From Halobacteriovorax sp. (GTDB lineage: Bacteria > Bdellovibrionota > Bacteriovoracia > Bacteriovoracales > Bacteriovoracaceae), in the NCBI GenBank assembly GCA_024686135.1, contig JAIBDQ010000004.1:1-48960 (forward strand): 48,960 nucleotides of DNA. Direction: 5' to 3'. The position numbers and the translations under genes were made by a program. The notes beneath the pieces were generated by a model, which had not been told where the DNA came from, made no database searches, and saw nothing but the letters and a program-made list of their open reading frames with translations. The first letter of the stretch is position 1, and each line of letters opens with the position of its first letter. This document shows positions 1 through 48,960 of this stretch, one piece after another.

Positions 1-1
1 A

Positions 2-124
2 ATATCGAGACGACTTGGAATACCACACAAAGACCACTGGAATCATCAGCTAAGCTATAGTGAGTTCTTTACACCAATGATCAAAGAAATGAGTCATTTT
101 ATTTCAGTTCCAAAGGAAATCTAA
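2..124 (+). CDS. C-terminal end of an unidentified protein (5' end outside window)
   Basis: An open frame enters from the left edge and ends at TAA 122-124, giving 40 residues ending in SVPKEI. The segment includes DHWNHQLSYSEFF and MIKEMSHF, a plausible soluble helical tail, but it is too short to assign a family. I take it as a real gene because its stop interlocks with the stop of the next gene on the other strand (CTAA at 121-124), the same 4-nt arrangement seen at six other convergent pairs in this window. The other two plus frames close earlier in this stretch or look non-coding. Confidence 0.55.
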   Translation: MSRRLGIPHKDHWNHQLSYSEFFTPMIKEMSHFISVPKEI

Positions 125-1272
125 AATAGATAACTCATACCAACGATAAGTCTTGGTCCAGACTTAGTTGTAACAGACTCCACATCCGAAGTAGAAAGTG
201 AGCTCTTAATCCCTTGGCTATAAAAATCAAGCATTCCTCTAACTCCAAAACCAGAAGCCGTGTAGTACTTTGCTCCAATTCCTAAACTGAAAAATGTTCC
301 ACTACCTTTGGTCTCAGCATCACCAACAGTCGTACTGCTACTAATTAGGCCTAGGCCTCCACTAACGAAGCCAATCACTCTTTCAAATGAAAGGATGTCA
401 TTATAAAAATGCCAATTAGTTCCGATCCCCATATTGGTCTGAGATGTTTTAATTTCATCGGTAGATACATCACTTGAACTAGTCGTAGAAGAATAATCAA
501 GAGTAGCAAAAAATGAGAACTTTCTTAGCCAGTCTTTTCTATGTGGAAAATATTTTTCAAGTGAACCACCAATTCCCATTGTGGTTTCTTTTCCTGTCGT
601 CACTTCATTACCTTCTATCCCATCGTCTACGCTAGTGCTTAGTGAATGATATTGAAATCTAGCAATAAACTCCCAAGACTTATTATCAAAGACACCTCTT
701 CCCTGTGCATAGGATGAATCTTTAGAGTCCATATTTCTAATATATCCCCCACGCTTTAAATTTACCTGAGGTCTATAGGTTCCCCTTTTCGACTCTACAA
801 CTGGTCCTTCATTTAAACTATCGAGTTCCTCTTGATCACTAGAAGTCTGCATTCCTCTTTGTCTAGATGAGGTATCCCCTCGGGCTATTGATATAGAGTC
901 TGTTCCAGAAGGAACAGGTTCATAAACTAAACTCTTAGAAGCATCCTCAGTTAATTTTAAAGGACTAGAGATTTTTATATTAACAACTTTATCAACATTT
1001 ACTGAATCTGCACTGATCAATCTATAAATTGACCATATCGACCTGGTTGGTGATGCCTTAGAGACGACCCCTCTTGCGATCACCCCTGTCGTCAAAAAGA
1101 ACTTCGCATGATCCCCCACAACCAGACCGTCTTCCAGTCCTCTATTCAAAAGAACTGTTTTCTTTGTGGAGGAGACACTCAAAATTCGAGTAGTCAATTT
1201 TTCATCAATCTCTAATGCAGATACTGATGTTGTAAAGATAAATACGAATAATAAAAATACATTCCCGTACAT
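121..1272 (-). CDS. Putative outer-membrane beta-barrel protein, paralogue of the gene upstream
   Basis: This is a predicted exported protein of 383 residues. The start is placed at the ATG at 1270-1272 because AAGGAAGG lies just upstream and the protein then opens with a clean signal peptide (MYGNVFLLFVF..., cleavage likely after SVSA). A start 11 codons further up would overlap the upstream gene and lack these signs. Residues about 25-95 form a small domain (NRGLEDGLVVGDHAKFF) that matches the same region of the next gene (DRGSLEGVREGQTGQFF). Both also carry an RQRGM motif. The C-terminal half has alternating hydrophobic strands and ends in Phe (GMSYLF), as outer-membrane barrels do. It lies 10 bp after the upstream gene, so co-transcription is likely. 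Function unknown. Confidence 0.7.
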   Translation of the reverse strand: MYGNVFLLFVFIFTTSVSALEIDEKLTTRILSVSSTKKTVLLNRGLEDGLVVGDHAKFFLTTGVIARGVVSKASPTRSIWSIYRLISADSVNVDKVVNIKISSPLKLTEDASKSLVYEPVPSGTDSISIARGDTSSRQRGMQTSSDQEELDSLNEGPVVESKRGTYRPQVNLKRGGYIRNMDSKDSSYAQGRGVFDNKSWEFIARFQYHSLSTSVDDGIEGNEVTTGKETTMGIGGSLEKYFPHRKDWLRKFSFFATLDYSSTTSSSDVSTDEIKTSQTNMGIGTNWHFYNDILSFERVIGFVSGGLGLISSSTTVGDAETKGSGTFFSLGIGAKYYTASGFGVRGMLDFYSQGIKSSLSTSDVESVTTKSGPRLIVGMSYLF

Positions 1273-1282
1273 ATTTCCTTCC

Positions 1283-2818
1283 TTAGAAATAAGTGCTGAG
1301 CCCAAAGGCCACTTTAAAGCGATTTAACGTTATACTTCCAGTTATATCTTCCACGGCGGGGACTGTGTCTAAAATAGAATATTTTGTTGGTTCATAGCTA
1401 AAAGAAACACCTAGTGCGAATCCAACTTTAACTAATTCATCATCGGTATCACCAGATTTGAATCGATATTTAAGACCACCTTGAAAAATGGGTAGGGCCA
1501 AAGTCGAAACTTTATATTCTTGTAATAATTCTGATGAAAGTAAGTTTCCGTTTCCTCTTGCTGCCCCCAATCCAATAAAGCCAATCACTTTCTTAATGGT
1601 TATAGGCTCATTCCACCAATACCAATTAAGAAAGCTTTGAAAGTTTCCATACTTAAGTCTTGCATTTGTATCGCTATTTACAGCATAAAAAGTATTTCCT
1701 TGTTCAAATCCAATCTCAAATGTGAAACTTTTAAAAAAGTCTACCGATCCCCTTAGTGGAACTTCATATGTTATATTTAACGAATAACCTAGCCCCGTAT
1801 TATTTGGGTCTTCAGCTGAAACGGAATCATCCATATCCGTATAAACTTTCAAATTAATTTCATGCCCCATTCTTTCAGACAGTACTCTTTTTCTTCTTGA
1901 TTGCTCTTCAGCGATACCAGTTCGAATAAAGTATTTACGAAGCTGCTCATCCTCCATATCTGCAGACCAGGCCTCACCTTCTCTGGCAATTTTTTCTCTA
2001 GCTCTTGGGCTGATTATTGTTTCACGCTTTGAATGGGCCATTCTTTTTTCATAAGTATTTAAATGACTAGCTCTGTCCGGCCTTGAGTCGCGATAAAGAC
2101 CTTCTAGTCCCGCTTTTTCAGAGTTTATTTTTGTAACAGCACCTTCTACTGTTGATTTGGCGATCTCTCTATCAATCGCCGCTCGAATAGCATCAGGTTT
2201 AACGCCTTGATTGTTTTGATCAATAAATAAAGTTTCAACTTCGTCTAAATAATTTTCTGAGAACTCTGGGTTTCCTCTTTTTTTCCAATTCAAATACTTT
2301 GTTTGTTTGATATCGTAATCAACAGTTGACTGGGTATCGGTGATAATCTGAGACTTCTTATACTCGCCTTCTCTATAAACCATTTCTGATGGCATACCTC
2401 TTTGACGGTCTTCAACATACTCACTTAAACTCTTTGCTCTTGGGAGAAGAACTTTCTTTTCTCTTATCTTATATTTTCTTCTTCCCTCTAATACGACTGT
2501 ATCTCTAGCAAAAAGAATGGATTTCCCTTTTTTTAAAAATTGAAAGTTTTCAATATTCCTAAAAAACCAAAAAGATCTTTCGTTATGAGTTTTAATGACT
2601 TCTGCTTCCCCGATAAAATAGAGCTTTGGGTGGGATGCTTTTCCAGACTGATAGAAGAACTGACCGGTTTGGCCTTCTCTGACACCCTCAAGACTTCCAC
2701 GGTCTACCACGATGCTTGAGCCTGAGCTTGAAACCTCTAGAACTTTGATTCCCTGCATGCCAAAAACTTGTCCAGCATACAAAAATACTATGGAGAGAAA
2801 TAATAAGGTCTTAATCAT
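1283..2818 (-). CDS. Putative outer-membrane beta-barrel protein with N-terminal small domain
   Basis: The protein has 511 residues and begins with a signal peptide (MIKTLLFLSIVFLYAGQVFG). A short SH3-like domain candidate follows (about residues 25-100, with VDRGSLEGVREGQTGQFF), then a long charged, Arg/Glu/Lys-rich middle section (about 105-320). The C-terminal section has beta-strand character and ends in GLSTYF, a terminal aromatic typical of barrel insertion signals. AGGG lies about 5 nt before the ATG. It is the first gene of a two-gene minus-strand operon with its shorter paralogue; the two share the N-terminal domain and the RQRGM motif. No enzymatic motif is visible, so only surface or envelope location is inferred. 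Confidence 0.7.
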   Translation of the reverse strand: MIKTLLFLSIVFLYAGQVFGMQGIKVLEVSSSGSSIVVDRGSLEGVREGQTGQFFYQSGKASHPKLYFIGEAEVIKTHNERSFWFFRNIENFQFLKKGKSILFARDTVVLEGRRKYKIREKKVLLPRAKSLSEYVEDRQRGMPSEMVYREGEYKKSQIITDTQSTVDYDIKQTKYLNWKKRGNPEFSENYLDEVETLFIDQNNQGVKPDAIRAAIDREIAKSTVEGAVTKINSEKAGLEGLYRDSRPDRASHLNTYEKRMAHSKRETIISPRAREKIAREGEAWSADMEDEQLRKYFIRTGIAEEQSRRKRVLSERMGHEINLKVYTDMDDSVSAEDPNNTGLGYSLNITYEVPLRGSVDFFKSFTFEIGFEQGNTFYAVNSDTNARLKYGNFQSFLNWYWWNEPITIKKVIGFIGLGAARGNGNLLSSELLQEYKVSTLALPIFQGGLKYRFKSGDTDDELVKVGFALGVSFSYEPTKYSILDTVPAVEDITGSITLNRFKVAFGLSTYF

Positions 2819-2925
2819 CCTTCCCTGGATAAATAATTTAATAATATCAACTCATTAGAATTTTAACACACTTGGGCGGAAGGAGGAGAAAAAATCAAAA
2901 TTTGCAGTGCATCAATATTGAAATC

Positions 2926-2956
2926 TTGACTCATTCTGTCTATATATAACTATCTT
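2926..2956 (+). promoter_or_regulatory. Possible sigma-70 promoter for the small protein-trxB operon
   Basis: TTGACT at 2926-2931 and TATCTT at 2951-2956 are separated by 19 bp, longer than ideal. An alternating TATATATAAC run lies between them and may supply another -10. The position, 25 bp before the GTG start, is sensible. Confidence 0.3.
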
Positions 2957-2980
2957 AAATTACATAAAAGGAAGTGCCTC

Positions 2981-3169
2981 GTGGCCAGAAAGAAATTCAA
3001 AAAGATCTATCGCTATTCTTGTAACCTTACAGGTGAAGAATATAAAGTAACTACTGAAGCAAAAAACCCAGACGAACTCATGTCGGTTAAGGCCTATTAT
3101 GAATTGAATCCAGAAAAAGATGATCGTCCTGAACATATCAAGATTCAATTAGAGCAAGAAGAACAATAG
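2981..3169 (+). CDS. Small conserved-looking protein of unknown function upstream of trxB
   Basis: The product is a 62-residue charged, Lys/Glu-rich protein beginning MARKKFKKIYRYSC. It has no signal peptide or membrane segment. It starts at GTG, with AAGGAAG about 7 nt upstream. It ends 15 bp before trxB, so the two are almost certainly co-transcribed. The text CNLTGEEYKVTTEAKNPDEL resembles a small, possibly nucleic-acid- or ribosome-associated protein, but I do not recognise the family. An overlapping minus-strand frame of the same length lacks a ribosome-binding site and codon character and is not annotated. Confidence 0.7.
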   Translation: MARKKFKKIYRYSCNLTGEEYKVTTEAKNPDELMSVKAYYELNPEKDDRPEHIKIQLEQEEQ

Positions 3170-3184
3170 GCCAAAAGGAATATC

Positions 3185-4117
3185 ATGGAAAAAAGAAAAG
3201 TTATTATCGTAGGATCAGGTCCTGCGGGTTATACAGCAGCTCTTTATGCTAGCCGTGCAGATTTGAAACCACTAGTTATCCTAGGACACGAGCCTGGCGG
3301 ACAACTAACAACGACTACTGAAGTTGAAAACTTTCCAGGTTTTCCGGAAGGTATCCAGGGCCCTGAGCTCATGGAAAATATGAAGAAACAAACTGAAAGA
3401 TTTGGAACAGAATACTTAAGTGCAAATGTTACAGCAGTCGATTTAAAAGAGCGTCCTTTCAAAGTCGTTTGTGATAATGGAGACGAGTTATTAGCTGAAA
3501 CTTTAATTATTTCTACAGGGGCTTCTGCAAAGTACCTAGGTCTAGATAATGAAAAAGAACTCATTGGTAAAGGTGTTAGCGCCTGTGCCACTTGTGACGG
3601 TTTTTTCTACAGAGATAAAATTGTTCATGTTGTAGGCGGCGGTGATACGGCCATGGAAGAAGCTAGTTTTCTAACAAAGTTTGCTTCTAAAGTTACTGTT
3701 ATTCACAGAAGAGACACTCTTAGAGCAAGTAAGACTATGCAGCAAAGATGTTTTGATAATCCAAAAATTGAATTCCTATGGGATAGCGCTGTAAGTGAAA
3801 TTCTTTTTGATAATACTGGTGTTACTGGAATCAAAGTTAAAAACACTAAGACAGGTGAAGAATCAACTAGAGACACTCATGGTCTATTTATGGGAATAGG
3901 TCACACACCAAATACTGCATTTCTAGAAGGGCAGATAACGACTGATGATCATGGTTTTATAGTTCCTTCTAACTCACCTCATCCAGATACTAATGTTCCT
4001 GGTGTTTTTGCATGCGGTGATGTCCAAGATTCGTATTATCGTCAGGCAATATCAGCTGCTGGTACTGGTTGTATGGCCGCGATGAGAGCTGAAAAGTTCC
4101 TAGAAGACCACGAATAA
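3185..4117 (+). CDS. trxB: Thioredoxin-disulfide reductase
   Basis: This flavoenzyme uses NADPH to reduce thioredoxin in the cytoplasm, keeping protein thiols reduced. The 310-residue length is standard. The FAD-binding GSGPAG motif is at residues 10-15, the redox-active CATC is at 134-137 (C134 and C137), and the NADPH-binding GGGDTA is at about 151-156. The C-terminal FAD motif GVFACGDVQD is present near residue 280. AAAAGGAA precedes the ATG. It is the second gene after the 62-residue protein and is followed by an intrinsic terminator at 4153-4197. Confidence 0.97.
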   Translation: MEKRKVIIVGSGPAGYTAALYASRADLKPLVILGHEPGGQLTTTTEVENFPGFPEGIQGPELMENMKKQTERFGTEYLSANVTAVDLKERPFKVVCDNGDELLAETLIISTGASAKYLGLDNEKELIGKGVSACATCDGFFYRDKIVHVVGGGDTAMEEASFLTKFASKVTVIHRRDTLRASKTMQQRCFDNPKIEFLWDSAVSEILFDNTGVTGIKVKNTKTGEESTRDTHGLFMGIGHTPNTAFLEGQITTDDHGFIVPSNSPHPDTNVPGVFACGDVQDSYYRQAISAAGTGCMAAMRAEKFLEDHE

Positions 4118-4152
4118 AAACCGAGTTTAAAGCTCACCTGATATTTTTACTA

Positions 4153-4197
4153 AGAGAATCGGAAGTGCCTGAAATCACCCGATTCTCTATCTTTTTT
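4153..4197 (+). terminator. Intrinsic terminator after trxB
   Basis: AGAGAATCGG (4153-4162) and CCGATTCTCT (4179-4188) form a perfect 10-bp stem with a 16-nt loop, which may itself contain a GTG/CAC pairing. A T-rich tail ending in six T residues follows. Confidence 0.85.
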
Positions 4198-4304
4198 GGT
4201 CCTATGCTTCATTTATTTTTGACGATGTGTAAGCAAGTTGAAAAAATTTATTGAATCGGAATCTTACGGAGTGAGATTCTTAATGGTCTACCAAGGAAGG
4301 TGTT

Positions 4305-5123
4305 ATGACCCCACTATTTCAATTGGAAACATTGAAGGTATTTTTGCAAATGGATGTGCGAAACCTTTATGTAGAATTCCAAGATAAAACTCTAAAAAAA
4401 CAAACCCTTAAAGACTTAAGTGAAATTATTGATTGGCTCCAACTTCATATAGAAGTTGATTCCGTATTATTAACAACAAAGCATAAAGACTTTGGAGACG
4501 GATGGAATACTGAGGAGTGGAAAACTCTTAACTCAGGTGAAATCCATACCCAAATAGAAGAGTTAAGACAGGTTGTATTCAAGCTAATTCATGTTCCGCA
4601 AACAGTGGTTGCTGATCTTAAAAGAGGGGCGAGCGGTTCCAGTCTAGAGCTAGCATTGGGTGCAGATATTAGAATTATGGAAGAAGGTGGAAGGCTCGTT
4701 TTTAACCACCTACAACAAGGAATGGTTCCAGCTTCCGGCGGGATTGGTTTACTAAGTACATTAATGGGAAAAGCTCAGGCAAAAAACTGGGTGCAAACTT
4801 CTCTTCCAGTTCCTGCTAGCTCTTTAATTACTAGTGGCTTTTTACAAGAAGTTTATAATTTTCAAGATGGTTATACCGATACACTTTTAGATGCCATAGC
4901 TCATCAATCCCCCGTAGCAAGAATTCAAGCTAAGAGAGCATTCGCAGAGATGATCCAGTCAGATATTGCTAAAACTCAAGAAGTGGAATCGACGTTTTCA
5001 TGGGCAGGATATGTAACCGGTGATTTTCTAAAGTTTTTAAGAGAAAAAACTCATAAAGTATTTACCAGTGCTAAAGAATGGAAACAAACTATTAAAGGTG
5101 AAGTAAAAGAGCCAGTCGCTTAG
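4305..5123 (+). CDS. Enoyl-CoA hydratase/isomerase (crotonase) family protein
   Basis: The product has 272 residues with the crotonase fold. VVADLKRGASGSSLELALGADIRIM at about residues 99-123 is the CoA/oxyanion-hole region (usual pattern: an A.xG...GGG..LA...D.R). LVFNHLQQGMVPASGGIGLL at about 128-147 is the second signature block. The usual glycine triplet is replaced by GASGSS, and there is no clear catalytic Glu pair of a hydratase, so the substrate is uncertain. GGAAGG lies 5 nt before the ATG. It stands alone between the trxB terminator and the convergent mevalonate operon, with 2 bp between stops. Confidence 0.8.
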   Translation: MTPLFQLETLKVFLQMDVRNLYVEFQDKTLKKQTLKDLSEIIDWLQLHIEVDSVLLTTKHKDFGDGWNTEEWKTLNSGEIHTQIEELRQVVFKLIHVPQTVVADLKRGASGSSLELALGADIRIMEEGGRLVFNHLQQGMVPASGGIGLLSTLMGKAQAKNWVQTSLPVPASSLITSGFLQEVYNFQDGYTDTLLDAIAHQSPVARIQAKRAFAEMIQSDIAKTQEVESTFSWAGYVTGDFLKFLREKTHKVFTSAKEWKQTIKGEVKEPVA

Positions 5124-5125
5124 TT

Positions 5126-6034
5126 TTATTCAGGTTTGAACTTTAAAAGAGGTCTTATTTCGTAATGTCCTAAAACGTTTGAGGTCTCTTCATAATTCTT
5201 AGTCATCCCAAGAATAAAACCTCCTCCGCCAGCACCACAAAGTTTTAAATAAAAAAGCCCTTCATCTAGTCCTCTTTTCCACAAGTCTTGATAAAGTTTT
5301 GGAATCATCGGAGTAAAGTGTCTTGATTGAAAATCGGATAATTGTCTAAAAAATTCGAAAAGAGAATTCACATTGCCTTCCATGAAAGAAGTTATGCAAC
5401 CATTAGTTATGGGAAGTAAAACATTTTGACAAAGTTTATCAAAATCACTCCCCTTACATTTTTCTAAAAAAAGGTTAACAAGGGGCTCTGTCCTACGAGG
5501 TCTTCCAGTGTTTAGAAGAAAAATAGCACCTTCCCCAACACTATAATCAGGAATATTTACCTGACAAATTTCAGGTCCACTACCATTAATAAGCATTGGA
5601 GCATCCACATGACTGATAAGCGGGTCAACACCACTTGAAGAGCCATGAAAATGGCTTTCCATAAGTGAAAACCTCTTTTTTAGAGTAGAGATATTATCAG
5701 TTTGATCCTTGGTATATTCTGAATAAATAGCAGCAACCAATGCTCCACTAGAACCTAGTCCATACCCCTGAGGGATTGAACTATCAAAATATAGACCTCT
5801 TCCCATATCAAACTCAAAGCGACTTATATCAAATTCAAAACCAAGTTGGTCTCTTGAATCAAGCTTTTTAAGATAGCTAGAAAAGTCTTTTAACTCCGGA
5901 TCAATAGATTTATCGGCCTTAAATCCTAATTCGCCACCAAACACATTATAAGGAATAGACAAGGCCATAGAGTCTTTTATAACGGAATACTCTCCGAATA
6001 AGAGAACCTTTGAATTATACTTTTTACTAAGCAT
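5126..6034 (-). CDS. mvk: Mevalonate kinase (GHMP kinase family)
   Basis: This 302-residue kinase would phosphorylate mevalonate with ATP, the first kinase step of the mevalonate pathway. GHMP motif 1 is LLFGEYSVI (11-19), the ATP-binding loop is PQGYGLGSSGA (88-98), and motif 3 is the glycine-rich CGAGGGGF (266-273). It is the last gene of the five-gene operon. Its ATG lies inside the end of mvaD (8-nt overlap), and with no strong ribosome-binding site it is probably translationally coupled. Which of the two GHMP kinases in this operon acts on mevalonate is inferred: this one has the ordinary mevalonate-kinase motifs, the other is of the GYDIA type. Confidence 0.85.
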   Translation of the reverse strand: MLSKKYNSKVLLFGEYSVIKDSMALSIPYNVFGGELGFKADKSIDPELKDFSSYLKKLDSRDQLGFEFDISRFEFDMGRGLYFDSSIPQGYGLGSSGALVAAIYSEYTKDQTDNISTLKKRFSLMESHFHGSSSGVDPLISHVDAPMLINGSGPEICQVNIPDYSVGEGAIFLLNTGRPRRTEPLVNLFLEKCKGSDFDKLCQNVLLPITNGCITSFMEGNVNSLFEFFRQLSDFQSRHFTPMIPKLYQDLWKRGLDEGLFYLKLCGAGGGGFILGMTKNYEETSNVLGHYEIRPLLKFKPE

Positions 6035-7049
6035 TATTTATCACCGGTCCTGTGCCTATCTTATCATCAATCCACTTACCATCTTCTAGTAAGGGAGTAA
6101 GTTCACTTTTTATAAAATCAACAACCTCTTTCTTTTTCTCTAATGGATAAAGTAAATGGATATTAGGGCCCGCATCTAAAGTAAAGCAGGCCGGAATCAT
6201 GGTTTCTTTTCTAAAAGCACGTACTTTTTCAATGATGCCCAAAGACTCAGGCTTAATTAAAATAAAAGATGGGTTAGAATTCATCATTAAACCATGAAGT
6301 TCTAAGGCCTCTGTTTCAACAATATCACAAAACCTCATCTTATCTTCATTAAGCATCACATTATAAAGCTCATTCATTCTGCTCTTGGCATGTTTAAACC
6401 TTGCCTCTGCATAAGGGTGAGTTTCCATTAATGCATGACCCTGCCGGCTACTTACAGGTTTTTCAGAAGAAGAAACAAGTAAAATGGCGTCTCCCCAGTC
6501 ATTCCACTTTTCAGTTAACTCAGGAATCTCAGAAGCATATTCATCACTAGTCCCTTCTCTCCACTGTCCCCAAGTAACAACTCCACCATATACACTTCTA
6601 CAGGCCGACCCTGAGCCGAGTCTGGAGAAATCTGAAGCATTTTGGAAAAACTTTTTCTCTTCTAGGTCTAAGACTCCTTCACTTTTTAGAAGTTCAGAAA
6701 AACAAAGTGAAAGACTGGCCATTGATGAAGCGGAGCTAGCAATACCCGCTGAATGAGGGAAGCTATTTGAGCTCTCAATCTTTAATGAATACTTTTTTAG
6801 ATCGGGATAATTTTTTTCCCATAATTCTCGATAATCTATTATCTTTTTCTCAAAACTATGGGACTGATTTCCTTCAAAAAGAAATTCTGTTTGGTAATGA
6901 CCTTCTTCCCAAGTCATTCGAGTTGTAGTTCTAGATTCACTTAACGTGAAGCTTAAAGAGGGGTTTTGAGGGATTTGAATACCTTTTTTTCCCCAGTATT
7001 TAACTAACGCAATATTTGAAGGAGCTATGCACTCAATGGAGTTGGTCAT
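6027..7049 (-). CDS. mvaD: Diphosphomevalonate decarboxylase
   Basis: The enzyme carries out ATP-dependent decarboxylation of 5-diphosphomevalonate to isopentenyl diphosphate, the last step of the classical pathway. The 340-residue length is normal. The hallmark NIALVKYWGK is at 12-21, the ATP-binding HSAGIASSASSMASL is at 99-113, SGSACRSVYGG (with the conserved Arg151) is at 146-156, and DAGPNIH with the catalytic Asp292 is at 292-298. AAGGGAATA precedes the ATG. The start overlaps the upstream GHMP kinase by 17 nt, and the stop overlaps mevalonate kinase by 8 nt. Confidence 0.95.
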   Translation of the reverse strand: MTNSIECIAPSNIALVKYWGKKGIQIPQNPSLSFTLSESRTTTRMTWEEGHYQTEFLFEGNQSHSFEKKIIDYRELWEKNYPDLKKYSLKIESSNSFPHSAGIASSASSMASLSLCFSELLKSEGVLDLEEKKFFQNASDFSRLGSGSACRSVYGGVVTWGQWREGTSDEYASEIPELTEKWNDWGDAILLVSSSEKPVSSRQGHALMETHPYAEARFKHAKSRMNELYNVMLNEDKMRFCDIVETEALELHGLMMNSNPSFILIKPESLGIIEKVRAFRKETMIPACFTLDAGPNIHLLYPLEKKKEVVDFIKSELTPLLEDGKWIDDKIGTGPVINNA

Positions 7050-8085
7050 TATTCCCTTCCCCTGGATGGGTTAAGATCAACTCACTATATGGAATCACAA
7101 CATCTAAGTTTTTACTTTGAAAATAAGATCTCGTCTCATCAAATCCTTTTTGAGATGTTACCAGGACAAAGTCTCCGCCCCATGCTCCGAGAGATTTAAT
7201 TTCTCCCCAAAAGTCAGAAAAACGATCTTCTTTAACAGTCTTCATTCCAAGGTTTTCTGAAACAATTTTCTCATGATCTTTAACAAGTAGTTCAAACTCA
7301 TCGAAATCCTGACATTCCAGCATGGATTTAGAGATATAGCTTAAGCTTTTAAAAACATCTTTTGAGTAAGGTCTTTTTTCTGAGTAGTGATTAATAGCTT
7401 CTCTACTATCTTTTTTCTGACCTAAATAAACAAAATATAAATTTTGATTAAAAGAGGGTTCGAATAAGACCGGAGACCAATGGGGTCCTTCACTATCTTT
7501 TTCATACATTATGGGACCTTCAGACTGAGCGCAGGCGATATCGTATCCGCTTCCCCCATAGGTATTAAACTGAAGTTCAAATGGGCTGACATAGGCCCAC
7601 TGAGCAATATTATAAATTAGTGTTGAACTGCTTCCAAGTCCCCACTCAAGTGGAAAGCCAAGTCTCGTCTCTACGACGACATCTACACCATCTCTTAAGA
7701 AGTGTGAGTTTTGCTTTCTGGCCTGTCTTAAGATTTTTTGAAGGAAAAGTACTTCTTGGCTTGGGTTTTCATCGATACAATCAAAATGCCAAAATTCAAA
7801 CTTGGCTTCTAACCAAAGTCTTCCTTCAACATCAAAGCTTTTCCATACAAGTATTGGATTAAAGCTTGGAGAATAATGCACGGACATACTTTGACCAACT
7901 CGGGTTGGAAGAGCGATGGCCTTAGCTCCATCTAAAACAAAGTATTCTCCCGTTAGAAGAAGCTTTCCTTGTCCAAAATAAAAATCATCAGAACTTTGAC
8001 CATCTAATCTAGGTCCATCCTGATCTTGCTCTACTAAATATTTTAAAAGTGGATTATCCTTTTCTGGTTGTTCCAAATTTCTCAC
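7033..8085 (-). CDS. GYDIA-family GHMP kinase, candidate phosphomevalonate kinase
   Basis: The product is a 350-residue GHMP-superfamily kinase. Motif 1 is GKLLLTGEYFVLDGA (40-54), the ATP loop is PLEWGLGSSS (145-154), GYDIACAQ (180-187) names the subfamily, and GAWGGDF (300-306) corresponds to motif 3. The position between mvaA and mvaD, in an operon otherwise lacking phosphomevalonate kinase, argues that it phosphorylates 5-phosphomevalonate. As far as I know, GYDIA kinases near mevalonate genes are also typical of Bacteroidota. Translation starts at GTG with a strong GGGGGA about 7 nt upstream, 14 bp after mvaA. The role assignment is inference; the family assignment is firm. Confidence 0.85.
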   Translation of the reverse strand: MRNLEQPEKDNPLLKYLVEQDQDGPRLDGQSSDDFYFGQGKLLLTGEYFVLDGAKAIALPTRVGQSMSVHYSPSFNPILVWKSFDVEGRLWLEAKFEFWHFDCIDENPSQEVLFLQKILRQARKQNSHFLRDGVDVVVETRLGFPLEWGLGSSSTLIYNIAQWAYVSPFELQFNTYGGSGYDIACAQSEGPIMYEKDSEGPHWSPVLFEPSFNQNLYFVYLGQKKDSREAINHYSEKRPYSKDVFKSLSYISKSMLECQDFDEFELLVKDHEKIVSENLGMKTVKEDRFSDFWGEIKSLGAWGGDFVLVTSQKGFDETRSYFQSKNLDVVIPYSELILTHPGEGNNDQLH

Positions 8086-8099
8086 AGTATATCCCCCAA

Positions 8100-9416
8100 T
8101 TACTGATAGTTTCTAATTCCCGCTAAAAACTCGCGGACACCTTGAAAAGAAATAATTTCATTTTCAAATTTCTCTTTAACAAGTCCTCTTTCTTCATCAG
8201 AGGCTTCAAGGTGATTTAGTATATTCATAAGATGCATTTTCATATGCCCTTTTTGTATTCCTGTTGTTGTAAGTGATCTTAAAGCGCCAAAGTTTTGAGC
8301 AAGACCAAGAGTTGCTGCAATCTCCATTAGCTTAGAAGCAGAAGGTCTTCCTAGAGTATCCAGACTAATTCTTGCTAGTGGGTGTAGAGAAGTTAACCCT
8401 CCGACAGTCCCAAGTGAAAGAGGAAGCTCCAATTGAAATCTAAACTTATTACCTTCTAAGAACACGTCAGTCAGTCCGCGGTACACGCCGTCTCTACAGG
8501 CCCAAGTATGACCGCAGGCCTCGACTGCCCTGAAGTCATTCCCTGTTGCTAACACAACAGCGTCTATGCCGTTAAAGATTCCTTTATTATGAGTTGTCGC
8601 CCTATTCACATCAATCTTTGCAATACGAACTGCACGGGCGAACTTTTCAGCAAATTCTCTACCGCTCATTCCATGCCCCGGATCTTCAAGTTCATCGATA
8701 TCACATTCAACCCATGCCTTAACTCGGCAGTCAGGTGTGTAATTGGAAAGAATCGCCATGACAACTTGAATTTCTGAATTAACACCTTCAAAGTTGTTTT
8801 CAACAAGGTCAGAGAATTTTTTCCCAATAGCTTCTAAAACTGAATTGATAAAGTTAGCGCCCATGGCGTCGCAAGTATTAAACTCTGCCCAGATTTGATA
8901 ATAACCTGGCTCATCACCTGTTCTATTTTTTAAGCTAATATCAATTAGGCCTCCGCCGCGGCTTTCCATATTTTTAGTAAGAGGCTTTACTTCTTTAATA
9001 AGTTCTTCTTTAACATCTTCAAAAAAACTTTCAAGTATGGCCGTTTCACCGTGCCAGATAAAATGAACTTGGCCGATTTTATTAGTGCTTACGACTTCTG
9101 TTCTAAAACCGCCTCTTTTTGACCAAAACTTCGCGGCCTTGGCGGCGGCTGCCACGACTGAGCTTTCTTCTATCACCATAGGAACGCATAGTAGCTCGTC
9201 ATTCATTAGAACATTTGGAACAACTCCATAAGGAAAGTAAAAGTTAGTCAATGTATTCTCTGAAAAGTCGTCAAATATCTTTTGCTCTTCCTCATCATCA
9301 TGCCAGTAGCTTTTGATAAGTTCATTAGTTGAAAGATTCCCATCGAGGACCTCTTCAACAACATAATTGATTTTTTCGACTTTGCTTAACTTCGAAAATC
9401 CTGAAACTTGCTTCAT
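8100..9416 (-). CDS. mvaA: Hydroxymethylglutaryl-CoA reductase, class II
   Basis: The enzyme interconverts HMG-CoA and mevalonate with NAD(P)H. The 438 residues show the class II layout: ENTLTNFYFPYGVVPNVL (53-70), VIEESSVVAA with the catalytic Glu at 83/84, EFNTCDAMGANF (178-189), THNKGI with catalytic Lys278, TGNDFRAVEA with Asp294, and QKGHM with catalytic His391. All four catalytic residues known for the family are present. The class II type and its operon with pathway kinases indicate a biosynthetic rather than degradative role here. Its ATG overlaps the fni stop (ATGA, 9413-9416). Confidence 0.95.
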   Translation of the reverse strand: MKQVSGFSKLSKVEKINYVVEEVLDGNLSTNELIKSYWHDDEEEQKIFDDFSENTLTNFYFPYGVVPNVLMNDELLCVPMVIEESSVVAAAAKAAKFWSKRGGFRTEVVSTNKIGQVHFIWHGETAILESFFEDVKEELIKEVKPLTKNMESRGGGLIDISLKNRTGDEPGYYQIWAEFNTCDAMGANFINSVLEAIGKKFSDLVENNFEGVNSEIQVVMAILSNYTPDCRVKAWVECDIDELEDPGHGMSGREFAEKFARAVRIAKIDVNRATTHNKGIFNGIDAVVLATGNDFRAVEACGHTWACRDGVYRGLTDVFLEGNKFRFQLELPLSLGTVGGLTSLHPLARISLDTLGRPSASKLMEIAATLGLAQNFGALRSLTTTGIQKGHMKMHLMNILNHLEASDEERGLVKEKFENEIISFQGVREFLAGIRNYQ

Positions 9417-10441
9417 TGTATTTTTCCTTCACTGGGCGTTAGGTACCTTTCCGCCATGGCCAGTCCTTCAAGTTGAGAACTTAAAAATTCTCTAAACTCA
9501 CTGTACTCACCTTTAGCTGCCATAAGCATAGCTTTAGCCTGACCATAAACACTATTACCCATGCAGCGGTTCATTAAATGATGCCCTTGAAGGGCATTTT
9601 GAATCCCTCCAGAAATAATAAACTGCTGACAATTAATTTCTATATCGTTTTTATTAAAAATATTGTTCACAAAACCAACCATCTCTTCAGCCGTATGACC
9701 GATCAGAGCCATTTCTCTAAAGCCTTTCTTGTCTTCTGATTGTCTTAATTGCTCAAGCCTAGAGAAATTAGTTCCACCAAAAGCTCCAAATTCAATGGCC
9801 TCAAGTTTACGGCCCATTAAAGCCTCTAAACTTTTAGGTCCCATTCCTTGTCCTACTTCTTTAACTATTAGTGGAAAGCTATTTTTATGAATGGCCTGAT
9901 CAATTGTCTCAAGAGGGCTGCGAACAAGAAGGTCACCTTCCGGTTGAAACCATTCTTGCATGGGATTTAAGTGAATGATAAGCCCATCTGCTTTAAGCCT
10001 AGAAACTAGTTTTTCTATTTTATCCCACGAACCATTTAATAAACTTTGTTCAATCTGCGCTATTCCAAGGTTGGCGTAAAAAGGTTGATCACCAAGATGT
10101 TCTCTTAAATCAAAATCAGAAAAGAACTCATCGCTAGAAAGTAGAGAGCGGCATGAACCTAGCCCCATCCCAAGACCAAACTCACCTGCTCCCCGTGCTA
10201 AGTTCTGATTGATATGTCTAGCTGGTCCGGTTCCCCCGGTCATACTTGAGATCCAAAGGGGTGCACTTAAAGTTTTTCCTAAAAAAGTTTTCTTTGTAGG
10301 ACCCTCTCCAGGAGTGGGGTGTGATCCAAAAAGTGGCTCGTAATTAAAACGCTTGTCTTTAAGAACAGATGAAATCTGAGCTTCGACAGTTAAATCGATA
10401 TGCGCTAGCTTACGCTCAATTGAAGATGGATCTTGATCCAT
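9413..10441 (-). CDS. fni: Type 2 isopentenyl-diphosphate delta-isomerase
   Basis: This FMN- and NADPH-dependent enzyme interconverts IPP and DMAPP. The 342 residues carry the N-terminal RK..H motif (R10, K11, H14), SSMTGGTG (65-72) for FMN/substrate binding, HLNPMQE (157-163) with the metal-binding Gln/Glu, VKEVGQG near 193-199, and FGAFGGTNFSRLE after it. It is the first gene of the mevalonate operon, with AAGGAAAA upstream of the ATG. Placing the isomerase first, with the reductase, kinases and decarboxylase following, is consistent with one transcript from 10441 to 5126. Confidence 0.95.
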   Translation of the reverse strand: MDQDPSSIERKLAHIDLTVEAQISSVLKDKRFNYEPLFGSHPTPGEGPTKKTFLGKTLSAPLWISSMTGGTGPARHINQNLARGAGEFGLGMGLGSCRSLLSSDEFFSDFDLREHLGDQPFYANLGIAQIEQSLLNGSWDKIEKLVSRLKADGLIIHLNPMQEWFQPEGDLLVRSPLETIDQAIHKNSFPLIVKEVGQGMGPKSLEALMGRKLEAIEFGAFGGTNFSRLEQLRQSEDKKGFREMALIGHTAEEMVGFVNNIFNKNDIEINCQQFIISGGIQNALQGHHLMNRCMGNSVYGQAKAMLMAAKGEYSEFREFLSSQLEGLAMAERYLTPSEGKIQ

Positions 10442-10495
10442 AAATATCCCAATTTTCCTTTTTACTACGAGGTGCGTTTTTTAGCATATTGAACA

Positions 10496-10507
10496 CATGA
10501 CGTCATG
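10496..10507. promoter_or_regulatory. 12-bp perfect palindrome upstream of the mevalonate operon
   Basis: CATGACGTCATG is a perfect dyad located 55 bp upstream of the fni start, in the 108-bp gap that must hold the operon promoter. A dimeric regulator could bind it. The regulator and the exact promoter are not identifiable by eye. Confidence 0.3.
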
Positions 10508-10549
10508 AAACTTTTGGTGAGTAACGCGGAGCGCTTCATGTTGATTTTA

Positions 10550-11233
10550 CTAAGATAATACCAAAATAAACTCAGCCTTTTGCCCTTTTACTTTCTTATA
10601 GACATCTCTGGCTTTTCCCCTAAATAACTCTTCGTTAGGCTGGTTTAAGTTTAAACCAAGAAATACCTGCTTTTGGGGACTTAGATTGCTTAGCTCTTCC
10701 ATAGTTTTTGTTAAGCGATAGGGAGTGTCCATGAGGACTTGGGTTTTCTTAGCCTTTAAGATGTTTTGCCACTCGATTTCTCTAAGTTCTTTTTTCGCCG
10801 GTAAAAAACCACCGAAGAGAAATTTCTGATGATCAAATCCACTCAAAGCAATTCCTAAGGCAATAGAATTACAAAATGGGGTTGCTGTTACTTGGATACC
10901 TCTATCATGGCAGGCGTTCACGAGCTCCTGACCCGGGTCGCAAAATGCAGGAAGTCCCCCATCACTCATAAGATAAACGTTTTTCCCATTTTTTAACTCT
11001 TCAAGAAGTATTGGTAGCTGCTCACTTCTAGTATGTTCATTATAAAGAACGAAACTTTCAATAGCCTCTCTAGGAAGACCCCAATGTAGCCATCTTCTTC
11101 TTCCTGGTTTGGCATCTTCTACAGCTATAATTGAATTTATATCAGTCGTGGCCAGCCTTAGTTTCTCTAGGGCCATAGGCTCAAGTGGTGATTCATCATC
11201 AATCGGAGTTGGAACGAGAATTAGTTTACTCAT
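10550..11233 (-). CDS. RsmI-like tetrapyrrole-methylase-family methyltransferase
   Basis: This is a SAM-dependent methyltransferase of the RsmI family, which methylates the 2'-O of C1402 in 16S rRNA. At 227 residues it is shorter than the usual 280 or so and diverged. It opens with KLILVPTPI, has IAVEDAKPGRR (about 36-46), the SAM-site segment YLMSDGGLPAFCDPG (about 88-102), TPFCNSIALGIALSGF (about 117-132) and FLFGGFLP (138-145). These correspond to RsmI blocks VSDAGTPxxxDPG, GPSA and FxFxGFLP. It overlaps the upstream U32 gene by 8 nt and ends the operon. The exact target could differ from C1402. Confidence 0.75.
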   Translation of the reverse strand: MSKLILVPTPIDDESPLEPMALEKLRLATTDINSIIAVEDAKPGRRRWLHWGLPREAIESFVLYNEHTRSEQLPILLEELKNGKNVYLMSDGGLPAFCDPGQELVNACHDRGIQVTATPFCNSIALGIALSGFDHQKFLFGGFLPAKKELREIEWQNILKAKKTQVLMDTPYRLTKTMEELSNLSPQKQVFLGLNLNQPNEELFRGKARDVYKKVKGQKAEFILVLS

Positions 11234-12395
11234 GAGAAAAATACACCGATGCTCTTACGCTGACCCCGCCCACATGATTAACAAATACTAAATCTTCACC
11301 AGAAGCTTGATCCTTATCATTTCCCGCGCAGTCCTTTAACCAATTAACGGTCAAATACTTAGTTTTGCCATCCGGAGTCTGCAGACATAGATTATCGCCA
11401 AGAGATAAAGTCTTTTTAGGATTTTTTAATTTGATGGCGAGATAGTTTTTCTTATTAACGTCTAGAATTTGACCTAAATAATTTTCATCACGTCTTTGAA
11501 TTCTGTGATTTTTTAATTTCTTAAAAAGAACATCTGATTTATTTGTGTTGTAAAATCCTCTTATAAGTCTGGCCTCTGATATTTCCTTTACTCTCTGAAA
11601 ACCTTCAATAGAAGGAGCTTTTACTTGCTCTAGGACTGATTCTAAAAGCTCTTTACTCATAAAGCGATTATCTAGTCTTAGGTAAGAGATTCCAACTTCT
11701 TTCAAATCCTTTAAATAATCTAATAAGCAATGATCGCTTGGAAGAAACATAAAGGTTCCGTGTCTATTTTCAAGAAGTGGAAAGCCTTTATGTGGGCTCT
11801 CTTCACTTTGTCCTGCGGCCTCAAGCCAATGTCCAGTATCTCCAACCTCCAATGTGCTTTCTCTATTTGAAAGGCCCACATTAAGTAAGTATCTAGGCGT
11901 ATAGAATAATAAGATCCTACCCATACCTAAAAACTCAACAGGACAACTAAGCCTTGGAAGTAGTTCTTCTAGCTGACTTTTGCTCCATTCAATAGAGAGG
12001 ACGATACGAGAAATTCTTGATTTCCCCTTTTCTAGCCAAGACTTAATACCAAGATAATTATGATTTCCGGTCTCGAGGTTTAAATGAAGATCATGAGTTG
12101 TATTCTCTAAACACCAGTTAATTGCCCCAGGGTCCTGTACTCTAATGGCATCAATATTTTTTAGGTCTATTTGCTTAAAGAACTCAACAGACTTAATGAA
12201 GTCTTTTTCCACCATGAGAATATCCCACTCAAGATATACCTTATGACCGTTTTCTTTTGCTTCTTTGCTTAAGAGATTGGTTTTTTTTAAGTCTAACTTT
12301 CCAAACCGAGAAAGAGCTGAAGGCTCAATTATAAATTCTCCGTTCGTAAACTTCTTGAGGTCGACTGAATCAGATAGATATAAAATAGGAGACAT
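11226..12395 (-). CDS. Second U32-family (collagenase-like) protein, diverged
   Basis: The product has 389 residues. The TIM-barrel-like first part (about 1-200) includes LHLNLETGNHN and FLGMGRILLFYTPRYLL, which match the regions around the second half of the U32 barrel. Residues about 290-385 form a small beta-rich C-terminal domain (YLGQILDVNKKNYLAIKL). It lacks the four-cysteine cluster seen in its neighbour. The start codon overlaps the stop of the TrhP-like gene by 1 nt (TAATG), so the two U32 proteins are coupled. U32 proteins act in pairs in some RNA-hydroxylation systems, so a shared tRNA or rRNA task is possible but inferred. Confidence 0.7.
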   Translation of the reverse strand: MSPILYLSDSVDLKKFTNGEFIIEPSALSRFGKLDLKKTNLLSKEAKENGHKVYLEWDILMVEKDFIKSVEFFKQIDLKNIDAIRVQDPGAINWCLENTTHDLHLNLETGNHNYLGIKSWLEKGKSRISRIVLSIEWSKSQLEELLPRLSCPVEFLGMGRILLFYTPRYLLNVGLSNRESTLEVGDTGHWLEAAGQSEESPHKGFPLLENRHGTFMFLPSDHCLLDYLKDLKEVGISYLRLDNRFMSKELLESVLEQVKAPSIEGFQRVKEISEARLIRGFYNTNKSDVLFKKLKNHRIQRRDENYLGQILDVNKKNYLAIKLKNPKKTLSLGDNLCLQTPDGKTKYLTVNWLKDCAGNDKDQASGEDLVFVNHVGGVSVRASVYFSHE

Positions 12396-13585
12396 TAAAC
12401 CAGCCTCCTTCTAACGAGATTCAATTTTTCTGCTCCAGGTACCCAAGGCAATTTAACAAGCTCACCAGGTTTTGTTTTTTCCCGAGTCTCGTTGATAAAA
12501 TTTAATACTGTTTTGGCACGGAACTTTTGACTCTTCCCTACGAATGGCATGAGTTCTAGTTCATCTCCAACAAAGAAAGCGTGACGAACTTCTAATAGAA
12601 TAAATTCATTCGCTACAACGTCGGCCACAACTCCTGAGACTTCATATTCTTTATCGTCGTGCTCTCTTTCGCTATAAATACTTTCTTCACCGGCCGCATG
12701 GCTAAGACTACCGCTTGAATAATCTCTATGAGTTACTTTTAAAAGTTCAGAATCGTAATAGGCCAAAGACTCTGGGCTTAATTTTTCATTTACTTCAAGC
12801 TCTCTTAAAGCATCGGCATAAATCTTTGTTATAGTTCCCGCGTAATGAGGACCTTTCATACGTCCTTCGACTTTAATGGAATCAACTCCCGCTGCCACAA
12901 ACTCCGGCAAAAGAGCTACCCCTTCTAGGTCTTTAGAGCTCATAAAGGTAGACTTTGAGTTTTCACCTTCGGCATAATCTATCGAATATTCAAAGCGGCA
13001 GCTATGAGCACATCCACCACGGTTACTATCGCGGCCCTGGGTGTAATTGCTAATAGTGCAATTGCCCGAATAGGCCATACACATTGAACCATGAATAAAA
13101 ACTTCAACTTCTATCTCAGCCTTTTCTTTTATTTCTTTAGCGTCAGTTAATGTCACTTCCCTACCCAGTACGACTCTTTCTACGCCCTTACTTTTCCAAA
13201 GTTTCGCCGACTCCACATTCAAGCAACTCGCTTGAGTAGATAAATGAATAGGTACTTTGCAATTACTCTTAACTGTTTCTATAGTTCCAAGGTCACTTAC
13301 GATTACCGCGTCGACTTTTATTTCTTCTAATAGTTTTAAAAACTCAGGAAGAGTCTCTAAATCTTCGTCATGAAGAAATCCATTTAAAACCACATAAACT
13401 TTTGAACCATGGGAATGAGCAAAGACCACGCCTTCTTTTAACTCTTCGTTTGTAAAGTTATCTGAGGCCATTCTTAAACCGAATTTCTGCCCTCCACAGT
13501 AAACTGCGTCCGCTCCGTAGAGCACAGCGATCTTGAGCTTATCAAGGCTCCCGGCCGGTGAAAGTAATTCTGGTCTAGTTCTCAT
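12395..13585 (-). CDS. trhP: U32-family protein, probable tRNA hydroxylation protein TrhP (YegQ-like)
   Basis: TrhP supports formation of 5-hydroxyuridine at tRNA wobble position 34. The protein has 396 residues from the ATG at 13583-13585, where MRTRPELLSPAGS matches the usual U32 N-terminus. A longer TTG-started frame has no support. Residues about 163-200 contain EVFIHGSMCMAYSGNC and GCAHSC, giving C169, C176, C192 and C196, a probable iron-sulfur or metal site. VEGRMKGPHY follows near 250. No strong ribosome-binding site is visible. It is the first of three coupled genes (U32, U32, RsmI-like), all pointing to RNA modification. Confidence 0.85.
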   Translation of the reverse strand: MRTRPELLSPAGSLDKLKIAVLYGADAVYCGGQKFGLRMASDNFTNEELKEGVVFAHSHGSKVYVVLNGFLHDEDLETLPEFLKLLEEIKVDAVIVSDLGTIETVKSNCKVPIHLSTQASCLNVESAKLWKSKGVERVVLGREVTLTDAKEIKEKAEIEVEVFIHGSMCMAYSGNCTISNYTQGRDSNRGGCAHSCRFEYSIDYAEGENSKSTFMSSKDLEGVALLPEFVAAGVDSIKVEGRMKGPHYAGTITKIYADALRELEVNEKLSPESLAYYDSELLKVTHRDYSSGSLSHAAGEESIYSEREHDDKEYEVSGVVADVVANEFILLEVRHAFFVGDELELMPFVGKSQKFRAKTVLNFINETREKTKPGELVKLPWVPGAEKLNLVRRRLV

Positions 13586-13594
13586 ACTGGAACA

Positions 13595-13622
13595 TTGTGT
13601 TAGCAGAAAATTCCTATACAAT
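13595..13622 (+). promoter_or_regulatory. Possible promoter for the SGNH-like gene
   Basis: TTGTGT (13595-13600) and TACAAT (13617-13622) are 16 bp apart, 42 bp upstream of the ATG at 13665. The region also holds the 5' end of the divergent trhP-like gene. Confidence 0.35.
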
Positions 13623-13664
13623 AAAGATGTAGATAAATATTTAATCTTTCAGGCATTGACGCTA

Positions 13665-14789
13665 ATGGTTAAAAAGCTTTTAATTCTAATATTACTTATA
13701 GTTGCAGTTGCTATCGGTTGGGTCGGTAACCGCTGGTTTACCGAGCCCACCCTAATAGCCCCACTTCCTTATCAAATCGACGCTAAATTTGGCACAGACT
13801 TAGATTTGGCCCAAGAAGCCAATGTTCTCATCCTTGGTGATCGCCTAGGTAAAAGCCTAGACCCTTATATAAAAGACTTAGTTGAGAAGTTAAGTGTAAA
13901 GCTTAAAGATCCTATGCGGATTGTAAATTGGTCTAGAACTCATGAAAACCTAGGGAGAAGTCTTCATAAACTTAAACAGCTAAAAAAGTTTCCCGATATC
14001 ATCTTGTACCTCGGAGGCTCCGAGGAGTTTTATGAAGAGCGCTTTCATATCCAAGATAGGAAAAAAATCTTAGAAAATATTAAAATGTTTAAAGACGAGA
14101 ATAAGTCTTCATTAATTTATACCTTCCCTCCCTTATCAAGATTTATTTATCACCCCGTTAAAAGGTATCAGCTCTCCGCGGATCCTTTAAAAGACCCGGG
14201 CGATTTCACATCTAAGTACCAACAAATGAAAATGGAGATCACTTTTAAATTATTTGATGTAGAACTCGAAGAGCTAATTTCTCTGGTAAAAGAAAAAGGT
14301 TCTTATCTAGTTTTATCTACAGCTCCCATAAATTTAGAATTAAAGCCAAAAAAGGTTTGCTTAAACTCCACAACGGATTCTCTTGAGCAATATCAAAGAG
14401 AGCTTGAAAGTAAACTTGATAAAGGAATGCATAAAGCTGCTCTTTCTGAAATCAGAAAATTAAGCGAGACGAGCATTGGAAATGCAAAAACATTTTTCTT
14501 ACTAGGTAGAGCGCAACTCGGTTCGGGACTTTACGAACAGGCACAGATTTCACTAAAGAAGGCTGCCTCATTTGATTGTGGAAACACAAGAAGTCATCCG
14601 GTTTTTAACGCCATAATAAAAAAGAAAGTCTCGGGAAAAGGCATAAAACTGATCGATTTTAATAATATTGTTACGAGACATCTTGGGCTAAATGAACTGT
14701 TTCTAGCGGAGCATTTCCCTCAAGAAATTTATTATCGACACTATATTGAAGAACTCTATGTTACGATTAAAGAGAAGTTTAAACTTTAA
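13665..14789 (+). CDS. Membrane-anchored SGNH-hydrolase-like protein with TPR-like tail
   Basis: The protein has 374 residues from ATG 13665. A single N-terminal hydrophobic segment (MVKKLLILILLIVAVAIGWV) anchors or exports it. ANVLILGDRLGKSL at about residues 47-60 resembles block I of SGNH esterases, but the catalytic Ser is not in its usual place. ILYLGGSEEFYEE at about 112-124 resembles the Gly/Asn blocks of the family. Residues about 250-310 look like a TPR pair (AKTFFLLGRAQLGSGLYEQA). A 44-codon longer frame reaches into the divergent gene and is not favoured. It is followed 12 bp later by the cyclic-nucleotide-binding gene. Function unknown. Confidence 0.65.
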   Translation: MVKKLLILILLIVAVAIGWVGNRWFTEPTLIAPLPYQIDAKFGTDLDLAQEANVLILGDRLGKSLDPYIKDLVEKLSVKLKDPMRIVNWSRTHENLGRSLHKLKQLKKFPDIILYLGGSEEFYEERFHIQDRKKILENIKMFKDENKSSLIYTFPPLSRFIYHPVKRYQLSADPLKDPGDFTSKYQQMKMEITFKLFDVELEELISLVKEKGSYLVLSTAPINLELKPKKVCLNSTTDSLEQYQRELESKLDKGMHKAALSEIRKLSETSIGNAKTFFLLGRAQLGSGLYEQAQISLKKAASFDCGNTRSHPVFNAIIKKKVSGKGIKLIDFNNIVTRHLGLNELFLAEHFPQEIYYRHYIEELYVTIKEKFKL

Positions 14790-14801
14790 GGTGGTTATTT
14801 T

Positions 14802-15269
14802 ATGAGCGAACAAATTGATGGTCCTCTCACAATTAATCTAGAAGCTGGTGAGCTAGTATGCTGTGCTGGTCAAGAAGATTACGATCTTTATATTATTCAC
14901 TCAGGTAAACTTCTTATATATGTAAATGATGGAACCAAAGTTACACCCCTAGCCTACCTAGGTGCCGGTGAATATTTAGGGGAATTATCTTTTTTTGATA
15001 GAAAATCTAGATCTGCTCATGTGGCCACTCTCGAACCGACGACCTTAATTCAAATTCCTGTAGATCAACTTAATAAACAATTCCCAGATTGGCTTATCAC
15101 TATAGCTCAGAATATTACTCAGAAATTAAGAAGAACTGGTGATGTAATTAGACAAAAAGGAATTCGTAAACAAAATGTAGAGACAATTAAGCCTCTTAGT
15201 ATTGATGAACAAAGACATTACTACCAGCTCGTTGAAAAGTTCAAAGAAGCCAATCATATAACCGACTAA
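14802..15269 (+). CDS. Cyclic-nucleotide-binding domain protein
   Basis: This small cytoplasmic protein of 155 residues consists mostly of one CNB domain. LYIIHSGKLLIYV (about 28-40) is the beta-barrel part, and YLGELSFFDRKSRSAHVATL (about 58-77) is the phosphate-binding cassette with the conserved Glu and Arg. A C-terminal helix region (about 90-155) follows, with no HTH or kinase fused. TAAGGTGG lies before the ATG. It is likely co-transcribed with the SGNH-like gene and could sense cAMP or c-di-GMP-like ligands, as other stand-alone CNB proteins do. Its position directly upstream of a sigma-54 promoter is notable. Confidence 0.85.
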   Translation: MSEQIDGPLTINLEAGELVCCAGQEDYDLYIIHSGKLLIYVNDGTKVTPLAYLGAGEYLGELSFFDRKSRSAHVATLEPTTLIQIPVDQLNKQFPDWLITIAQNITQKLRRTGDVIRQKGIRKQNVETIKPLSIDEQRHYYQLVEKFKEANHITD

Positions 15270-15302
15270 TAAACCCCACTACCGGTAACAAGATGCGCCT
15301 AA

Positions 15303-15323
15303 ATAGTTCATAAAATGAACTAT
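15303..15323. promoter_or_regulatory. Inverted repeat, candidate activator (enhancer) site
   Basis: ATAGTTCAT (15303-15311) and ATGAACTAT (15315-15323) are perfect 9-bp arms around AAA. The centre is about 105 bp upstream of the start expected from the sigma-54 promoter at 15391, the usual distance for an enhancer-binding protein site. No T tract follows, so it does not look like a terminator. Confidence 0.5.
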
Positions 15324-15390
15324 CCAGGTCCTATTTGACCATTTACTCCAGTATTTAAGGTCTTTTTGCCACCAAATCCCTTAACTAAAG

Positions 15391-15407
15391 TTGGCACGTC
15401 CTTCGCA
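15391..15407 (+). promoter_or_regulatory. Sigma-54 (RpoN) type promoter
   Basis: TTGGCACGTCCTTCGCA matches the -24/-12 consensus TGGCACG-N4-TTGC with a single mismatch (TCGC for TTGC). The invariant GG (15393-15394) and GC (15405-15406) are exactly 10 bp apart. The predicted start is near 15418, giving a leader of about 67 nt before the lipoprotein gene. Confidence 0.75.
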
Positions 15408-15421
15408 ATATTAAATAGTGA

Positions 15422-15446
15422 GAGATTACCAAGGATGGGAAATCTC
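15422..15446 (+). other. Stem-loop in the leader of the lipoprotein mRNA
   Basis: GAGATT (15422-15427) can pair with AATCTC (15441-15446), with further C-G pairing inside (ACC/GGA). It lies at the predicted 5' end of the sigma-54 transcript and could protect the mRNA from decay. Confidence 0.4.
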
Positions 15447-15484
15447 AGAAGCAAAAAGCGATCTTCACTTACAAGGAGGTAAGA

Positions 15485-15691
15485 ATGAACGCCACACTAC
15501 CACATAAGCTACTTCTTTTACTTACCTTCAGTCTGCTTGCTCTAGTGAGCTCAGGCTGTGCAAACCAAGGTACGGAAGAAAATCAAACAGCGAAGTATCC
15601 AGATGAGACAGACTACAAGGCCAATAAAAAGGCCAAGTATAAGCCATTTGTTTCCAGTGACAATTACCACGCTTTTTTAGACGCAAAATAA
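15485..15691 (+). CDS. Very small lipoprotein under sigma-54 control
   Basis: The precursor has 68 residues. A signal peptide of 24 residues ends in the lipobox VSSGC, with lipidated Cys25. The mature part is only about 44 residues, hydrophilic and rich in Lys, Tyr, Asp and Asn. The ribosome-binding site AAGGAGGT is close to ideal at 5-7 nt spacing. The gene stands alone between a sigma-54 promoter and a strong terminator, so it forms its own regulated unit with a transcript of about 350 nt. I do not recognise the family; abundant short lipoproteins of this shape can tether or pack the envelope, but that is inference. Confidence 0.85.
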   Translation: MNATLPHKLLLLLTFSLLALVSSGCANQGTEENQTAKYPDETDYKANKKAKYKPFVSSDNYHAFLDAK

Positions 15692-15700
15692 TTTTTCAAT

Positions 15701-15741
15701 GTCCCTGCGCTGAGAAGTGCAGGACTCTCTCCCTCAGAGAG
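15701..15741 (+). other. Two tandem hairpins in the 3' untranslated region
   Basis: GTCC-TGC (15701-15708, one bulged C) pairs with GCAGGAC (15719-15725). CTCTCT (15725-15730) pairs with AGAGAG (15736-15741); the two stems share one base. With the terminator that follows, they make a run of three stem-loops over 70 nt. Confidence 0.5.
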
Positions 15742-15773
15742 GCCCAGGTAGTCCGCAGCTGCCTGGGCTTTTT
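15742..15773 (+). terminator. Strong intrinsic terminator after the small lipoprotein gene
   Basis: GCCCAGGTAG (15742-15751) pairs with CTGCCTGGGC (15759-15768) through ten pairs including one G-T, with a 7-nt loop and five T residues at 15769-15773. Confidence 0.9.
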
Positions 15774-15788
15774 GTATGCATTAATTAT

Positions 15789-16445
15789 TTATTTGAAGGC
15801 AAAAAGAATTGAACCATTCTCAGTTCTTTCAACAAGTGAATTAATTTCGTTCATGGCAACGGCCGGACAGCCCCAAGATCTTCCTTGAACGGATCGCCCA
15901 GGAGCTACATAGTCAGCACCATGAACAACAATATAGCGAGACCTAGCATTTGAATTACTCTTCTCTTTCCCATCAAGGCGCATGCTAAGACCATTTCCCC
16001 CCCAGTATCTCTCTGCCGTTAAATAAATACCAAGACTACTTTTCTTGGAATTATGTACGTTAGAGAAATACTTAGCAAAGCCTGTATGTCCAGGGTCAGT
16101 ACCTTTTCCATGGGCCACATGTAAAACTTCGTGAGTTTGATTAACTAAATCTAAAAGAAATAATCTGGCTTTTGAACTATGTTGAGAAAAGTCTACTAAA
16201 GTCATGTAATCTTTATTCTTAACATGAGCATCATTCTCTTGGAGATAAAGCATGGCCTTTTTGAGGCCTTCAGCTGGCACCCCTTGTTCAACAAAGGTTT
16301 CATAAAGATCTAAATCAATAAGCTCCACACCTTCAATATCATTGAACAGCTTAGGAACTGTTGGGTCAGCTGTTCCGTACTCAGGTTCACTACCGCAACC
16401 AAAACTTAGAAATGCCACCATTAAAAATATAAGTGCCTTTTTCAT
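15789..16445 (-). CDS. Lipoprotein with murein L,D-transpeptidase-like (YkuD_2-type) domain
   Basis: This 218-residue lipoprotein has lipobox LSFGC (Cys17). The body matches the murein L,D-transpeptidase catalytic family: SSLGIYLTAERYWGGNGLSMRLDG (about 136-159), the His motif YIVVHGADYV (about 169-178) and the catalytic GRSWGCPAV (about 186-194), with Cys in SWGCP. It would act in the periplasm on peptidoglycan cross-links or as an anchor for lipoproteins. AGAGGT precedes the ATG. It is monocistronic and convergent with the small sigma-54 lipoprotein gene. Confidence 0.85.
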   Translation of the reverse strand: MKKALIFLMVAFLSFGCGSEPEYGTADPTVPKLFNDIEGVELIDLDLYETFVEQGVPAEGLKKAMLYLQENDAHVKNKDYMTLVDFSQHSSKARLFLLDLVNQTHEVLHVAHGKGTDPGHTGFAKYFSNVHNSKKSSLGIYLTAERYWGGNGLSMRLDGKEKSNSNARSRYIVVHGADYVAPGRSVQGRSWGCPAVAMNEINSLVERTENGSILFAFK

Positions 16446-16679
16446 AACTACCTCTTCCTTGAGATTCGTGTATGTTCTCTTTCTATTAGTTTATAAAACC
16501 CTAACGCTGGTGAGAACCGGAGCAAGAAAGTGCCGGAGGTTTTAACAAGTAAATACTAGAGTGCAAAACATGGTTACATATTAATTTCTCTCGCTAATCT
16601 AATCACTTAACGTTTCGCACAACTACTAATTCCTGTGACTTTCCTCTATTGTAAAGTTTCTGTTAACTTTATAGTTCTC

Positions 16680-17507
16680 ATGAAAATGATCGTAATTGCC
16701 CTACTTTCTTTAGTTATTGGTCTTATTATTGGAAGTCAGTTTTTTCCAGCCGAGAAAGTAAAAACAAACACCATTCAAGAAAAACTAACCGACCCTGAAG
16801 TTAAAATCATTACTAAAACCGAATACAAAACAGATAAAGAAGCAGAAGCTTTTTATGGAAAAGCCTTCGCCCTCTTTTTAGCCAACCTTGGTTTAAAATT
16901 AGATAAAGAAAAGGAAGAAAACTTAAAAGAACTTTTAGAAAATCCAAAAGAGTATTTAGCAGTTACAAAAAGACTACCTGAGACAGAAGTTTTTATTCCA
17001 AGAGAAATAGATTTTAATCCCACAACCTGGTTTAAAGGTTTTATCAAAAAAGAAAATGCAAACTTAAAACATGTAAACGATGACGCTCTTATTAAAGATG
17101 CTCAAGAGTTTATGTTAAAAGATCCTGCCCTCTTTCATGCTCGCTCAAAATTTATCAAGAAGTTTCCCACTCTAAAACTTATTCTCGGTGAATATAAAGG
17201 AAACCTCTACCGTATTGCCGGGAGTAATAGAGGTCGCCGTGATGATATATATCTCAATATCGACTTTCAGCTTAAAGAAGAAGATAAGGTAGACGGAAGT
17301 TTTACTCTTAAACTCTCCGCAGATGGCGAAATTTATTCAAATTCTTCGGGGCGCGGTGGAAATGGGGATGTTAAAATAAAGAACGACTCCATTCTTATCC
17401 AAGCTGGTCCTGGTAGTTTCTTTCATTTCAAGGGAAAATCAATTGATGTGGCCAACTTCTATTCAAACGGAAAGCTGGTCGGCCTCGCTAGATTCAATAA
17501 ACAATAA
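16680..17507 (+). CDS. Membrane-anchored protein of unknown function
   Basis: The protein has 275 residues from the ATG at 16680. It begins with a hydrophobic segment (MKMIVIALLSLVIGLIIGSQFF) directly at the N-terminus, which is why this start is preferred to a GTG 15 codons upstream; neither has a clear ribosome-binding site. Residues about 40-140 are Lys/Glu-rich and helical. Residues about 165-270 alternate polar and hydrophobic residues and include ILGEYKGNLYRIAGSNRG and GSFFHFKGKSIDVANF, suggesting a beta-sandwich. I recognise no family. It likely faces the periplasm. It converges with the tandem-repeat surface protein gene, sharing a bidirectional terminator. Confidence 0.65.
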   Translation: MKMIVIALLSLVIGLIIGSQFFPAEKVKTNTIQEKLTDPEVKIITKTEYKTDKEAEAFYGKAFALFLANLGLKLDKEKEENLKELLENPKEYLAVTKRLPETEVFIPREIDFNPTTWFKGFIKKENANLKHVNDDALIKDAQEFMLKDPALFHARSKFIKKFPTLKLILGEYKGNLYRIAGSNRGRRDDIYLNIDFQLKEEDKVDGSFTLKLSADGEIYSNSSGRGGNGDVKIKNDSILIQAGPGSFFHFKGKSIDVANFYSNGKLVGLARFNKQ

Positions 17508-17530
17508 AAAAGGAGCCCTAAGGCCCCTTT
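17505..17530. terminator. Bidirectional terminator between convergent genes
   Basis: AAAGGAGCC (17509-17517) pairs with GGCCCCTTT (17522-17530) with one mismatch and a CTAA loop. Read on the minus strand it ends in six to seven T residues (17505-17511), so it best serves the repeat-protein gene at 17540-18679. On the plus strand the T run is short. It begins inside the plus gene's stop codon. Confidence 0.75.
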
Positions 17531-17539
17531 CGTTATAAT

Positions 17540-18679
17540 TTATTTTCCTATTGTGTATCTAAATCTGATACCAACCATAGGGTCTGACTCCCTACCATCT
17601 CTTTCTATCTGAGAGGCGTAAGCATCGACTGACCATCTGTCATGGTTGTATCTAGCACCTGCTTCAAAAGTCTTTGCTGTATTATCGACCACTGTCGTCT
17701 CACCATAGCTTCCATATACTGAATATCTAGAGCTCGGAATTCTTGCTTCTGCTTCGGCTCTCCATAGGTGAGTAAGTCCAGTTTCACCATCACTATGACC
17801 AATACCAAGCCCTGCTTCTCCTTTGAAACTTAAGACATCATTTACATCAGCTCTTAATGAACAAATTCCAGCAGTGTAAATTCCCCCTCTAATATTTCCG
17901 AGCTCTCCACCACAAGCTACATTTTCATTTAACTTGTACTGCTTTGATCCTCTTAGTTCTGTAAACCCATCTCCACCAACATACTGGTCAAGTCTTAAGT
18001 GACTTAGAGTTTTCTCATCTTCATGTTCTACAACAGTAGAGATAACCATTGAAACATCTAGACTGTTATCTTTCTGAGGAGGTGCCTGAGTAGTTTCATT
18101 ATCATCTTCTTTATCATCGTCATCGTTTCCATCGTCATCATCGTTTCCACCGTCATCACCGTTTCCACCGTCATCACCGTTTCCACCGTCATCACCGTTT
18201 CCACCGTCATCACCGTTTCCACCGTCATCACCGTTTCCACCGTTGTTTCCGTTGTTTCCGTTGTTCCCGTTGTTTCCGTTGTTCCCGTTGTTTCCGTTGT
18301 TTCCGTTGTTCCCGTTATTTCCGTTGTTCCCGTTATCACCAGAGCCTGAACTTCCACCACCGGCGTTTCCATTATCTGAATCATTACCTTGGTTGCCAGG
18401 ACCCGTGTTGCCTACACCATTTCCGCTATTACCATTACCAACGTTTGAGTTTCCATTACTTTGATTATCATTATTAGATTCATTTGAATGGTCTCCATGA
18501 CCAAAGCCATTGCCTTGATGGTTCTCATGACCTTGACCATTTGAATGCCCTTCTTGATGGCCAACACCATTAGAGGATCCTTGTGAATTATTAGGATTAG
18601 TTTTTCCATTCCCGGCCAATGCCACGGAAGTAAATAATAAGATACATAATAGGCTTAAAAAGCTGGCTCTCTTCTTCAT
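17540..18679 (-). CDS. Exported Gly/Asn/Asp tandem-repeat protein with C-terminal beta domain
   Basis: The protein has 379 residues. The signal peptide is MKKRASFLSLLCILLFTSVALA. Residues about 23-115 are Gly/Asn/His/Ser-rich. A run of GNN units is then followed by GDDGGN units and an Asp-rich stretch (about 115-200). The C-terminal 165 residues have beta-barrel-like strands (TLSHLRLDQYVGG, GIRFRYTIGK). The Asp-rich repeats could bind calcium. A surface-exposed flexible stalk on an outer-membrane domain is inferred. GAGAGGAGAG lies before the ATG. It is monocistronic, with its terminator at 17505-17530. Confidence 0.75.
   Translation of the reverse strand: MKKRASFLSLLCILLFTSVALAGNGKTNPNNSQGSSNGVGHQEGHSNGQGHENHQGNGFGHGDHSNESNNDNQSNGNSNVGNGNSGNGVGNTGPGNQGNDSDNGNAGGGSSGSGDNGNNGNNGNNGNNGNNGNNGNNGNNGNNGNNGGNGDDGGNGDDGGNGDDGGNGDDGGNGDDGGNDDDDGNDDDDKEDDNETTQAPPQKDNSLDVSMVISTVVEHEDEKTLSHLRLDQYVGGDGFTELRGSKQYKLNENVACGGELGNIRGGIYTAGICSLRADVNDVLSFKGEAGLGIGHSDGETGLTHLWRAEAEARIPSSRYSVYGSYGETTVVDNTAKTFEAGARYNHDRWSVDAYASQIERDGRESDPMVGIRFRYTIGK
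18124..18231. repeat. 18-bp tandem repeat coding for GDDGGN units
   Basis: The unit CGTTTCCACCGTCATCAC (plus strand) occurs in five perfect copies at 18142-18231. A sixth, slightly diverged copy is at 18124-18141. All copies are in frame in the minus-strand repeat-protein gene, so copy-number change would lengthen or shorten the protein without a frameshift. Confidence 0.9.
18241..18330. repeat. 9-bp tandem repeat coding for GNN units
   Basis: Ten units of the form CGTTGTTTC or CGTTGTTCC (minor T/C and A variants) lie directly beside the 18-bp repeats and encode Gly-Asn-Asn triplets. The third-position variation suggests the array is older than the nearly perfect 18-bp array. Confidence 0.9.
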
Positions 18680-18807
18680 GAGTCTCTCCTCTCAAATAAT
18701 TGAATTTACTAATAATTTGCAAGAGAAGGGCCAAGAAAAGCTCAAAGATTACAGTTAGTTGAAAAGTGCAAAGAGCTGAATTTTTACATGGTGTTTAAAG
18801 TTTAGAC

Positions 18808-18836
18808 AAAAAAAGGAGCCCCAAAGGCTCCCTTTT
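18808..18836 (-). terminator. Intrinsic terminator after malate dehydrogenase
   Basis: On the minus strand GGGAGCC pairs with GGCTCC around a short TTTGG-type loop (GGAGCC at 18815-18820, GGCTCC at 18826-18831). Seven T residues follow (A run at 18808-18814). A-rich flanks can extend the stem. Confidence 0.85.
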
Positions 18837-18879
18837 ATCTTTTCAAATTTGCAAGTATCCCGATCGGGAAGGCAGGTAC

Positions 18880-19869
18880 CTAAATGAGGCCCATGTCTTT
18901 AACGGTATCACGTTCCGTACGTAGTTCGTTAAGAGTGGTGCTAAACTTCTCAGTTCCGAAATCTCCATGCTTCCATGATTCATCAACAACAAGCTTTCCA
19001 CCTTCAGTACGGCATGGGTAAGAGAAGATTAGTCCTTCGTCTACGCCATACTGTCCATTAGAACAAAGACACATTGAGTAGGTTTCCCCAGCAGGAGTAT
19101 CGTGAGTAAGATTCCAAACTCCATCAACGACAGCGTTAGCTGCTGAAGCAGCAGAAGAAAGTCCTCTCGCTTTAATAATGGCAGCCCCACGTTTTTGGAC
19201 TGTAGAGATAAAATCATTTTCTAGCCAAGCTGAATCTGAGATTGATTCTGGTGCTGGTTTTCCATTGATCTTAGCATTGTGAAAATCTGGGTATTGAGTA
19301 GCTGAGTGGTTACCCCAGATTGTCATATTAGTTACTGCCGCAACATCAACTCCAGCTTTTTGGGCCAGTTGAGTCTTTGCTCTATTTTCATCAAGTGTTG
19401 TCATGGCATAGAAACGGTCGTTTGAAATTTTTGGAGCCGCGTTCATGGCGATTAAACAATTTGTGTTACAAGGGTTTCCAACGACGAAAACTCTGACATC
19501 ATCAGCTGCATTGTCATTGATGGCCTTACCTTGACCAGTGAAGATCCCACCATTGATTTTAAGAAGGTCGGCTCGCTCCATTCCATCTTTTCTTGGAACT
19601 GAACCAACTAGGATGGCCCAATTAACATCTTTCATGGCCACATTTAGATCATCAGTACAAACGATGTTCTTAAGAAGTGGAAAAGCACAGTCATCAAGTT
19701 CCATCGCCACACCTTTAAGTGCGTCTAGGGCCTGAGGAAGTTCAAGAAGTTGAAGTTCAACTTCAGTATCTGGTCCAAACATTTGACCTGAAGCTATTCT
19801 AAACAAAAGGGCATAACCGATTTGCCCTGCAGCGCCTGTTACGGCCACTTTTACTCTTTCTTTTGCCAT
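18880..19869 (-). CDS. mdh: Malate dehydrogenase
   Basis: The enzyme interconverts malate and oxaloacetate with NAD in the TCA cycle. The 329-residue protein is of the type close to plant and cytosolic MDH. The dinucleotide-binding [10 protein letters not shown] is at 12-21, and [16 protein letters not shown] (about 92-107) carries the substrate-binding arginines. GNPCNTN is at about 131-137, and the catalytic [12 protein letters not shown] block is at about 184-195. GGAGAATAT lies just before the ATG. It is monocistronic, with a terminator at 18808-18836. Confidence 0.97.
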
Positions 19870-19960
19870 ATATATTCTCCTTAATTATGAAACTTCGGAT
19901 AAGTTAACAGAACTAAAGGTTTCAAAGAAGGTATGCTGTGTTATGGCACAACGTGACATA

Positions 19961-19988
19961 TTGGTCATATCCTGTCGAATTTTATAGA
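19961..19988 (+). promoter_or_regulatory. Possible promoter giving a near-leaderless mRNA
   Basis: TTGGTC (19961-19966) and TATAGA (19983-19988) are 16 bp apart. The predicted start would fall within a few bases of the ATG at 19997, which also lacks a ribosome-binding site. Confidence 0.35.
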
Positions 19989-19996
19989 CTTTCTAA

Positions 19997-20587
19997 ATGG
20001 CTGACGAAAATCAGGGTGGCGGTGAAAAAAAACGTAATAACCGCAACCGAAATAGAAACAAAAATAAAAATCGTAACCGCAAAAAGTCCTCAGGTAATTC
20101 GGAAAACCGAAACAATAGCCAAAGGAGTAATAGTGGTTCAAAGAAGAAGTCGAACAATCGTCGTCGGCCGCCAAAGCGTCGCTATAAACTAAGTAAAGAA
20201 GATTCAATTTATAATAAGTATTTAACAATGATGGAGCAGCACTTAGCCGCCCGTAAGAAATACTTTGCACTCTTTGATAGAGCCGATCCACAGCAGCAGG
20301 CTAAGCTTGAAAGAAATTTTACTAATACGATGAACAAAGTACGTGAGTTTGAAGCTTCTCTTGAGGGTGAAGACCGCGAAAAGTTTTTGGTCAGAGTAAA
20401 TGGATTAACTTTTGACAGTACTTATAGTCAAAATCATGAGATTTCTTTTGATGGTGAAGAAGTCCCTTCGGATTTACCTCCGGCAGAACCACATTTCTTA
20501 GAAACCCAAAAAGCCAGCAACTTCGGTGATGATACTGAAGAAAGCGTTGGCTCAATGGAAGATTATTTAGCTTATAAAGGACTTTAA
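19997..20587 (+). CDS. Basic, low-complexity N-terminus protein, possibly RNA-binding
   Basis: The protein has 196 residues. Residues about 8-65 are almost entirely Arg, Lys, Asn, Gly and Ser (for example NNRNRNRNKNKNRNRKK), resembling disordered RNA-binding tails. Residues about 70-130 are a helical segment (YNKYLTMMEQHLAARKKYFALFDRADPQQQAKL), and the C-terminus is acidic. No catalytic motif is visible. It may bind ribosomes or RNA, by analogy with such tails only. It has no clear ribosome-binding site, and it overlaps the convergent XRE gene by 4 nt (TTAA at 20584-20587). Confidence 0.7.
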   Translation: MADENQGGGEKKRNNRNRNRNKNKNRNRKKSSGNSENRNNSQRSNSGSKKKSNNRRRPPKRRYKLSKEDSIYNKYLTMMEQHLAARKKYFALFDRADPQQQAKLERNFTNTMNKVREFEASLEGEDREKFLVRVNGLTFDSTYSQNHEISFDGEEVPSDLPPAEPHFLETQKASNFGDDTEESVGSMEDYLAYKGL

Positions 20588-20892
20588 GAAAGCTGTGCAG
20601 ATACTTGAAGACTTTCTCTAGCTGCAGATTCTAAGAAGTTGTTAAGTGTAACTTCCTGATCTCTAAGAATTGCTTCTTTTAATTCACTTGGAGCAATATC
20701 TAAAACTTCGCTAACTCTCTTAAGCATTTTTAGTGGCACATTGCACAAGGCTCTTTCTACGTTAGAGATAAATTGACCGTTTTTATAACCTAAAAGGTGC
20801 GACAGCTCTGATTGAGAATAACCCTTTGGGTGAGATGTTCTTCTATCTCTGATTAATTTTGCTATATTTTCAAAACAACGATTGCCTGACAT
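20584..20892 (-). CDS. Small XRE-type helix-turn-helix protein
   Basis: This is a 102-residue DNA-binding protein with one HTH_3-like domain at residues about 8-70 (GYSQSELSHLLGYKNGQFISNVERALCNVPLKML). A second short helical segment lies at the C-terminus. It is probably a transcription regulator acting as a dimer. No toxin or partner gene is adjacent, so it is not clearly an antitoxin. AGGAGTAATC lies just before the ATG, and the 109-bp gap to xth holds its promoter. Confidence 0.8.
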   Translation of the reverse strand: MSGNRCFENIAKLIRDRRTSHPKGYSQSELSHLLGYKNGQFISNVERALCNVPLKMLKRVSEVLDIAPSELKEAILRDQEVTLNNFLESAARESLQVSAQLS

Positions 20893-21001
20893 GATTACTC
20901 CTAGTAATTATCAAATTCCTTAAACTATTTTAAAATTTTAAGGGACTTATGTCGCATGAAGTTTTCTTTACAAATAACATACATTTACAACGCGAGTAAT
21001 C

Positions 21002-21787
21002 ATGGCAAAGTATAAATTAATGAGTTGGAACGTAAACGGCATCAGGGCCTGTGTTAGGCATGGTTTCCTTGACTGGCTGCAAGAAGAAAAGCCCCATGTT
21101 ATCTGTCTCCAAGAGACAAAGGCCCATGTAGAACAGCTCGAGGAGGAAGTTCTTGCCCCGAAAGGCTATAAGACTTACTTCTTCTCTGGCGTTAGAAAAG
21201 GCTATTCTGGTACTGCAATTTTCGTCAAAGACAAGTTTCCCCTAATTGAAGTCAAGAATGGACTTAGTAAAAAGATCTTTGATGATGAAGGCAGAACTCA
21301 AATTCTTGAGAGTGAAGATTTTTTTCTAATCAATGGTTACTACCCAAATGGGGGCCGTGACCATAGTAGAGTAGATTTTAAGTTGGATTTTTCTAGGGCC
21401 ATGGTTAAAAAGGCGCTACAGCTAAAAAAGAAAACCGGTAAGGAGGTCATCTTAACTGGTGACTTTAATACGGCCCATAAAGAGATTGATTTAAAAAACC
21501 CAAAATCTAATAAAAAATCTACTGGATTTTTACCCCATGAACGGGAGTTCATCGATGAGATGCTTGATCAAGGTTTTGTCGATATTTTTAGAGAAAAGCA
21601 TCCTGAAGAAGAAGGTCACTATACTTGGTGGACTTACCGCGGGGACTGCCGCAAAAAAAATGTAGGCTGGAGAATTGACTATTTTTTCGTGACGGAAGGA
21701 TTAAGAAAGAACGTTAAAAAATCTTTTCATAGACCAGAAGTTTTAGGAAGTGATCACTGCCCTCTTGGCGTTGAAATTAGTATTTAG
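21002..21787 (+). CDS. xth: Exodeoxyribonuclease III (AP endonuclease)
   Basis: The enzyme repairs abasic sites and removes 3' blocks in base excision repair. The 261-residue protein shows the family blocks in order: SWNVNGIRA (8-16), ICLQETKA (34-41), GYSGTAIF (about 67-74), YYPNGG (about 112-117), LTGDFNTAHKEIDL (about 150-163) and the C-terminal GWRIDYFFV and GSDHCPLG with the catalytic Asp-His. The ribosome-binding site is weak. Its stop interlocks with the guanine deaminase stop (TTAG at 21784-21787). Confidence 0.95.
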   Translation: MAKYKLMSWNVNGIRACVRHGFLDWLQEEKPHVICLQETKAHVEQLEEEVLAPKGYKTYFFSGVRKGYSGTAIFVKDKFPLIEVKNGLSKKIFDDEGRTQILESEDFFLINGYYPNGGRDHSRVDFKLDFSRAMVKKALQLKKKTGKEVILTGDFNTAHKEIDLKNPKSNKKSTGFLPHEREFIDEMLDQGFVDIFREKHPEEEGHYTWWTYRGDCRKKNVGWRIDYFFVTEGLRKNVKKSFHRPEVLGSDHCPLGVEISI

Positions 21788-23097
21788 GTTTTTTGATAGA
21801 CTGATTCGCCATTGTAGTAAGTTTGAAGAACTTTTTTTGAAAGTTCTTCCCTAGCTCCGCGGTGAATGATCTTCTTTAGAACATCCTCTGCCATATCTTC
21901 TTTTTTGATTCCAGGTTTCTCAAGAATAATAAAACTCGCCATCTTATTTTTTTGAAAATTTCCCCGTTTTTTTGAAAGACCTAAGAGTTCCGCTCCCGCC
22001 TCAGTAGCACGAAAATACGCTTTTATGTAGGTCGCTTCTTTTATTTTCTTTTTTTGATTTTGTTTATAAAAAGATCTCATCACATCTAGCATAGATAAGA
22101 AGGGACCTCCTCCAATATCTGAAGCAAGTGACCATCGCACTCCTGCCCTTTCAGCTTTCTTAAAATCAAAGAGACCTGAACCAAGGCCAAGCTCTTTTAC
22201 CGGAGCATTTGAAGTGGGACAATGAGCTACGGCCGTTTTAGATTTTGAAAGCATTTTTAATTCTTCACGACTTAAATGGATACCATGCCCCATTATAGTT
22301 TTAGAGCTTAGAAGACCACATTTTTTATATATTTCTGTGTACGATTTAACTTTTTCGAAGCCTGGAAGTTCTTTATATAGACCTAGCACATATTCAATCT
22401 CTCTAGGCGTTTCACTCAGGTGAGTTTGAATAAAGTTTTTATTTTTTTTGGCGAGTCTTGAGCCTTCTTTCATGACATGAGGATGAGTCGTAGGCGCAAA
22501 ACGAGGGGTTAGAGCATAGTTCTTACCGTATTTCTCACTTCTTGTTTTGACTAAAGAAATGGCCTGTTTCGGACTTTGATTAAGGTATGAAGGCGAGTTC
22601 ATGGTCATTAGCACATTACCAATAGTATAATCGCCTACAAATTCTTTTAAGGCATGATCTACACTATGACCGTGGATTGAAGCGTAACAGGCCCCACCAA
22701 GAGTACCAACCGATAATAGCTTTTTTGAAAATTTTGTCGCTTTCAGTTTTGAGAACTTTTTATCTTTGTATTTAGCCTCGTGAGGCCAAGTGTATTTTGA
22801 AAGCCAAACAAGTAAGTTCTCTTTTGGCATAGTTCTAACATCGTCTTGGACCCAGTGAAAATGCGTATCATAAAATCCTGGTGAGATGACTCCCCCCGGA
22901 AATTCACAAACTTCTAGTGAGTTTTTTTGTCCGTACTTGGCCAGCGCCTCTTTCTCTTTACCTATAAAACACCATATATATTCATTCTGAGCGTTTAGCT
23001 TTGCGACTAAGGCCCCTTGCCGGACCCACTGACAGGTCTTATCATTAAGGGGGTTAAGGTAATCACCTAAAAATATTTTATATTGGGGTTTACCCAA
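21784..23097 (-). CDS. guaD: Guanine deaminase-like amidohydrolase
   Basis: The enzyme converts guanine to xanthine and ammonia, using zinc. The protein has 437 residues from a TTG at 23095-23097. This start is chosen because GGAG lies 7 nt upstream and the protein then opens with GKPQYKIFLGDYLNP; a TTG 11 codons earlier has no ribosome-binding site. Motifs are PGFYDTHFHWVQ (metal His pair), LTPRFAPTTH, QTHLSE, GHGIHLSREEL, AHCPTSN and LASDIGGGPFLSML. All are typical of guanine deaminase, although the first loop differs slightly. It is divergent from NfeD with 15 bp between start codons. Confidence 0.85.
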   Translation of the reverse strand: MGKPQYKIFLGDYLNPLNDKTCQWVRQGALVAKLNAQNEYIWCFIGKEKEALAKYGQKNSLEVCEFPGGVISPGFYDTHFHWVQDDVRTMPKENLLVWLSKYTWPHEAKYKDKKFSKLKATKFSKKLLSVGTLGGACYASIHGHSVDHALKEFVGDYTIGNVLMTMNSPSYLNQSPKQAISLVKTRSEKYGKNYALTPRFAPTTHPHVMKEGSRLAKKNKNFIQTHLSETPREIEYVLGLYKELPGFEKVKSYTEIYKKCGLLSSKTIMGHGIHLSREELKMLSKSKTAVAHCPTSNAPVKELGLGSGLFDFKKAERAGVRWSLASDIGGGPFLSMLDVMRSFYKQNQKKKIKEATYIKAYFRATEAGAELLGLSKKRGNFQKNKMASFIILEKPGIKKEDMAEDVLKKIIHRGAREELSKKVLQTYYNGESVYQKT

Positions 23098-23112
23098 AAC
23101 AGGACTCCAAAA

Positions 23113-24432
23113 ATGATGATGTTTAAACAATTAAATTTACTGGCACTTATTATCCTCTGTCTATCACCATTTGCCGAGGTAAAATCGCAAGATTCAACGC
23201 TCAAAGTCGATAAGGTTCTTATCCTTACGGTTGATAGCACTATCAACCCTGCCACTTTAAATTATATCAAAACCGGTTTTGAAAGGGCCCATAAAGAAAA
23301 CTTTGATCTTATCAATATTGAAATCAACACGCCTGGTGGGCTTGTCACCACAACAAAAGATATCTTAACAGTTTTTGGAAATAGCGATAAACCGGTAGTC
23401 GTTTGGGTTAAGCCAGAAGGAGCCTCCGCCACAAGTGCTGGGGCGATTATAGCAAGTGGAGCTAATCTATTGTTCATGTCTGATGGAACAAATATCGGCG
23501 CGGCCACTCCGGTAGAAGGCGGCGGGGATATAAAAGATAAGGACCTAAGAAAAAAGGCAATCAATGATTTAGTGGCCCTTGTTCAGAGTTTATCTGAATC
23601 AAAAGGCAGAAACCCAGAATTATTTGGGGATATGATAAAGAAAGCCACTTCCTTTAAGGCCGGAGAGGCTAAGCTTAAAAAACTAGCTGACGAAATAGTT
23701 AACAGCCGAAGAGAGTTTGAAGAAAAACTACAAGGCAAAAAAGTAAAAATTAAGGGAGTAACTTATACTTTAGATGTTGGTTCATTAGAGTGGAAAGAGC
23801 AGCCTTGGGACGGTGGTCAAAAACTGCTTAATATTTTTGCAAACCCTTCCATGGCCTATATCTTATTTTTAATTGGAGCGGCACTAATCTATTTAGAGCT
23901 TCAAGCGGCCGGTGGCTTTATCGCTGGAAGCATAGGGGCCGTCTGCTTAATCCTCGCGGCCATAGGCTTTCAAGTCTTGCCTCTCAATATCGGTGCTCTA
24001 GGACTTATTATTTTAAGTTTTATTCTGTTTATCATTGAAATCTATGTAACAAGCTACGGCATACTCTCCGTCGCCGGGATTGCGGCACTTATCTTTGGTT
24101 CAATGTTTCTCTACAGAACAGATGATTCATATTTAACATTGAGCACTTCGCTTATTGTCTCATCCGTTGCTGGTATTGGAGCATTCATAGCTTTTATAGC
24201 CTGGTTTCTTTTAAGGGATCATAAAAATATTGGAACCGGTCACTTTAATGATCACTCAGGAAAGATGGCAAAGATCATTGAAGAAATTGAGTCAGACGAC
24301 CCGACTAGTTTTACATACTCTGTTAAGGTTGGCGGAGAATTTTGGAAGGCTCTTAGTAACTCAAAGTTAGAAGACGGAGCTATATATGAAATAAAAGAAC
24401 ATGATAAAGAAAGGATGCTTCTTATACTCTAA
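23113..24432 (+). CDS. NfeD-family membrane protein with ClpP-class serine protease domain
   Basis: The protein has 439 residues from the ATG at 23113, with AGGA at 23101-23104. A signal peptide comes first (MMMFKQLNLLALIILCL...). A ClpP-like protease domain follows (about 28-215) with NTPGGLVTTTKDIL, GASATSAGAIIASGAN (catalytic Ser) and a downstream Lys-rich helix. Four to five membrane segments (about 240-370) and a C-terminal OB-fold NfeD domain complete it. In related systems the protease cuts the C-terminus of a partner stomatin. The slipin gene is 1.6 kb downstream on the same strand, interrupted by a minus-strand gene. Its stop interlocks with that gene (CTAA). Confidence 0.93.
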   Translation: MMMFKQLNLLALIILCLSPFAEVKSQDSTLKVDKVLILTVDSTINPATLNYIKTGFERAHKENFDLINIEINTPGGLVTTTKDILTVFGNSDKPVVVWVKPEGASATSAGAIIASGANLLFMSDGTNIGAATPVEGGGDIKDKDLRKKAINDLVALVQSLSESKGRNPELFGDMIKKATSFKAGEAKLKKLADEIVNSRREFEEKLQGKKVKIKGVTYTLDVGSLEWKEQPWDGGQKLLNIFANPSMAYILFLIGAALIYLELQAAGGFIAGSIGAVCLILAAIGFQVLPLNIGALGLIILSFILFIIEIYVTSYGILSVAGIAALIFGSMFLYRTDDSYLTLSTSLIVSSVAGIGAFIAFIAWFLLRDHKNIGTGHFNDHSGKMAKIIEEIESDDPTSFTYSVKVGGEFWKALSNSKLEDGAIYEIKEHDKERMLLIL

Positions 24433-25907
24433 AACTCTAACTTATACTGTATCCAACCAGCAGTTTGTTTTCTATCGTCGAAGTGATCTTGAGCCACTTT
24501 AATACTAATGCTTGAACTATTCGATAGATTTCGAGAATGACCAAGGGAAACGCTTCCACCAGTTTTATTCCCGGTTAGGCCAACATCTAAATAGCGCTTT
24601 TTACTTTTTCCGTCGACAACACTCCAATTTCCACCGAAACTGCCGTCCTGTCCGGCAACAACCTTCCCATCAATTTCAATACCCGTTTCATAAACATTAA
24701 ACTGCATAGGCACACCAAGGCGAGCGAGTCCTGCTCGGTCCACTGAAACCTCAACAATTTCTTGGTTTTTATCATCTCTTAATTGAACTGCGCCACTGGA
24801 TGTTTTTCCACTCTGTCTTACTTGCCCCGTAATGGCATAGGTTTCAAAATCGGTTCTAGAGTTTAAACTAACATCACCGTCCGCTTCAACTTCTACACCA
24901 ACATAGTCCTTGCCTTCCTTACTTCTAAGTTTTATTCCAGCGGCCTGTTTTTTACTTGAAACTTCTGCCCCTCCCTCTAAAGTCATACTTTCAAAATGGG
25001 AAGCTCCATTTACAGAGAGTATCGTAACTTTTTTAGGAATAAACCCGTCACCTTCAGTTTTCCAGCCATAGTCTAAATCGAGGTGGTCAGAGCTTGCTTT
25101 TTTAGCTGCAGCTTCCTTTGCTAGTTTCTCTTCTCTTATTTTTTTCTCTCTCTTTGCTGGTGCCATTGCCTCAAGAGTTCTCATCTTTTTATCATGCACC
25201 TTCTTTGCCTTCATATAAATTTCTTTATGTCTAAAGTAAGCTACTTTTGCATTACCTTTTCTATCTCTGATTACTCTAATTACAATATCATCATGAGGGT
25301 ATTTTGCTCTTAGAAAAAAAGTCTTCTGAACACCTGGCTCAAAAATTTGTGCCTGTGATATATGTTTAAAACTTATATCTTTTGTAAATACCATTATATG
25401 TTCACTTGCATTAAATTCTTCTTGCTCATTAAAAGGCATTGAACCTCTTCCTAACTCCCATCTCTCACAAGGTACTTCCTCAGATGATTTTAAAGAATGC
25501 TTTGCTTCTTCTCTGGTAAAATAAAACATTCCATCTAATGAGTTAACTTCATTTAACACTGCTGGTGGTATCTTTGATTCAGGCTCATTTGCCATATGCT
25601 GAAGAATATCGTTTACCTGCTCAGTTAAAAGAAAAGTGTTAGGACAATCCACACAAATCGTTCCTTCTTCAATTTTCTTTCGATTCACTTCTTTTAAATA
25701 GTGTGCATACTCTGGATCATTGGTCTTTCTCTTTTGAATACTGGCGGTTTCTTTGTAGGCATCATAAATAACGCGGGCAAATCCCACTGGATCTTTCTCT
25801 GGGTCCGCGTTATTTAAACGGTCCTGTATGTCTTTGAACTCTTTGGCATATGACACCTGAGTACCCGACAAACACGCTATGAATAAAAAGGTGAACAAAG
25901 CTCTCAC
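24429..25907 (-). CDS. Exported protein of unknown function lying between nfeD and slipin
   Basis: The protein has 492 residues with a GTG start and a signal peptide ending near SYAKE. Residues about 65-75 contain ICVDCPN. A Lys/Arg/Glu-rich coiled-coil-like stretch (about 228-272, KREKKIREEKLAKEAAAKK) is followed by a C-terminal half of repeated short strands with Gly/Asp/Ser turns. The end, WIQYKLEF, is aromatic and suggests an outer-membrane or surface beta domain. No family is recognised. It separates nfeD and slipin, which in many genomes are adjacent, and its 3' end overlaps nfeD by 4 nt. Confidence 0.7.
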   Translation of the reverse strand: MRALFTFLFIACLSGTQVSYAKEFKDIQDRLNNADPEKDPVGFARVIYDAYKETASIQKRKTNDPEYAHYLKEVNRKKIEEGTICVDCPNTFLLTEQVNDILQHMANEPESKIPPAVLNEVNSLDGMFYFTREEAKHSLKSSEEVPCERWELGRGSMPFNEQEEFNASEHIMVFTKDISFKHISQAQIFEPGVQKTFFLRAKYPHDDIVIRVIRDRKGNAKVAYFRHKEIYMKAKKVHDKKMRTLEAMAPAKREKKIREEKLAKEAAAKKASSDHLDLDYGWKTEGDGFIPKKVTILSVNGASHFESMTLEGGAEVSSKKQAAGIKLRSKEGKDYVGVEVEADGDVSLNSRTDFETYAITGQVRQSGKTSSGAVQLRDDKNQEIVEVSVDRAGLARLGVPMQFNVYETGIEIDGKVVAGQDGSFGGNWSVVDGKSKKRYLDVGLTGNKTGGSVSLGHSRNLSNSSSISIKVAQDHFDDRKQTAGWIQYKLEF

Positions 25908-25947
25908 ATCTTCTTTTCGGCACTTCTTTATGCCGTCTTGAATTGAT

Positions 25948-25982
25948 AAACTAGAGCAAAACCGTTAAGCTCTCCCTAGTTT
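25948..25982 (+). other. Imperfect stem-loop upstream of slipin
   Basis: AAACTA (25948-25953) pairs with TAGTTT (25977-25982) and GAGC (25954-25957) with GCTC (25969-25972), with a bulge. It lies 34-70 bp before the slipin ATG and could be an operator dyad or a leader structure. Confidence 0.3.
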
Positions 25983-26016
25983 TAATATCTTAAACCTAGT
26001 TTCAACGGAGGAATCT

Positions 26017-26754
26017 ATGGCGTTTGTACCATTTATCGTCATTGCGATTATTTTACTTTTTAATACCTTAAAGATTCTTGCTGAATACGAGCGGGGTGTT
26101 GTTTTTAGACTTGGCCGTTTTACCGGTGTTAGAGGCCCAGGGCTAATTATCTTAATTCCAGGTCTAGAAAAAATGAGAAGAGTTGACCTCAGAACTGTAA
26201 CTATGGATATCCCTAGTCAGGATATTATCTCTAAGGACAACGTAACTTTAAAAGTTAATGGAGTCGTTTATTTTAGAGTTAATAATCCGGAGCGTGCAGT
26301 TATTGCGGTAGAAGATTTTATTCAGGCCACTAATCAGATTGCTCAAACAACGCTTAGATCTGTAATTGGTCAATTTGAACTTGATGATATTCTTAGTAAA
26401 CGTGATGAGATTAATCATAAGCTTCAGGTCATTCTTGATGATCAAACGGAGCCATGGGGAATTAAAATCTCTGCTGTTGAAGTTAAGGCCATTGACCTTC
26501 CAATTGAAATGCAACGGGCCATGGCAAAACAAGCTGAAGCAGAAAGAGATAAAAGAGCTAAAATTATTTCTGCCCAAGGTGAATTCGAGGCCTCTAAGAA
26601 ATTAGCTGAAGCTGCTGCTGTTCTAGATACTCAAAAGAACGCCATCGTCTTACGTTACTTAGATACAATGAAAGAGATCTCAGGTAGTAATGCTGCTTCG
26701 ACAACATTCTTTCCACTCCCTGTTGATTTTTTATCAAAGATTATCTCTAAGTAA
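26017..26754 (+). CDS. Slipin (stomatin/SPFH-domain protein)
   Basis: This is a membrane scaffold protein of 245 residues. It has one N-terminal hydrophobic segment (about 1-17), then the SPFH domain (about 20-195) with [50 protein letters not shown] and [10 protein letters not shown] helical tail follows ([22 protein letters not shown]). GGAGG precedes the ATG at normal distance. It probably works with NfeD (23113-24432), whose protease class targets stomatin tails. The DOMON-like gene starts 2 bp after its stop and is co-transcribed. Confidence 0.95.
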
Positions 26755-26756
26755 AA

Positions 26757-27290
26757 ATGTGGAAATCACTTATACCTTATAAAGAAACGGACCTAAATAT
26801 TGAGTTTAGGTCCAAGGCGTGGGTTGAAAAAGGTGTGTTAAAAGTTGCTTTTGAGTTAGGCGGGGACCTAGATCCAATTCTTTTACCTAAGCCACTTCCT
26901 ATTCCAAGGCGAGTCATAGGGCTTTGGGAATCAACTTGCTTTGAAATGTTTATTAAAAATACCAAAGCTGACGAATACTTCGAGTTCAATCTAACCAGTG
27001 CCTACAACTGGAACCTCTTTCACTTCCCTAGTAATAAATCAAGATTAAAAGAATATATTGAAGTTTCAAACCTAGGGGTTAGCGCTGTTAGCAAGGAAAA
27101 TAGTTTTTGTCTTAGTTTTTGGATTGCACTAGATAAATTTCCTCCCAACTTTTGGGATCAAGAAAATATGAATATTGGTCTTACGGCAGTAATAGAAGAG
27201 AAAACAGGCTTCCTATCTTATTGGGCGTTAACTCATAAAGACAACAAGCCTAATTTCCATCATAAGGATTCTTTTATTTACGAATTATAA
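26757..27290 (+). CDS. DOMON-like domain protein
   Basis: The product has 177 residues forming one DOMON-like beta-sandwich. GLWESTCFEMFIK (about 54-66), YFEFNLTSAYNWNLFHF (about 73-89) and SYWALTHKDNKPNFHHKDSF (about 153-172) are the hallmark blocks of the small bacterial DOMON-like family. These domains bind heme or sugars in larger proteins, but the ligand here is unknown. There is no signal peptide, so it is probably cytoplasmic. It starts 2 bp after the slipin stop and overlaps the convergent NAD(P)-binding gene by 6 nt. Confidence 0.8.
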   Translation: MWKSLIPYKETDLNIEFRSKAWVEKGVLKVAFELGGDLDPILLPKPLPIPRRVIGLWESTCFEMFIKNTKADEYFEFNLTSAYNWNLFHFPSNKSRLKEYIEVSNLGVSAVSKENSFCLSFWIALDKFPPNFWDQENMNIGLTAVIEEKTGFLSYWALTHKDNKPNFHHKDSFIYEL

Positions 27291-27920
27291 TTTTTTATAC
27301 TCAATTGTTGAATAGCATTCCTCTTCTTTACCTAAGCAAACCATTAATCTCGCAATATCCTCGACCTTTGAGCCTCTGTATTTTTTAAGAGGACCAAAGA
27401 ATAGTGGATCAAGGACTTTAAAGCCAATCATGGCCAAGGCTTCACCTGGTCTACTCTCTTGCCTATTTCCTAGAATAAGGGAAGGCCTAACCACGTAAAA
27501 GTTCTCAATCTTTAATTTAGAGATCTCTTCTTCGACTTGGCCTTTAACTTTATTGTAAAAGACACTGGAGCTCGAGTTTGCTCCAAGTGCACTAACTAAA
27601 ATAAAATTTTGTACTCCATATTCTGAACAATGTTTAGCTGCCGTTAAGGGAAGACCGTAGTCTATCTCTTTAAAGGCTTTTTGACTTCCAGCCTTTTTAA
27701 TCGTCGTCCCTAAGCAGCAAAAACAAATATCAATATGAAAAGCTTCCTCAAATTTGGCCATTTGATCTAATGGAGCAATACACTCGACTATCTTTTGGTG
27801 TTCCACTCCGCAAGAGCGTCTACTTAACAAGTAGACCGTCTCTACCTCTGAGTCTTGCAGCATCAAGTCTAAAACTCTAGAGCCAACTAAACCTGTAGCC
27901 CCTAAAATTAGTACTCTCAT
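27285..27920 (-). CDS. NAD(P)-binding oxidoreductase, TIP30/HTATIP2-like
   Basis: The product is a 211-residue atypical short-chain dehydrogenase. GATGLVGSRVL (7-17) is the nucleotide-binding loop. CFCCLGTTIKKAGSQKAFKEIDY (about 67-89) is the signature block of TIP30-like proteins. FILVSALGANSSSSVFYNKVKGQVEEEI (about 105-132) has the YxxxK pair, and YVVRPSLILGNRQESRPGE is downstream. Substrate unknown. It is monocistronic and overlaps the DOMON gene at its 3' end. Confidence 0.85.
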   Translation of the reverse strand: MRVLILGATGLVGSRVLDLMLQDSEVETVYLLSRRSCGVEHQKIVECIAPLDQMAKFEEAFHIDICFCCLGTTIKKAGSQKAFKEIDYGLPLTAAKHCSEYGVQNFILVSALGANSSSSVFYNKVKGQVEEEISKLKIENFYVVRPSLILGNRQESRPGEALAMIGFKVLDPLFFGPLKKYRGSKVEDIARLMVCLGKEEECYSTIEYKKL

Positions 27921-27981
27921 TTGAGTATTCTCCTCAATACAAGTATCTTATTAGTGATTCATATTATAATGGGAACTGACT

Positions 27982-29202
27982 ATGAGACCTATGTTTATTT
28001 TCTCTTTAACTTTTTTATTATTTCTAAGCTCTTGTGGTAGTTTTTCTAATAAAGCCCCTATAAGAATTGTTCACTACAATATCAAAGAGCTTGATAGTAA
28101 TAAAATAAACAAACCAAATCCTCAGCTACAATATGTTAAGAGTATTTTATCTGAGCTTGATTTTAATATTCTTAGTCTAAATGAGATTCAATATGATATT
28201 CCTGGAGTTCCTTCCTATAAATATAAGTCCCGAGGTGAGAATTTAAGAAACTTAGGCTCTTATATCAATCCTGATATAAAAGACTGGAACTTTAGTTTCC
28301 ATCCTGCGAATACTGGTGCCTTAGCAAGAAAGAAAGCTAACGGAAATTTTTATACTAATTTTGATGAGCGAAAAGCTAGAGACTTCGCTGACCAGGTTAA
28401 TTTTGGAATCTTTCCAGCTCAATATTCTACTGGTGCACTTTTTGATTTTAGAAAAACCTATGAAGTACTCGTAAAAGATCTGAAATGGACTGACTTTAAT
28501 AAGAGAATTAAGTTATCACGATATAAACAAGGTAATGGAAAATCACTTCCAAAAGATATGGAGCTATTTGATAAAACTTTTAGCGATATAACTTTAAATA
28601 TAAAAGGACGTGAAGTTCATCTCATCCTTTTACATACAGTTCCAGCATATCATTTTGGAAATAAAAGATCTCCAAATTATGTAAGAAATGCCGATCAACT
28701 TAGATTTCTTGAATGGTACCTAACAGGCAAAACCGATTTCCCAGTGGAACTTGAGCATGTAAAACCACTTCCTCCAGGTACTCCATTTATTGCGGTAGGT
28801 GATTGGAACACAGATATAACTAATAAAAAGAATAGAGGCTCTGAGGTTTTAAGGAGGCTTTTTAAAAAATTTAAACCTTGGATGGAAAAACCAGGGCACA
28901 CAAATGAAAGTCCAGGCTTCGCGAAGAAAAGACTCAAATTGACGCTTGATTATATGATTTTTAGTGACCACTTCGAGGTTGTTAAAAGTGGCGTCGTTAT
29001 GGCCAATGAAGACCGTGTCTTTATGGGCTGTAATAAAAACCAAGCTAAGTTTAAAAATATTCCTGAGGACAGAAAACTAGCCTTTTGGACCAATAGAAAG
29101 ACTAAAAAGAAATGTTTTGTTGGTGTGAATAAAAAATTCTTTGAACTAAAAGAGGCCAGTGACCATTTTCCAATTTTTGCAGATCTAAAGTTTAAGGACT
29201 AG
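27982..29202 (+). CDS. Lipoprotein with endonuclease/exonuclease/phosphatase fold
   Basis: The lipoprotein has 406 residues. Lipobox LSSC places Cys18 as the lipidated residue. The rest resembles the EEP superfamily: IRIVHYNIKEL (about 26-36), FNILSLNEIQYD (about 55-66, Glu metal ligand), VHLILLHTVPAYHFGN (His), FIAVGDWNTDI (about 272-282), LDYMIFSDHF and the final ASDHFPIFADL. It may cleave nucleic acid or phosphoesters on the envelope face. The usual order of the catalytic blocks is kept, so activity is plausible. Its stop interlocks with the next gene (CTAG at 29199-29202). Confidence 0.85.
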   Translation: MRPMFIFSLTFLLFLSSCGSFSNKAPIRIVHYNIKELDSNKINKPNPQLQYVKSILSELDFNILSLNEIQYDIPGVPSYKYKSRGENLRNLGSYINPDIKDWNFSFHPANTGALARKKANGNFYTNFDERKARDFADQVNFGIFPAQYSTGALFDFRKTYEVLVKDLKWTDFNKRIKLSRYKQGNGKSLPKDMELFDKTFSDITLNIKGREVHLILLHTVPAYHFGNKRSPNYVRNADQLRFLEWYLTGKTDFPVELEHVKPLPPGTPFIAVGDWNTDITNKKNRGSEVLRRLFKKFKPWMEKPGHTNESPGFAKKRLKLTLDYMIFSDHFEVVKSGVVMANEDRVFMGCNKNQAKFKNIPEDRKLAFWTNRKTKKKCFVGVNKKFFELKEASDHFPIFADLKFKD

Positions 29203-29804
29203 GGCTTACAAACTACTTTCTTTTTTGGGCTCTGGACTTTTAAAAACTTCATAACGCCTCCGTTCAAGAGAAGTTCCATCTGTATGTCGCCTTTAACAAA
29301 TTTTTGAGAATATTCATTAATCAGAACCTGCTTACCTTCTAACCTATCTTTCAATTCCTCAAGAGTTCCTAATTGTACTTTTTCAACTTCTTTAAAATCT
29401 CCAGACTCAAGCTCCTTTGAAACACTGAGTTTTAGATCTTCACCTAGAAAGATTTTTACTTTATCGCCCTCTTCGTCAATATATATTACCTTACTCCAGG
29501 AAAACGTTCCTTCATCGAATACTTGATCATCAAAGATGTCTCTTGCTTCTCTAAGGACTTCTAACTCTACAGAGCTGTAACCACGACCTAAACAACGTTT
29601 AAAGTCTCTATTCAAGTCTGGGACTTCTAAAACACCCAGTACATAGTTACTGGTATTCGTAGTATTAATTTTCTTAGGCTGAGATAGGCTTGGTTTTACT
29701 TTAGATGCACTTCTTTGTTGTTCATCATCCTCCATAATTAGATAAATAGAGGATCCCAAAGAAATCATTATTAAAAATATTAAAATTATATGAATCTTTG
29801 ACAC
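29199..29804 (-). CDS. Membrane-anchored protein of unknown function
   Basis: The product has 201 residues with a GTG start and GAGG about 8 nt before it. A single N-terminal hydrophobic segment (MSKIHIILIFLIMISLGSSIYLIM) is followed by a Lys/Ser/Asn linker and a charged, Glu/Lys-rich C-terminal domain. Two cysteines are present (RCLGRGYSSVELEVL and the terminal VVCKP), possibly forming a disulfide. No known family is seen. It is monocistronic and converges with the EEP lipoprotein by a 4-nt stop overlap. Confidence 0.6.
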   Translation of the reverse strand: MSKIHIILIFLIMISLGSSIYLIMEDDEQQRSASKVKPSLSQPKKINTTNTSNYVLGVLEVPDLNRDFKRCLGRGYSSVELEVLREARDIFDDQVFDEGTFSWSKVIYIDEEGDKVKIFLGEDLKLSVSKELESGDFKEVEKVQLGTLEELKDRLEGKQVLINEYSQKFVKGDIQMELLLNGGVMKFLKVQSPKKKVVCKP

Positions 29805-29919
29805 AGAACATACCTCAATAAGTTACAGTATATATTAGACCATATCTCTTCTTTTAGCTAAATCTAAAAAAGTCTAACACCACCCTTGACCCTTTTAAAA
29901 TCAACTCCATCTTAAACGT

Positions 29920-30243
29920 ATGAAAGGATTAAGAAAAAATTCATTCAAAAACTTTGGCCTAACACTAGTTCAAATTAGTTTAATCGCCGGTTCAATTGCC
30001 TTAGGGATAAACTCTAATGCTTGTAGTAAATCAGTCACTAATTTAAAAACCAATTGCCATCTAAATTGCCAATATAAGAGTTTTTCTAGTGATTTTTATC
30101 TTTTTGATAATATTGCACAGTCAGTGAACAGCGCTAAACTTATAAGCTTTACTGTTAGTAGTGCCACAATTAGTAAGTTTATCACTTTAGATCCAGATTT
30201 AAGCTTAAAGTCTGGACTCTCTCCTCCTGTGTTTCTCGTTTAG
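29920..30243 (+). CDS. Short exported protein of unknown function
   Basis: This 107-residue frame starts at ATG 29920 with a signal-peptide-like N-terminus (hydrophobic FGLTLVQISLIAGSIALGI, then SNACSK). The remainder is Ser/Leu/Thr-rich without a motif, and it has three more Cys near NCHLNCQYK. No ribosome-binding site is visible; TTGACC at 29886-29891 is a possible -35. It precedes the hibernation-factor-like gene by 41 bp. It may be real but is weaker than its neighbours. Confidence 0.45.
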   Translation: MKGLRKNSFKNFGLTLVQISLIAGSIALGINSNACSKSVTNLKTNCHLNCQYKSFSSDFYLFDNIAQSVNSAKLISFTVSSATISKFITLDPDLSLKSGLSPPVFLV

Positions 30244-30284
30244 AAACATAACTTTAATTTATTTTTTAGAACGAGGAGTTCAAT

Positions 30285-30590
30285 ATGAAGATTGTCGAGG
30301 GCGATTATTCGCCATTAAGTGAAGAAGTTTTTAATAAAATTCAAAATAAGTATCCTGAAGCTAGGAACTTCAAGTTTTCAATTAAAGAGGATAACCACTC
30401 TTTTTTTACAACCACTCTAGAAGTTAGGCTGGGAAAAAATAAGCTCGTTGCCAAAAAAATTGGCGCCTCTGCAAACGAGTCCGTAAGTAACGCTCTTTCA
30501 GCATTGAAAAAGCGACTAGGGAGGGCTGCTGATCGAACAAATCGAAAGAAAAAGCAATTCTTCTCTTTTACTTCACAATATGCAATTTAA
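30285..30590 (+). CDS. Possible short ribosome hibernation factor (HPF/RaiA-like)
   Basis: The product has 101 residues with a beta-alpha-beta-beta-beta-alpha pattern expected of S30AE proteins. The middle (NHSFFTTTLEVRLGKNKLVAKKIGA) gives the strands. ANESVSNALSALKKRLGRAADRTNRKKK (about 63-90) is the second helix with a basic tail that would bind 16S rRNA. GAGGAG lies just before the ATG. Length fits short HPF. The assignment rests on pattern, not on a diagnostic motif. A GC-rich hairpin follows at 30607-30624. Confidence 0.55.
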   Translation: MKIVEGDYSPLSEEVFNKIQNKYPEARNFKFSIKEDNHSFFTTTLEVRLGKNKLVAKKIGASANESVSNALSALKKRLGRAADRTNRKKKQFFSFTSQYAI

Positions 30591-30606
30591 ATTTTCCTTA
30601 TGAACC

Positions 30607-30624
30607 AGGGGGCGCTCGCCCCCT
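30607..30624. terminator. GC-rich hairpin between convergent genes
   Basis: AGGGGGCG (30607-30614) pairs perfectly with CGCCCCCT (30617-30624), leaving a 2-nt loop or a 6-bp stem with a GCTC loop. The T tract is weak, so it may act as a terminator or only as an mRNA end. It lies 17 bp past the HPF-like stop and 4 bp from the convergent gene's stop. Confidence 0.6.
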
Positions 30625-30627
30625 TCC

Positions 30628-32334
30628 CTACATATTTATAATATCTCTTCTGATCTGATAATAAATATACTTTCCTATTATCTGATCAAGAGTATAGATG
30701 ATTGAAGCTTGGGTGATGGCCGCTTTCATATTAAGCCCTCCCATACACATAGTTTTATAAATCCAAACTCCCATTAATAAGCTCTTTGGAACGTCTAACA
30801 TGTCATATGATCTTACGAAAATATAACGATCTAAAGTATGACTGCCAAGTTTAATGCTTCCTGAGTTCTCATTATAGATTTTTTGAGTAATTGCTTCCAT
30901 TAAACGCTCTTGCATTTCCTCATCTTCTAGGTCTCCAGCTGATATTTCTTCTAAGCTTAAAATTTCATCAAATTCATTTTTTTCGACTTCAAGCTTTCCT
31001 CTCATAACGTCGGATACAAACCTCTTAATTTGTTCAGGAAAATATTCGCTATTTAATGAAGTCATAGCCGCATTATATTCTTTTATAAACTCTGGATCTT
31101 CCTTCTTTCGAAGTTCCACAATTCTTTCATACTCTTCTTTTATAAATGTGTTTTCTTCCCCGAATTCATATTCGTACATTGCCGCTTCAATATAGTCTGC
31201 AGGGGTATAAAAAACATGTAAGGAAATCACCTTCTTAAGAAAGGTAGCTGCCTGATCCGTCATGATGGCGTTATATCCATATTGAAAAATAAACTTCCAG
31301 GCCAGGTCGTGACCGAGTTTTCCATACCAATCAAATTCAGTTTTATCTTTATCCCAATTGGCATAGGCGTAGGTACCGGCCGTTGCGCTAATGCCCATCC
31401 CCATAAAAAATTTAGAAGTTCTCTTGGCGGCATATTTACTTTCAGGAGTTGGTTTTGTTGATCGACAGGCATATTTCATATTTGAATAAACCTCAGTCAT
31501 TTCTTTGGCCTGTTTTTTAGCAAAGGCCTTGGCTTCATCGCCTTTTAGGCCTTTCTTCAATGCTTTCTTTTCTTGTTTTTTAACTTGTTTGATCTCGAAC
31601 TTATCTATACTTTTCCTAATCTTCTTAAATTTATCCAAGTACTTACCAGAGTCATTAGGATAGAAGAGCCTTGGTAATTCGGCCAGTGCTGCCATTTGAT
31701 GTTTTTGCCTCATCGCCGTTGCAAAGCTTAAGTACTCTTTCATTAACTTCCATTCATCTTCAGACTCGGGGAATTTAACAAAGTATTTTTGAAACTCATT
31801 GAACTCTAGAGGAGTAAACTCTGATTCACTAAGGAGTTTCCTCAATTTTATAACCTGATCACTACTTGGCTGACTTCTTGCTAGGATAATTTCCATTGTT
31901 TCATCTATATTAGGTAAACCGTCCCATGATTTTGGAACGAGTTGTACTTCCCCATATGTGAAATCTAGAAGGTATTTGGAACTTTCTTTTTGAACAAGGA
32001 GCTCACTTACTTGGTCTGGCGCTATTAGCTTTTCACTTAACATTTTATTTATAGTGTCTGCATACATTTGAGTTAAAAATCTAAAGCGACCTTTTCTAGC
32101 ATTTAACATTTTTAGAAATGCTAATCTTGATTTCAAAGTATGACGACCTAGCTTTTTTACTGCTGGTGAGATGACCTTTTCTTTAACAATGCCAAATGTA
32201 TTTTTTTTGGTCTTATCGAAGAACCCTTTTACTAATTGCTTACAATTTCCCGAATTAAAGGATGCCGGTGAACGCTCCACCGTATGACTGCATGTAAATA
32301 GGAGTAACCCTATGAATAGATACCAGACTCTCAC
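30628..32334 (-). CDS. Large predicted lipoprotein of unknown function
   Basis: The product has 568 residues with a GTG start. The short signal peptide (MRVWYLFIGLLLFTC) ends in a lipobox with Cys15. The body is mainly helical and charged, with a Lys-rich segment (about 245-275, KKQEKKALKKGLKGDEAKA) and hydrophobic stretches near residues about 315-330 and 520-550 that may touch the membrane. No enzyme motif is recognised. It lies 40 bp after the 680-residue exported protein gene, so the two probably form one operon. Confidence 0.65.
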   Translation of the reverse strand: MRVWYLFIGLLLFTCSHTVERSPASFNSGNCKQLVKGFFDKTKKNTFGIVKEKVISPAVKKLGRHTLKSRLAFLKMLNARKGRFRFLTQMYADTINKMLSEKLIAPDQVSELLVQKESSKYLLDFTYGEVQLVPKSWDGLPNIDETMEIILARSQPSSDQVIKLRKLLSESEFTPLEFNEFQKYFVKFPESEDEWKLMKEYLSFATAMRQKHQMAALAELPRLFYPNDSGKYLDKFKKIRKSIDKFEIKQVKKQEKKALKKGLKGDEAKAFAKKQAKEMTEVYSNMKYACRSTKPTPESKYAAKRTSKFFMGMGISATAGTYAYANWDKDKTEFDWYGKLGHDLAWKFIFQYGYNAIMTDQAATFLKKVISLHVFYTPADYIEAAMYEYEFGEENTFIKEEYERIVELRKKEDPEFIKEYNAAMTSLNSEYFPEQIKRFVSDVMRGKLEVEKNEFDEILSLEEISAGDLEDEEMQERLMEAITQKIYNENSGSIKLGSHTLDRYIFVRSYDMLDVPKSLLMGVWIYKTMCMGGLNMKAAITQASIIYTLDQIIGKYIYYQIRRDIINM

Positions 32335-32374
32335 AATTATCTATTCGGCTAATTTCAAACAATTATAAGGTTTA

Positions 32375-34417
32375 TCATTTAGAACTTGTGCTATTTAGGC
32401 CATTATCCAAGAGATAACTATCAATAAGCCCTAAACCATTGAAATCCCCCTCTCTAAAATAAGAAATAAAGTCTCGCCCTTCCAAGTCTAAGGCCTCAAA
32501 TGAGCCATGAAGAAAGACATTTGATAAACCAAAATAATTGTATAGGTCTACTTTAGTCTTAGATTTTTCAGTAATTTTTTGGGCAAAATCTTTAAATCTC
32601 CAAAGAGGTACATTTTTAAATTTGAGATTCATTGTAAGTTTCGTTCTTTTTTGAATACAAGACTCCCATAGATATCTTCTCTTTTTAGCACTTCTAAAAA
32701 GCTTAAATTTAGGTCTACAGGTCTTATAAAGTTGATTTGAATAACTCTTATGGTTAATTTCTTTCCAGTATCGATCAAAGCTTTTTTCAAGCGATATTCT
32801 ACAAAAGAACCTATTGCTACATGTATCTCTTATCGTATTATATACTTCCTTTAAGCTTAATTTGTTAAAATGCTCAAGGCCTTCCTTTTTAATAATATAC
32901 TTTCCAGACAAAGTAAGAGGTCCTTGTAATTGATTACTTCGAAGTAGATGCCAGACGAGGGGATCTACACCTCCATAAGTTTCAAGTATATTAACCGCAT
33001 GTTTTTTAGTTAATTTTGTTAATTTTCCAGTATTATATTTCCGCCCAATAACCATTGAGAAATTATCATTATCTATAGAGATCTTATTTTTAGATTCAAT
33101 CAGATTTTCTTTACTTTTATACTCAATCTCAAGACTTCTTAAGTCCAATAGAGATTTTCTCGTTACCGACTCTAGACCTAGAAGAGATCTCATGACTCCG
33201 CCAAAAATACGGCTCCAAAAGTTTTGAATAAAATTTGTCTTTTCATAAAAATGTTTAAAGAAAGTATGAAGCTCATCATCTTTTGTAATTTGGATATGAG
33301 TGGTCGCCTGATCCTTCATCCCACCAAGCAAAAGAAGAACATATTTAGACTTCATAATGGCCTTTTTTGAATCCTCTAGTGCCAAAAGCATTGGTCTAAA
33401 TAAATCTGTATCAATTTCACCAAATCTCATACCACGCTTTAACTCTTTTTTAAGAATATCATTTTCTTCAATTTGGTGAAGTTCAGATTCTGTAAAACTA
33501 AGATGGGCCTTATAGCGATGTTCATATTCATATGAGAAATCAAAAGACAAAAGGGTAAATCTTAATAATTTTAAAAAATCTATTTGAAGAGATGCTCTAA
33601 TTCCAACTTCGGCTCCTATCGCTTTCTCCACTTGCATTCTTAGCACTTCGTCTTCTCTGACCCTCTCATTTGGATCAACAGATTGAAATTGAACTGAAGC
33701 TAAACGTGTATATCGTCCAAGTGCGCCAGCACTTAACCAAAGTGGCCCAGAAATAGGCATACTACCAATGGCCCCGGCACTAAAAGTAAGGAAGTCTTCC
33801 TTTTTTAAAATCTCTTGGTTGGGTAAGCTCTTATACTTATCGCCTTGAAATGCTAAAAAGGGTAAGAAGAGCTTTTGAAAGTTTTTAGTAAGACCTTCAG
33901 TATATGAATCGGCGAAATGGACCCATGTATATTGTCTCTTAAAAGACAGACCAGTGAAAAGAGCATACTGACTCTCCCCAACCTCTATTACTCCTTCATC
34001 AGATAATTTTGAGAGTAATTTGTTTGCAGATATTTCAAAAGAAAAAACATCTCTAACAATCCATCGTTCATCATCGAACAGATCAGGTGAGAGCTGTCTC
34101 TCTATATTCACATTGAAATCTATAAAACTTTTCGCATATCTTATGCCTATTTTATTCAGTCCGCCCCCAACAAAAATATCTTTTCCCTGCAATGCGTTCT
34201 GAGCTTGTCTCTGACCTATCCTTTCGTATTGAGTTCCAAACTCATCAAGAATTTTCTTATATAATGGGTGCTCTTTCCCAAGATCATTATTTAAACCATT
34301 TAAAAGGCGTTCTTCATCAATAACTTGAATATTGTTAAAGTTAAGATCGTTTGCCATGGCCTTTTCGTAAGCAAACATTAATGCCAGAAGAAATGGAAGG
34401 AACTTTATAAGGTTCAT
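32375..34417 (-). CDS. Large exported protein of unknown function
   Basis: The product has 680 residues from the ATG at 34415-34417, giving a signal peptide (MNLIKFLPFLLALMF...) cleaved near AMA-ND. An ATG 29 codons upstream would put a hydrophilic extension before the signal and is not favoured. The mature protein is rich in Leu, Lys and Phe with few motifs. Residues about 230-330 (SAGALGRYTRLASVQFQ, LLSFDFSYEYEHRY) look beta-barrel-like, while the C-terminal third carries several Cys (CSNRFFCRISLEK, CRPKF, CIQKR). It is first gene of an operon with the lipoprotein downstream. Not recognised. Confidence 0.65.
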   Translation of the reverse strand: MNLIKFLPFLLALMFAYEKAMANDLNFNNIQVIDEERLLNGLNNDLGKEHPLYKKILDEFGTQYERIGQRQAQNALQGKDIFVGGGLNKIGIRYAKSFIDFNVNIERQLSPDLFDDERWIVRDVFSFEISANKLLSKLSDEGVIEVGESQYALFTGLSFKRQYTWVHFADSYTEGLTKNFQKLFLPFLAFQGDKYKSLPNQEILKKEDFLTFSAGAIGSMPISGPLWLSAGALGRYTRLASVQFQSVDPNERVREDEVLRMQVEKAIGAEVGIRASLQIDFLKLLRFTLLSFDFSYEYEHRYKAHLSFTESELHQIEENDILKKELKRGMRFGEIDTDLFRPMLLALEDSKKAIMKSKYVLLLLGGMKDQATTHIQITKDDELHTFFKHFYEKTNFIQNFWSRIFGGVMRSLLGLESVTRKSLLDLRSLEIEYKSKENLIESKNKISIDNDNFSMVIGRKYNTGKLTKLTKKHAVNILETYGGVDPLVWHLLRSNQLQGPLTLSGKYIIKKEGLEHFNKLSLKEVYNTIRDTCSNRFFCRISLEKSFDRYWKEINHKSYSNQLYKTCRPKFKLFRSAKKRRYLWESCIQKRTKLTMNLKFKNVPLWRFKDFAQKITEKSKTKVDLYNYFGLSNVFLHGSFEALDLEGRDFISYFREGDFNGLGLIDSYLLDNGLNSTSSK

Positions 34418-34568
34418 TTTAGGAATCTTATAGATTTCTATATTGCCCTCAAGGGTCAAAGTAGTCCGGTTCCTAGCTCCATTCCTTTTCAAGTGTTTAA
34501 ACATTCTTTCCTATCGGAAGTTATTGATTATTGTTTATTAGCTGATTAAATTGATTTATATAAAATCT

Positions 34569-34591
34569 GTCAGAAAACTGACCACTATAAT
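34569..34591 (+). promoter_or_regulatory. TATAAT -10 box with an overlapping inverted repeat
   Basis: TATAAT at 34586-34591 is a perfect -10. Directly upstream, in the -35/-10 spacer, GTCAG-AAAA-CTGAC (34569-34582) is a perfect 5-bp dyad that could be a repressor operator for the 34641 gene. No good -35 is visible. Confidence 0.45.
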
Positions 34592-34640
34592 TATCGCCCT
34601 TAAAATCTAAACAAATTATCCTTTTTACCGATTAGTAATT

Positions 34641-35015
34641 ATGGGTGAAAAGAAAATAGAAACTAATGAAATTCAAACTTGCTCGTTCACTGGAAGACAA
34701 TTCCTTTCCAGTGAATATCCAAAGCTATGTAGTTGTTGTAAAAAGGAATTCAATAATAGACAGTCTTACTGGGAGTCAACCAGTCCCCTAGAGCATGGCA
34801 ATTACTCAAATGGGAACCAAAACGATATCTTTGAATACAGAAACTGCAATGATTGCTCTTCAACTTTGGTTACCAAACTATTAGATGAAAGGGATCATTC
34901 CAACGAAGGTAATAAAAAACGTGAACAATGGGAACAACAGTTTCAATTTCTTGTATCTAACGGGATTCCAAAAGAAAGGGCCAAAACGATTCTTTCTAAA
35001 AAAAAGTACATTTAA
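34641..35015 (+). CDS. Small Cys-rich, zinc-finger-like protein
   Basis: The product is a 124-residue cytoplasmic protein. Cysteines are grouped as C14, a CSCC cluster at about 30-33, and a CNDC pair at about 74-77, as in treble-clef or zinc-ribbon folds. The C-terminal part (about 90-124) is a charged helix. It may bind nucleic acid or serve as a structural zinc protein, but no family is recognised. It is monocistronic behind the 34569-34591 promoter, and its stop interlocks with the next gene (TTAA at 35012-35015). Confidence 0.65.
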   Translation: MGEKKIETNEIQTCSFTGRQFLSSEYPKLCSCCKKEFNNRQSYWESTSPLEHGNYSNGNQNDIFEYRNCNDCSSTLVTKLLDERDHSNEGNKKREQWEQQFQFLVSNGIPKERAKTILSKKKYI

Positions 35016-36559
35016 TCTAAATTCTTTTCCTTTTTTAGAATACTCATAGCAATCTTCACCCCATCAACGGCAGCAGATGTTATTCCACCGGCATGACCTG
35101 CCCCCTCGCCGCAGGGGTATAAACCAGCATGGGAAGTGGACTCCAAGGTTTCACGGTCCCTTTGAATAGTGACGGGAGCCGAAGTCCTTGTTTCGGGAGC
35201 TATCAAAATCGCTTTTTCAGAAAAACCTTTAAGAGATCTTTCAAATTCACCAAAAGCCTTTTTTAAATGTGCTGTTATAAAACTAGGAAGTACTTCATCC
35301 AAATCTTGCCTATAGATTCCCGAAGGGCAGCTAGTTTTTGGGCTCTGCCCTTCTCCAACTTTTCCTTCTAGGAACCTATCAAGTTCGATGAAGGGAACTT
35401 CTTTTTTATTGGCCTTTAGTCCCGATAAATCATAAGCGGCTTTCTCAATCTTCCTTTGAAACTTCATACCTGCTAATAAATCACCGTCGAAATCTTTTCC
35501 TGCCTCAACAGAAACGACTAGTGCACTATTAGACCAAGGTGAATTCCTTGCGTAGTTACTCATTCCATTAACTACTAAACCATTATTTTCGGTTCCACTT
35601 GAGAGAACATACCCTCCTGGACACATACAAAAAGAATAGGTTCCTTTTTTTGATTCTGGATTCTCCCAAGAGAGACGATACCTGGCAGCCCCAAGCTCAT
35701 ATTTTGTGTACTCTCCATATTGAATATAATCCATATGCTTTCGTGGATGTTCAATCCTAACACCCACAGCGAAGCTTTTAGGTTTCATAGCTACCTTGAG
35801 TTCCTCTAGATGTTCATACATATCGCCAGCGGAGTGACCTGTGGCCAGAATCACATTATTACTTTGGAGCTTTTCACCATTACTAAGACTTACTCCAACG
35901 ATTTTTTTATCAACAAAATCTAGTTCTTCTACTTTTGTATTGTAGAGAATTTCACAGCCTCTTTCCTGCAAGTATTCAGACACTTTCCCAATTAAAACTC
36001 TAATTTTATTTGATCCTAAATGGGGATTTGAGAGATAAGCGGTATCTTCTGGGGCTCCGAAATCAACTAGACGATTCATAACGTAACTAACATAAGGTGA
36101 TTTAATTCTAGTGATCAACTTCCCATCACTAAAGAGCCCTGCACCCCCCTCTCCGTAACATACATTACTTTCAGGGTTGAACTGCCCATACCTCCAGGCC
36201 TTGGCAATATCTTTCATTCTTTCGTGCGCCCTCTGACCCCTTTCTACAATTATTGATGGAACTCCATAGTCCGCTAATCTTAAAGCGCAGAACAGTCCTC
36301 CTGGACCAGCACCTACTATAATAGGTTTCTTGTCTAGTGAGCCTAAGTTTTTAAATTCTTCTTTGATGATTGAGAACTTTTCACCTGCTTTAACCAGTTC
36401 TAAATTATACTGGTAGCGTGGTCTCTTACCTCGATTGGCACCTCTCGCATCTAAACTTTGGGACAAGATTCTAAAGTCATTATATTCTGGAAATCTCTTA
36501 GTGACTTCCCGCTCCAAATCCTCTTCAAAATCTAAGGTTATTTGTATTCTCTTTGACAT
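35012..36559 (-). CDS. FAD-dependent dehydrogenase-like flavoprotein (COG2509 type)
   Basis: The protein has 515 residues. An N-terminal ferredoxin-like segment (about 1-70) precedes the FAD-binding GAGPGGLFCALRLADYG (about 82-98). ESNVCYGEGGAGLFSDGKLITRIKS (about 133-157) is the signature block of this uncharacterised FAD-dependent family. YSFCMCPGGYVLSSG (about 308-322) and a C-terminal FAD block, GLYPCGEGAGHAGGITSAAVDG (about 479-500), complete it. The substrate is unknown for the family. It is divergent from cinA with only 33 bp between starts and a shared symmetric -10. Confidence 0.85.
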   Translation of the reverse strand: MSKRIQITLDFEEDLEREVTKRFPEYNDFRILSQSLDARGANRGKRPRYQYNLELVKAGEKFSIIKEEFKNLGSLDKKPIIVGAGPGGLFCALRLADYGVPSIIVERGQRAHERMKDIAKAWRYGQFNPESNVCYGEGGAGLFSDGKLITRIKSPYVSYVMNRLVDFGAPEDTAYLSNPHLGSNKIRVLIGKVSEYLQERGCEILYNTKVEELDFVDKKIVGVSLSNGEKLQSNNVILATGHSAGDMYEHLEELKVAMKPKSFAVGVRIEHPRKHMDYIQYGEYTKYELGAARYRLSWENPESKKGTYSFCMCPGGYVLSSGTENNGLVVNGMSNYARNSPWSNSALVVSVEAGKDFDGDLLAGMKFQRKIEKAAYDLSGLKANKKEVPFIELDRFLEGKVGEGQSPKTSCPSGIYRQDLDEVLPSFITAHLKKAFGEFERSLKGFSEKAILIAPETRTSAPVTIQRDRETLESTSHAGLYPCGEGAGHAGGITSAAVDGVKIAMSILKKEKNLD

Positions 36560-36567
36560 ATACAGAC

Positions 36568-36574
36568 TATAATA
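36568..36574. promoter_or_regulatory. Symmetric -10 element serving divergent genes
   Basis: TATAATA reads TATAAT on the plus strand and TATTAT on the minus strand. It lies midway in the 33-bp gap between the flavoprotein and cinA, suiting transcription in both directions. The minus transcript would begin almost at its ATG. -35 elements are weak on both sides. Confidence 0.45.
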
Positions 36575-36592
36575 CAGAATCTGGAGAGGAAC

Positions 36593-37837
36593 TTGAAGGC
36601 TAAGATTATTATCATTGGAAATGAGCTGCTCTATGGTCGAATTGCCGACACAAATGGGCCGTGGTTAGCTAAATGGCTTGATTCAAGGGGTATTGAACTC
36701 GATGAGATTCGGGTACTGCCTGATGAAAGAGAAGTTCTTTTAAAGGCCTTTGAGGAAGGATTCAAAGATTGTGATCTTATTTTAACTTCCGGTGGAATTG
36801 GTCCCACTAAAGACGATATGACGAAATCACTCTTAGCTGAGTTCACTGGAAAAAAACTAGTCCCCTGCGAAAAGACCGCTAAAATAGTCATCGAAAATTA
36901 TAAATATTACGATCGGCAGTGGACTCCAGAATTAAATTCTTATCATCATATCCCTGAAGACTTTATTGCGACGCCTAATCCTAAAGGACTAGCCCCGGGG
37001 CTTATTTTTATCAAAGATGAGAAGCTTATCGCCGCTGCTCCTGGGGTTCCAAGAGAGCTTAAGGCCATGGTGGAAGAGGAATTCGCGCCATATATCGACA
37101 AGTTATTTAAAAATAAATACGCACCAAAAAGTCGAGTGGTAATTAGAACGGCAAGAGTTCCGGAAGAGAAAATTTTTAAGGAATTATGCCCCACACTTTG
37201 GGATGACCTCAGTCAATTTGGTCTAGTAAGCTCGTTGCCACAAGTTATTGGGGTCGATATCGTAGTCACGATTAACGGTGAAGACTCTAGTCATGAGTTA
37301 GAGAAAATTAAGAAGTTGATAGAAAAAACAGATCTTCATGAATATGTTTGGCAATGGGACAACTCACCACTTCCAGAACTCGTTATTAATGAAGCTATAG
37401 AAAAAAACCTAACCTTTGCCTTTGCTGAATCTTGTACCGGAGGGCTTACAGCGAGTAGAATTACTGATATCCCTGGTTCTTCAAAAGTATTTCTTGGAAG
37501 TCTCGTTACGTATTCAAATGATGCAAAGACAAATATTCTTGGTGTAAAACAACAAACTTTGAAGAAGTTCGGCGCTGTAAGTGAAGAAACCGTTAATGAG
37601 ATGGCAACAGGGGTACTAGATAAAATGGGGGCGGATTTGGCGGTAGCCTTTAGTGGAATAGCGGGCCCGTCCGGTGGGAGCGAAATCAAACCTGTTGGTA
37701 CACTTGCCCTAGCTTCTGGAAAGAAAAAAGATATTAAAACAGATTTATATCATTTTGCCGGTGATCGAGAGCGTTTAAAACTACGTTTTTCAGAAGTTGG
37801 TCTCTTTAAATTACTTCAATTAATTAGGAATTACTGA
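36593..37837 (+). CDS. cinA: CinA-family protein: nicotinamide-nucleotide amidase
   Basis: This two-domain protein has 414 residues. The N-terminal MoaB/CinA domain (about 1-170) contains IIIIGNELLYGRIADTN and LTSGGIGPTKDDMT. The C-terminal domain (about 255-414) contains AFAESCTGGLTASRITDIPGSS, GSLVTYSNDAKTNILGV and VAFSGIAGPSGG, matching the nicotinamide mononucleotide deamidase of pyridine-nucleotide salvage. Translation starts at TTG with GGAGAGGAAC just upstream. The gene is also linked to competence and RecA in other bacteria. It overlaps the next minus-strand gene by 7 nt at its stop. Confidence 0.93.
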   Translation: MKAKIIIIGNELLYGRIADTNGPWLAKWLDSRGIELDEIRVLPDEREVLLKAFEEGFKDCDLILTSGGIGPTKDDMTKSLLAEFTGKKLVPCEKTAKIVIENYKYYDRQWTPELNSYHHIPEDFIATPNPKGLAPGLIFIKDEKLIAAAPGVPRELKAMVEEEFAPYIDKLFKNKYAPKSRVVIRTARVPEEKIFKELCPTLWDDLSQFGLVSSLPQVIGVDIVVTINGEDSSHELEKIKKLIEKTDLHEYVWQWDNSPLPELVINEAIEKNLTFAFAESCTGGLTASRITDIPGSSKVFLGSLVTYSNDAKTNILGVKQQTLKKFGAVSEETVNEMATGVLDKMGADLAVAFSGIAGPSGGSEIKPVGTLALASGKKKDIKTDLYHFAGDRERLKLRFSEVGLFKLLQLIRNY

Positions 37838-38232
37838 CCTAATTTAGAAAAATCTATAGTTGTGTTATCAATTGTTTCATCTAAGCTTTCTTGCTTTTTA
37901 GGTGGTGCTTGAGGCTTTGATGAAGTTACACTCGCGGGTTCTTTTTTATTATTTAAGTCTTGCTTCATCATCTTACTAGCGGCGCCTGATTGAATTTTCT
38001 TTTTTGCGATTTCACTATATTTTTGAAAGTCTTTATCATTTAAACCGTTTAATTCATTTCTCGCTTTTGCAGCTTGCTCAGGAGTGATCTGCCCCATCTT
38101 AACCATTGAGTCTAACATTTTTGATACTTCGGCCTTATCAATTTTCATTCCTTTCAACATATTCATCATTCCGGCATCCATGGCATTGGCAATAACGGAA
38201 ACAAAAAATAGAAAGCAAATGATAATTTTCAT
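37831..38232 (-). CDS. Small periplasmic protein of unknown function
   Basis: The product has 133 residues from the ATG at 38230-38232, which has GGAG 7 nt upstream. A TTG four codons earlier would consume that site. The signal peptide is MKIIICFLFFVSVIANA, cleaved before MDAGMM. The mature part is Met/Lys-rich and helical (MLKGMKIDKAEVSKMLDSM, ITPEQAAKARNEL), followed by a Pro/Lys/Ser linker and the tail TIDFSKLGQ. It could be a small adaptor or assembly factor; no family is recognised. Confidence 0.7.
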   Translation of the reverse strand: MKIIICFLFFVSVIANAMDAGMMNMLKGMKIDKAEVSKMLDSMVKMGQITPEQAAKARNELNGLNDKDFQKYSEIAKKKIQSGAASKMMKQDLNNKKEPASVTSSKPQAPPKKQESLDETIDNTTIDFSKLGQ

Positions 38233-38304
38233 AGAAGACTCCAAGAATTTCGTGTCATATTATTCTACCTTACTTCTCGGTTATTCTAAGGATATATTTA
38301 GTCT

Positions 38305-38318
38305 TCTAAATATTTAGA
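38305..38318. promoter_or_regulatory. 14-bp palindrome upstream of the giant lipoprotein gene
   Basis: TCTAAATATTTAGA is a perfect dyad at 38305-38318, with AGTC/ACT just outside it. It sits 161 bp before the likely start at 38479 and 73 bp beyond the divergent gene start. It could be an operator or enhancer site. Confidence 0.35.
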
Positions 38319-38478
38319 CTTTTAGCCACCAAATATTGGCGAAAAATACTTGTGAATTTCTCTTTACTGCCCTTTATTTCAATACCTTACAAATAAGATG
38401 AAACGAATCAGCCTACCCCCTAGGATAATGACTATAGAGATAAAGAACAGATTCAAAATACCGAAAAGAAGACAGGTG

Positions 38479-41400
38479 ATGAAAAAGAGCAAGGGTGCCA
38501 CATTTTTTAATCGTTTTACCGCCATTTTATTGTTGGTAGGCCTTCTTGTATTTTCATCATGTGTTCAGAGCCCAAATGGTAAAAGAAAAAGTTCTGGTAG
38601 CTCTAATCAGAAAACCTCCAACGGTGGAACTCCAAATACCCCCACTTTTTCAAATAGCCTTAACTTCTTTCAAAACGGTGCCGTACAATCAAGTTCAAAC
38701 TTAACCATCAATACTGATTTTTCAGATACTTTTTATCTAAGAGGTGACGAGATAGATAGTCTTATCAATCCTTCAAACAAAAGTATTGTTCAATGTATGG
38801 TGGTTAGATTTCCACAAAGTTTAAATAATAAACTTCTTGTCGTCGCACTTTCGCCGCAGTTCTTTTTTAACTTTAGTACTCAAACCCAAGAGTATTACTA
38901 CTTAGCTTCACCTTCAGAATCCAATACAAACCAGACGTTTTGTAATAAGCCCGGAATCAACTCTGCTCTAGCGACTGATTTTCCAGCCGAGACAATTTCA
39001 TATTCACTTACTGATATTTGTCCCTCTTGTGTTTCTTCTCTTCTAGCTTCAGACCCTGTTCAGGTGAGAACTTCAGGTGGAACACAGATTACAAATATTG
39101 AAACAAATTATCTCTCCATAAGATTAACAAATAACAGTGGAACAGTTAACAACGGACCAAGCTGTGGGTCAACTCAGGAATGTCAATCAAAAGGGTTTGA
39201 CTGTTGTAGTTTAGGTCAATGTGTTAACGATAAACAGCTCAAAGACGGAACCGACACGACTAGCGCTGAATACCTACAGGCAGAACAAGATATCTTTTCT
39301 AATCCTTCAAATATTTTTAACTATCCTAATTTTTATCACTTATGCTCAGTTGATGTTCCTGTTGTTCCAACGCCAACTCCGCCGGTTGACCCGAGCATCG
39401 AGGCTGCCAAGAAGTTTACTCGTCTTAAAGAGCTATACGAATGTACGACACCTTCCGAAGGTGAAATGAGTCTTTGTACCCTCACTTTTGAAGATGCTCC
39501 AGTAAATGCCACATATCAAACAGGATTAGACGATAGAAGTTTCTTTGATATATACACGGGAACAAATCCCGTCCCTGAGCATTCAATTGAACAGATTATT
39601 TACTCTGGAGAAATTCTCTTTAGTAATAGAAACTTCTTGAAGGACAATTTCACTATCAATGGAATTAGCAGTATCTCAAGTGGAGATCCTCAAGGGAATG
39701 ATACTATTACAGATGCAGTAAGTATTTTTCTTGATCCGGCTTACCAAATTTCAAACTCTGCACCTAATCAAACTCTTAAAATTCAATATCGTATTGACGG
39801 CTCATGTAAACGAGTTAGCTCCAGTCTTGCGAAATGTGAAAAGCATTACGTTCAAGGTGAAAACTTAAGTAAAGTAACAGATCACTTTCCTGCTAGTAAC
39901 GAATTTTTACTACCATTTTATGCTGATACTAATAAAACGGTAAAAGTCGAAGTAGATGAGACAACAAAGTTACAAGGATCAGAATGGGTTCTAACACTTA
40001 CCTCACCAGCAAAAATCACTTTTCAAGGTGTAGGCCTTCAGGTTTACGATACACAGAAGCTTAAGATCACCTACTTTGTGGACCTGAACTCCTTTGACGT
40101 CTTACAGAAAGTTGAAGATGCTGCTGATGAAATTAAAACTATTTGTGACTGTGGAACTGGCGACTGTACTTTAGAGGAAGTCATCGTCAACGATGCCGTT
40201 GTAGATTATTCTTGTAAATACCCTGAGCCCGACATACCGGCTCCGCCGCTTCAACAAACGGTCTTACTTAGCTCAAAAACAGTTCCCGTAAGATACTATG
40301 ATGCTGACGGCGTATATCAGTCAGATGTGACTTTTAATTCAAAGCCTCAAGAAGGTACTGCTTTTAAATATGATGATGGAAACCTCCTGAAGCCTAATAA
40401 TGTTGATAACTATATTGGATTTAATGAGATCTACGGCTCTATCACTTCAATTGGAACCGACGCAAAATCAGCAAAAGAAGTATCTGTCGTAAAAGGACGT
40501 AACTACGATATCTTTGTAGATACGGGAACATTCTCTAGTTGCTTCTTTTGTGGAACTGATTATTTTAGTGGGGTCACTAAACTTTTCCCAGCGAACTTTC
40601 TAAATAAAGGTGGAGGTTACTCACCCGACTTACAAACAACTAACCCAATTCAGGCATCCACATATCCTGCCCATGATAAAATATTTGGACGTGCTTGTTT
40701 TGTACCAGCCACGATGATCCCATGGACCCATAAAACATCATCAGATCGTCAACAACAAAGAAAAAGTAGATTGGCCGCTCAGCACTTCCTTTTTGCAAAT
40801 GGTTACCAAAGAGACTGGTTTGGCTTTGACTACGGATCAGTAATTGGTTCATTCGACGGTGTTCGTTGGTTTGCAATTGGTAACCAAAGAAGAATAAAGT
40901 CAGAATCGACAAAACTCTTTCTAGCAGTTAATGCCTATTTTGGGGATCAAACTATTGAAAGTACCTTTACTGTAGTTGTCTCAGACGCTTCAAGTACTGC
41001 TCAAAGTGGTTCGACCGTTACTTCAGACTTTGATTCTGACGGGGCACAATGCCAACAGAACCACCTTTGTAATACTGATAAAGATTGTGCCACTCAACTT
41101 GGTTGGGACTATGTCTGTGAAACTGTCGCCACTATAAAGACAAAATGGCCAAGGTTCGACTCAAATGGTCTAGAAGTTCCTGAACTAGAACCACAAGAAA
41201 ACCTAATTAACCTCTTAGGAGGCCTAGGAGGAGCTACCAAACGATGTGTTTATAGAGGTAGAGGCGCTCCTTGTAGCACTGATTATCAAATCAACGACCC
41301 AACAAATAGTTACTCAGGAACAGATAGTGAGAAGCTACATGCCTGCACATCCAACAACTACTGCCAGCAATTTCTACAAGGTATACAAGTAGAAAAGTTT

Positions 41401-43467
41401 AACAATAAAATTGCTCGTTTTGGTAAATCTGTCAAAGTACAAAACTCCAGCACAACCGTTACAGAAAATGATTTAGATGAGTTTGGACTAGGTGCTAGAC
41501 TAATAGGACGCCCCTTCTCTTATCATGGGACTGAGTCTATTACGACTGATGCCCAATCTGCCCTTAGCAATAACAATATTTCTGCCATCTGTATTCCAGG
41601 AAGAAATCCTGCCGATGATAATGTCAAAGATGGTAATGAAAATACTCCAGGACCTTCCCACTTAGGTGATCAAGTTACAGGAATGGGAATGTCACAGACA
41701 GGAAATATTTCTGATGTTTATTTGAGCTCCTGCTCTATCTTCAATACTTCGGGTGACTATATTCTCTTCGATGATAATTTGAAAAATAATCCTTTAAGTG
41801 ATCCAGCTGTTCAAACTTTAGCCGGTAACCAGGCCATCTCAACCAACTCTCTTAATGTTCTTGGTACCATGGCACAAAAGACCTTCACAGTTGACTTTGA
41901 AAACTCTCAAGTAACGGGAGTTAATTTCCAACAAAATAGATGCTTAAGAGCTCCAGGTGCTTCTTGCCACACTGATTTAGAATGTGCACCTTCTAAAACC
42001 ATTACTGAGCAACTAAACGGATTAGACCCCGATGACTCTAACCTTTACTCAGCATTAAATAAATATGAGATACAGTTTTGGAAAGAAAGACTTATCTGTG
42101 GCCAGGAAGTACTACCAAGCGATCCAAGTTATGACTTAACAAACAATAGATGCTGCCGTGAACGTGGCAATCAATTTACTATCGGTAATTTTTACGACCA
42201 GTCGGCCTTCGCCGCTAATGATCCAAATATTCCAGTTATTAATAATACTGAAATTCCCGGAATTGGTATCCCTTTATCAAGCTCTAGTCGTTACTCAAGA
42301 ACTTCAACTATGATTGATAAACTAAATGATACAACTAACCCAGAGCCACAAATTCGTGCGGCCAGGGCCGATCAGTGTGGAACCGGTGGGGCAACTGCGG
42401 CAGATTGTACTCAATTTGATAACCCAGCAGACGATTTTAGAAATCAATGGAAAACTATCTCTACTATTGGTCAAAGAACTTGCTGTACCGGTCATTGGAT
42501 TAGACATTTTGATTCCGATGACAATGGCGGAGGGCATACTTGGGGAAGTAATAAACATCAAGATGTCCCTAAAGAGTCTTTTAAGTGCTTAAACTGGACA
42601 ACATGTGTGGCCGGATCTACTTGTAGCGACACTGGTGATTTTATTTGTGATCATGTTGAAGAACCAGATGATGCTGCCTGTAAGCAGCGTGAGACAAGTA
42701 ATACAGAGGCCACTACTATTTTTAACTGGCTAAACACGCTTGAACTTACTGGTATCCCGCAAATTGGTGTTAAGACTGAGGACTTCACTAACCTCTTTTG
42801 TAAAGTAAGACCCGATGACCAAACTCAACCCGGTGACTTTGTTATGCCTAATCTAATTAAAGCACTTGCTGGTGAAGATGCAGAGTATAGAGATTCTTCT
42901 AATGATAGACTTTACTCTGCTGCAGATTCAGGTAACTTTGAAACCGGAATAAAACAAGTTTTCTCTGATGACACTTTTAGCTGTTGCCTTCCAACAGGAA
43001 CCCAGATGAACAATGGAGACGATCCAAAGTTATGTTGCTCAGGACTAATTGCTAATACCCAAAATAATGGAACTATTTGTGCCCTACCTGATTTTACTAA
43101 CGTCACAGTCTATTTTAATAGATTCGTCTCATCGGCAGCAAAGGACGTTTCTGATTCTCAAATCGACGCAGACACAGGCTATATCACAAATCCAATTATT
43201 GTAGAGAACCTCGCTTGCCAAGAACAAGTCTGTGCTTCAGGTGCACTCGCAAGAGGAATTTCACTAAGTAATCTAAAAATACCTGGTAAAGAAAGTAACC
43301 CTAAAACTTTTAGACGTTTTATAGATGAAAACTCTCAGGCGACCAATGCTAATGGCCTAGCAGATCTATATGACGCTGGACTTAGATGGAATGACGATGT
43401 CTACTGTGTCCCAAATGCGCTAGCTACCTCAGGAGCACCTGAGATTAAGTTCACAATCTGTAACTAG
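38479..43467 (+). CDS. Giant cysteine-rich lipoprotein (1662 residues)
   Basis: The start at 38479 gives a 27-residue signal peptide with lipobox VFSSC (Cys28). An ATG 27 codons upstream would place a long basic extension before the signal. The body has many paired cysteines: CGSTQECQSKGFDCCSLGQC (near 229-249), CQQNHLCNTDKDC (near 850), CHTDLEC (near 1160), a CC pair (near 1225), RTCCTGHW (near 1335), CLNWTTCVAGSTC (near 1375) and FSCC...LCCSG (near 1500). Spacing suggests several disulfide-knotted, EGF-like or similar modules between Ser/Thr/Asn-rich segments. It is likely displayed on the cell surface. Its stop interlocks with uppP (CTAG). Confidence 0.85.
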   Translation: MKKSKGATFFNRFTAILLLVGLLVFSSCVQSPNGKRKSSGSSNQKTSNGGTPNTPTFSNSLNFFQNGAVQSSSNLTINTDFSDTFYLRGDEIDSLINPSNKSIVQCMVVRFPQSLNNKLLVVALSPQFFFNFSTQTQEYYYLASPSESNTNQTFCNKPGINSALATDFPAETISYSLTDICPSCVSSLLASDPVQVRTSGGTQITNIETNYLSIRLTNNSGTVNNGPSCGSTQECQSKGFDCCSLGQCVNDKQLKDGTDTTSAEYLQAEQDIFSNPSNIFNYPNFYHLCSVDVPVVPTPTPPVDPSIEAAKKFTRLKELYECTTPSEGEMSLCTLTFEDAPVNATYQTGLDDRSFFDIYTGTNPVPEHSIEQIIYSGEILFSNRNFLKDNFTINGISSISSGDPQGNDTITDAVSIFLDPAYQISNSAPNQTLKIQYRIDGSCKRVSSSLAKCEKHYVQGENLSKVTDHFPASNEFLLPFYADTNKTVKVEVDETTKLQGSEWVLTLTSPAKITFQGVGLQVYDTQKLKITYFVDLNSFDVLQKVEDAADEIKTICDCGTGDCTLEEVIVNDAVVDYSCKYPEPDIPAPPLQQTVLLSSKTVPVRYYDADGVYQSDVTFNSKPQEGTAFKYDDGNLLKPNNVDNYIGFNEIYGSITSIGTDAKSAKEVSVVKGRNYDIFVDTGTFSSCFFCGTDYFSGVTKLFPANFLNKGGGYSPDLQTTNPIQASTYPAHDKIFGRACFVPATMIPWTHKTSSDRQQQRKSRLAAQHFLFANGYQRDWFGFDYGSVIGSFDGVRWFAIGNQRRIKSESTKLFLAVNAYFGDQTIESTFTVVVSDASSTAQSGSTVTSDFDSDGAQCQQNHLCNTDKDCATQLGWDYVCETVATIKTKWPRFDSNGLEVPELEPQENLINLLGGLGGATKRCVYRGRGAPCSTDYQINDPTNSYSGTDSEKLHACTSNNYCQQFLQGIQVEKFNNKIARFGKSVKVQNSSTTVTENDLDEFGLGARLIGRPFSYHGTESITTDAQSALSNNNISAICIPGRNPADDNVKDGNENTPGPSHLGDQVTGMGMSQTGNISDVYLSSCSIFNTSGDYILFDDNLKNNPLSDPAVQTLAGNQAISTNSLNVLGTMAQKTFTVDFENSQVTGVNFQQNRCLRAPGASCHTDLECAPSKTITEQLNGLDPDDSNLYSALNKYEIQFWKERLICGQEVLPSDPSYDLTNNRCCRERGNQFTIGNFYDQSAFAANDPNIPVINNTEIPGIGIPLSSSSRYSRTSTMIDKLNDTTNPEPQIRAARADQCGTGGATAADCTQFDNPADDFRNQWKTISTIGQRTCCTGHWIRHFDSDDNGGGHTWGSNKHQDVPKESFKCLNWTTCVAGSTCSDTGDFICDHVEEPDDAACKQRETSNTEATTIFNWLNTLELTGIPQIGVKTEDFTNLFCKVRPDDQTQPGDFVMPNLIKALAGEDAEYRDSSNDRLYSAADSGNFETGIKQVFSDDTFSCCLPTGTQMNNGDDPKLCCSGLIANTQNNGTICALPDFTNVTVYFNRFVSSAAKDVSDSQIDADTGYITNPIIVENLACQEQVCASGALARGISLSNLKIPGKESNPKTFRRFIDENSQATNANGLADLYDAGLRWNDDVYCVPNALATSGAPEIKFTICN

Positions 43468-44270
43468 TAAAAAAGCATCAGCGTCACGATCGCCAAAACA
43501 AATCTATATACAGAGAATACCCATAGACCTGTTGAAGCTATAAACTTTAAAAAATAATGAATTGTAGCTAGGCCTACGGCAAAAGAAAGCGTTAACCCTA
43601 TTACTAAATCCACTATCGCGAAATTCGCGCCACTATTTAAAACCTCAGGGAGTTTATAGACAAAACCGGCAAAGATAACAGGTAAACTTAACAAAAAACT
43701 AAACCTGGTAGATTCCACTCGCGACATAGAGAGAAATCTTGAGATGGTTAAAGTTGACCCACTTCTGCTCACTCCTGGAAAAACGGCCAACCCTTGAAAA
43801 AAGCCAATTAAAAAAGACCTCTTTATATCGACTTGTTTAGACATATGATCTGTTTCTTCCATCACTCCTCTATGATCGAAAAACCACATCAGAGCTCCGA
43901 AAAGAACGAGGTTAAGGCTTATCATAAAAGCACTTCTACCAAAGTCTGATGCAAAGTCTTTAAGGGCATAAGCCAAAACAAAAGTGACGAAAGTGCTTAT
44001 TCCAATATTAATAATCCAGCTTCTCCCTCTCGTTCTTTTTTCGAGATCATCAACAAAAAATGCGGAAGAGATAATTTCTTTAATATCTTTAAAGAAGTAG
44101 ACCAAAACGGCTAAGGCCGTCCCCACATGCATGGCCAAGTCAAATGCGACACCGGGATCATTAATCTTTAAATAATGAGGTAGAAGGGCTAAATGTCCTG
44201 AAGAACTTACAGGTAAAAATTCGGTGATTCCTTGTATTACGCCGTAAAAGAGTGAGTCGATCCAGGTCAT
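43464..44270 (-). CDS. uppP: Undecaprenyl-diphosphatase
   Basis: This integral membrane enzyme dephosphorylates undecaprenyl diphosphate, recycling the lipid carrier for cell-wall synthesis. The 268-residue protein carries GITEFLPVSSSGHL (14-27) and VFPGVSRSGSTLT (about 162-174), the two active-site motifs, with about eight membrane segments. The ATG overlaps the RDD gene stop (ATGA, 44267-44270), so the two are coupled. A link with the mevalonate operon is functional, through isoprenoid carriers, not genetic. Confidence 0.95.
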   Translation of the reverse strand: MTWIDSLFYGVIQGITEFLPVSSSGHLALLPHYLKINDPGVAFDLAMHVGTALAVLVYFFKDIKEIISSAFFVDDLEKRTRGRSWIINIGISTFVTFVLAYALKDFASDFGRSAFMISLNLVLFGALMWFFDHRGVMEETDHMSKQVDIKRSFLIGFFQGLAVFPGVSRSGSTLTISRFLSMSRVESTRFSFLLSLPVIFAGFVYKLPEVLNSGANFAIVDLVIGLTLSFAVGLATIHYFLKFIASTGLWVFSVYRFVLAIVTLMLFY

Positions 44271-45952
44271 TTTTTAACAATTCCAAAATAGTCAAAGTCT
44301 CGTTTTTTTAAAGACTGTCTCAAGTCTCTTAGATGAACTAAGAATTTGTCAGAGTAATAATTTCTTTTCGTTTCATTAATATAATTACTAACGAGATAGA
44401 GTCTATTTAAATTTGAATAAAGAATATCCGCAAGCACATCGTCTTTCTTTTGAACCGCCCTTCTGCCATATTTAAAGTAATTCCTAAAAATGGCTTCCTC
44501 AAGTTTTTCACGTTGTTCTTTGTTTAAATTCGTCTTTGTAAAATGGTCTAATACAGTAAGGGAATTGATTTCATCACTTTTATCTGGGAATCCAAAAATG
44601 TTATAATAATCAAAATACCAAACAATACTTTGCAAGAAGGTTTCTCTGAAGTTTTTTCTGGCTAAAGCACTTTTTATATCCTCACTCCAGTAAAACCTTA
44701 GCGTCAAAGAATTATTAGTTTCAAGTGGGATATAGGTTTCAACCATTCTTTTTTCTAAAAATACCTTTTGCTCAAAGAGCTGCTTAAATCTTAAAAAGTT
44801 TTGATTTCCAATTTTCCCAAAATCAATTTCAGGCACTGCTCCTTTAAATGACTTTTCTATTAACTTATCTCGAACTGCAACAAAACCTCTTATAAAGGGA
44901 CCTTCCGCAAAGACATGCCCAATAAGATTACCACTTCCTAAGCTCAGAGACTTATAGACTAAGTCTTGAATCTCTAAACTAACCTTCTCGCTTAATATTT
45001 TATTACTCCCAAAATCTTTTTCATACTTCCTTTTTAAATAGATTTCTCGCTTCTGATTAAGGGCCTGGAAAAGGTTTGGAAATTGCTTTTTAAATAATGG
45101 ATTTCCTAATTTTGCGTTTTCCAAAAGACTTAATAATGAAAAGCGTTCCTCAATCTTGATATAGGCATCTTTATGAGTCTTACGGTCATATAACCATAGG
45201 TAAGGTTTAATTTTTTTGCTACTTCCTTCCTTTACGACCTCAAAGTTAGGAAGAAGCATAAAACGATCATCAGCTAATGAGTTTAAGGCCCAAAATTTAA
45301 ATCGATTACTTTTAAAATTTGTAAAACCTTCAAAAGAGCCCTGCCCTTTTAGATTTAAATTTTCCTTAACCGGATTTACGACAATTTCCTGCATGAGACT
45401 TAATCCCTTAAACAAGGGAGAGACAGTTGAGAAAACCAATAAACAAGGAACCCAAATCAGGCCAGCATACAAACTAAACTTACTCTGGGTAGTGATAATT
45501 CTCGTATGACTTAGGCTCTCTTTTAAGCTTGTTTTTTTTACTAATAGAAGCAAATCACCTATTAATAAGGGCCCTAGAATAGCCTCTAACACGACCCTGC
45601 CCCCGGCACCAATTCTTTTCCAAGTCGGGTCCCCTACCGCGCGAAGGCCAAGTAGCCATTGGCTGAATGAAACTCCTAAAATTAAGCTTCCATAAAACCT
45701 GATAGCTAAATATAGACCAAAAACAAAAATTAGTGTTGAAAGGCCTTCGGCATAAACTTGTCCTTCAGCGCTTCCCTGTAGCTCTAGAGACTTAAATAAA
45801 AACTCTGTTAGAGCGACGTTTTTAGAGGCATATACACGAAAGGACAAAAGAGAATAGTAACAGACATAGGCCAAGGCAAAATCCGCTAAGAATCCTAGAA
45901 AGCGGCGGCTAAGGGCCGAAAAACTGTTGGAATCCTCTGTACTACTTTTCAA
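44267..45952 (-). CDS. RDD-family membrane protein with large C-terminal domain
   Basis: The product has 561 residues and a TTG start, with AAAAGG about 7 nt upstream. The N-terminal RDD domain shows RRFLGFLADFALAYVCYYSLL (about 15-35) with the Arg and Asp for which it is named, then a second hydrophobic helix (FVFGLYLAIRFYGSLILG) and FSQWLLGLRAV (about 97-107). A further hydrophobic segment is near residue 160. The remaining 370 or so residues are hydrophilic and unlike ordinary RDD proteins. It may be a transport or scaffold protein. It is first gene of the operon with uppP. Confidence 0.8.
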   Translation of the reverse strand: MKSSTEDSNSFSALSRRFLGFLADFALAYVCYYSLLSFRVYASKNVALTEFLFKSLELQGSAEGQVYAEGLSTLIFVFGLYLAIRFYGSLILGVSFSQWLLGLRAVGDPTWKRIGAGGRVVLEAILGPLLIGDLLLLVKKTSLKESLSHTRIITTQSKFSLYAGLIWVPCLLVFSTVSPLFKGLSLMQEIVVNPVKENLNLKGQGSFEGFTNFKSNRFKFWALNSLADDRFMLLPNFEVVKEGSSKKIKPYLWLYDRKTHKDAYIKIEERFSLLSLLENAKLGNPLFKKQFPNLFQALNQKREIYLKRKYEKDFGSNKILSEKVSLEIQDLVYKSLSLGSGNLIGHVFAEGPFIRGFVAVRDKLIEKSFKGAVPEIDFGKIGNQNFLRFKQLFEQKVFLEKRMVETYIPLETNNSLTLRFYWSEDIKSALARKNFRETFLQSIVWYFDYYNIFGFPDKSDEINSLTVLDHFTKTNLNKEQREKLEEAIFRNYFKYGRRAVQKKDDVLADILYSNLNRLYLVSNYINETKRNYYSDKFLVHLRDLRQSLKKRDFDYFGIVKK

Positions 45953-46109
45953 GTATTTACCTTTTTATAGAATGCAGCTGCAACAAATATGGGCAGTTTT
46001 CATATACCGCTATATTCTCTTCACAAGCACCAAAGTCATTGTAATTTCATAAACTATTCTACCTTTTCCCCCAAAATTGCCAAGAGTAATTGGCAGTCAA
46101 AGAGTTTAA

Positions 46110-46138
46110 TTGTGAGCAATTCAGTCAGGTATTAAAAT
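46110..46138 (+). promoter_or_regulatory. Probable sigma-70 promoter for the 46219 gene
   Basis: TTGTGA (46110-46115) and TAAAAT (46133-46138) are 17 bp apart, predicting a start near 46145 and a leader of about 75 nt. An inverted repeat AATTG-N4-CAATT (46108-46121) overlaps the -35 box and could be an operator. Confidence 0.5.
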
Positions 46139-46218
46139 AGAACTGAAAGATAAGTTAATGAAATGAAGGGAAAATTCCGAAAAACAAGTGTGGAAAACCC
46201 TAAAAATGGGAAAAGAAA

Positions 46219-48960
46219 ATGAGACAGAACAAACCATTAAAAGTGCTAATGATTCATCTCTTGAACTTAAGTATGCTTGTTGCACCTATGCCTTTGATCG
46301 CTGCGGAAAGCGACTTTGATAGCAATGTTAATTCAAGTGACTGGGTTGGCGATGTCGGTACGGCCTTAAAGACTGTTGGTGGTGCCCTCTTACAAAACAG
46401 AGCCCAACAAGCAGCCATGCGTCAGCAAGCCTTAATGATGAGAAACTCAAGACCACAGTCTGTCCCAGCAAAGTTTTTTCCACAATGTCAGATCTCTCCT
46501 GCCGGTGCTCAAATACCACAGATGGCTTGTGAGATGAGTCAAAACCTTCCAGGCGTTGTTTCTCAAGGTCAACAAATGAGTTTAATAGCTCAACAGAATA
46601 TAGATTTTTATGACCAACTTATGGACGAGGCTCAAAACTCTCGTCTACCTAACGGGATCGCTTGTCTTAATCAGGCCCTTGCAGGAGTTAGATCATCAAT
46701 AAGTGATCGTATGAATGGTCTTGAAAGAATGAAAGAACAAATAAAAAAGGCCAATCAACTTTTTGAAGAACAAAATAAGGCCATCCTCGAAGATATTAAA
46801 AGAAATGGAAATGAACTCTTTGGTACTTCACGTGGTAAAAAACTAGATAGTAACCAAGAAACTGCAGATTATAACAAACTTGTAACACCAGAGTGTAGAG
46901 ACATTATCACTACTGGTGGTAGCGAGAGTATGAACGATAAGATCTTTAGTGACGGTCTTAGAGGTATTAGAGATGGAAATCTTGGGAAACTAAATATTTC
47001 ATCTGATCAGTTTGCAGCAAACAAGGGCTCGTACGAAAGAGACTTAAATCAAAAAGTACAACAGATTAAAAAAGATATTAAAAGATTTGGAGTTGACGGG
47101 TTTCTTCAACAAAATAGCGGTGGAAACTTAAGCTTTGAAAGAAATGGACAAGAAAAATTTGGTTCACTTCAAAAAGCTTTTTCAGACTTTACGAGAGTAA
47201 AACGTACTGAAGTTAACAATATCAAGGACAGTATTACTAAAGAAATCCCTGGTGTTGATATTAGCAACCTTACAAATATGAGTCAGGACTTTAAAGCTGA
47301 CTTTGGTGAATTTGTATCTCAGGCCGAACAACAACTTAAACGTCAGGCCATTTCAGCTTGTGTTAGCGGACCAGTTGGACTATCTCCTGACCAAATTTTA
47401 AGTAGCCTTCGTTATGACTCTACAAGCATGACCGGTGATACCATAAACAATTACAGAAGTGCCCTTGATATCATCCTTAGAAATCCAGACTCTAGTCCTT
47501 CTGAAAAAGAAAGCGATATTAGAAATCTAGATAAGAGATTCAAAGGTAGAATTAGAATCGTTTATAACGATGAAGATTCGGTTCAAAGAAATGAATCACC
47601 TTATAAGATGTTTCAAAAGATTGTAAAAAAATGTGATCAGCAATTTGAGCAGGAAACAGATAGAAATATCGGTCGTTCTACTAAAAAGAAAATTTCTCGT
47701 GCTAAAAAATACATGAAACAACTACAAGCAGTTGAAAGAACCTTTGCTTCAGATCTATCAAATCAGCTTATTGATGAAGTAGTAAACTGTTCTGGACGTA
47801 AGCTTAAAGCAGGTCAATGTAACGCAAGTACTCTTTCTACTTCAAATAGTGAGTTCTGTTTAGCTCAGGCCAGTGATTGTGCTGCTCAGGCCAATTCATG
47901 TTTTGCTCAGATTGATAGAGAAGTTAAAGTCAGACAAGACAATATGAATAAACTCTCTATCACTTATAATAATAATGTTGCAGCTCTTATCTCAAACCAA
48001 GAAGCTCTTCTGGCCCAAGTTAAAGCTCAGGTTGGTAGAGATGCTGAATTCTTTAAAAGCTTCTTCCCTGGTGCTACTTATAACTACCCTGAAGACCTCT
48101 TTGTTAAAATGCCACAACTGGCAGACTTTAATGGTCTTGGAGTAGAGTTAAGAGGCGGAGGAAATATTGAAGATCTTCAAAAACTTCCAGGAAAGATTGA
48201 TCTTTTAAAGCAGCAACTTGAAGAGCAATTCTCTGGACCTAACGGAATCCAAAAAGTTATCACTGACTATATCGCCCAACAAAAAGGCGCTATGGAAAAG
48301 AACAAAGGAAAATGGGCCGAGCTACAACAGAAATGTCAGCAAAATATGGGTAAAGCTCAGCAGGCCATTGCTGAGGCAAACCAAAGAGCTCAAGAAGCCT
48401 ACGGTGAAAAGAAAGAAAAGGTTAATGAATTTTGCCAAAAGTTTGAAAACCTAAGAGAAAACCCGGCAGCAGGTTGCGGCGATGATAACGACGCCAAAGA
48501 CCTATTTGAAGATAGCATGAAAATCTCTTCACACGTCTCTGACGATGCTAGAAGATGGGTTGGTACTTACAAAAACCTTTGTGCCCAATCTCAAAATGAA
48601 AAAGACAATGCTGCAGATGAATTCGAAGATGGCGGAAAAGAGTATATCAAAGAGCAATGTGAGGAATCCGATTCAGAAAGTATCTTAAGTGAAATAGACT
48701 CTCAGCTTAAGACTTACGGAAATCTGTCTGATGAGCAAATTTCAGCGATTGAATCTGCTGAAAGTACTGGTCAAACAAATGTTAAAGAAATCATAGAAGA
48801 AAACGAAGGTAATTCTGCTCTTATTACGCTTATTAAGAAAAGAATTGCTCTAGCTAGAGCAAGTGCCGAGACCAAAGAAGAGTTTGAAAAATATTTTTCA
48901 GGTAGTGAACCAAATGAAGCTCTTCTAGCTCATGTTTCAGGTGCCGATGAAGAGAATAAG
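46219..48960 (+). CDS. Large exported Gln-rich coiled-coil protein, 3' end outside window
   Basis: From ATG 46219 the frame stays open for 914 codons to the right edge with no stop. GGGAAAAG lies just upstream. The N-terminus is a signal peptide (hydrophobic VLMIHLLNLSMLVAP, then MPLIAAESD). The mature protein is rich in Gln, Lys, Glu and Asn with long helical stretches (for example DRMNGLERMKEQIKKANQLF and GKWAELQQKCQQNMGKAQQ) and scattered Cys, including CLAQASDCAAQANSC. Coiled-coil and filament-like structure is likely. The encoded protein has at least 914 residues. I do not recognise a family. Confidence 0.85.
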   Translation, partial: MRQNKPLKVLMIHLLNLSMLVAPMPLIAAESDFDSNVNSSDWVGDVGTALKTVGGALLQNRAQQAAMRQQALMMRNSRPQSVPAKFFPQCQISPAGAQIPQMACEMSQNLPGVVSQGQQMSLIAQQNIDFYDQLMDEAQNSRLPNGIACLNQALAGVRSSISDRMNGLERMKEQIKKANQLFEEQNKAILEDIKRNGNELFGTSRGKKLDSNQETADYNKLVTPECRDIITTGGSESMNDKIFSDGLRGIRDGNLGKLNISSDQFAANKGSYERDLNQKVQQIKKDIKRFGVDGFLQQNSGGNLSFERNGQEKFGSLQKAFSDFTRVKRTEVNNIKDSITKEIPGVDISNLTNMSQDFKADFGEFVSQAEQQLKRQAISACVSGPVGLSPDQILSSLRYDSTSMTGDTINNYRSALDIILRNPDSSPSEKESDIRNLDKRFKGRIRIVYNDEDSVQRNESPYKMFQKIVKKCDQQFEQETDRNIGRSTKKKISRAKKYMKQLQAVERTFASDLSNQLIDEVVNCSGRKLKAGQCNASTLSTSNSEFCLAQASDCAAQANSCFAQIDREVKVRQDNMNKLSITYNNNVAALISNQEALLAQVKAQVGRDAEFFKSFFPGATYNYPEDLFVKMPQLADFNGLGVELRGGGNIEDLQKLPGKIDLLKQQLEEQFSGPNGIQKVITDYIAQQKGAMEKNKGKWAELQQKCQQNMGKAQQAIAEANQRAQEAYGEKKEKVNEFCQKFENLRENPAAGCGDDNDAKDLFEDSMKISSHVSDDARRWVGTYKNLCAQSQNEKDNAADEFEDGGKEYIKEQCEESDSESILSEIDSQLKTYGNLSDEQISAIESAESTGQTNVKEIIEENEGNSALITLIKKRIALARASAETKEEFEKYFSGSEPNEALLAHVSGADEENK

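Follow-up and report, generated by a model that had tools for sequence, protein, structure and literature searches.

Phased dyads, a sigma-54 promoter and predicted CsrA sites accompany a tiny lipoprotein gene in dozens of Bdellovibrio-like species

Introduction

How is the gene for a lipoprotein of only 68 residues controlled, and is that control its own or shared with other genes? The question is raised by a locus of Halobacteriovorax sp. (assembly GCA_024686135.1, contig JAIBDQ010000004.1), within an analysed stretch of 48,960 nucleotides that we call the window. A preliminary description of this DNA had proposed a self-contained module in which a -24/-12 box, a perfect 9-3-9 inverted repeat, a leader stem-loop, the Shine–Dalgarno sequence AAGGAGG, a 68-codon open reading frame (ORF) with a lipobox and a terminator are combined. 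All of these elements are indeed found in their places; three dyads upstream of the promoter, GGA-loop sites in the leader and two hairpins ahead of the terminator had gone unnoticed (Table 1). As far as can be read from the DNA, the tiny lipoprotein, the dyads, the sigma-54 promoter and the predicted CsrA sites form a layout common to dozens of Bdellovibrio-like species, and this layout appears to persist across the loci of Bacteriovoracaceae and Halobacteriovorax while the lipoprotein sequence itself has drifted until it is nearly unrecognisable. A search of the open-access literature returned no account of such a regulon or of CsrA targets in the Bdellovibrio-like group, and the main text of a 2025 survey of sigma-54 regulons does not mention Bdellovibrio.

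Table 1. Features at and around the lipoprotein gene, in window coordinates
Feature	Position	Strand	Basis and remarks
Cyclic-nucleotide-binding (CNB) domain protein, 155 aa	14802..15269	+	PF00027, E 6.7e-17; directly upstream in every case; orthologues in family
Dyad 3, CCGGTAACAAGATGCGCCTAA	15282..15302	.	Centre 98.5 bp upstream of TTGG (about -126); matrix score 6.4
Inverted repeat 9-3-9, ATAGTTCAT-N3-ATGAACTAT	15303..15323	.	Centre 77.5 bp from TTGG
Dyad 2, CCAGGTCCTATTTGACCATTT	15324..15344	.	Centre 56.5 bp upstream of TTGG (about -84); matrix score 3.7
Dyad 1, TTAAGGTCTTTTTGCCACCAA	15355..15375	.	Centre 25.5 bp upstream of TTGG (about -53); matrix score 10.5
Sigma-54 -24/-12 promoter, TTGGCACGTCCTTCGCAA	15391..15408	+	Pattern match and conservation in relatives
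Predicted start region, AGTGAG	15417..15422	+	Inferred; AGTRAG about 12 nt past the -12 C in many relatives
Leader hairpin 1, loop AAGGAU, CsrA-type site	15422..15446	+	RNAfold; stem interrupted in window species
Shine–Dalgarno hairpin CUUAC-AAGGAG-GUAAG, second CsrA-type site	15468..15483	+	Fold and congener conservation
Lipoprotein, 68 aa, lipobox LVSSGC	15485..15691	+	Read from sequence
Two 3' UTR hairpins (GNRA-type tetraloop; CUCUCUCCCUCAGAGAG)	15704..15741	+	Paired changes in first hairpin (window against G002)
Intrinsic terminator, hairpin and U run	15742..15773	+	Hairpin 15742-15768, then TTTTT
L,D-transpeptidase-like gene (YkuD_2)	15789..16445	-	PF13645, E 1.3e-45; convergent; syntenic in congeners

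The locus and its promoter

The gene just upstream, rightly described as encoding a cyclic-nucleotide-binding protein, was our synteny anchor for collecting loci. Such an anchor was needed because sequence search alone gave only two convincing homologues of the lipoprotein, both in congeners. Loci were gathered from relatives and from a named GTDB collection (Halobacteriovorax, Bacteriovoracaceae and Halobacteriovoraceae, nearly all of them MAGs), and the non-redundant set consists of 45 loci with a short ORF directly 3' of the CNB gene. Gene order around the lipoprotein is identical in both congeners, G001 and G002, and the convergent YkuD_2 gene is probably not a member of the lipoprotein unit. 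About 10 of the 51 loci with a CNB stop codon show no recognisable unit, which we count against the two-step sigma-54/CsrA model developed below.

The -24/-12 element reads TTGGCACG-N4-TCGCAA, with GG and GC separated by 10 bp and a single mismatch to the YTGGCAC-N5-TTGCW context (TCGCA for TTGCA); in its core it is an ordinary promoter of the sigma-54 class. Five matches to the strict pattern TTGGCAY-N5-TnGCA occur in the 3.29-Mb assembly, as against one for the reversed control. Conservation of the -24/-12 bases in relatives, on which the preliminary description had staked its proposal, holds well: a 22-bp box, TTGGCACGnCCTTCGCAATATT, is identical in both congeners while its flanks have diverged, and 36 of the 45 non-redundant loci carry a GG-N10-GC box at the same place downstream of the CNB gene. 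Of the remainder, seven keep the -24 half with GA or GT at -12, again counted against the two-step model, and two (L085, L086) have neither half. Sigma-54 control of the tiny lipoprotein gene, as originally proposed, is thus strongly supported by conservation of the box, and the transcript would begin at about 15418. Searches for RpoN succeeded in both congeners and in 55 of the 59 relatives' genomes searched; it was not found in the window's own assembly, G000, which is 82% complete, and we count this against the two-step model.

At L041/L081, L051/L101, L100, L103, L104, L116 and L118 the -12 GC has become GT or GA and the -24 half TTGGCA[CT]G is kept in place; these may be promoter variants or cases of decay.

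The lipoprotein and its 3' UTR

The window protein opens with a signal peptide and a lipobox cysteine (...LLALVSSGC-ANQG), and has no Pfam or NCBIfam match above the curated cut-offs. The ORFs downstream of the CNB gene in other loci encode 43-72 residues, and most of them have a lipobox. Those from outside the genus are 8-25% identical to the window protein, and a [KR]xPxxD motif is common to many of them. One clade (L074, L075, L078, L082) has lost the lipobox cysteine and kept the promoter, the Shine–Dalgarno context and a KxPKDD motif.

The 3' UTR has an unusually stable fold (z -5.1), and the first of its two hairpins differs between the window and G002 by four pairs that are changed on both sides. 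Separately, a CU-rich tract (CUCUCUC) lies past the stop codon in a subset of the loci, among them the window (15704-15741) and, for example, L035, L036, L038, L041, L045 and L117. Pairing of this tract with a leader GAGAG was ruled out, as L036 and L038 carry the tract without the partner.

Phased 21-bp dyads upstream of the promoter

Where might the activator of such a promoter bind? The preliminary description had nominated the 9-3-9 inverted repeat. No other perfect 9-bp repeat in the window has its arms 3 bp apart (with spacers of 0-10, the window holds eight perfect 9-bp repeats, as against 3.4 in mononucleotide shuffles). The nominated repeat is in register with the promoter, but its sequence is not dyad-like and it is not conserved: the outer 7+7 bp are kept in G001 and the repeat is absent from G002, and on this ground we reject it as the enhancer. 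The further copies that were to be sought near other promoters did not materialise either, since the genome holds only one.

What is conserved is a different element. A palindromic expectation-maximisation search of the interval from the CNB stop codon to the -24 box found a recurring 21-bp dyad, TtGGtGtCAaatTGaCaCCaA, with log-likelihoods of 128-191 at six widths from 15 to 21, compared with 27-57 in dinucleotide shuffles. Three copies lie in the window, at positions relative to the start (Table 1) that assume initiation near 15418; dyad 1 has the highest matrix score in the window, dyad 2 scores higher (6.4) in G001, and dyad 3 has 20 bases identical in both congeners.

The distances between site centres and TTGG cluster at 14.5, 25.5, 36, 46, 56.5, 67, 78, 88 and 98.5 bp; in other words, the dyads keep helical register with the promoter. 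On a grid of periods from 8 to 14 bp the best is 10.5 (R 0.79, n=70 sites), and the 23 distinct distances taken alone also give R 0.79. Because the half-site spacing of the dyad can by itself give rise to secondary sites in a locus, a fairer measure takes only the best site from each locus, and it gives R=0.83 (n=36 loci). When the matrix was trained on half of the loci and applied to the other half, R was 0.84 and 0.65, compared with 0.04-0.40 in shuffled sequence. Nominal p values for the register are too small because the loci share descent; the register nevertheless recurs from one to about thirteen turns. The sites span about -41 to about -180. By its placement and phasing, the 21-bp dyad would be the upstream activator site of this sigma-54 promoter.

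Which protein would read it? Several GAFTGA AAA+ activators are encoded, none is linked to the locus, and none could be assigned to the dyad. A search for an activator gene with the dyad at its own promoter produced a weak lead only, GGTC-N7-GACC upstream of L211 and its orthologues, in which the spacing differs. The dyad core resembles the NorR site, GTCA-N3-TGAC, and this too is only a lead. The CNB protein was rejected as the dyad-binding factor, as a domain search of the protein found no HTH domain.

The closest dyads, centred 14.5 bp from TTGG at about -41, are unusually close for an enhancer, and we count them against a sigma-54 activator (bEBP) as the bound protein. Might a different kind of protein, such as a repressor or a CRP-like regulator, instead read the dyad and modulate the promoter, with the bEBP bound elsewhere or acting from solution? 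Sites abutting the polymerase footprint would suit such a factor, as would a locus with no linked bEBP, and it is contact activators, as at CRP promoters, that more usually depend strictly on the face of the helix. Against this, the same register extends to some 150 bp upstream, a sigma-54 promoter requires an AAA+ activator and no further conserved upstream motif emerged that might serve it, and the adjoining CNB protein is no help for the reason just given. We regard this alternative as unlikely, and continue with a bEBP at the dyads.

The leader as a probable CsrA target

The preliminary description correctly noted a leader stem-loop and did not recognise it as CsrA-type, and so missed a probable second, translational layer of control. 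CsrA recognises the consensus RUACARGGAUGU, with ACA and GGA present in all selected ligands and an ANGGAN hexaloop, and in the glgC leader a hairpin carries one CsrA site and a second covers the Shine–Dalgarno sequence (PMC7652899). The motifs of the present leader match both this consensus and the glgC arrangement (PMC7652899): the Shine–Dalgarno sequence reads ACAAGGAG, overlapped by ACA-NGGA (ACAAGGAGG), and a hairpin upstream of it holds GGA in the hexaloop AAGGAU. In the congeners the loop AAGGAT and the Shine–Dalgarno region CTTACAAGGAGGTAA are kept along with the promoter box, and adjacent bases vary; the loop is also retained in many other relatives. The fold of the window leader is modest (z -2.2), and RNAfold pairs an interrupted stem in hairpin 1 that an ungapped hairpin test misses, a point that we count against the CsrA model. 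An Rfam search of the region gave nothing above noise.

Family-wide, the pattern is much sharper. ACA[AGC]GGAG stands at the Shine–Dalgarno sequence of 23/33 target genes and of 1/60 other genes with a GGAG Shine–Dalgarno sequence in the same loci (Fisher p 5e-13). GGA-loop hairpins of at least 6 bp occur in 14 of 33 leaders (the number left after thinning similar loci), compared with 1.1 expected and at most five in 300 shuffles. The stems change while GGA in the loop stays constant, as in UUCCC-AAGGAU-GGGAA (L072), AAAACC-AAGGAU-GGUUUU (L039), GAGGCC-AAGGAU-GGCCUC (L041), AUAACC-AUGGAG-GGUUAU (L037) and GGAUUC-GAGGAA-GAAUCC (L048). Among eight hairpins selected for having hexaloops, stem covariation is 0.833, with 94% of cells pairing, a value matched by none of 500 shuffles and by no slid register. 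On the other side of the ledger, a strong GGA hairpin is missing from about half of the leaders, the hairpin is retained in one clade (L097, L105, L107, L111, L114, L115) but its loop reads AAGA instead of GGA, and G034 has the leader in a genome in which CsrA was not found, all counted against the CsrA model. L047, L094 and L095 have a short leader with the Shine–Dalgarno site only.

Judged by these motifs, the leader is probably a CsrA target. G000 encodes one CsrA (PF02599, E 1.4e-25), whose gene lies between a flagellin-domain (FlgL-like) gene and FliW; this neighbourhood only hints at a link to motility.

Other candidate members of a regulon

That the module is self-contained, as had been proposed, is not supported: elsewhere in the family other genes show the same dyad, promoter and type of leader. 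Since other sigma-54 genes share the dyads and the GGA-loop leaders, the lipoprotein module is probably one member of a family-wide regulon. Candidates were picked from the few strict -24/-12 matches in the genus, and three more genes qualify, each with dyads and a GGA-loop leader. The first encodes a 52-aa protein (L141, G000:C229:25047; L147, G001:C8:44401; L166, G002:C7:332712) and has a sigma-54 promoter, dyads that fall near the register at 57.5-58.5 and 110.5 bp and miss it at 72.5 bp, and a sponge-like leader, about 150 nt long, that contains several GGA-loop hairpins. The second, a DksA/TraR-like zinc-finger gene (PF01258; L153, G001:C8:44920; homologue L192, G041:C26:47877), stands behind a sigma-54 box and likewise has several GGA-loop hairpins in its leader. 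The third encodes a 59-aa secreted peptide (L138, G000:C47:1771; L165, G001), located upstream of an ABC-transporter ATPase gene, with a sigma-54 box, a dyad in register at 56.5 bp and GGA in a Shine–Dalgarno loop. Strict matches that did not qualify are L139, inside a gene, and L140/L159, before a lipoprotein-like gene with no dyad. A -24/-12 box followed 15-45 bases on by AAGGAT occurs at 21 places in 76 family genomes and nowhere in the reversed control; the target locus accounts for seven of the 21, and several of the others have no dyad.

Two further places, L180 (G056:C29:41701) and L181 (G011:C2:61509), combine a sigma-54 box, a dyad and AAGGAU motifs with no clear gene, followed by a CCCUCUCUCCC stretch, and are possibly CsrA-binding small RNAs. 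At L188, L189, L194, L195 and L198 a -24/-12-like box precedes a short conserved block, GUGUGUGUG ... AAAAAGGAUUUUU ... UGUCUCU ... terminator, which is transcript-like, has no dyad, occurs in several genera and is possibly an unrelated small RNA.

Proposed mechanism

We consider it reasonably probable that the lipoprotein gene is a doubly gated single-gene unit, in which a sigma-54 activator at the phased dyads is combined with translational repression by CsrA. A bEBP would bind the 21-bp dyads in register with the -24/-12 promoter and open the sigma-54 polymerase; the transcript would carry two CsrA sites, the hairpin loop and the Shine–Dalgarno sequence; and a CsrA dimer would bridge both and block ribosomes, as on E. 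coli glgC. The lipoprotein would be produced once the activator has switched on and CsrA is bound by FliW or soaked up by other RNAs. What the genomes show directly is the box, the dyads with their register, the loop and Shine–Dalgarno motifs, the covariation across the family, CsrA and FliW in G000 and RpoN in the relatives. From these we infer binding, the start site, the repressive direction of CsrA control and relief by FliW. The sigma-54/dyad step has strong sequence support, and the motif and covariation support for the CsrA step is strong family-wide and weaker for hairpin 1 of the window leader.

Is the protein the point of this unit, or is the RNA? One tentative extension, to which we give a small but appreciable chance, is that a sigma-54 burst titrates CsrA: the induced mRNAs of the family regulon would themselves be CsrA ligands, one activator would read the phased dyads, and fast-evolving ORFs would ride on conserved RNA. 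Similarly, the transcript of the lipoprotein gene might itself act mainly as a sponge of the flaA-mRNA or CsrB type, with the short ORF secondary. The regulatory anatomy does outlive the protein, whose low identity outside the genus and loss of the lipobox cysteine in one clade fit this reading; the leaders of the 52-aa and DksA/TraR-like genes hold several GGA hairpins, L180 and L181 resemble non-coding transcripts of the same build, and an mRNA that titrates CsrA has precedent (PMC4894983). Yet the window leader has two clear sites only, one of them over the Shine–Dalgarno sequence, a better fit to a repressed target; [KR]xPxxD and the lipobox are kept in many ORFs; and some clades retain the protein and the promoter without GGA in hairpin 1. 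A primarily RNA-level role is, on this evidence, improbable, and the doubly gated gene remains our preferred reading. Finally, the hairpin might do no more than serve stability or the start site, and ACAAGGAG might simply be a strong Shine–Dalgarno sequence, with no role for CsrA. This would accord with a hairpin that has no GGA in one clade, but is unlikely given a GGA that is constant on changing stems, GGA-loop hairpins in excess and a Shine–Dalgarno context sharply unlike that of other genes of the same loci.

Comparison with known systems and significance

The leader agrees with the CsrA sequence features tested, and the mRNA would work like glgC or flaA. It shares with E. coli glgC a hairpin-loop site upstream of a site over the Shine–Dalgarno sequence, the ANGGAN hexaloop and the ACA-RGGA motif (PMC7652899), and differs in having a sigma-54 promoter, a tiny lipoprotein rather than a metabolic enzyme, CsrA sites that are predicted and an interrupted stem. 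In Campylobacter jejuni, the FliW-CsrA pair controls flagellin mRNA, and CsrA targets include RpoN-dependent transcripts (PMC4894983). The flagellar context of CsrA and FliW and the leaders with two GGA loops are alike in the two systems (PMC4894983), whereas the targets found here are tiny proteins and a DksA/TraR-like protein instead of flagellar structural genes, and flaA itself is FliA-dependent.

Enhancers of the NtrC/NorR type resemble the dyads in being palindromic and often multiple upstream of a -24/-12 promoter; they differ from the strict register seen here over about 13 turns and from sites as near as about -41, and at glnALG helical facing has been described as less relevant (PMC7408454). 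There is also a likeness to regulatory RNAs that depend on sigma-54, in that the sigma-54-induced RNA here may titrate a global RNA-binding protein. CrcZ, for example, is sigma-54-dependent and titrates Hfq/Crc; unlike the lipoprotein transcript, which carries an ORF, it is non-coding. What is unusual is the phasing of dyads so close to the promoter and the way in which sigma-54 and predicted CsrA control come together, family-wide, on fast-evolving tiny proteins.

With the dyad known, the activator and the remaining regulon can be sought with precision. Its register, kept at sites between about -41 and about -180, offers a natural experiment on the facing of enhancers at sigma-54 promoters. 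The coupling of sigma-54 and CsrA on mRNAs for tiny proteins, together with the FliW-CsrA pair, suggests a switch that is possibly tied to motility or to a phase of the life cycle.

Elsewhere in the window, the minus strand at 17540-18679 encodes a 379-aa protein with a signal-peptide-like start, a long NG/GD-rich repeat and then a conserved-looking C-terminal part.
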